Of a DNA stretch of 27,899 nt, positions 1 to 27,899 are shown piece by piece. The DNA lies in assembly GCA_947623845.1 (NCBI GenBank), contig CANQHM010000012.1, forward strand, positions 1 through 27,899, read 5' to 3'. This stretch comes from an uncultured Bacilli bacterium (lineage in GTDB: Bacteria > Bacillota_I > Bacilli_A > RF39 > UBA660). Position 1 is the stretch's first letter. Every line of letters starts with the position of its first letter. The position numbers were made by a program, and so were the translations under genes. The notes beneath the pieces are model-generated. The model did not search any database and was not told the DNA's origin. It was given only the letters and a program-made list of their open reading frames with translations.

Positions 1-18
1 TAGAAGAAATAAAAATAA

Positions 19-37
19 ACTAAGTTTTTTGCTTAGT
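19..37 (-). terminator. Probable terminator after rseP
   Basis: A 6-bp inverted repeat (ACTAAG / CTTAGT, loop of 7) lies about 45 bases past the rseP stop. Read on the minus strand it is followed by an interrupted T tract (TTTATTTTTATTT). The stem is short, so this is moderate evidence. Confidence 0.5.
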
Positions 38-81
38 CTACTTTGCGTTATTTAATTTTCAGCTGTGAATAGTAACATAGT

Positions 82-1134
82 TTAGAATAATCTAAAGATA
101 TCTTGTATCGTAATATAGACCATTAAAAGCATTAGTAAGAAGAAGCCAACGACGTGGAACATATTCTCTACTTTAGAATCAACTGGACTTCCTTTAATTT
201 TTTCAATTATTAGGAATAATACACGTCCACCATCAAAGGCTGGGAATGGTAAGATATTTACAACTCCTAGGTTAATACTTAAGAATGCTACTAAGTAAAC
301 TAGTTGGTCAATACCTAATCCCACAGATTCATCGACAATGGTATACATTCCAACTGGACCAGATAAAGCACTTAACGAAATCTTACCCGTAAATAAAGAA
401 CCAACAATAGTTACCATGGAATGAATAATCGTACCAAACTTGCTAAAAGCATATTTAATAGCTTCTAAGAATCCTCTTTCTATTTTAGGGGTACTTTGGA
501 TTCCAAAAACTTTAGTTTCTTCGCCATCTTCTCCTTTTACGGTCTTCGGTGTTACATTATATGTTTTTTCTTCCCCAGATTCCTTTTTAACTGTTATATC
601 ATAACTACCATCTTTGGTTTTCATAACTAAATATAATTGTGCCATATCCCAAGAAGAAGTTTTTTTACCATCTACTCTTATTATCGTATCTCCAGCTTCA
701 ATTCCAGCTTCACTTGCTGCTGAACCTTCTTGAACCGTTTGAAGTACTGTTGTACTATATCTTCCACCCCAAATAAGACCAATTATAAATAAGACGGCAA
801 TAGCTAATATAAAGTTCATCGTAACACCAGCAACTAGAATAATTAATCTTTGATACCATGGACGATTGCACATTAATTTTGTCTTAGGGATTTTATCATC
901 ATCGTCCATAACTTCTCCAGCCATTTGAACATAACCACCTATAGGAAATGCTCTTATAGAATATTGAATTTTATCTTTTTTACCAATATGTTTCCATACT
1001 AAAGGTCCCATCCCAATAGAAAATTCATATATATGTACCCCACTCTTTTTCGCCGTTATAAAATGTCCAAATTCATGAACAACAATAATAATACTTAAAA
1101 TTAATAATAATAACAATATATTTACAATAATCAT
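82..1134 (-). CDS. rseP: RseP/RasP-type site-2 zinc metalloprotease
   Basis: Membrane-embedded M50 protease, 350 residues, of the family that cleaves anti-sigma factors and other transmembrane segments inside the bilayer (RasP in Bacillus, RseP in E. coli). The zinc-binding HEFGH motif is at residues 20-24 within the first membrane segment. A single PDZ domain occupies roughly residues 122-190. The second metal-ligand motif (PFPAFDGG) ends at about residue 303, before the last membrane helix. The length is usual for Firmicutes forms with one PDZ domain. A GGAGGAG ribosome binding site precedes the ATG. It lies 12 bases downstream of cdsA, the classical cdsA-rseP order; dxr, often found between them, is absent here. 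The pair is probably co-transcribed. Confidence 0.95.
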   Translation of the reverse strand: MIIVNILLLLLILSIIIVVHEFGHFITAKKSGVHIYEFSIGMGPLVWKHIGKKDKIQYSIRAFPIGGYVQMAGEVMDDDDKIPKTKLMCNRPWYQRLIILVAGVTMNFILAIAVLFIIGLIWGGRYSTTVLQTVQEGSAASEAGIEAGDTIIRVDGKKTSSWDMAQLYLVMKTKDGSYDITVKKESGEEKTYNVTPKTVKGEDGEETKVFGIQSTPKIERGFLEAIKYAFSKFGTIIHSMVTIVGSLFTGKISLSALSGPVGMYTIVDESVGLGIDQLVYLVAFLSINLGVVNILPFPAFDGGRVLFLIIEKIKGSPVDSKVENMFHVVGFFLLMLLMVYITIQDIFRLF

Positions 1135-1146
1135 ATAATTCTCCTC

Positions 1147-1944
1147 CTAAAAGAAATTTATTAACCAAATATAACTTATTACTAAGATTATAAAACTATC
1201 TATATAATCTAATATACCACCTTTTATTGGTAAAATACTTTCAAAATCTTTTAAATTATTTTCGCGTTTTATTTTACTAAATAGAAGATCTCCTACTTGA
1301 GCAATAATCGACATTAAAACTGTCATTACAATAGTTGTTAAGATTTCTTCATTACTTATTAGAATTAAATAAAAAGCACTACCTACAATACTAGCCATTA
1401 AAGTACCAAATACCGCACCTTCAACGGTTTTATTAGGAGATATATTTTTACTTAATTTATGTTTACCGATAAGTTTTCCAAAAAACCAAGCACAAGTATC
1501 TCCTACTAAAGCAATTAATATTAGATATAACAATAAATATTTATTAAAACTTTCTAATAATATTACTCCATTAAAGAATACTCCTAATAAAATAACTAAA
1601 CCAATCATATAAAAAGCATCTTTCGTTTGATAAGTAGTATTAAGTAAAGTTGGAAGTAATAATAATACTAAAGTCATACAAATACTTTGATAAGAAAAAC
1701 CTAAATAGAGCGAATAACCATCAAAGTTTTGATACATGATATTTAATAAACATATAAGTCCAATAGCTAATACCAAGAAAGGGATTTTACTATGACTTAG
1801 TTTTAAATCCATTAACTCTTTATATATTAATATACTAAAGAATCCTATACCAATACTAAAGGGAATTCCTCCTATAAGATATAAGCCGGTTAAGATAATA
1901 ATGATACCTAACCAAGTTACTAATTCTTTATTTATCTTTTTCAT
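1147..1944 (-). CDS. cdsA: Phosphatidate cytidylyltransferase
   Basis: Makes CDP-diacylglycerol from phosphatidate and CTP, the branch point of phospholipid synthesis, in the cytoplasmic membrane. It has 265 residues with many membrane helices. The C-terminal family signature is recognisable at residues 223-249: SKIKR, KD, then GGILDYID, with the Asp pair at 246 and 249 kept. Three signature positions differ from the common pattern: Glu where Gly/Ser/Ala is usual, Lys instead of His before GG, and Tyr instead of Arg in the D-R-x-D core. The assignment rests on the signature, topology, size and the adjacent rseP. A GGGAGGA ribosome binding site precedes the ATG. It is first gene of the cdsA-rseP unit. 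Confidence 0.9.
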   Translation of the reverse strand: MKKINKELVTWLGIIIILTGLYLIGGIPFSIGIGFFSILIYKELMDLKLSHSKIPFLVLAIGLICLLNIMYQNFDGYSLYLGFSYQSICMTLVLLLLPTLLNTTYQTKDAFYMIGLVILLGVFFNGVILLESFNKYLLLYLILIALVGDTCAWFFGKLIGKHKLSKNISPNKTVEGAVFGTLMASIVGSAFYLILISNEEILTTIVMTVLMSIIAQVGDLLFSKIKRENNLKDFESILPIKGGILDYIDSFIILVISYIWLINFF

Positions 1945-1963
1945 CTAATCCTCCCTAATATAA

Positions 1964-1993
1964 AGTATAACTCATATACATAGTTAAGTGCAA
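1964..1993 (-). promoter_or_regulatory. Predicted sigma-A promoter of cdsA-rseP
   Basis: On the minus strand, TTGCAC (1993-1988) and TATACT (1969-1964) are separated by 18 bases, just upstream of the cdsA ribosome binding site. Confidence 0.6.
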
Positions 1994-2029
1994 GAAGGAA
2001 AAGAAAATTTTTTATAACTAGAAATAATA

Positions 2030-3502
2030 TTACATAAATAATGTGCTATAGTAGCTTTTATAGTAACCTATACCTACTTCGTTAAAGTTATCATTTATCA
2101 TATTATTATAATGTCCGGTAGAATTTTTCCAGCCCTCCATTGCAGATTCAATGGTATTATACCCCGCTGCAATATTTTCACCTTGAGCATAGGAACTAAG
2201 GCCCATTTCGCTATAAATAGAATAAACACGTGAACCATCAGGACGAGTGTGATCAAATTTACCACTCCAATACATTTCAATAGCTCTTATAGTTGCTGCT
2301 AAAGCTAAAGTTCTATTATAAGTTAAAGGAGGTTTTCCTACTTCACTACGGTAGCCATTTAAGATTTCTATTCCTTTTAAGATATTACTTTCATTACTAT
2401 TAAGAACGGTAGTGGCTTCTGCTTGTAATTCAGCAGTAGTGGCATGATATCCACTTCTATCATACTTTTCGCTCTTATATTCTTTATATAAGCATTTACC
2501 AGCATCACTAAATACCGCATAAGTACGGTGAGCTACCGTTTCAACTTTAACTCCATATACATATTTAGTATCGATTATTACATCTTCATCTTGATATTCG
2601 ATGAAATTTGGCAAAAAGTAAGGAGTCCAACCAGTAGATAGTTTCTCTTCGCAAGTTATAGTTTTAGATGGGGTGGTAGTTTCAGGATTACTATTTTGAT
2701 TATCGTTAGTTTGGTTGTTGTTATTTTGATTGTTGCTCATTTGATTATTGTTAGTGGTTTGGTTATTAGATGGTGTTGTATCTTTAGAGTTACTAGTATC
2801 ATTTTTAGAAGTTTTTTCTTTAATAGTTAATTTTGTTTTGGCAGTAGTAATATTACCACTTTCATCTTCAGCTTTTATCTCTATATCATAAGTTTTTACG
2901 GCACTATAAGAAGACATTTTTTCATCACTAAAACTTAGAAGACATTCTTTATTACTATTATCGGTACAGCTTTTAACAAAAGTATTAACGTCATATTTTT
3001 CACCTTTAGTTATCGTAACTTCTTGTAATTCTAAAACAGGTGGTTCTTTATCTTCCCCTACTTTATTCTTAATAATGACTTTTTCTAATTGTTCTTCTTT
3101 TAATTTATTTTCTAATTTAGTTATAGATAAAGTATTATTATCTAAAGATGCTTGTAAATCTTCGTCATTATATTTAATAGCACTTAAACAAACTAAGTAA
3201 TCATTTTCAATAGGTTTAAAACAATTTTCATCTTCGCATTGTTCATAAATTGTATTATATTCTATTAAAGTATCTTTATAATCACTTTCTAAAAGATTAT
3301 CATAAGTTATTTCTTCTAATGTATCTAAATATTTTAAACAATCTTCATTTACTTTATAAGTTAAGTTATCTTCTTCTTTCTTAGGAGTTTTTTGATCTTC
3401 TTTTTTATTAACTAATTTAAATGCAATAAAAATAGCTAATCCTACTAATAAAAGAACTCCTAAAATAATTCCAATAAGTTTTAAATTTTCTTTTTTCTTC
3501 AT
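2030..3502 (-). CDS. Membrane-anchored CAP (SCP-like) domain protein
   Basis: Predicted extracytoplasmic protein of 490 residues, anchored by an N-terminal membrane helix at about residues 8-30. In order: a charged, Cys-containing region to about 150; a bacterial Ig-like module at about 151-229 (begins with DKEPPVLEL, ends with DESGNITTAKTKLTI); a low-complexity Asn/Gln/Thr/Ser linker at about 231-283; a short middle region; and a C-terminal CAP domain from about residue 373. The CAP motifs are visible: FDHTRPDG, GENIAAG and GWKNSTGHYNNM. In other Bacilli this domain occurs in secreted proteins and in the spore or germination protein YkwD. The exact substrate is unknown. It is a single gene with its own ribosome binding site, between cdsA and khpA. 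Confidence 0.88.
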   Translation of the reverse strand: MKKKENLKLIGIILGVLLLVGLAIFIAFKLVNKKEDQKTPKKEEDNLTYKVNEDCLKYLDTLEEITYDNLLESDYKDTLIEYNTIYEQCEDENCFKPIENDYLVCLSAIKYNDEDLQASLDNNTLSITKLENKLKEEQLEKVIIKNKVGEDKEPPVLELQEVTITKGEKYDVNTFVKSCTDNSNKECLLSFSDEKMSSYSAVKTYDIEIKAEDESGNITTAKTKLTIKEKTSKNDTSNSKDTTPSNNQTTNNNQMSNNQNNNNQTNDNQNSNPETTTPSKTITCEEKLSTGWTPYFLPNFIEYQDEDVIIDTKYVYGVKVETVAHRTYAVFSDAGKCLYKEYKSEKYDRSGYHATTAELQAEATTVLNSNESNILKGIEILNGYRSEVGKPPLTYNRTLALAATIRAIEMYWSGKFDHTRPDGSRVYSIYSEMGLSSYAQGENIAAGYNTIESAMEGWKNSTGHYNNMINDNFNEVGIGYYKSYYSTLFM

Positions 3503-3539
3503 ATCTAATCACTTCTCCTTAATTATAGCACGAATCACA

Positions 3540-3561
3540 AAAAAAAGATGCATTAAGCATC
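3540..3561 (-). terminator. Terminator after rpsP-khpA
   Basis: GATGC / GCATC stem (3547-3551 with 3557-3561), directly adjoining the khpA stop codon and followed on the minus strand by a T run. Confidence 0.8.
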
Positions 3562-3807
3562 CTAAAATGAATCAATATTAATTTTAACTTTACCTAATCC
3601 TAAGATATAAGCATGAGCTTGAATAATAGTTCTAATAGCTTTAGCCATTTTACCATTCTTACCAATTACAGCACCCATATCTGTATTATGAACTAGGACT
3701 TCTAAAATAATAGTATCATCTTCGTCATTAAATGAAGTAACTTTTACCATATCACTTTCTTTAACAACACTTTTTACTAAGTTTTCCGCAAATTCTTTTA
3801 TTTCCAT
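3562..3807 (-). CDS. khpA: KH-domain RNA-binding protein KhpA
   Basis: An 81-residue single-KH-domain protein (formerly YlqC). KhpA partners with KhpB/Jag and binds many RNAs, affecting cell elongation and division in Gram-positive bacteria. The GxxG loop is present as IGKNGK around residues 47-52. Flanking it are the helices of a type II KH fold (GAVIG before it, AKAIRTIIQAHA after). The length is normal. It starts three bases after rpsP ends, giving the conserved rpsP-khpA pair. A terminator follows directly, so rimM-trmD-rplS, which often come next, are not in this transcript. Confidence 0.93.
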   Translation of the reverse strand: MEIKEFAENLVKSVVKESDMVKVTSFNDEDDTIILEVLVHNTDMGAVIGKNGKMAKAIRTIIQAHAYILGLGKVKINIDSF

Positions 3808-3810
3808 AAA

Positions 3811-4107
3811 TTACTTCTCACTTTTTTTAGTAGTCTTTTTTGTCTTTTTAGAATCAGCATATTTAGTCATAATACCTACTTCACTTAATAAACTACGAAC
3901 AGTATCAGTAGGTTTAGCACCATTGTTTAACCAAGTCATAACTTTTTCTTCATCAACTTTTAATTCTTTTGGTTCAGCAATAGGGTTATAAGTACCAACA
4001 GTTTCAATGAAACGACCATCTCTAGGGCTTCTTGAATCAGCTGCTACAATACGATAAAAAGGTCTTTTTTTAGCACCCATTCTTTTTAATCTTAATTTAA
4101 CTGCCAT
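3811..4107 (-). CDS. rpsP: 30S ribosomal protein S16
   Basis: Small-subunit ribosomal protein of 98 residues. The family start is clear ([19 protein letters not shown]), followed by [14 protein letters not shown] and the GTYNP motif. The lysine-rich C-terminal tail is a common variable extension. A strong AGGAGGAG ribosome binding site precedes the ATG. It is first gene of the rpsP-khpA pair. Confidence 0.98.
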
Positions 4108-4155
4108 GATATCTCCTCCTTTAATACATCAATAATTTATCATACATAAGAAAAG

Positions 4156-4179
4156 TTGTCAACCTTTTTTGGTTGACAA
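4156..4179 (-). terminator. Terminator after cotE
   Basis: Perfect 9-bp stem TTGTCAACC / GGTTGACAA with a six-base loop, just past the cotE stop and followed on the minus strand by CTTTTC. Confidence 0.8.
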
Positions 4180-4182
4180 TAG

Positions 4183-4710
4183 TTAATCTAAGTATTCAGT
4201 ATTTACTTCACTTTCTATTTTATCTTCTACTTCGTCATCATCAACTATAGTTTCATAGTCTTCAAATTCATCTTCAATAGGAACTCTTATTTTCGTATTA
4301 CCTACTATTTCAATACCTAAATCAGTTTCAATATCCATATCAACCTTACCATTATTTATTTTAACATCAACTACAGTAGGTTGTTTTAAACTTCTAACGA
4401 TAATTTCACTATCACTATCTAATTTCGTATTATCTAAAGTATGCATTTTCATATTATCGTTATAAGTAAAGTTTTGGGTACTAACAGCAGTTTTACTATC
4501 ATTATCATAAGAATACCAAACATTAACATCAAAAGAACCATTTACTCCAACACTACCATTATTTTCATTACCACTAAAGCGATTGTTGATAACCCAACAA
4601 CCTAAAATAGTATTAGGGGTTTGTTCAGGAGTTAAGTTATAACTTTTCTTTATTGTTCTTTTCCCTTTACCAATTACAGCTTTGGTTACTATTTCTTTAT
4701 AATTAGCCAT
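4183..4710 (-). CDS. cotE: Outer spore coat morphogenetic protein CotE
   Basis: CotE directs assembly of the outer spore coat around the forespore. The protein has 175 residues, close to the roughly 180 of Bacillus CotE. Family landmarks are kept: the N-terminal YKEIVTKAVIGKGK, then ILGCWVINN, the diagnostic VNVWYSYDNDSKTAV and IIVRSLKQPT. The C terminus is strongly acidic from about residue 145, as in the Bacillus protein, where that tail is involved in partner recruitment. The ribosome binding site is AGAGGTGA. It is transcribed alone, with a terminator after it. Bacillus cotE is under mother-cell sigma factors, but I see no convincing complete sigma-E or sigma-K promoter here, although CATAAATTA lies upstream. 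This is strong evidence that the organism makes spores. Confidence 0.9.
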   Translation of the reverse strand: MANYKEIVTKAVIGKGKRTIKKSYNLTPEQTPNTILGCWVINNRFSGNENNGSVGVNGSFDVNVWYSYDNDSKTAVSTQNFTYNDNMKMHTLDNTKLDSDSEIIVRSLKQPTVVDVKINNGKVDMDIETDLGIEIVGNTKIRVPIEDEFEDYETIVDDDEVEDKIESEVNTEYLD

Positions 4711-4757
4711 TTTTATTCACCTCTAATCTAATTTATGCAAATATAGGCAAATTATTT

Positions 4758-4782
4758 ACTAATATAAAGATATAGTATTAGT
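4758..4782 (-). repeat. Inverted repeat just past the surface-protein gene
   Basis: ACTAATA (4758-4764) and TATTAGT (4776-4782) form a 7-bp stem 15-39 bases beyond the stop codon. It could be a weak terminator or a structural element downstream of the possible variable region. No good T tract follows. Confidence 0.4.
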
Positions 4783-4796
4783 TTATGTATGTATTA

Positions 4797-6554
4797 TTAG
4801 GCGGCGGATAGGACCGAACGGAAATTATACCCAGAACTTGTACTACCATTGTAATGACCAGAAGCTAACAACCCAGCTCTAGAAGTACTGTTATAAAAAC
4901 CTCCACGTATAAACCATGGATAGATTCCGTAAGGAAAAGCGATTGTGCCGGAATCCCATCCACCATTTATATCTTCGAACGTAGCTAGCATCTCTCTAGT
5001 AGCATCGCCTAAATGGCCTCTTGCGTGAGTTAATCTATCTTCACTAAATGTATACATATCATAATATTTTGATTCAGGCAGAGTATTTGTTGTAAAACCA
5101 CTATTATCCAAATATAACCCTCCATCTTTTTCATTAACTGTTACGCCCATAACATCTTCCACTGCTCCTCCGGACATATCATATATTCCATACATGTTTC
5201 CTGTTGTACTCGCATTTACTCCTTTTTCATTCCATCTATTTCCCTCTTTACATTTTGCTACTGAGCCATCATCATCATTCCATATTACTTCAGCACTTAC
5301 AGAATCACCAACACATCCAGTATGTGTTCCACCGTAAGCATATGTTACATTTTCAGTTCCTGCTCCTTGTGCTGTATTGTTAATCCATACTTCACAATCT
5401 TCTTTTGTCATACCTACTATATTACAAGTATTTTCAGCTTTATATATTCCATATACACTTTGAGTTAAATATGTGACAGCTCCCCATTCGCTATTCTTTA
5501 TAACATGTGTATCTACTTCTTCTGTTTTTAAATTATATTTATTTCCGGCATCATTTAATTTTTGTTCTGCAAAAAAAGCTGTTGATATACTCTTATGTAC
5601 CATACTTGTTTTATCAGGTAATATTGTTATTTCATTTATTACATACCATTTTCTCCCATTTACATCATCTGGATCACTTGGTTCGAATTTGCCCACCCAA
5701 AATCCTTTAAGTTCCGTATCACCAAAGGTAAAGGCGGGATGAGTATACCATTCATTGTTTTGAACCGGAGCTTGGGTATTTTTATTAATACAATCTTCTT
5801 TAACTGTGCCATCTTTCATATCAGTATATGTACAAGTTATATCACCAGTGTTTGCTGTACCTGTTTCAAAAGCAATATTTATTATTTGTTTTGGTTTTGA
5901 TTCATTATTAACATTCCATAATTGATATTTATATCTTGGAACCCACACATACATTTGAAGTATATCTTCTTCACTTACTTCATGTCCTCCTAAAAGATTA
6001 CCATTATCATCATAGAATTTATCTTTTTTATTTTGGTAATCTATTAGTACTGCATTCGCCCATTTGTTATCATCATAGTTATACCATTCACTTGTTATAT
6101 CTGCTACATATATTTTTCCATTTTCAAAATATACTGGAATCATCCCTTGATATAATTCTGGATAATTTGCTCCACTTTCATCAACATATTTATGTCCAAA
6201 TTTAATTGTACATTTATCAGGATGAGAAGCATACAATGCTACTTGCCAGTTATCTCTATCAAAATTTATTTTAGCACTTCCATCACACTCATAACCACCA
6301 TATAACATATCATCACTTTTGTTAGGAAAATCATTTTGATATTCACCATCTACTAATACTGATAAATAGATATCCCTCTTCTTAAATTCACCTACTGTAT
6401 TAAACACTAATTTTTGAGTGTGTCGTACTTGGTATAGGGCATAGGTACTTCCTACTGCTATAATAACAAGTAAGAATACTATTATTCCTATTAATTTATT
6501 TCTCTCTCCATATTGAACTTTAGTTAATTCTTTCTCTGGATTAAATCTTCTCAT
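4797..6554 (-). CDS. Anchored surface protein with C-terminal FGE/C-type-lectin-like domain (candidate DGR target)
   Basis: A 585-residue protein with one N-terminal membrane helix (about residues 21-43, ending GSTYALYQ) and a long outside part. The second half has the pattern of the formylglycine-generating-enzyme / C-type-lectin fold: YVWVPRYKYQ, GFWVGKFEPS, NMYGIYDMSGGAVEDVMGV, and a terminal RGGFYNSTSRAG ... GYNFRSVL. No catalytic Cys is visible in that last segment, so a binding rather than enzymatic role is likely. The same architecture is used by variable proteins of diversity-generating retroelements, whose variable part is the last 100 or so bases. The final codons here are unusually GC-rich for this DNA. 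No reverse transcriptase or template repeat is in the window. It is divergent from an XRE regulator. Confidence 0.75.
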   Translation of the reverse strand: MRRFNPEKELTKVQYGERNKLIGIIVFLLVIIAVGSTYALYQVRHTQKLVFNTVGEFKKRDIYLSVLVDGEYQNDFPNKSDDMLYGGYECDGSAKINFDRDNWQVALYASHPDKCTIKFGHKYVDESGANYPELYQGMIPVYFENGKIYVADITSEWYNYDDNKWANAVLIDYQNKKDKFYDDNGNLLGGHEVSEEDILQMYVWVPRYKYQLWNVNNESKPKQIINIAFETGTANTGDITCTYTDMKDGTVKEDCINKNTQAPVQNNEWYTHPAFTFGDTELKGFWVGKFEPSDPDDVNGRKWYVINEITILPDKTSMVHKSISTAFFAEQKLNDAGNKYNLKTEEVDTHVIKNSEWGAVTYLTQSVYGIYKAENTCNIVGMTKEDCEVWINNTAQGAGTENVTYAYGGTHTGCVGDSVSAEVIWNDDDGSVAKCKEGNRWNEKGVNASTTGNMYGIYDMSGGAVEDVMGVTVNEKDGGLYLDNSGFTTNTLPESKYYDMYTFSEDRLTHARGHLGDATREMLATFEDINGGWDSGTIAFPYGIYPWFIRGGFYNSTSRAGLLASGHYNGSTSSGYNFRSVLSAA

Positions 6555-6596
6555 AATATTATCACTTTCCTATCTTAAAATATTATTTCCATTTTA

Positions 6597-6625
6597 ATTT
6601 TAACGTATAGCGTCCCAAAAGTCAA
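6597..6625 (-). promoter_or_regulatory. Promoter of the surface-protein gene with operator-like spacer
   Basis: On the minus strand, TTGACT (6625-6620) and TAAAAT (6602-6597) are 17 bases apart. The spacer holds the near-palindrome ACGTATAGCGT (6603-6613; outer ACG/CGT arms around TATA), placed where a repressor would block RNA polymerase. The adjacent divergent XRE protein is the obvious candidate. Confidence 0.6.
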
Positions 6626-6668
6626 TATTTTATAACCATTAATTTAAAATTATAGTTAGGTGATTCTT

Positions 6669-7109
6669 ATGATTAGATTTGAAGAATTAAGACAAGAAGC
6701 TAATTTACGTCAACAAGATATTGCAGATGTTTTACAAGTAAAAAGAAATACTTATTCTAAATGGGAAAATTGCGTTAATGATATACCTTTATTAATTAGT
6801 AATAAGTTAGTAAATTATTATCAAACTAGTTATGATTATATATTAGGTCTTTCTTCTACTAAAACTTCTATGAAACCAGTTGAAATAGATTTATCTTTAC
6901 TTGGTAATAGATTAAGATTAGTTAGAAAAGAAAATAATTTAACTCAAACAGAACTTAGTGGAAAGTTAGGTTTTCCTCAAACTACTTATGCACAATATGA
7001 AACTGGTAAAAGTATTCCTACTACTTTAAAATTACTTACTATGGCACAGTTTTACAATATTTCATTTGATTATTTAATAGGACGTAAAGAAAATAGAATT
7101 ATAGAATAA
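6669..7109 (+). CDS. Double-HTH XRE-family transcriptional regulator
   Basis: Predicted DNA-binding regulator of 146 residues made of two complete helix-turn-helix XRE domains. The first is at about residues 2-57 (LRQEANLRQQDIADVLQV, then YSKWENC) and the second at about 74-134 (LRLVRKENNLTQTELSGKL, then YAQYETGKSIP). Each domain ends with the typical YDYILG / FDYLIG helix. An in-frame GTG nine bases upstream (6660) lies inside the TTAGGTGA ribosome binding site, so the ATG at 6669 is the likely start. It is divergent from the surface-protein gene and 20 bases upstream of a small RHH gene, probably in one transcript. It likely regulates the divergent promoter and itself; this is inferred from position only. 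Confidence 0.85.
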   Translation: MIRFEELRQEANLRQQDIADVLQVKRNTYSKWENCVNDIPLLISNKLVNYYQTSYDYILGLSSTKTSMKPVEIDLSLLGNRLRLVRKENNLTQTELSGKLGFPQTTYAQYETGKSIPTTLKLLTMAQFYNISFDYLIGRKENRIIE

Positions 7110-7129
7110 ATATGTTAAGGAGATGCATT

Positions 7130-7270
7130 ATGAATAAAGATGTTATTTATGTTAGAATTGATGAAGAATTAAAGAAAGAACTAGATATGATAGCTTTAGA
7201 AGAACAAAGAAGCTTAAATAATTTAGTTGTCTATATTTTGTCAAAATTCTTAAAAGAATACAAAAAATAA
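7130..7270 (+). CDS. Small ribbon-helix-helix (CopG/Arc-type) protein
   Basis: A 46-residue reading frame with a perfect AAGGAGA ribosome binding site six bases before the ATG. The translation fits a minimal ribbon-helix-helix DNA-binding protein: a beta-strand segment DVIYVRIDEELKKEL, then a helix with DMIALEEQRSLNNLVVYIL, then a charged end. Such proteins bind operators as dimers and commonly act as repressors or toxin-antitoxin antitoxins. No toxin gene follows. It lies 20 bases after the XRE gene on the same strand, so the two probably form a two-gene regulatory unit next to the surface-protein gene. Confidence 0.75.
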   Translation: MNKDVIYVRIDEELKKELDMIALEEQRSLNNLVVYILSKFLKEYKK

Positions 7271-7295
7271 AAAAATCCCCTTTTTAGTTAGGGGA
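7270..7295 (-). terminator. Terminator after the CotD-like gene
   Basis: TCCCCT / AGGGGA stem (7276-7281 with 7290-7295). On the minus strand it is followed by TTTTTT. It sits between the convergent RHH gene and the CotD-like gene; a weak T tract on the plus side may let it work in both directions. Confidence 0.75.
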
Positions 7296-7301
7296 AGTTA
7301 A

Positions 7302-7592
7302 TTAGAAGCAACAATTATTTCTTTCGTATACGTTGCTTACTTCGTTTTCTTCACAATATGTATAGCAAGGTGTATAGGTATGACGATATACATGATGATT
7401 TATAATTCTTGTATTAATAGGAATTATATGTGGTACTTCATGAACAAATTCCCGATGGCAACATCTTTCTTGTGGACATTCAGTTACAGGTGGACAAGAT
7501 GGAGCCATTTCTGGACAAGTCATACTCATATCAGACATTTTAGAATCTTCTAACTTACTATTCATATCATAACAACGGTTATTTCTAAACAT
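7302..7592 (-). CDS. CotD-like cysteine/histidine-rich spore coat protein
   Basis: A 96-residue protein rich in Cys, His, Pro and Tyr. The middle part (VPHIIPINTRIINHHVYRH followed by TYTPCYTY) resembles the core of the Bacillus inner coat protein CotD, and the C terminus ends in CCF, comparable to the CC pair near the CotD end. Met-rich and Pro/Cys stretches precede it. An in-frame TTG nine bases upstream is possible, but the ATG at 7592 has an AAAGGG ribosome binding site at acceptable spacing. The upstream region fits a sigma-K promoter (separate entry), which matches late mother-cell coat expression. The family call rests on composition and the core motif, so it is good but not certain. 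Confidence 0.75.
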   Translation of the reverse strand: MFRNNRCYDMNSKLEDSKMSDMSMTCPEMAPSCPPVTECPQERCCHREFVHEVPHIIPINTRIINHHVYRHTYTPCYTYCEENEVSNVYERNNCCF

Positions 7593-7601
7593 TTTACACA
7601 A

Positions 7602-7628
7602 CCCTTTCTATTTTATATTATGAAAGGG
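7602..7628 (-). promoter_or_regulatory. Hairpin covering the ribosome binding site of the CotD-like gene
   Basis: CCCTTTC (7602-7608) and GAAAGGG (7622-7628) can pair, and the downstream arm in the message is the AAAGGG ribosome binding site. It may limit translation, or be a coincidence of a pyrimidine stretch. If transcription starts at the predicted sigma-K promoter, part of the upstream arm would not be transcribed, which weakens the idea. Confidence 0.3.
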
Positions 7629-7641
7629 ATGTATTTTTTGT
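7614..7641 (-). promoter_or_regulatory. Predicted sigma-K promoter of the CotD-like gene
   Basis: On the minus strand, AC (7641-7640) is 17 bases before CATAATATA (7622-7614). The Bacillus sigma-K consensus is AC, 16-17 bases, CATAnnnTA. Position and the coat-like gene agree. Confidence 0.5.
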
Positions 7642-7658
7642 TAGGGAATTTACCTATA

Positions 7659-8495
7659 CTAATCGACAAAAAAGCGATATAAATTAATACTTGGATGATT
7701 AAAGAATCTAACCTTTAAAAGACTAGTTCCTAAACCATATGAGATATATAAATCTTTATTATCGACTTTGTAATGGTCATTATAATATTTTTTAGCCCCT
7801 ACGGGAGTATATAAAGCGCCGATGAAAGGAAGTCTTACTTGACCACCATGAGAGTGACCTGCTAAAACTAAGTTACTATCACTTTTTAAATTAGTTATAG
7901 CATCAGGTTCATGGATTAAAGTTATAGTATAATAATCATCTTCGTAAGATTTATAATCGGGTTTGTCTTTTAAATAAGAAGGATACCCTTCAATTCTTAT
8001 GGGAACATCATCTTCGTAATAAATTAGTTCACTTTCACTATTCAAATAAGTAAAACCACTATCTTTAATTAAATTACTATAACCGTCATTACTATAATCG
8101 TGATTACCAGAAACGGCATATTTTCCTAAAGTAGCATTAATTTTACTTAAACTATTTTTTATTTCTTCTTTATATTTATTAGATAACTCTACCGTTTCAT
8201 CATATAAGTCCCCAGTAAAGACCACAATATCAGGTTTTAATTCATTAATCTTCTTAACGAGATCATCTAAATTCTTTTGGGAAATGATTGTACCATAATG
8301 AATATCACTAAAATGCACAATTTTTAAACCATCAAAACTTTTAGGTAAATCTTTAGTATGAATGGGATACTCTTTAACAAATAATCCTAAAGTCCCAATA
8401 AAACGAACATATAATAATGCAAAAACAATTAAGAAAAAAAGAATTAATAAAACTTTTTTTAATTTAGAATGTTTTTTTTCTTTAACTTCGGCCAT
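7659..8495 (-). CDS. Membrane-anchored metallophosphoesterase (YkuE/YaeI type)
   Basis: Calcineurin-type metal-dependent phosphoesterase of 278 residues. An N-terminal membrane helix at about residues 14-32 is preceded by a lysine-rich start. The metal-site motifs are complete: FSDIHYG (Asp64, His66), GDLYD (Asp96), GNHD (Asn131, His132), a later His in IHEPD (195), and GHSHGG (214-216). This is the order of the YkuE/YaeI/LpxH-like group. The Bacillus YkuE protein is wall-associated; the substrate is unknown. It follows the CPBP protease gene with a one-base overlap, suggesting translational coupling in the thioredoxin-CPBP-phosphoesterase operon. Confidence 0.9.
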   Translation of the reverse strand: MAEVKEKKHSKLKKVLLILFFLIVFALLYVRFIGTLGLFVKEYPIHTKDLPKSFDGLKIVHFSDIHYGTIISQKNLDDLVKKINELKPDIVVFTGDLYDETVELSNKYKEEIKNSLSKINATLGKYAVSGNHDYSNDGYSNLIKDSGFTYLNSESELIYYEDDVPIRIEGYPSYLKDKPDYKSYEDDYYTITLIHEPDAITNLKSDSNLVLAGHSHGGQVRLPFIGALYTPVGAKKYYNDHYKVDNKDLYISYGLGTSLLKVRFFNHPSINLYRFFVD

Positions 8496-9184
8496 TATAA
8501 TAAACCTCCTAAAAGAATGATAATTACAGATAAGGAATTATGGAACATATGAATACAGATAGAAGTGAAGATATTATCAGTTTTATAACACATATAACTA
8601 AACATAATTCCTAATAAGCTATAAGGAACAATAAATAAGACATCAGTAAAGGTATAAATATTACCAAAGATATGAGCTCCACCAAATAAGATACCAGTAA
8701 ATACGGTGTAGAATACAATATTTCCAATAGCTTTTTTAAAGCCACCACGGAAAGTGATTTCTTCATTAATAGGTCCAAGAAGAAGAATACTAGAGAAAGC
8801 ATATAAAGGATAAATGCCCATAACACTACGGTTTAATTCTTCGTTATTAGCAATACTTCCCCCATTAATATTTATTAAAATGAGATTCGATATAATCATT
8901 AATAAAAGCCCAATAACATAATATTTAAAGCCTTCATCTAAATAATTTTTATAATTCTTTTTAAATTTTTGAAAATCAGTTTTTAATAAATTAAAGTTAA
9001 CTAAACAAAGAATTAAAGTTGTTAAGAATTCAATACCTAATAAAGATATATCTTTTATGGTATTGCTCCCGTTCATAATGAATCCTGCTACAACACTCGA
9101 AAAAAGAATGGGCAATGTATAGAAAAGCCCAAGGTTAATAAATGCAATAACAGTATTTTTAACTTTTTCTTTGATATTATTCAT
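8495..9184 (-). CDS. CPBP-family intramembrane metalloprotease
   Basis: Polytopic membrane protein of 229 residues in the CPBP (Abi/Rce1-like) family of intramembrane glutamic proteases. The three conserved motifs are present: EEITFR (Glu141, Glu142, Arg146), FGGAH (His171) and HMFHN (His212, Asn216). Family members process prenylated proteins, or are linked to bacteriocin self-immunity and protein export; the substrate here is unknown. An in-frame GTG at 9196 is part of the GTGGAG ribosome binding site itself, so the ATG at 9184 is chosen. It overlaps the end of the thioredoxin gene by eight bases and the next gene by one. Confidence 0.88.
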   Translation of the reverse strand: MNNIKEKVKNTVIAFINLGLFYTLPILFSSVVAGFIMNGSNTIKDISLLGIEFLTTLILCLVNFNLLKTDFQKFKKNYKNYLDEGFKYYVIGLLLMIISNLILININGGSIANNEELNRSVMGIYPLYAFSSILLLGPINEEITFRGGFKKAIGNIVFYTVFTGILFGGAHIFGNIYTFTDVLFIVPYSLLGIMFSYMCYKTDNIFTSICIHMFHNSLSVIIILLGGLL

Positions 9185-9647
9185 TAGTTTCTCCACTATT
9201 TATATAACCTAATGATTCTAGTCTTTCAATAATTTTATATTTAGGAACGTTACCAACAATTCGATTTTGAACAGTTGTTTCTTCTCCACCATTTATAAAT
9301 AGCGTTTGAGGTGTAGTTGGAACATTAAAGTTCTTACGATAGAACTCTGTTTCTTTTTTATTAAAGGTTGCAAAATTTATATAGTAAGTTTTTAATTTAT
9401 ATTCTTCAACTGTTTCTTTAAATGTTGGTTTATATAGTTCACAATATTCACAACCAGATCTTGTGACGACTAAGATAAAACTTTCTTTATTTTCAACCTT
9501 TTTTTGAAGTTCAGTTCCTGTTAGTTCAATAAAGTATGGGGATTCTTCCTTTTTTTCCATATATTTGGCTAACATAAATATACCAAAACATAGTCCTACA
9601 ACTATTAATATTAAAACTATACCAGTTATTATTTGTTTTTTCTTCAT
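9177..9647 (-). CDS. Membrane-anchored thioredoxin-like protein
   Basis: Thioredoxin-fold protein of 156 residues, tethered by an N-terminal helix at about residues 5-26 and facing outward. The redox motif is CEYC (Cys66, Cys69), preceded by VVTRSG. The cis-proline region is VPTTPQTLF (Pro113). This fits a thiol oxidoreductase or bacteriocin-biogenesis-type thioredoxin; an exact role is not evident. First gene of a three-gene overlapping operon with the CPBP protease and the metallophosphoesterase. Upstream lies the terminator of the zinc-ribbon gene. Confidence 0.85.
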   Translation of the reverse strand: MKKKQIITGIVLILIVVGLCFGIFMLAKYMEKKEESPYFIELTGTELQKKVENKESFILVVTRSGCEYCELYKPTFKETVEEYKLKTYYINFATFNKKETEFYRKNFNVPTTPQTLFINGGEETTVQNRIVGNVPKYKIIERLESLGYINSGETNE

Positions 9648-9705
9648 AATTAATTACCACCTATTTAAAATAATAACACACTATTAATAATTTTTCCACT
9701 CTAAA

Positions 9706-9733
9706 AAAGAAAAAATAGCAATTACTTGCTATT
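9706..9733 (-). terminator. Terminator after the zinc-ribbon gene
   Basis: Perfect 8-bp stem AATAGCAA / TTGCTATT (9714-9721 with 9726-9733) with a 4-base loop. It overlaps the stop codon and is followed on the minus strand by TTTTTCTTTTTT. Confidence 0.8.
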
Positions 9734-11066
9734 CTATTAAGAATCCACAGTTTGGGCAGAAGTCTTCAGTTGTTATTTCGCCACAGTTTGGACATTTTTT
9801 ACCAACAACAACTTTTTCTTTTTCAACTACGACTTCTTTAACTTCGGGTTCGGGTTTTTCGGGTTCTTTTTCTTCTTCATATTCTTCTTTAATTTCGGGT
9901 TTATGAGATTCTAGAGAATTTATATTAAAGTTTGGCATTTGTTCTTTAAAGGAACTAAATTCAGGAGCAGGTGGTTCTTCTTCCTTAGTTTCAACTTCTT
10001 CACTAGATGCTAAATCCATTAAACTAGCTAAATCAGGCACAGATGGATTATCAAGAGGTTCTTCTTTCTTTTCTTCTTCTACAGGTGCTGGTGTATTTTT
10101 TTCTTCTTTTTCTGGTTCAGTAGTTAAAGGATCAGGAATAGAAACAGGTGGTTCTTGAACTTCTTTAGTTGCTTCAACAGGAGAAACTTCTTCTTGAGCT
10201 TTAGGTTCTTCTTTAACAGGAGTTTCTTCTACTGGTACAGAAGGAGTTGATACTGGTTCAACAGTAGGCACTGGTTCTTCTGGTTTTATCTCAGCTTGCG
10301 GTTCTTCTTTAACTTCGGGTTCTTCTTGTTTTTCTTCTTCTATTTCAGGTATTTCTGTAACATTAAAGAAATCAAATACTGAATTATCTTTATTTTCTTC
10401 ATTTGTTGGGGCTGGTTCAACAGGAGTTGCTGGCGTTTCGTTTGAATTCTCAGAAGATGCAGGAACAGTGGCAGCAGGATCAGGAATTGGTTCAGCTGGT
10501 TGTTCTTGCTCTGCAGGATCAGGCTTACTATTAGCAGGTTTAGGCGCCTCTTCAGTAGGAGGTGTTTCTACTGGAGTTTCTACAGCTGGTGCTTGAGGGG
10601 CTTGGGCCTCAGGAGCAGGAGTTTCTACTACTGGAGCTTCTTCGGGTTTTTGTTCAGGAGCTGGTGATTCTACTACTGGAGCTTCAGGAGATGCTGGGTC
10701 TTCAACGACTGGTGCTGTAGCAACAGGGGCAGGAGTTGGTTCTTCTGGAGTTTCATTAGATGCGGCTTCCTCATCTAACCCTTTAGGAATATTTATTTCA
10801 ACCGGTTCACTATTATCGGTGGCAGGAGAGGTTTCAGCGGGAGCAGCTACTTCATTATTAGTTATTTCTACTACTTCACTTGCGGGATTAACAGTTTCCG
10901 GAGTTTGTGCATCATTTGTAACATTTACATTTTCTAAAATTGGTGGAACTTCCGTACTTGGTGTACTAGGTGTATCATCACCACCAAAAAAATCATTTTT
11001 AATTTCTTCAACAGAATTATCTTCAACAATTGGTGTAAAAGAATAATTACTACTTTCGTTTTCCAT
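9729..11066 (-). CDS. Pro/Glu/Val-rich protein with C-terminal zinc ribbon
   Basis: A 445-residue protein without a signal peptide or membrane helix. Nearly all of it is low-complexity, disordered and acidic sequence made of P, E, V, A and T in repeats such as VVETPAPE and EEPxPxVE. The final 20-25 residues are a zinc ribbon with two CPNCG-type knuckles (KKCPNCGEI, then FCPNCGFLI). Such end ribbons occur in many Firmicutes proteins of unknown role, usually as protein or nucleic-acid contact modules. The GTG at 11075 falls in the AGAGGGTG ribosome binding site; the ATG at 11066 is the likely start. Internal repeats make this gene prone to length changes. Function unknown. Confidence 0.85.
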   Translation of the reverse strand: MENESSNYSFTPIVEDNSVEEIKNDFFGGDDTPSTPSTEVPPILENVNVTNDAQTPETVNPASEVVEITNNEVAAPAETSPATDNSEPVEINIPKGLDEEAASNETPEEPTPAPVATAPVVEDPASPEAPVVESPAPEQKPEEAPVVETPAPEAQAPQAPAVETPVETPPTEEAPKPANSKPDPAEQEQPAEPIPDPAATVPASSENSNETPATPVEPAPTNEENKDNSVFDFFNVTEIPEIEEEKQEEPEVKEEPQAEIKPEEPVPTVEPVSTPSVPVEETPVKEEPKAQEEVSPVEATKEVQEPPVSIPDPLTTEPEKEEKNTPAPVEEEKKEEPLDNPSVPDLASLMDLASSEEVETKEEEPPAPEFSSFKEQMPNFNINSLESHKPEIKEEYEEEKEPEKPEPEVKEVVVEKEKVVVGKKCPNCGEITTEDFCPNCGFLIE

Positions 11067-11111
11067 AAAAAACACCCTCTATTCTTAATTAATAGTTTAC
11101 CAAAATTATTG

Positions 11112-11729
11112 CTATTTTGCAACCCAATTAATGTTATCTTCGATAGTTATTTTATTTTTCGTTACGGGATGATTAAATTCTAAGAAATAAGCATGAAGCA
11201 TAAGTCTTGGAGCTTTAATCTTATTACCATACTTTTTATCACCGATGATAGGATGTCCCATATAAGCAAGATGCACTCTTATTTGATTTTTTCTTCCTGT
11301 TACTAAAGTAATAATTAATAAAGTTTTATTAGGATAATTTTCTTTTACTTCATATAGGGTTTTAGCATATTTACCCCTATTTTTCGTAACATGCACATAA
11401 TGGGTTTTATCTTCTTCTAGGTAAGTTTCTATTTCCCCATTAGTAGAAACATTCCCATCTACTAAAGCAAGATACTTTCTTGTAACTTTATCCCACTCTT
11501 CTTGCATTAACTTTTTTACTTTTTCAGATTTAGCAAATAAAACGATACCCGAAGTATCCTTATCTAAACGATGAACGATAAAAACTTTTTCGCGTTTCTT
11601 ATGTAAATAAGCATATACTTCACTATATAAATTCTTACTACCTTTATTATCGCTAATAGTTAGATAATTATGCGGTTTAGAAACAATAATTAAATCTTTA
11701 TCTTCATATAATATTTTTAATTTCTTCAT
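11112..11729 (-). CDS. RluA-family RNA pseudouridine synthase, no S4 domain
   Basis: Converts uridine to pseudouridine in ribosomal or transfer RNA. It has 205 residues, shorter than RluD-type enzymes because the N-terminal S4 RNA-binding domain is missing. The catalytic motif is HRLDKDTSG, with the Asp at residue 56. Further family motifs are visible: VTGRKNQIRVHLAYMGHPIIGDKKYG and LMLHAY. The target uridine cannot be told from sequence. An in-frame GTG at 11738 overlaps the ribosome binding site region, and the ATG at 11729 (MKKLKILYED) fits the family start better. It lies between the zinc-ribbon gene and a small unknown gene, all on the minus strand. Confidence 0.9.
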   Translation of the reverse strand: MKKLKILYEDKDLIIVSKPHNYLTISDNKGSKNLYSEVYAYLHKKREKVFIVHRLDKDTSGIVLFAKSEKVKKLMQEEWDKVTRKYLALVDGNVSTNGEIETYLEEDKTHYVHVTKNRGKYAKTLYEVKENYPNKTLLIITLVTGRKNQIRVHLAYMGHPIIGDKKYGNKIKAPRLMLHAYFLEFNHPVTKNKITIEDNINWVAK

Positions 11730-11765
11730 ATAAATCACTATAGTTATTATACTAAAATTATAGAA

Positions 11766-11796
11766 ATAAAAAAAGTTCTTGTTTTACCTAGAACTT
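11766..11796 (-). terminator. Terminator after the 96-residue unknown gene
   Basis: AAGTTCT / AGAACTT 7-bp stem (11773-11779 with 11790-11796) spanning the stop codon. On the minus strand it is followed by TTTTTATTTC. Confidence 0.75.
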
Positions 11797-12074
11797 AATT
11801 CTTTAATACTAATAATATCTAAGATATCAATATAACGATTATCTAAAGTAAGTAATTTATTACCTTGACGAGAAATAATACTAGTAGTTAATTCTTCATT
11901 TTTAGTTTTTATTACAAATTTTCTTCTAAATGTATAACTATCACTAGTAAATAAACTATCTAAAACTTCACTAACACTACGATTATCTTTACTATTTCCC
12001 ATAAATATTTCTTGATCATTATCAATCTTCTTCGTTATAGGACTTACAAAAACTTTTGGTAAATAATCTTTCAT
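11784..12074 (-). CDS. Small protein of unknown function
   Basis: A 96-residue soluble protein that I do not recognise. The reading frame extends further upstream, but the ATG at 12074 (MKDYLPKVFVSP) has an AGGTGG ribosome binding site seven bases before it, while the longer N terminus has none. The sequence has alternating hydrophobic and charged segments suggesting mixed alpha/beta structure (for example FRRKFVIKTKN and LTLDNRYIDILDIISI). The C-terminal part could be a small beta-rich domain. It is monocistronic, followed by a clear terminator and divergent from the FtsW-like gene. Confidence 0.7.
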   Translation of the reverse strand: MKDYLPKVFVSPITKKIDNDQEIFMGNSKDNRSVSEVLDSLFTSDSYTFRRKFVIKTKNEELTTSIISRQGNKLLTLDNRYIDILDIISIKELSSR

Positions 12075-12133
12075 CTTTAGCCACCTACTACATTTTATGA
12101 TTAAATATGTAAAAAGTAACACAAAATAATAGT

Positions 12134-13129
12134 ATGAAGAAGAAAGAAAAGCAAAAAATATTATTTATATATCTTCCTATAGTTATACTTATGGTTATAA
12201 GTGTTTTTGTGATGCCTGCAAAATACAAGTTAAAACAAAGTATTTGGTATGGAATGGGGATTTTACTTTTTATTTTAGTAAGTTTATTAAAAAAGAAAAC
12301 ATTACTTAAAAGTGCAAAATATCTTTATTTTATTAATATTTTATTATTAGTTTATGTATTATTATTTGCAAGTCCGGTGAATAACTCAAAATCATGGATT
12401 AAATTTAAATATTTTTCAATTGAACCTAATGAGATTATGAAGATATCTTTAATACTCATGCATTATTATATTTTAAATAGTAAGTTTAAACATAAGTTAT
12501 TATTAGTTTTTATTACTTATTTAATTCCATCAGTACTTACTTTTTTAGAACCAGATACAGGTTCGATAATTTTTTATTCTTTAATTACATTTGTAACTTT
12601 ACTTTATTTAAAACTACCGAAAAAGTTTTATATTACTTTTTTCTTGGTAATACTCATGTTAGTAAGTGGTGGGTTATTAACATTAATGTTTAATAAAGAT
12701 TTATTAATTAAGATATTTGGGGCGAATATATTTTACCGCATTGATAGAATTTTAACTTTTACTAATAACACAAGTAGTCAGTTAGAGAATGCCCTCATAT
12801 CAATCGGAGCCGGTAAAACATTATATTTTCCAGAATTTCATACTGATTTTTTCTTTGCTTATATTATTAGTAAGTACCCTTTTCTTTTTCTTTTCATATT
12901 TATTAGTTATTTAAGTATTATTATCTATAATTTATTTAAAACTAAGACGAATTTTTTTACTTATACTTTTTTAAGTATATTTACTTTTCAAGTAGTTTAT
13001 AATATTGCCATGAATTTAGGATTTATTCCTATTATGGGAATTCCTTTACCATTTTTAAGCTATGGAGGTAGTAGTATATCTAGTTCATTTTTATTATTAG
13101 GTTTAACTCTTAAAGATTTTAAAAATTAG
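12134..13129 (+). CDS. FtsW/RodA/SpoVE-family (SEDS) glycosyltransferase
   Basis: Polytopic membrane protein of 331 residues in the SEDS family, which polymerises lipid II into peptidoglycan glycan strands with a class B PBP partner. Family motifs are visible in order: SKSWIKF ... EPNEIMKISLI; EPDTGSIIF; PEFHTDFFFAYI, containing the conserved catalytic Asp; and the C-terminal PLPFLSYGGSS. It is shorter than typical FtsW (about 370-400). Lacking neighbours such as mreC/D or an obvious PBP, it cannot be assigned to division, elongation or spore cortex. No strong ribosome binding site precedes the ATG. It is one of few plus-strand genes and overlaps the Tyr-rich gene by four bases at its 3' end. 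Confidence 0.88.
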   Translation: MKKKEKQKILFIYLPIVILMVISVFVMPAKYKLKQSIWYGMGILLFILVSLLKKKTLLKSAKYLYFINILLLVYVLLFASPVNNSKSWIKFKYFSIEPNEIMKISLILMHYYILNSKFKHKLLLVFITYLIPSVLTFLEPDTGSIIFYSLITFVTLLYLKLPKKFYITFFLVILMLVSGGLLTLMFNKDLLIKIFGANIFYRIDRILTFTNNTSSQLENALISIGAGKTLYFPEFHTDFFFAYIISKYPFLFLFIFISYLSIIIYNLFKTKTNFFTYTFLSIFTFQVVYNIAMNLGFIPIMGIPLPFLSYGGSSISSSFLLLGLTLKDFKN

Positions 13130-13320
13130 TAATAATATTGATAATAAGCAGGTCCGCCGCCATAATAATATGGATATGGACGATAGTTATAATTAGGATA
13201 ATTAACGATAGGACGAGGTCTTGTTAAACCAACGGCGGCACCTCCCGTGACTGCTCCTACTAGAAATGGTAGGACAAAGCCTTGACGATCATTTTGGGGC
13301 ATATAATAATTTCTATACAT
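13126..13320 (-). CDS. Small Tyr/Pro/Gly-rich protein, probable spore coat component
   Basis: A 64-residue protein with a hydrophobic, glycine-rich middle (LPFLVGAVTGGAAVG) and a strongly Tyr-rich tail (YRPYPYYYGGG, ending YYQYYY). I do not recognise a named family. An upstream in-frame ATG (13338) overlaps the AAAGGAG ribosome binding site, so the ATG at 13320 is chosen. Tyrosine-rich low-complexity tails are common in coat and crust proteins that become cross-linked. The gene is preceded by a sequence matching the sigma-K consensus (separate entry). The coat role is inferred from these two facts. Confidence 0.65.
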   Translation of the reverse strand: MYRNYYMPQNDRQGFVLPFLVGAVTGGAAVGLTRPRPIVNYPNYNYRPYPYYYGGGPAYYQYYY

Positions 13321-13341
13321 AAGAAAAACTCCTTTCATAAG

Positions 13342-13369
13342 TATTTTATGATAAGGAGTTTAAGAGAGT
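13342..13369 (-). promoter_or_regulatory. Predicted sigma-K promoter of the Tyr-rich gene
   Basis: On the minus strand, AC (13369-13368) is 17 bases before CATAAAATA (13350-13342), the same arrangement as upstream of the CotD-like gene, and 21 bases ahead of the start codon. Confidence 0.5.
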
Positions 13370-14610
13370 TAGTTAAATAGACCTAGATAATATTTTTTCT
13401 TACCTTTTCTTATAACTAAGACTTTTTCTTCAATAGCCATATCTTTATTAATTATTTGGTCTTCTTTAGTACATACTTCGCCGTTAATAGAAATCGCATT
13501 AGCACCAAGCATTTCTCTTGCTTCTCTACGACTTACACAAATGCCATTATTAACTAGTAAATCAATAAGGGTTAATTCTTTATCAATATTAATTGTAGGA
13601 ACCATTTTAAGACCTAACATAATATCTTTAGCACTTAGTTTTTTATATTCGCCTTTAAATAAAGCTTCACTAATATTTAGGGCTTTTTCATATTCTTCTT
13701 TACCATGTAAATCCGTAATTATGCATTCGGCAAGTTTCTTTTGAGCTTTTCTTAGATGCGGTTCTTTATTATGTTCTTCTAGTAAGGTGATGATTTCTTC
13801 AGGAGTTAGGAACGTAAATACTTTTAAGTAATGTTCAACCATTGTATCGTCCGTGTTAATTAAGTATTGGTATAATTCATAACTAGAGGTTTTATTTTTA
13901 TCTAGCCATAAAGCATTTCCTTCACTTTTACCAAATTTATTACCATTTTGATCTAAAATAAGGGGCATTGTAAAGCCATAGGCATTCTTGCCTAAAACTT
14001 TTTTAATTAAATCAATACCGGTAGTGATATTACCCCATTGATCAGAACCTTCTACTTGCATAATGCAACCCATATTTTTATACATATTTAAAAAGTCATA
14101 ACCTTGGATTAACATATAAGAGAATTCCGCATAAGTAATACCAGTTTCTAATCTTCTTTTAATAATATCTTTATCTAACATATAATTAACATTAATATAT
14201 TTACCAATATCACGTAAGAAATCTAGGTATTCATAACCTTTAAACCAATCATAGTTATTTACAAGTTTAGCTTTACCATAGAATAAAGTATCAATTTGTT
14301 TTCTGATACATTCAATATTATGGTTTAATTCTTCAATACTAATAATTTCTCTTTCCGCCGTTGGACGTGGGTCCCCTATTCTTCCGGTCGCTCCCCCACA
14401 TAGTAAAATTGGTTTATGACCCATTAACATTAATCTTTTAGCAGTTACTAAAGAACTATAATGACCTAGATGTAAAGAATCAGCGGTAGGATCAGTTCCC
14501 CAATAGAATGTTACACTTTCATTATTGATTTTATCTTCGATATCATCACCGGCGACGTCTTTAATTAAACCACGCCATTTAAGTTCTTCAAAATTTGTCA
14601 TTTTTTTCAT
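13369..14610 (-). CDS. tyrS: Tyrosyl-tRNA synthetase
   Basis: Charges tRNA-Tyr with tyrosine, ATP-dependent, class Ic. The protein has 413 residues from the ATG at 14610, chosen because GGAGG lies eight bases upstream; the frame extending further upstream is translated T-box leader and is not coding. The HIGH-type motif is HLGH (47-50), the KMSKS-type motif is KFGKSEG (225-231), and GSDQWGN is present before it. An S4 RNA-binding domain closes the protein (LIDLLVNNGICVSRREAREML), as in bacterial TyrRS. Expression is under a T-box riboswitch directly upstream. Transcribed alone. Confidence 0.96.
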   Translation of the reverse strand: MKKMTNFEELKWRGLIKDVAGDDIEDKINNESVTFYWGTDPTADSLHLGHYSSLVTAKRLMLMGHKPILLCGGATGRIGDPRPTAEREIISIEELNHNIECIRKQIDTLFYGKAKLVNNYDWFKGYEYLDFLRDIGKYINVNYMLDKDIIKRRLETGITYAEFSYMLIQGYDFLNMYKNMGCIMQVEGSDQWGNITTGIDLIKKVLGKNAYGFTMPLILDQNGNKFGKSEGNALWLDKNKTSSYELYQYLINTDDTMVEHYLKVFTFLTPEEIITLLEEHNKEPHLRKAQKKLAECIITDLHGKEEYEKALNISEALFKGEYKKLSAKDIMLGLKMVPTINIDKELTLIDLLVNNGICVSRREAREMLGANAISINGEVCTKEDQIINKDMAIEEKVLVIRKGKKKYYLGLFN

Positions 14611-14626
14611 TTTCTTTTCCTCCATT

Positions 14627-14773
14627 TTTATATAAAAAAATTCATAATATTTAAGGACGAGGATGACCCCGCGGTACCACCTTAATTTATGAATTTTCAT
14701 ACACTTTTTACTTTTAACGCAAGTAATCTACGTTTTAGCTCCGGAGTTGTAAATTCCATCAGCGCTAATTAGG
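14627..14773 (-). promoter_or_regulatory. T-box riboswitch of tyrS
   Basis: tRNA-sensing leader. The T-box core AAGGTGGTACCGCGG is at 14683-14669, followed by the antiterminator partner ending CGTCCTT. The competing terminator pairs TTCATAA...TTAAGG (upstream) with CCTTAA...TTATGAA and ends in TTTTTTT before the tyrS ribosome binding site. A Stem I base can form between TTAGCGC (14768-14762) and GCGTTAA (14720-14714). Inside it are two TAC (Tyr) triplets, at 14751-14749 and 14725-14723, either of which might be the specifier. The whole leader is only about 150 bases, so Stem I is much shorter than usual. Confidence 0.88.
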
Positions 14774-14778
14774 TTTAT

Positions 14779-14806
14779 ATTATAACACAAAATTATAAAA
14801 TGTTAA
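14779..14806 (-). promoter_or_regulatory. Predicted sigma-A promoter of the tyrS T-box leader
   Basis: TTAACA (14806-14801) and TATAAT (14784-14779), 16 bases apart on the minus strand. The -35 box overlaps the stop codon of the upstream cadherin-like gene. Confidence 0.7.
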
Positions 14807-16656
14807 TCATTATTTTTCTTTTTCTTACTTTTGAAAGCTTCTTTAATAGCATCAAAGTTAAAGTAAATACGATAACCCATAATTCTTAATAATAAGTATG
14901 CTATAACAACAATAATTATTAATACAACGAAGATAACTAGAAAGACATTAGCACTTTTTTTCATACCAGAGATATTTAAATAATATGCTTGGCTAGTACC
15001 ATCTTCGGCGGTAACAGTAATTTTTATTTGGCTACCAACTTTTAAGTTTTCATTACCTTCGACAGTAATTACACTACTTTCATCAGCAGGAATGGCCGTG
15101 ATATTTAATTCTTTTTCTTTTTCTTTAATAGTTATATTATATTCATGTTCTTTAGCATCAAATTTAATATTTTTACCTTTAACAATTAAATCTGTTAGGT
15201 AATTATTACTAGAAATAGTATCTTCTTCATCTTTTCTTATAACATATAAAGTATAAGTATTACTTTTACCACTAGTACTAGTAACAATTATTCTTACTTC
15301 GTTTTCACCAACTTGTAAATCAGTTCCGCCTTCAACAGTAATAGTATCTGTTTCATCTTCGGGAGTACCTACAACTAAGATATTAGTTATATCATACGGA
15401 ACGTTGACATTGTAATTAAAGACGTCGTTTTTAAATTCAAGATTAATAGTTCCTTCATTTAAAACTAAACTTTTTAATAGAGCATTACTATTACTAGTTG
15501 GTTCAGTAGTCCCCGGATTAGGATCAGGGTTTGAATTACTACTAGTAGTTGCTCTTGTTATAGTAAGAGTATAAGTTCTTACTTGACCTTTTTCGTTTCT
15601 AACTCTAATTTCTGCTTTATTAGCCCCAGGATTTAAACTTATAGATCTTGGGCCAAAGCCATTAACAAATGAACTTTTAGAATCAGCTAAACTTGCCGTA
15701 ATTTTAAGACTGCTTACACCGGCTCCTACGGAAACTTTATAATTAATCGTATTAGGATTAAAACTTGGTGATAAGGTACCATTGCTAACAGCTAAACCGC
15801 TTAAGTTATTATTAGAACTACGATTGTCAGTACGAGTTATATTTAAAGTATAGGTGGCAATATTACCACTAGAACTTTGAACTTTAACATAAATTTTATT
15901 TAAACCATAATTTAAATTAACAGTTCTTGGGCCTAAATTATCAACATAGGTTGCTCCACTATCTTTGGGTGTAGCACTTATCGTAACACTTGAAACATTA
16001 GAAGCAACAGTAGCCGCATATACTAATTGTTTTTCACTAAAACTTGGTGAAAGGTTTACACCACTAACACTTAAACCACTTAAATATGGAGATATAACAT
16101 GAGAAGCTTGATTTTTTTCACATAGGTATTTGTAAGTACGGGTACAATATCTAAATCCACCTAAAACACCTTGAGTAGCTCCACCTTTAAAGGTACAATC
16201 ATCACTACTAGTCATAAGAGACTCAATAGCATTTAATGAATAACCACTAGCACAAGTTACAACAGTTCCTGGAGTAACAGGGGTAGGAGAAATAAATGAT
16301 CTTTGGACTTTAAAACATCTAGTATAATCACCACTACCAGTTCCGTTAGATATGGTAGTATCAGTACAACTTCCGTTTACATTAACGGTTTTGGGAGAAG
16401 ATGCGGTACCATTAGCATCAATAACCCAAACATAGTAGGTACCATTCATAGAACTAAGTTTTACATCATTGGAATCGCTATTATAGCAATCTCCACCACC
16501 AATATTTTTTCCTATACAATATCCTGATACATTACCACTAGAAACAATATGGACTAAGTCGGCATTAACATCAACACTAACTATTTCCGCAGCATATACC
16601 GGCATTATAAATAAAAACATTCCTAATAATAAAGACATTATTCCTTTTTTGCTCAT
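14803..16656 (-). CDS. Surface protein with four cadherin-like beta-sandwich repeats
   Basis: A 617-residue type I membrane protein. It has an N-terminal signal peptide (cleavage probably after VYAA, about residue 23), a Cys-containing region to about 180, then four repeats of roughly 85-95 residues. These match the cadherin-like beta-sandwich domain (pattern: LSGLxVSxGxLSPSF, a tyrosine-containing strand, then the end strand TYTLxITR). The first two repeats are closely alike; the last two are more acidic. A Ser/Asn/Pro linker separates repeats two and three. A C-terminal membrane helix (about 569-592) and a short cytoplasmic KSKKKK tail follow. No sortase motif is seen. Likely a structural or adhesive envelope protein; ligand unknown. 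Monocistronic with its own promoter. Confidence 0.85.
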   Translation of the reverse strand: MSKKGIMSLLLGMFLFIMPVYAAEIVSVDVNADLVHIVSSGNVSGYCIGKNIGGGDCYNSDSNDVKLSSMNGTYYVWVIDANGTASSPKTVNVNGSCTDTTISNGTGSGDYTRCFKVQRSFISPTPVTPGTVVTCASGYSLNAIESLMTSSDDCTFKGGATQGVLGGFRYCTRTYKYLCEKNQASHVISPYLSGLSVSGVNLSPSFSEKQLVYAATVASNVSSVTISATPKDSGATYVDNLGPRTVNLNYGLNKIYVKVQSSSGNIATYTLNITRTDNRSSNNNLSGLAVSNGTLSPSFNPNTINYKVSVGAGVSSLKITASLADSKSSFVNGFGPRSISLNPGANKAEIRVRNEKGQVRTYTLTITRATTSSNSNPDPNPGTTEPTSNSNALLKSLVLNEGTINLEFKNDVFNYNVNVPYDITNILVVGTPEDETDTITVEGGTDLQVGENEVRIIVTSTSGKSNTYTLYVIRKDEEDTISSNNYLTDLIVKGKNIKFDAKEHEYNITIKEKEKELNITAIPADESSVITVEGNENLKVGSQIKITVTAEDGTSQAYYLNISGMKKSANVFLVIFVVLIIIVVIAYLLLRIMGYRIYFNFDAIKEAFKSKKKKNND

Positions 16657-16680
16657 ACTAAAAACTCCATTCTTATAATA

Positions 16681-16709
16681 ATAATATCATTAGAGCGAAA
16701 TTTTTACAA
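16681..16709 (-). promoter_or_regulatory. Predicted promoter of the cadherin-like gene
   Basis: TTGTAA (16709-16704) and TATTAT (16686-16681), 17 bases apart on the minus strand, 24 bases before the ATG. Confidence 0.5.
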
Positions 16710-16731
16710 GTTATTATTGATATTTTTCGTC

Positions 16732-16762
16732 AAAAAAAGAAAACTATTTAGTTTTAGTTTTC
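16732..16762 (-). terminator. Terminator of the lipoprotein-to-ytxH operon
   Basis: GAAAACT / AGTTTTC stem (16739-16745 with 16756-16762) across the ytxH-like stop region, followed on the minus strand by TTTTTTTG. Confidence 0.65.
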
Positions 16763-17175
16763 TTAGATTTGTTATCAGTACCTTCAAGTTTTTTAATGGT
16801 TTCTTCAAGGACTTCGATAGTTTTAGTTTTAACATCTTCAGCCGTCTTTTTAAGAACTGGAGTTCCTTTTTCAACAGCTAAATCAACTAATTCTTCAGCT
16901 TTTTTCTTAATGTCTTTAGCTTTTTTCTTAGCCATTTCTAAAACTTTTTCTTTATCTAGATCTGCTAAAGAATCTTTAATATCTAAAATTTTATCTTCGA
17001 TATCAGCTTTAACTTCTTCAACATCGATATTTTTTAGATTAGCAACTAATTCATCAAGTTTCATTTTTAATTCCTTTCTAGTTTCACTACCTTTTTTAGG
17101 AGCAAATAAAACTCCTAATCCAGCACCAATCATAGCACCTGCTACGAACTTACCCATTCCTTTTTTCTTTTCCAT
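16744..17175 (-). CDS. YtxH-like protein
   Basis: A 143-residue protein with the YtxH signature at its start: a short lysine-rich stretch, a glycine-rich hydrophobic segment (FVAGAMIGAGLGVLFAPKKG) and then SETRKELK. The rest is a long charged helix, heptad-like and rich in Lys, Glu, Asp and Val, probably coiled coil. In Bacillus, ytxH sits with ytxG in a stress-induced operon; here too it directly follows a DUF948-type gene with no intergenic base. Membrane association by the N-terminal segment is likely; molecular function unknown. Confidence 0.85.
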   Translation of the reverse strand: MEKKKGMGKFVAGAMIGAGLGVLFAPKKGSETRKELKMKLDELVANLKNIDVEEVKADIEDKILDIKDSLADLDKEKVLEMAKKKAKDIKKKAEELVDLAVEKGTPVLKKTAEDVKTKTIEVLEETIKKLEGTDNKSKKTKTK

Positions 17176-17475
17176 TTATTGTTCCTCCTCTTCCATTTTT
17201 ATTTTTTTCTTCTTCTTTTTAAACATCTTGCTAATCATATTACTAACACCATCAACTACTTTATCAGTAATTAATGCTAACTTATCAGTTGTAAAATCAA
17301 TAATACTAAAGACGCCATTTAAAGATTCTACTTTATCATTAACGCTATCGACTACTTTATCAACTTTACCAACTGTTCCTATAGTCTTTATACCTAATAT
17401 TATGCCCACTATTAAGATAATTATTAATAAGATATAAATAATTATTGGTAACACCGTATTTAAAAATTCAATCAT
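17176..17475 (-). CDS. DUF948/YtxG-like membrane protein
   Basis: A 99-residue protein with one N-terminal membrane helix (about 7-29), a helical region with repeated valine/lysine/aspartate heptads (VGKVDKVVDSVNDKVESLNG) and a C-terminal KKKKKK basic patch followed by acid residues. The layout is that of the DUF948 (YtxG) family, and the next gene is ytxH-like, the usual partner. It begins three bases after the acidic gene ends, so translation is probably coupled along the operon. Confidence 0.75.
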   Translation of the reverse strand: MIEFLNTVLPIIIYILLIIILIVGIILGIKTIGTVGKVDKVVDSVNDKVESLNGVFSIIDFTTDKLALITDKVVDGVSNMISKMFKKKKKKIKMEEEEQ

Positions 17476-17478
17476 TTA

Positions 17479-18579
17479 TTATTCCTCCTCTTTTTCATAC
17501 ATTGAATCAATTAAATCAAATAAATCACTTTCTAAAGTTGTATTACCTACTTCTTCTCCATTTAGTTCTTCTTCGGGTTCAGTTACATCTTCTTCTACTT
17601 CTTCATCAGGTTCTTCTTCGACTTTTAGAGGTTCTGCCTTTGCTTCTTCTTTAGGCTCTAATACCTCAGGTTCTTTTAAACTTACTTCTTCTTCTGCATC
17701 TATTGAAGCATCAATACTATTATCAATAACATCTTCGATACTAGAATCTTCTTCATCATCGAGATAACTGGTTATTTTTATCTCTTCGGTATTATAATGT
17801 GGTATTTCTTCATCTTTTATTCTTTCTTTTTCTAAGTTTTCTTGAATAACATCCCCTAAAGTTTTATCTTCTTCTAGTTTTTCTAATTCTTTAGTTTTTT
17901 CTAATTCTTCTTTTGCTTTTAATTTACTTTCAATTTCTTCTTCTAAAGTACCAAAGGCTTTTTTCCTAACACTATCAACATCCATTATCTTAGGTAGCGT
18001 ACCTTCAGATGAAGAAGTTGGTAAGAAATCATCTTTACGATAATTTTTATCTAAGATTCCGTATACAGGGGAAATAATTGGTGAGGGATGAAACTTTTTC
18101 TTAGGTTCTTCTTCAACAGGTGTAGATTTAGCATATAATACAGCATCTCTTCTTGGTACAGGTTTTCTTTTTTCTTCTTTTTTATAAGAGTGATAAGTAG
18201 AAGACATTCTTTCAAATTCATTTTCATCAAATGGTAAGAAAGGACTTTCTTTAACTTCGGGCTTTTTAATTTCTACTTTTTCTTCTTTAGGAGCTTTAAT
18301 TTCTTCCCGTCTTTCTCTAAATGAATCTTTTACAACTCTTTCTTCATCATATATTTTAGGCGTAGGTTTTTCTTCCTCTTCTTCATAATGATTAGAAAAT
18401 CTTTTATTAATAGTATATTCTTCTTTAATTGGAGTTTTTACTTCTTCTTTGATGACGGGTTTTTCTTCCTTTTTTTCTTTTTTCTCTTCTTCTTTAGGAT
18501 AATCTTCTTTGGTAATTATAGGAATTTCTACCGTATCTTCTTCAAATAATATATTTTTTATTTTATCCATTAAGCCCAT
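17479..18579 (-). CDS. Acidic, largely disordered protein of unknown function
   Basis: A 366-residue soluble protein dominated by Glu and Lys. Three parts stand out. The N terminus has a defined hydrophobic segment (MDKIKNILFEEDTVEIPII). A central more ordered island near residues 160-190 contains FHPSPIISPVYGILDKNYR. The C-terminal 150 residues are mainly acidic with coiled-coil potential and end with a hydrophobic LESDLFDLIDSMYE motif. Short ordered motifs in a disordered chain suggest a scaffold that binds several partners. ATG at 18579 or 18570 are both possible; neither ribosome binding site is ideal. It sits between a lipoprotein and the ytxG/H-like pair in one operon. Not recognised further. 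Confidence 0.75.
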   Translation of the reverse strand: MGLMDKIKNILFEEDTVEIPIITKEDYPKEEEKKEKKEEKPVIKEEVKTPIKEEYTINKRFSNHYEEEEEKPTPKIYDEERVVKDSFRERREEIKAPKEEKVEIKKPEVKESPFLPFDENEFERMSSTYHSYKKEEKRKPVPRRDAVLYAKSTPVEEEPKKKFHPSPIISPVYGILDKNYRKDDFLPTSSSEGTLPKIMDVDSVRKKAFGTLEEEIESKLKAKEELEKTKELEKLEEDKTLGDVIQENLEKERIKDEEIPHYNTEEIKITSYLDDEEDSSIEDVIDNSIDASIDAEEEVSLKEPEVLEPKEEAKAEPLKVEEEPDEEVEEDVTEPEEELNGEEVGNTTLESDLFDLIDSMYEKEEE

Positions 18580-18598
18580 TTATAAGCACCATCCTTAA

Positions 18599-19192
18599 TT
18601 AACCTGTTATTTCTTCTAAGATATTATTATCTTCTTTATTGGTTTTGAATATATCAAAATCAATTTCTTTATAATCTAGGACATTATCACCCATAAGATT
18701 ATTTATTACTTCATCATTATATTTAATAGATGATAAGATAATCATAGCATTACCTATTACTTCGTTAATACGCTTCTCATCTATGATTACTTCTATTTTA
18801 GCATAATTATACATAATTTCCAATAAAAAATAATCATTATATTTATTTATTTCAATATAACCAAACTTATCGTTATTATTTATTTCTTTACTATAATAAG
18901 CATTTTCGTTTACTTCATATTTTTTTACAACTTTATTATAATAGCTTATGACATCGACATAGAAATACATTTCATAATCCTGACGTGATAAGACTTCATT
19001 ATAATTATTTTGAGTTTTTACTCCGACCCCAGCAGGTATGTAGTATTTGTAGCCAGTACGATATTCATTAGCGATTTTTAAATTACTACTACTAGTATAT
19101 TCAACTATTTCATCTATTGACATATTATGGACAGTTTTACACCCAGTTAAAACTAATAGAATCCCTATTAAGATAAATATTTTTTGTTTCAT
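18599..19192 (-). CDS. Lipoprotein of unknown function
   Basis: A 197-residue secreted lipoprotein: basic start, hydrophobic signal segment and an LTGC lipobox (Cys18), so it should be lipid-anchored outside the membrane. The mature part is rich in Tyr, Asn, Asp and Glu with alternating beta-like strands (YEMYFYVDVISYY, FGYIEINKYNDYFLLEIMYN). No family is recognised. It has a strong GGAGGAAA ribosome binding site and is first gene of a four-gene operon with the acidic protein, the DUF948-like and the YtxH-like proteins (gaps of 19, 3 and 0 bases). Confidence 0.8.
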   Translation of the reverse strand: MKQKIFILIGILLVLTGCKTVHNMSIDEIVEYTSSSNLKIANEYRTGYKYYIPAGVGVKTQNNYNEVLSRQDYEMYFYVDVISYYNKVVKKYEVNENAYYSKEINNNDKFGYIEINKYNDYFLLEIMYNYAKIEVIIDEKRINEVIGNAMIILSSIKYNDEVINNLMGDNVLDYKEIDFDIFKTNKEDNNILEEITG

Positions 19193-19212
19193 AGGTTTTC
19201 CTCCTATTATCT

Positions 19213-19242
19213 ATTATAACATTAGAATAATAATTTTGGTAA
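19213..19242 (-). promoter_or_regulatory. Predicted promoter of the lipoprotein-ytxH operon
   Basis: TTACCA (19242-19237) and TATAAT (19218-19213), 18 bases apart on the minus strand. Confidence 0.5.
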
Positions 19243-19274
19243 AAAAAATAAATAAAAGCGATTTCTATTTATTT
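19239..19274 (-). terminator. Possible terminator after the multi-pass membrane protein
   Basis: AAATAAATA / TATTTATTT stem (19246-19254 with 19266-19274), all A/T, upstream of TTTTTTT on the minus strand. Weak because the stem holds no G-C pair. Confidence 0.4.
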
Positions 19275-19290
19275 TCATATTCTTTCTTAT

Positions 19291-20418
19291 TTATTCTTCT
19301 TCTGTTTTTTGATATTCTTCTTTTAATTTCTCGTATTCTTCTTTACTAAGTTCTTCTACTTCATAGGTTTTCCAATTAAATTTGTAATAGAAGAAATCTC
19401 TTCTTTCATCTTTAAATTCTTTATTTACAACTTCATCAATATGAGTATAATCATCTATCCAAACTAGACCAGTACCACCAAAACCATAATTATAGTAATT
19501 ATCTAATAGACTAGTATCTTTAATTTTACCAACAAATATTTTTTCAGCCATTTCGGTATCACCTTTATCAAGAAAATACTTATAATTACCTACATTTTTA
19601 TCATACCAATAATCTACTATTTCTTTAGCATTATTAGGTATTTCTTCTAAAATACATTGTTTATAATCTTCACAATCCCATTTCATTCTTTCAAAAACAT
19701 AATTTCGGTTATGATAAATTAAAATATATTTATCGATAAAACCTTCACCTTTTAAGAATAGAACTAGGATAAAAACAAAAAGACTGATAATTGCTGATAA
19801 TAGATAAAAACCAATAAATTTGCCTAACATACTAAAACCAGTTTTAACTTTATCAAGAACTTTTCCACGGGTAATGATAATAGAATAAATTAAATAAGTT
19901 AGAGCAACGGGATATAAAGGAGTGGCGATAGCAGAAAAAACCCCGCGATATTCATAGTCAAATAATAAGCAATGATATGGTATAAATAAACCTACAATAA
20001 ATCCTGCAACACATAAAACTATTGTAATTGCTAAAAAGATTTTGGCATATTTGGCTCTATTATTATATTGTTTTTCTAATTTAGGGTATTTAGCTATTTC
20101 TTCTTGAAATACTTTTTTAGAAATAGAGTCTTTTTTAGAAGCTTCATATTTTTTCTTGGCATCTTGATATTCCTTAGTTAATTCTTCATCACCTTTTTTA
20201 AGCATTTTAATATATGAATAAATAGCGGTGATTATAATTGCTAATCCAATAAAGACATTAATTACTGCAGAAACTTTATCTATCAATTGAGAGTAAAAGA
20301 TCATTAAAAGAACATATACTCCTAAAAATACTGAACCTACTTTAAAAAAGCCATCTAAAAGTCCTTCACCATCTCCACCAAATAATGCATCTAATCCTAT
20401 TAGTTCTAAAAAACTCAT
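19291..20418 (-). CDS. Multi-pass membrane protein of unknown function
   Basis: A 375-residue protein with about five predicted membrane helices: two near residues 27-70 (VFLGVYVLLMIFY, then VINVFIGLAIIITAIYSYI), one near 125-146 (IFLAITIVLCVAGFIVGLFI), one near 165-183 and one near 200-222 (FYLLSAIISLFVFILVLFL). A charged, helical cytoplasmic loop lies between the second and third. The last 150 residues are soluble, rich in Tyr, Asp, Glu and Lys, with two Cys (WDCEDYKQC). I do not recognise a family. It is monocistronic, with a good promoter upstream, and lies at the border of the dinD accessory region. Confidence 0.75.
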   Translation of the reverse strand: MSFLELIGLDALFGGDGEGLLDGFFKVGSVFLGVYVLLMIFYSQLIDKVSAVINVFIGLAIIITAIYSYIKMLKKGDEELTKEYQDAKKKYEASKKDSISKKVFQEEIAKYPKLEKQYNNRAKYAKIFLAITIVLCVAGFIVGLFIPYHCLLFDYEYRGVFSAIATPLYPVALTYLIYSIIITRGKVLDKVKTGFSMLGKFIGFYLLSAIISLFVFILVLFLKGEGFIDKYILIYHNRNYVFERMKWDCEDYKQCILEEIPNNAKEIVDYWYDKNVGNYKYFLDKGDTEMAEKIFVGKIKDTSLLDNYYNYGFGGTGLVWIDDYTHIDEVVNKEFKDERRDFFYYKFNWKTYEVEELSKEEYEKLKEEYQKTEEE

Positions 20419-20452
20419 TTTACCACACTCTTTCTTACTAATTTTCAGTTTA

Positions 20453-20482
20453 ATTATAGCACGCTCTGTTAATTTTAAACAA
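20453..20482 (-). promoter_or_regulatory. Predicted promoter of the multi-pass membrane protein gene
   Basis: TTGTTT (20482-20477) and TATAAT (20458-20453), 18 bases apart on the minus strand. Confidence 0.55.
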
Positions 20483-20514
20483 GTATATCTTAAATATTTT
20501 GTTTACTAACTATT

Positions 20515-20536
20515 ATCAGGTTCCTGATGTCAGGAA
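20515..20536. repeat. Nested palindrome between dinD and the membrane-protein gene
   Basis: TTCCTGA-TG-TCAGGAA (20521-20536) is a perfect 7-bp inverted repeat. It overlaps a second one, ATCAGG-TT-CCTGAT (20515-20528). It lies 33 bases upstream of the -35 box of the membrane-protein gene. It may be an operator or an alternative hairpin; no T tract follows on either strand. Confidence 0.6.
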
Positions 20537-20564
20537 AGTGATATTAATATTTTCTTTTAACTAT

Positions 20565-21389
20565 TTATTTTTTTAAAAGATTTTGGCTTTCAATAGCTAA
20601 TTCTTTTAAACTTTTGGCAAGGGTTGGCATATCTTCGGGCATTATTCCCCCAATGTCAGCGATAGCTTTGCGGACCTTTTTACCAACTTCGTAATGTACT
20701 TCTTTAGCATTACTTTCTCCTTTAATGTTATCTTTAACTAACTTTTGTCTTGTTTGACTTATTCTAAATAAGTTCGCAATTAATCCATCTTCTCCCATAT
20801 TATCTAAAATATCTTCGCGATAACGTAGTTTCTTTCTTTTCGCGATATCATTAGCGGTTTCACCATTATATAATCCTTTATAACCAGCATTATGAAATTC
20901 CGCCATATTTTTAACACCAGCATTTTTAGCAGCACGATTTAAAGAACGATTACCTTTTTTAGTTAAATTTCTTTGATAAAATCTTTTTTCGTCTTCCGTT
21001 AATAAGTCGTAATCCATCTCGGTAAGTTCCATTTTGCGTGTTTGAACAGCGAAATATGTTTGAGCAAGAGCGATGCTTTCTTTTCTGGAATCACCATTTT
21101 GGGCGATCAAATAACAAGCATATCTTGAAAGTTTGTAATCATTAATTATAACTTCGGCATTATTAGCTCTTTTCGACAACTTCCCGACGTCGGCAAAATG
21201 TTCTTTAACAGCATTATTGCTTAATTTACAAGCACTTTTAGCTTTACTAACAACAGTTTCAAAATTACTCCATTTACTATACCCTAGAACTGCCATCAAC
21301 TCTCTAGCATACCAATAAACATGTCCTTCTTCGTCGATATGTTTAATATCTTCAAATATTTTTTCATTATAATTTTCTATATTATTCAT
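20565..21389 (-). CDS. dinD: DNA-damage-inducible protein D (DinD)
   Basis: A 274-residue protein, the same length as E. coli DinD, an SOS-induced protein reported to inhibit RecA filament activity. The N-terminal part (about 20-115) is a BRO-N/antirepressor-like domain: WYARELMAVLGYSKWSNF, then DYKLSRYACYLIAQNGDSRK and QTYFAVQTRK. The C-terminal part carries the DinD-specific KNMAEFHNAGYKGLYNGET, then RYREDILDNMG and ALFRISQT-type stretches (here NLFRISQTRQKL). The ribosome binding site is AGGAGG. A LexA-type box covers the promoter, so SOS control is likely. It is a mobile, patchily distributed gene in Firmicutes and probably accessory here. Confidence 0.92.
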   Translation of the reverse strand: MNNIENYNEKIFEDIKHIDEEGHVYWYARELMAVLGYSKWSNFETVVSKAKSACKLSNNAVKEHFADVGKLSKRANNAEVIINDYKLSRYACYLIAQNGDSRKESIALAQTYFAVQTRKMELTEMDYDLLTEDEKRFYQRNLTKKGNRSLNRAAKNAGVKNMAEFHNAGYKGLYNGETANDIAKRKKLRYREDILDNMGEDGLIANLFRISQTRQKLVKDNIKGESNAKEVHYEVGKKVRKAIADIGGIMPEDMPTLAKSLKELAIESQNLLKK

Positions 21390-21442
21390 TTATAAAACCT
21401 CCTATTCTATAGAAAACTCTAATTTATTTACTGCATACTATA

Positions 21443-21472
21443 ATTATACTACTGCAAACTTAGGTTCGTCAA
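21443..21472 (-). promoter_or_regulatory. dinD promoter with LexA (SOS) box
   Basis: TTGACG (21472-21467) and TATAAT (21448-21443), 18 bases apart on the minus strand. CGAACCTAAGTTTG (21468-21455) overlaps the -35 box. It matches the Firmicutes LexA consensus CGAAC-N4-GTTCG at nine of ten fixed positions, with T for C in the right arm. Confidence 0.75.
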
Positions 21473-21502
21473 TAAAAAGTTAATAATTTGTAAAAAATCT
21501 TA

Positions 21503-21998
21503 ATTCTCAATGTAAATGCAATTTTTACGACATGAGTTGCATTAACTTCGAGAATAAGTGTTGCAATTACTATGAGAATAACTATATTTATAAAAATAAA
21601 ACTAACAATCAATTGTAATTGTTTTTACTTTGAGAATTTGTACAATACACTTTTAAGTTTTATACCAAAAATTCTTTGATTCTTTCTTATAAGAAAGAAT
21701 GCCTAACCGGCGAGGTTATTATTTAAACCTTTCCCGGCTTCTTTGCTTACTTTCTTTTCCGTAAAAGAAAGTAAGGCCTGTCTGGCAAAACATTCTTAAT
21801 TTTGAATATTATGTATCATCTTGATCATGTTAATCGTCAAAAATACTGATATTTTTCCCTTAAGATTTAAAATTGTTTTTACTTTGAGAAATTATCATTT
21901 TTTAGAAAAATTGGAATGTTTTTTTATATTGATTTTTTAGTTGCGTTTACTTTTGTCTTTTAAATACAGGAATTACGAGTTGCTTTTACTTTGAGAAG
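21503..21998. mobile_element. Gene-free repeat element with inverted ends and hairpin core (possible non-autonomous insertion)
   Basis: This 0.5-kb part of a 660-base gene-free gap holds seven copies or near-copies of a 19-base motif, consensus TTGCnTTTACTTTGAGAAT. One is on the minus strand at the left end (21503-21521). The others are on the plus strand at 21537, 21561, 21619, 21873, 21941 (degenerate) and 21980 (right end). The outermost two copies are therefore inverted relative to each other, with extra direct copies inside, the layout of multiple terminal repeats in IS21-type elements. AATTTGTAAAAAA occurs just outside both ends. No transposase is present. The mobile interpretation is inferred. 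Confidence 0.55.
21679..21775. repeat. Three consecutive hairpins in the repeat-element core
   Basis: A perfect 22-base palindrome (21679-21700; half-site ATTCTTTCTTA) is followed by a nested stem. In it CCGG at 21707 and 21734 enclose AGGTT (21713-21717) pairing with AACCT (21726-21730). A perfect 13-bp stem CTTACTTTCTTTT / AAAAGAAAGTAAG (21746-21758 with 21763-21775, loop CCGT) comes next. It resembles REP-like palindromic units, or could be a structured RNA. G+C is locally higher than the surroundings. Confidence 0.7.
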
Positions 21999-22010
21999 TC
22001 ACCAATTTGT

Positions 22011-22039
22011 AAAAAAAATCCCCTACTTTTAAAGTAAGG
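22011..22039 (-). terminator. Terminator after the 326-residue unknown gene
   Basis: CCTACTT / AAGTAAGG stem with one bulge (22022-22039), followed on the minus strand by TTTTTTTT. Confidence 0.7.
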
Positions 22040-22052
22040 AAATTATTATTTT

Positions 22053-23033
22053 TTAATCAATATCATTTAATCTTTTTAAGTATAAAGCTTCTTCTTTTTC
22101 AATAATCTCAGGAGTAATTAAAGGATTACTTTTAATGATACTTTGGTTATATGTAGCTTGTAATTGTTTTAGTTTGGTAAGATTAAGTTTTAATTCTTTT
22201 AAAGCTTCTAATAGTTCTTCTTTACAAGTGGGATTATTTAAAGTAGCAATAGCACGTGATAAAGAAGTATACCCTTTTTCTAATTCATTTAAAGGATAAC
22301 TTAGTTTTAAGGCTTCTCTTATATCATAAACATATTTTTTAAGTTCTTGATTATTTCTTACCAAGTTCATAACTTTATCATAGGTATATTCCTTAGTTAT
22401 AGCAGGTGGTAAAAGAGCAGGATCAAAAGTTAAACTATTAACAATAAAGTTATGACAATAGATATGGCTGTTATAAATACTGATTTCCATTTGGTAAGGG
22501 GTGTTGGTAGAGTGATATTGATAACCATTTGTATAATTAGGAATTATTTCAAGATTAGCCATATAATAAATCAAGTATTTATCAAATAAGATTGCGGTAG
22601 GATTTTCCGTATATTCTAATTTATAAGTTTCTTTAAAATCTCTTTCTTCATAAGTAATTTTATTGATATCTAAAGATTTTATTTTCTTTAATAGATTTTT
22701 TACTTTATCTAGTTCTTCTTTATGTGCTACTAAATAATCATAGAAAAAATCAATATCACTATCTTCTATACGTGTAAAAATCATCCGCGATAGGAATCCA
22801 TTTAGAAACGTATTTGCATTAATTATTTTAAGAGTACTTACGTATTTGTGATAAAACTCTTTAACATCCCTATTACCTAGAACGCCTTTTTTATTTAAAA
22901 GATTTTCTAAAATATTAATTTTCTTAATTGCATTTTTATTTTTAACTAACTCTTGTAAATCATTTCTAAAAGATGCATATGTATCTAAAATATTACATAG
23001 TGTAATTAAATGACTAGTATATATCTTGGCCAT
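22053..23033 (-). CDS. Protein of unknown function in the accessory region
   Basis: A 326-residue soluble protein that I cannot assign to a family. It appears mostly helical: a leucine/lysine-rich N-terminal half, a middle with many Tyr and Asn (residues about 160-205, including YQYHSTNTPYQMEISIYNSHIYCHN), and a C-terminal pair of long charged helices with leucine repeats (LLEALKELKLNLTKLKQLQ). No signal peptide or membrane helix is visible. The ribosome binding site is GGAGG. Its promoter is back-to-back with that of the KilA-N gene, the two -35 boxes being seven bases apart, so the two genes may be co-regulated. Confidence 0.75.
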   Translation of the reverse strand: MAKIYTSHLITLCNILDTYASFRNDLQELVKNKNAIKKINILENLLNKKGVLGNRDVKEFYHKYVSTLKIINANTFLNGFLSRMIFTRIEDSDIDFFYDYLVAHKEELDKVKNLLKKIKSLDINKITYEERDFKETYKLEYTENPTAILFDKYLIYYMANLEIIPNYTNGYQYHSTNTPYQMEISIYNSHIYCHNFIVNSLTFDPALLPPAITKEYTYDKVMNLVRNNQELKKYVYDIREALKLSYPLNELEKGYTSLSRAIATLNNPTCKEELLEALKELKLNLTKLKQLQATYNQSIIKSNPLITPEIIEKEEALYLKRLNDID

Positions 23034-23058
23034 ATTACAAAACCTCCATTACATTTTA

Positions 23059-23087
23059 ATTTTATAACAAGTAGATAAACCTGTCAA
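23059..23087 (-). promoter_or_regulatory. Predicted promoter of the 326-residue unknown gene
   Basis: Perfect TTGACA (23087-23082) and TAAAAT (23064-23059), 17 bases apart on the minus strand. Confidence 0.65.
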
Positions 23088-23094
23088 TTTTATA

Positions 23095-23123
23095 TTGACT
23101 AGCAAACAAATATTTGTTACAAT
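23095..23123 (+). promoter_or_regulatory. KilA-N gene promoter with palindromic operator
   Basis: TTGACT (23095-23100) and TACAAT (23118-23123), 17 bases apart. The spacer contains the perfect 14-base palindrome AACAAATATTTGTT (23105-23118), well placed for repressor binding. It does not fit a LexA box. Confidence 0.7.
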
Positions 23124-23165
23124 TATTTCACAAAAGGAAAATTTTAAAGGAGTAATGATATATAT

Positions 23166-24026
23166 ATGAATAATAAAATTTCAACAATAATGAATGTTAA
23201 TAATAATGATGTTAGAGTAATGCGCGTAGAGAATGAAGATTATATCTCCTTAACAGATTTAGCAAGATACAAAAACTCAAAAGAGCCATCTGACGTCATA
23301 AAAAAATGGTTAAGCAATTATGATACTATAGAATTCTTAGGATTATGGGAAAAACTTAATAATGAAGATTTTAATTCGGCGGAATTCAGCCTAATTAAAA
23401 TGGATGCTCCAAAAAAATCTTTTACTATGACTCCTAGTCAATGGTGCCAAAAGACCAATGCAAAAGGAATAACTTTTAGTAAAGGCAAATATAGTATAGG
23501 TACATTTGCTCATTCTGACATTGCCTTAGAATTCGCATCATGGATTGATAATTTATTTAAATTATATTTAATTAAAGAATTTAAACGTCTAAAACTTAAT
23601 GAAAGCTATCAAGAAAAAATAGAATGGTCAGTAAGAAGAAGTTTGTCTAAAACTAATTATAAAATACATACAGATAGTATAAAAGAAAACCTAGTTCCTA
23701 AACTTACTGAAAAACAAAAACAAATAATTTATGCAAATGAGGCAGATGTGATAAATATGGCTTTATTTGGAATGACAGCAAAAGAATGGAAAGAAATGAA
23801 TCCAAATTCTAATGGTAATATTAGGGATCATACTGATATTTTACATTTAATAGTATTAAGCAATTTAGAAGTACTAAATGCAAGTATGATTGATAATAAT
23901 ATTTCTCAAAGAACTAGATTAGAGAGTTTAAATAAAACTGCTATAAAAGAATTAAATATTTTAGCAAATGATAATAATATACAGAAATTGGATTCATATA
24001 ATAAAAAAATGATAGAAAATAAATAG
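23166..24026 (+). CDS. KilA-N domain protein
   Basis: A 286-residue protein with a KilA-N DNA-binding domain at about residues 20-140, a domain common in phages, prophages and large DNA viruses. Signs are the start (EDYISLTDLARYKNSKEPSDVIKKWL), the middle (TIEFLGLWEKLNN) and the block GTFAHSDIALEFASWIDNLFKLYLIKEFKRL, which is very typical. The C-terminal half, including AKEWKEMNPN, resembles the extension found in chromosomal KilA-N proteins. An AAAGGAG ribosome binding site is present. Role not known; gene regulation or an antirepressor-like function is plausible. It is close to dinD, whose BRO-N domain is related in use. Confidence 0.88.
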   Translation: MNNKISTIMNVNNNDVRVMRVENEDYISLTDLARYKNSKEPSDVIKKWLSNYDTIEFLGLWEKLNNEDFNSAEFSLIKMDAPKKSFTMTPSQWCQKTNAKGITFSKGKYSIGTFAHSDIALEFASWIDNLFKLYLIKEFKRLKLNESYQEKIEWSVRRSLSKTNYKIHTDSIKENLVPKLTEKQKQIIYANEADVINMALFGMTAKEWKEMNPNSNGNIRDHTDILHLIVLSNLEVLNASMIDNNISQRTRLESLNKTAIKELNILANDNNIQKLDSYNKKMIENK

Positions 24027-24029
24027 TAA

Positions 24030-24653
24030 TTACTTTTCTTTAATGGCTTCTAAATAATTAATATATTCTTTATCTTTAAATTTCATTTGATATTCAGTTC
24101 TAGGACTTATGATATCACTGTGTTCTAAATCTAAAGTGACATTTTTTAAAGTATAACCATACGCACTTAAACTAGTTAAGGAATATGCAAATAAATCTTT
24201 ATTATCAGTTTTCATAATAATATGAGGTTTACCAGTAAAGATATGGTCATATAAGCTTAAAAAGTTAGGAGATGTAAGACGCCTTTTTATTTGTCTTTTC
24301 TTAGGCCAAGGATCACTAAAGTTTAAATATAAAGTATCAATTTCCTTACCAATGACATCTAAGATATTACGAGCATCCATTACTAGTATTTTGACATTTG
24401 GAGTTTCTTCTAACTTTTGGCAAGCTCGGCATACAATAGAGTCATATCTTTCAATCCCAATAAAATTAATATTAGGGTATAAATTACTCATAGCTAGAAG
24501 AAAATCACCTTTACCCATACCTATTTCTAGATGAATAGGATTATTATTACCAAATAAAGTAGATAATTTACCTTTATAATTACTAGCATCTTTAACAATA
24601 ATTTTACTATTATTTAAAATTTCTTTAGCATTTTTAACATTTCTAATACGCAT
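24030..24653 (-). CDS. trmB: tRNA (guanine-N7-)-methyltransferase
   Basis: Makes m7G at position 46 of tRNA with S-adenosylmethionine. It has 207 residues, normal length. The SAM-binding motif is LEIGMGKGDFL, followed by FIGIERYDSI. The diagnostic TrmB stretch NFSDPWPKKRQIKRRL is complete, and TEYQMKF lies near the end. It is convergent with the KilA-N gene (3-base gap) and divergent from the small coiled-coil gene. Confidence 0.95.
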   Translation of the reverse strand: MRIRNVKNAKEILNNSKIIVKDASNYKGKLSTLFGNNNPIHLEIGMGKGDFLLAMSNLYPNINFIGIERYDSIVCRACQKLEETPNVKILVMDARNILDVIGKEIDTLYLNFSDPWPKKRQIKRRLTSPNFLSLYDHIFTGKPHIIMKTDNKDLFAYSLTSLSAYGYTLKNVTLDLEHSDIISPRTEYQMKFKDKEYINYLEAIKEK

Positions 24654-24660
24654 TTATTTC

Positions 24661-24687
24661 ACACTCACTTTTTTAAAACATATACTT
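24661..24687 (+). promoter_or_regulatory. Possible sigma-K/sigma-E-like promoter of the coiled-coil gene
   Basis: AC (24661-24662), 16 bases, then CATATACTT (24679-24687). It matches the sigma-K pattern except for the last base, and CATATACT is one base off the sigma-E -10 box. Weak by itself. Confidence 0.35.
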
Positions 24688-24707
24688 ATTATAGAGGAGG
24701 AACAAAG

Positions 24708-25019
24708 ATGAGAAAAGACCGTAATACTTTCTTCCAAGGTTCTAGTATGACTGAATCTTATATGCCCAATATGGTTCCTAATCAAGTAAATTATAATATG
24801 CCTGGTTATCCAGGACCATATCAACAAACTGAATCCCATCAATCTTTCTATACTGGGGCAGCCCCTACTAACTTTAATAATAACACTAACTATACCGATT
24901 TAGAAAATAGAATATCAAAATTAGAAAGAGAAATTAATCGGCTTAATAATCGCCTTAGCAAATTAGAAAGTAGTAATAATATTACCACGGAATATAATAC
25001 GAATATGTATATGGTTTAA
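24708..25019 (+). CDS. Small protein with C-terminal coiled coil, possible spore-surface protein
   Basis: A 103-residue protein with no signal peptide. The first 65 residues are low-complexity and rich in Asn, Pro, Tyr, Gln, Met and Gly. Residues about 66-92 form a clear coiled coil (LENRISKLEREINRLNNRL), suggesting a dimer or trimer. The tail is Asn/Thr/Tyr-rich. I recognise no family. Composition, a plus-strand position against the local trend and a weak mother-cell-type promoter suggest a coat or exosporium component, but this is only inference. A very strong GAGGAGGAA ribosome binding site precedes the ATG. Its stop codon abuts that of the flippase gene. Confidence 0.7.
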   Translation: MRKDRNTFFQGSSMTESYMPNMVPNQVNYNMPGYPGPYQQTESHQSFYTGAAPTNFNNNTNYTDLENRISKLEREINRLNNRLSKLESSNNITTEYNTNMYMV

Positions 25020-26657
25020 TTATTTCTTACTCTTAGGAGTAAGTTTTCTTTTGATTTTGTCGAGATAACCTTTACCTAGTATTTCTTCTATTAAACCCAT
25101 TTTATAGGATGTTATAAAGAAGATGGCGGCTCCAATAATAGTTATAAAAGCCACATATAAAACATTCATTAATTTACTAGGGGTCGTTATAGGAATTAGG
25201 AAACGAACAGCTAAGATTACTGCTAACATTAAAGCATTAGGAATTAAACATTTTAAGAATATTTTAAAGGTATTACCATATTTAACATTGTTCTTACGTA
25301 GAGAATATAGGGCGATGAAAGAAGATAACAAGTAACCAACGATTGTACCGATTACAGCCCCATAGAATGGTGGTATAACGGAGGTTTTACTAAATAGATA
25401 CATTAAAGAAATATTTAACGCTAAGTTGACTGTAAAACCAATGATAGCTGAGATGTAAACTAATTTATATTTACTTAAACTTTGTAAAGTAGAACTTGTG
25501 ACCATATAGAAGTTTAAAGCAACACTTGACCAAACGCTGATAGCAAGGACTAAAGTACCAATTTCATTAGGGCCATAGAAGATAGTCCAAACAGGGTCCG
25601 CTAAGACGGTAAGACCGATACCCATTGGTAAAGAAATAAAGATAATCATCTGTAAAGCTTTATTAATTTTATTAGAGACTTCATCCCAATTTTGTAAAGT
25701 AAAGGCACTTACAATTGACGGAATTAAACTAACGGTCATACCCATAGCAATACTTGTAATAACCATCCCAATTTTTGGAGCCCACGTCGTAATAGAAGTA
25801 GCAATAAATTCGACATCCGTACCTTTAAAGCCTAGGAAATCTAACATCCGTAAAACACTTAACATATCGGTAAAACCATAAATACTAGCAATGGTATTAA
25901 TGATAATAAATGGTACAGCATAGTTAAATAATTTCTTTAAGATTTCTTTGTCAGTAACTTTATCTTTCTTCTTGTTTTCCGTAAGACCGAGTTCTTTTTC
26001 TTCGCCTTTCATTCGGTGAAGCACATAACCATACGCAAAAAGGCCACCAACAAATGCACCTAGAACAGCGATTTTCACCCCTACCCGATAATCAGTACCT
26101 AAAATGCAAATACTTACATAACTACCAATTAAGATAACTGCAATTCTTACGATTTGTTCAATGATATTACTGATGGAAGAAACATTAATAATATTATGAC
26201 CTTGTAAGAAGCCTTTCGCAATGCTATAAAAAGGGACGACTAAAATTGCTAGAGAAATAAGTCTTATAACACTAGCAACATCCTTATAAGTATTACCACC
26301 TTGTAAGTCCCCAATGATTAATTTACCGATAGGTTCCGCAAATATAAATAACAAAATAAAGATAACTAAAGCAATAATACTAATGACTTTTTTACTTAAT
26401 TTATAAGCTCGAACTTTAGCTTCTTCCATACCTAAAGTATGATATTCGCCGATTAACTTACTAATCGCAAAAGGAATACCAGCAGTGGAAATATCTAAAA
26501 ACATTACATAAATACCATAAGCATAAGCATACAAAGCACTACCACTAGTACCAATAATGGCATAAAAAGGGATGACATATAACATTCCTAATAATTTAAC
26601 AATAAATACTGATAAAGTTGCAATAATTGTTCCTTCAACAAAGGATGATTTTTTCAT
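25020..26657 (-). CDS. MurJ/SpoVB-type lipid flippase (MOP superfamily)
   Basis: Polytopic membrane protein of 545 residues, with about 14 predicted helices, of the oligosaccharidyl-lipid flippase group. Closest resemblance is to YtgP/MurJ (lipid II export) and SpoVB (spore cortex), both ending up in peptidoglycan synthesis. The start SFVEGTIIATLSVFIVKLLGMLYVIPF and the following GTSGSALYAYAYGIYVMFLDISTAGIPFAISK are typical. The ATG at 26681 lies upstream of a GAGTGG ribosome binding site serving the ATG at 26657, which is preferred. The 5' frame overlaps the end of cse60 only if the longer start is used. Sequence alone cannot separate MurJ from SpoVB. Confidence 0.88.
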   Translation of the reverse strand: MKKSSFVEGTIIATLSVFIVKLLGMLYVIPFYAIIGTSGSALYAYAYGIYVMFLDISTAGIPFAISKLIGEYHTLGMEEAKVRAYKLSKKVISIIALVIFILLFIFAEPIGKLIIGDLQGGNTYKDVASVIRLISLAILVVPFYSIAKGFLQGHNIINVSSISNIIEQIVRIAVILIGSYVSICILGTDYRVGVKIAVLGAFVGGLFAYGYVLHRMKGEEKELGLTENKKKDKVTDKEILKKLFNYAVPFIIINTIASIYGFTDMLSVLRMLDFLGFKGTDVEFIATSITTWAPKIGMVITSIAMGMTVSLIPSIVSAFTLQNWDEVSNKINKALQMIIFISLPMGIGLTVLADPVWTIFYGPNEIGTLVLAISVWSSVALNFYMVTSSTLQSLSKYKLVYISAIIGFTVNLALNISLMYLFSKTSVIPPFYGAVIGTIVGYLLSSFIALYSLRKNNVKYGNTFKIFLKCLIPNALMLAVILAVRFLIPITTPSKLMNVLYVAFITIIGAAIFFITSYKMGLIEEILGKGYLDKIKRKLTPKSKK

Positions 26658-26667
26658 TTTTAACCAC

Positions 26668-26844
26668 TCATTTACTTTCATACATTATAAGTGCACTAAA
26701 ACAAAATAATTGATCTTCACCAAATAATGCGATAGACACTTGATACTTAATGTCAATTATATCACATTTAGTGGTAGAGATAAACTCATTTATTTTAGTT
26801 TCTAATTCTTTTTCATGATTACAATCGAATACTTTAACACGCAC
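26668..26844 (-). CDS. Cse60-like sporulation protein
   Basis: A 58-residue protein. The pattern (RVKVFDCNHEKELETKINEF, then DIIDIKYQVSIALFG, then FCFSALIMYES) fits the small sporulation protein Cse60 of Bacillus, which is expressed in the mother cell under sigma-E; the biochemical role is unknown. The start is a GTG at 26844 with AGAGGTGA upstream; another GTG at 26853 lies inside that ribosome binding site and is rejected. It ends 10 bases before the flippase start, suggesting co-transcription and perhaps a sporulation role for the flippase. Confidence 0.75.
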   Translation of the reverse strand: MRVKVFDCNHEKELETKINEFISTTKCDIIDIKYQVSIALFGEDQLFCFSALIMYESK

Positions 26845-26893
26845 TAGATTCACCTCTAGTAAGAAGATAACATATTATTTAGGATTATTTTGT

Positions 26894-26922
26894 CGAAAAA
26901 AGAGTATTTTAAACATACTCTT
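26894..26922 (-). terminator. Terminator after the DUF3592 gene
   Basis: Perfect 8-bp stem AAGAGTAT / ATACTCTT (26900-26907 with 26915-26922) over the stop codon, followed on the minus strand by TTTTTC. Confidence 0.85.
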
Positions 26923-27385
26923 CCCCATTTTTACCACTTATAATACCTTTAATTATTAAATAAGCTCCTAATAAAGTAAATACTCCGCCGACGATTAAAG
27001 ATATGATACTACCATTATTGCCACTCCATAAGATATCATTAGGGTTGTTAACATTATAATAGATAGTTACAGGGGTGATGACGGTAGGAACAGAACCTAC
27101 GCCTACAGTAGCCGTAGCCGAATATTTTACACCATTTACGGTATAAGAAATTACGGCCCGCCAGGTTTGGTCTTCATCATGATAGTGGATTGATTCGGTA
27201 TAAGGTGTACCATAATCATCAACATAAGTTACGACATCAGCTTTAAGTTCTTTATAGGTCCCCTCTTTATTCTTTTTATCTTGCATTTCTTTAATACCTA
27301 AAGAAAGGACAATGCCTCCAACGATTAATAAAATGATACCTAAAATTACGCCTTGCCAAGGTTTTAATCTTTTTTCTTCACTCAT
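26909..27385 (-). CDS. DUF3592-type membrane protein
   Basis: A 158-residue protein with two membrane helices (about residues 12-32 and 126-148) around an outward-facing beta-rich domain (ADVVTYVDDYGT, then WRAVISYTVNGVKYSATA, then VTIYYNVNNPND). This is the layout of the DUF3592 family; function unknown. The ATG at 27385 (MSEEKRLKPWQG) is supported by AGGAG eight bases upstream; a longer frame up to 27427 has no such signal. Monocistronic with a clear terminator. Confidence 0.82.
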   Translation of the reverse strand: MSEEKRLKPWQGVILGIILLIVGGIVLSLGIKEMQDKKNKEGTYKELKADVVTYVDDYGTPYTESIHYHDEDQTWRAVISYTVNGVKYSATATVGVGSVPTVITPVTIYYNVNNPNDILWSGNNGSIISLIVGGVFTLLGAYLIIKGIISGKNGEEYV

Positions 27386-27463
27386 ACTTGTAACTCCTAC
27401 ACCATTACTATTAAAATTGATATGCATAAATTCCCTCTATTCTATAATAAAAGTATAACACAT

Positions 27464-27498
27464 AAAAAAACTTTTGGTTAAAAGGAAACCAAAAGTTT
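27464..27498 (-). terminator. Terminator after leuS
   Basis: Perfect 12-bp stem AAACTTTTGGTT / AACCAAAAGTTT (27468-27479 with 27487-27498), two bases past the leuS stop and followed on the minus strand by a T run. Confidence 0.92.
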
Positions 27499-27500
27499 AA

Positions 27501-27899
27501 TTATTTGACAACAATGTTAACAATACGATTTTTTATAACTATTACTTTAACAATCTCTTTGTATTTGGTAAATTTCATAACATTTTCTTCGTTTAAGGCT
27601 TTTTCTTTAATAGATGCTTCATCTTCATCTAGTTTAATATTTATTGTACCACGAAGTTTACCATTTACTTGAACAGCGATTGTTTTTTCTTCATCGGTTA
27701 TTTTACTTTCGTCATATTTAGGCCAAGGTTCATAAGCAATAGTTTTATCGTGTCCTAAAATACTCCATAATTCTTCGGTCATAAATGGTACTAAAGGGTT
27801 AAGTAATTTTACTAAATCTAGAGCCATATATCTTGGAAATTTATCTTCTTTATAAATAGCATTTACAAAAATCATTATTTGACTAATAGCTGTGTTAAT
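27501..27899 (-). CDS. leuS: Leucyl-tRNA synthetase, C-terminal part (cut by the window edge)
   Basis: The last 132 residues of LeuRS; the reading frame stays open to the window edge (NTAISQIMIFVNA precedes). The segment covers the end of the anticodon-binding helical domain (LVKLLNPLVPFMTEELWSILG, EPWPKYDE) and the C-terminal domain (IAVQVNGKLRGTI, ending VIVIKNRIVNIVVK), both characteristic of bacterial LeuRS. The catalytic part lies outside the window. No start is assigned. Confidence 0.95.
   Translation of the reverse strand: MNTAISQIMIFVNAIYKEDKFPRYMALDLVKLLNPLVPFMTEELWSILGHDKTIAYEPWPKYDESKITDEEKTIAVQVNGKLRGTINIKLDEDEASIKEKALNEENVMKFTKYKEIVKVIVIKNRIVNIVVK

Follow-up and report, generated by a model that had tools for sequence, protein, structure and literature searches.

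The repeat cluster in the gap to the left of an uncharacterised gene and next to dinD is very probably a MITE-like element of 506 bp without a transposase gene, derived by deletion from an IS30-like insertion sequence of ~2.2 kb. The unit carries an array of repeated sites and a flanking repeat, one relative (locus L001) has an empty site, and a full-length relative (locus L152) carries an IS30-family transposase. Across the window, i.e., the whole stretch of 27,899 bases that was analysed, the motif TTGCNTTTACTTTGAGAA matched six times at ≤3 mismatches, every time inside the reported stretch (starts 21504-, 21537+, 21561+, 21619+, 21873+ and 21980+), while 100 shuffles gave a mean of 0.27 matches and a maximum of 2, none (0/100) reaching six. 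The seventh copy, at 21941, is weak (5 mismatches to TTGCNTTTACTTTGAGAA) and was counted as genuine because a site lies at the corresponding position both in L152 and in a short form from another genome (G361:C100); a minus-strand match with 5 mismatches at 21588 (element position 91) has no counterpart in either and was dropped as chance. The seven copies of the original prediction, the leftmost inverted and the remaining six direct, are thus borne out, with the leftmost starting at 21504 and not at 21503. Their intervals (33, 24, 58, 254, 68 and 39) and the one inverted copy exclude a CRISPR array, against which irregular spacing had already been said to argue.

The sequence that had been noticed on both sides of the cluster is an exact 13-bp direct repeat, AATTTGTAAAAAA, abutting both ends at 21485-21497 and 22004-22016, so that the element proper spans 21498-22003 (506 bp), starting with TCTTAATTCTC and finishing with GAGAAGTCACC. 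None of 5,000 random placements (0) gave a repeat of at least 12 bp. The features of the unit are as follows.

21485..21497, no strand: left 13-bp target-site duplication (TSD) AATTTGTAAAAAA, exact repeat
21498..22003, plus strand: probable non-autonomous IS30-like element, 506 bp, from its site array, TSD and absence in L001
21504..21521, minus strand: site 1, inverted, left terminal repeat, from the motif match
21537..21554, plus strand: site 2, homologous site at 39 of the L152 element
21561..21578, plus strand: site 3, homologous site at 63 of the L152 element
21619..21636, plus strand: site 4, homologous site at 121 of the L152 element
21668..21795, plus strand: predicted structured segment with three hairpins, at about 21679-21700, 21707-21737 and 21746-21775
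21805..21863, plus strand: possible decayed transposase remnant, last ~20 codons, left limit uncertain
21873..21890, plus strand: site 5, homologous site at 2046 of the L152 element
21941..21958, plus strand: site 6, weak, 5 mismatches, homologous site at 2114 of the L152 element
21980..21997, plus strand: site 7, right terminal repeat, homologous site at 2153 of the L152 element
22004..22016, no strand: right 13-bp TSD, overlapping the T-run of the neighbour gene's terminator-like site

The complete element at L152 (G214:C30) occupies positions 839-3014 of that locus (2,176 bp). Its sites start at element positions 7-, 39+, 63+, 121+, 2046+, 2114+ and 2153+, those of the window element at 7-, 40+, 64+, 122+, 376+, 444+ and 483+, and those of the 523-bp G361:C100 form at 7, 40, 64, 122, 393, 461 and 500, with the same orientation in all three. 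Intervals of 24, 58, 68 and 39 are identical in the three elements, and the first interval, 33 in the window element and G361:C100, is 32 in L152. By this matching order and spacing, the window unit corresponds to the two ends of an L152-like element, lacking ~1.67 kb of the stretch from site 4 to site 5. Six of the seven window sites end in GAGAA, site 6 being the exception, and six of the seven L152 sites end in TTCCAA, the seventh in TTCCAT; a site variant shared within each element would fit recognition sites that evolve with their transposase. L152 is flanked by a 13-bp repeat, AATTTTTTTATAA, and because its flanks are very T-rich, with 8 of 5,000 random placements also reaching at least 12 bp, its boundary rests equally on the imperfect terminal inverted repeat (21/26 positions match). 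In the window, the stretch at 21805-21863 is a possible, moderately supported decayed 3′ end of the transposase gene: in local DNA alignment with the L152 transposase 3′ end, 8/2000 shuffles were equally good, and alignments with two G361:C100 sequences were weaker (142/2000 and 63/2000 shuffles as good).

L152 encodes a 90-aa ORF and a 437-aa transposase, the latter scoring 94.3 bits against the IS30-family model NF033563 (cut-off 80); its only Pfam match was HTH_38 at 17.5 bits, under the cut-off of 27. This bears on the family assignment, as the original prediction had proposed a transposase-free insertion sequence derivative but had placed it in the IS21 family. The former part is supported by the 13-bp duplication, the empty site in L001 and the L152 array, whereas the latter had to be abandoned. 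IS21 ends carry several repeated sites each, and such a multi-copy arrangement is indeed real here; an IS21-type derivative would consist of multi-site ends recognised by IstA from which the transposase genes had been lost. Yet the transposase within the matching ends is of the IS30 type, and the IS21 model scored just 13.7 bits on it (cut-off 160), leaving this explanation with virtually no probability. PF01695 (IstB) matches were present in three genomes.

The 90-aa ORF of L152 (1298-1570) precedes and overlaps the transposase start, and a similar ORF start was seen by eye in the full-length copy at G361:C50. In 11 more distant elements the transposase begins only ~105-245 bp from the left end, which leaves no room there for a 90-aa ORF.

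Turning to the locus itself, the gap around the unit holds no ORF of at least 80 aa, and across the window Rfam gave no family at the gathering score and ARAGORN no tRNA or tmRNA. The genes beside the unit are:

20565..21389: dinD, left of the unit and reading away from it (NF008573 317 bits, cut-off 242; Pfam Bro-N)
22053..23033, minus strand: uncharacterised gene, right of the unit
23166..24026: KilA-N gene, between the uncharacterised gene and a trmB-like methyltransferase gene

A terminator-like site of the uncharacterised gene lies at 22041-22019, and the right 13-bp copy overlaps its T-run. The nearest locus found is L001, from the uncultured Bacilli bacterium isolate Lapin-028 (presumably of rabbit origin, judging by its name), where the best segment of a MurJ-like protein is 92% identical. 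There, a homologue of the right-hand gene (42% identity between window and L001; present in one of three genomes of that genus) is followed after ~130 bp by a dinD homologue, recognised by eye, of which the initial 25 codons are present before the contig ends, with no array between the two genes. Minus the element and one repeat copy, the window aligns with L001 across the dinD promoter, L001 being 12 bp shorter near the junction. We read this locus, in one relative, as an empty site. The original prediction would have been contradicted by a unit present once only and at one locus throughout the relatives; L001 is without the unit. In the nearest genome (G001), no motif was found at ≤2 mismatches and no transposase at E≤1e-20.

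Since repeated, directional sites adjoin the KilA-N gene (23166-24026) and dinD (20565-21389), they could be thought to form a binding array for KilA-N, DinD or a chromosomal regulator, as had also been proposed. However, the same array at matching intervals flanks an IS30 transposase elsewhere, the flanking repeats are of the transposition type, and in L001 the promoter region and start of dinD are retained but the array is absent. We therefore consider a regulatory array highly improbable; it is not needed to account for sites that recur elsewhere as the ends of IS30-like or short elements.

The preferred explanation, a deletion derivative of an IS30-like element, suggests the following course of events. 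The seven motif copies would be transposase recognition sites, four in the left end (the first inverted) and three in the right end, which the transposase presumably binds before pairing the two ends and inserting them with a 13-bp stagger. A full copy would have lost its interior, i.e., the small ORF and the transposase gene, and kept both ends together with the structured leader segment. Insertion would have taken place in the terminator T-run between dinD and its neighbour, where a 13-bp staggered cut would have left the flanking AATTTGTAAAAAA duplication. What inserted may have been a full copy that underwent its deletion later, or else the short form, mobilised by a transposase supplied in trans. 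That the transposase binds the sites, and that the short form can itself be mobilised in trans, are inferences.

Related copies were sought in several ways. With window positions 21490-22020 as the query, 68 of 291 genomes of the family gave matches, mostly short and weak, the strongest spanning one end or the internal segment. The motif at ≤1 mismatch occurred in 27/386 genomes; because the reversed-pattern control also matched, in 14/386, single matches prove little. At least four motif matches were found in five genomes (G097, G154, G222, G359 and G361), against 0 in the control. In G361, a full copy is split over contigs C50 (left half) and C53 (right half), which share a flanking repeat of up to 14 bp, and in G097, contigs C64 and C101 pair likewise as a split copy with a repeat of up to 15 bp. 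Short forms with a TSD are those at G361:C100 (L114; 523 bp, TSD 12 bp), G222:C4 (86 bp, TSD 15 bp), G097:C7 (63 bp, TSD 13 bp), G358:C59 (63 bp, TSD 13 bp) and G359:C137 (64 bp, TSD 13 bp), and those at G359:C46 and G273:C6 are without one; six of the eight short elements, the window element included, thus have a TSD of 12-15 bp. In the 63-64-bp forms, the inverted site pair of the left end is joined to the terminus of the right end, a structure that loss of the interior between two direct site copies would produce.

An alternative to movement of the 506-bp form as such is in-place loss, in which a full-length element would have inserted and then lost its interior, leaving a dead relic that never moved alone. 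No second copy of an identical 506-bp form was found, and the TSD and empty site fit such a history equally well. The deletion junction of the G361:C100 form appears to differ, the right 76 bases of that form match the right end at G361:C53 exactly, and the left arm of the window element is closer to full-length G361:C50 (87.7%) than to G361:C100 (82.6%). On the other hand, the window element and G361:C100 have alike retained the two ends together with the structured segment, and the 63-64-bp forms with their own TSDs in G097, G358 and G359 suggest that short forms can be substrates, although deletion in place could also yield them. A single deletion common to the window and G361:C100 was considered and found unsupported, as the alignments suggest different junctions, the right one in the window being ambiguous. 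In-place loss consequently falls only a little short of an even prospect, and the data fit equally well whether the deletion preceded insertion, giving a mobile MITE, or followed it, giving a relic. The G361:C100 form directly adjoins a second IS30-like element at that element's right end; this neighbour has TTTTCCAA-type sites, and its transposase fragment is 81% identical to the transposase of L152.

Exact motif matches occurred in 25 viral-contig stretches, and only one (L029) has an end-like cluster (6 matches), with similar ends and a 14-bp repeat around decayed sequence that, in our own reading, may be IS30-like. Two stretches with two widely spaced matches each (L026 and L035) and the other 22, with one match each, were taken as chance. 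A plasmid search with the right end returned one weak match only (E 0.6), a phage search with the left end no match, and a viral-contig search with the L152 transposase nothing that was confirmed.

Among 6,085 candidates, 1,024 were relatives of the L152 transposase at E≤1e-3, and at E≤1e-20 it matched 80/386 genomes of the family. For a TSD survey, we took the best 30 fetched transposase loci of the E≤1e-20 search, 27 of which extended far enough to either side. In 9/27 full-length relatives and in 0/702 mispaired controls, a direct repeat of ≥12 bp lay beside an inverted repeat of at least 17/26, and relaxing the inverted-repeat threshold to 15/26 gave 9/27 against 4/702. The combination was lacking in 18/27, whether through decay, misplaced boundaries or a genuine absence. 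Among 18 tabulated elements, chosen for having a TSD (nine full-length, six short, L029 and two split copies, the latter entered as 13 and 14 bp, one below their longest match), the TSD measured 12 bp in 1, 13 bp in 12, 14 bp in 4 and 15 bp in 1. Their targets are AT-rich, and 4/18 are terminator-like, compared with 55/1500 random AT-rich positions in a control not confined to intergenic DNA, so that terminator targeting by this IS30-like group is weakly supported.

Viewed against known systems, the L152 element resembles members of the IS30 family (e.g., ISApl1) in its above-cut-off NF033563 score, imperfect terminal inverted repeats and AT-rich targets. It differs from them in the seven sites that it and the window element have across their two ends, in the extra 90-aa ORF ahead of the transposase, and in the 12-15-bp duplications of its group, mostly 13 bp, unlike the typical 2 bp. 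That typical length of 2 bp for IS30 members is given in PMC5821093. Long target duplications are likewise known from another IS30-type element, IS1630. By the title of a 1999 paper, IS1630 reportedly targets and duplicates inverted repeats. In Mycoplasma fermentans, duplications of 16, 23, 25 and 26 bp were described at 4/7 complete copies of this element, according to PMC3317919. In contrast to these 16-26 bp, the duplications here are nearly constant (13 bp in 12/18, range 12-15), and only 4/18 targets here are terminator-like.

The window element shares with bacterial MITEs its short length, the lack of a transposase gene, inverted ends, a flanking duplication and related full-length elements, but its ends carry seven sites, and its related short forms include the 63-64-bp ones made up of a left-end site pair and the right terminus. 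Repeated sites at each end are also a feature of the IS21 family, from which the IS30 transposase sets this group apart. Among the literature titles searched, we recognised no account of a 13-bp duplication in IS30 elements or of such IS30-derived short elements, though a named member may exist in ISfinder, and we regard the element as probably new within IS30-derived elements because of its long duplication and multi-site ends. A broader reading, which we put forward tentatively and hold to be somewhat improbable on balance, is that an unnamed IS30 subgroup of uncultured gut-type Bacilli, with a near-constant 13-bp cut and a seven-site array, repeatedly sheds nested, still-mobilisable mini-elements of 63, 86 and ~500 bp, the window element among them; such shedding would occur repeatedly because the left end already holds an inverted site pair.

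An otherwise orphan repeat cluster is thereby explained, and it draws attention to an IS30 lineage whose footprint measures ~13 bp and whose ends carry several sites. How far apart the two strands are joined in the transposition complex is reflected in the length of a target duplication; a change from 2 to 13 bp inside a single transposase family therefore poses a concrete and testable structural question. Direct site copies within the ends would also offer an insertion sequence a simple route to miniature forms without a transposase.

The structured segment (21668-21795) folds as RNA with a z of -4.8 on the plus strand. It was matched in G214, G279, G136, G072 and G243, and in G214 and G361:C50 it occupies the space from the left sites to the ORFs. 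In G279 it comes directly after a transposase, and in G136 and G072 it stands without the end motif (≤3 mismatches, 4.5 kb of each examined). An Alifold consensus contained 30 pairs, 4 of them with two-sided change, and the covariation term was unfavourable (+1.57). As a guess, the segment could act as a leader, protecting the transposase gene against transcription that enters from outside. The repeat of ~120 nt with three predicted hairpins is found within IS30-like elements and also apart from them, with copies at 21668-21795 in the window, 1884-1990 in L166, 2235-2345 in L167 and 1082-1209 in L154.

Two further observations concern the neighbouring genes. The KilA-N gene is missing from the corresponding place in L001, which implies a second gain or loss at this locus. 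To the left of the element, a promoter-like site of dinD, TTGACG-18-TATAAT (window 21443-21472), overlaps CGAACCTAAGTTTG, which resembles a Gram-positive LexA box, and the L001 counterpart of CGAACCTAAGTTTG is the similar CGAACTAAAGTTTG.
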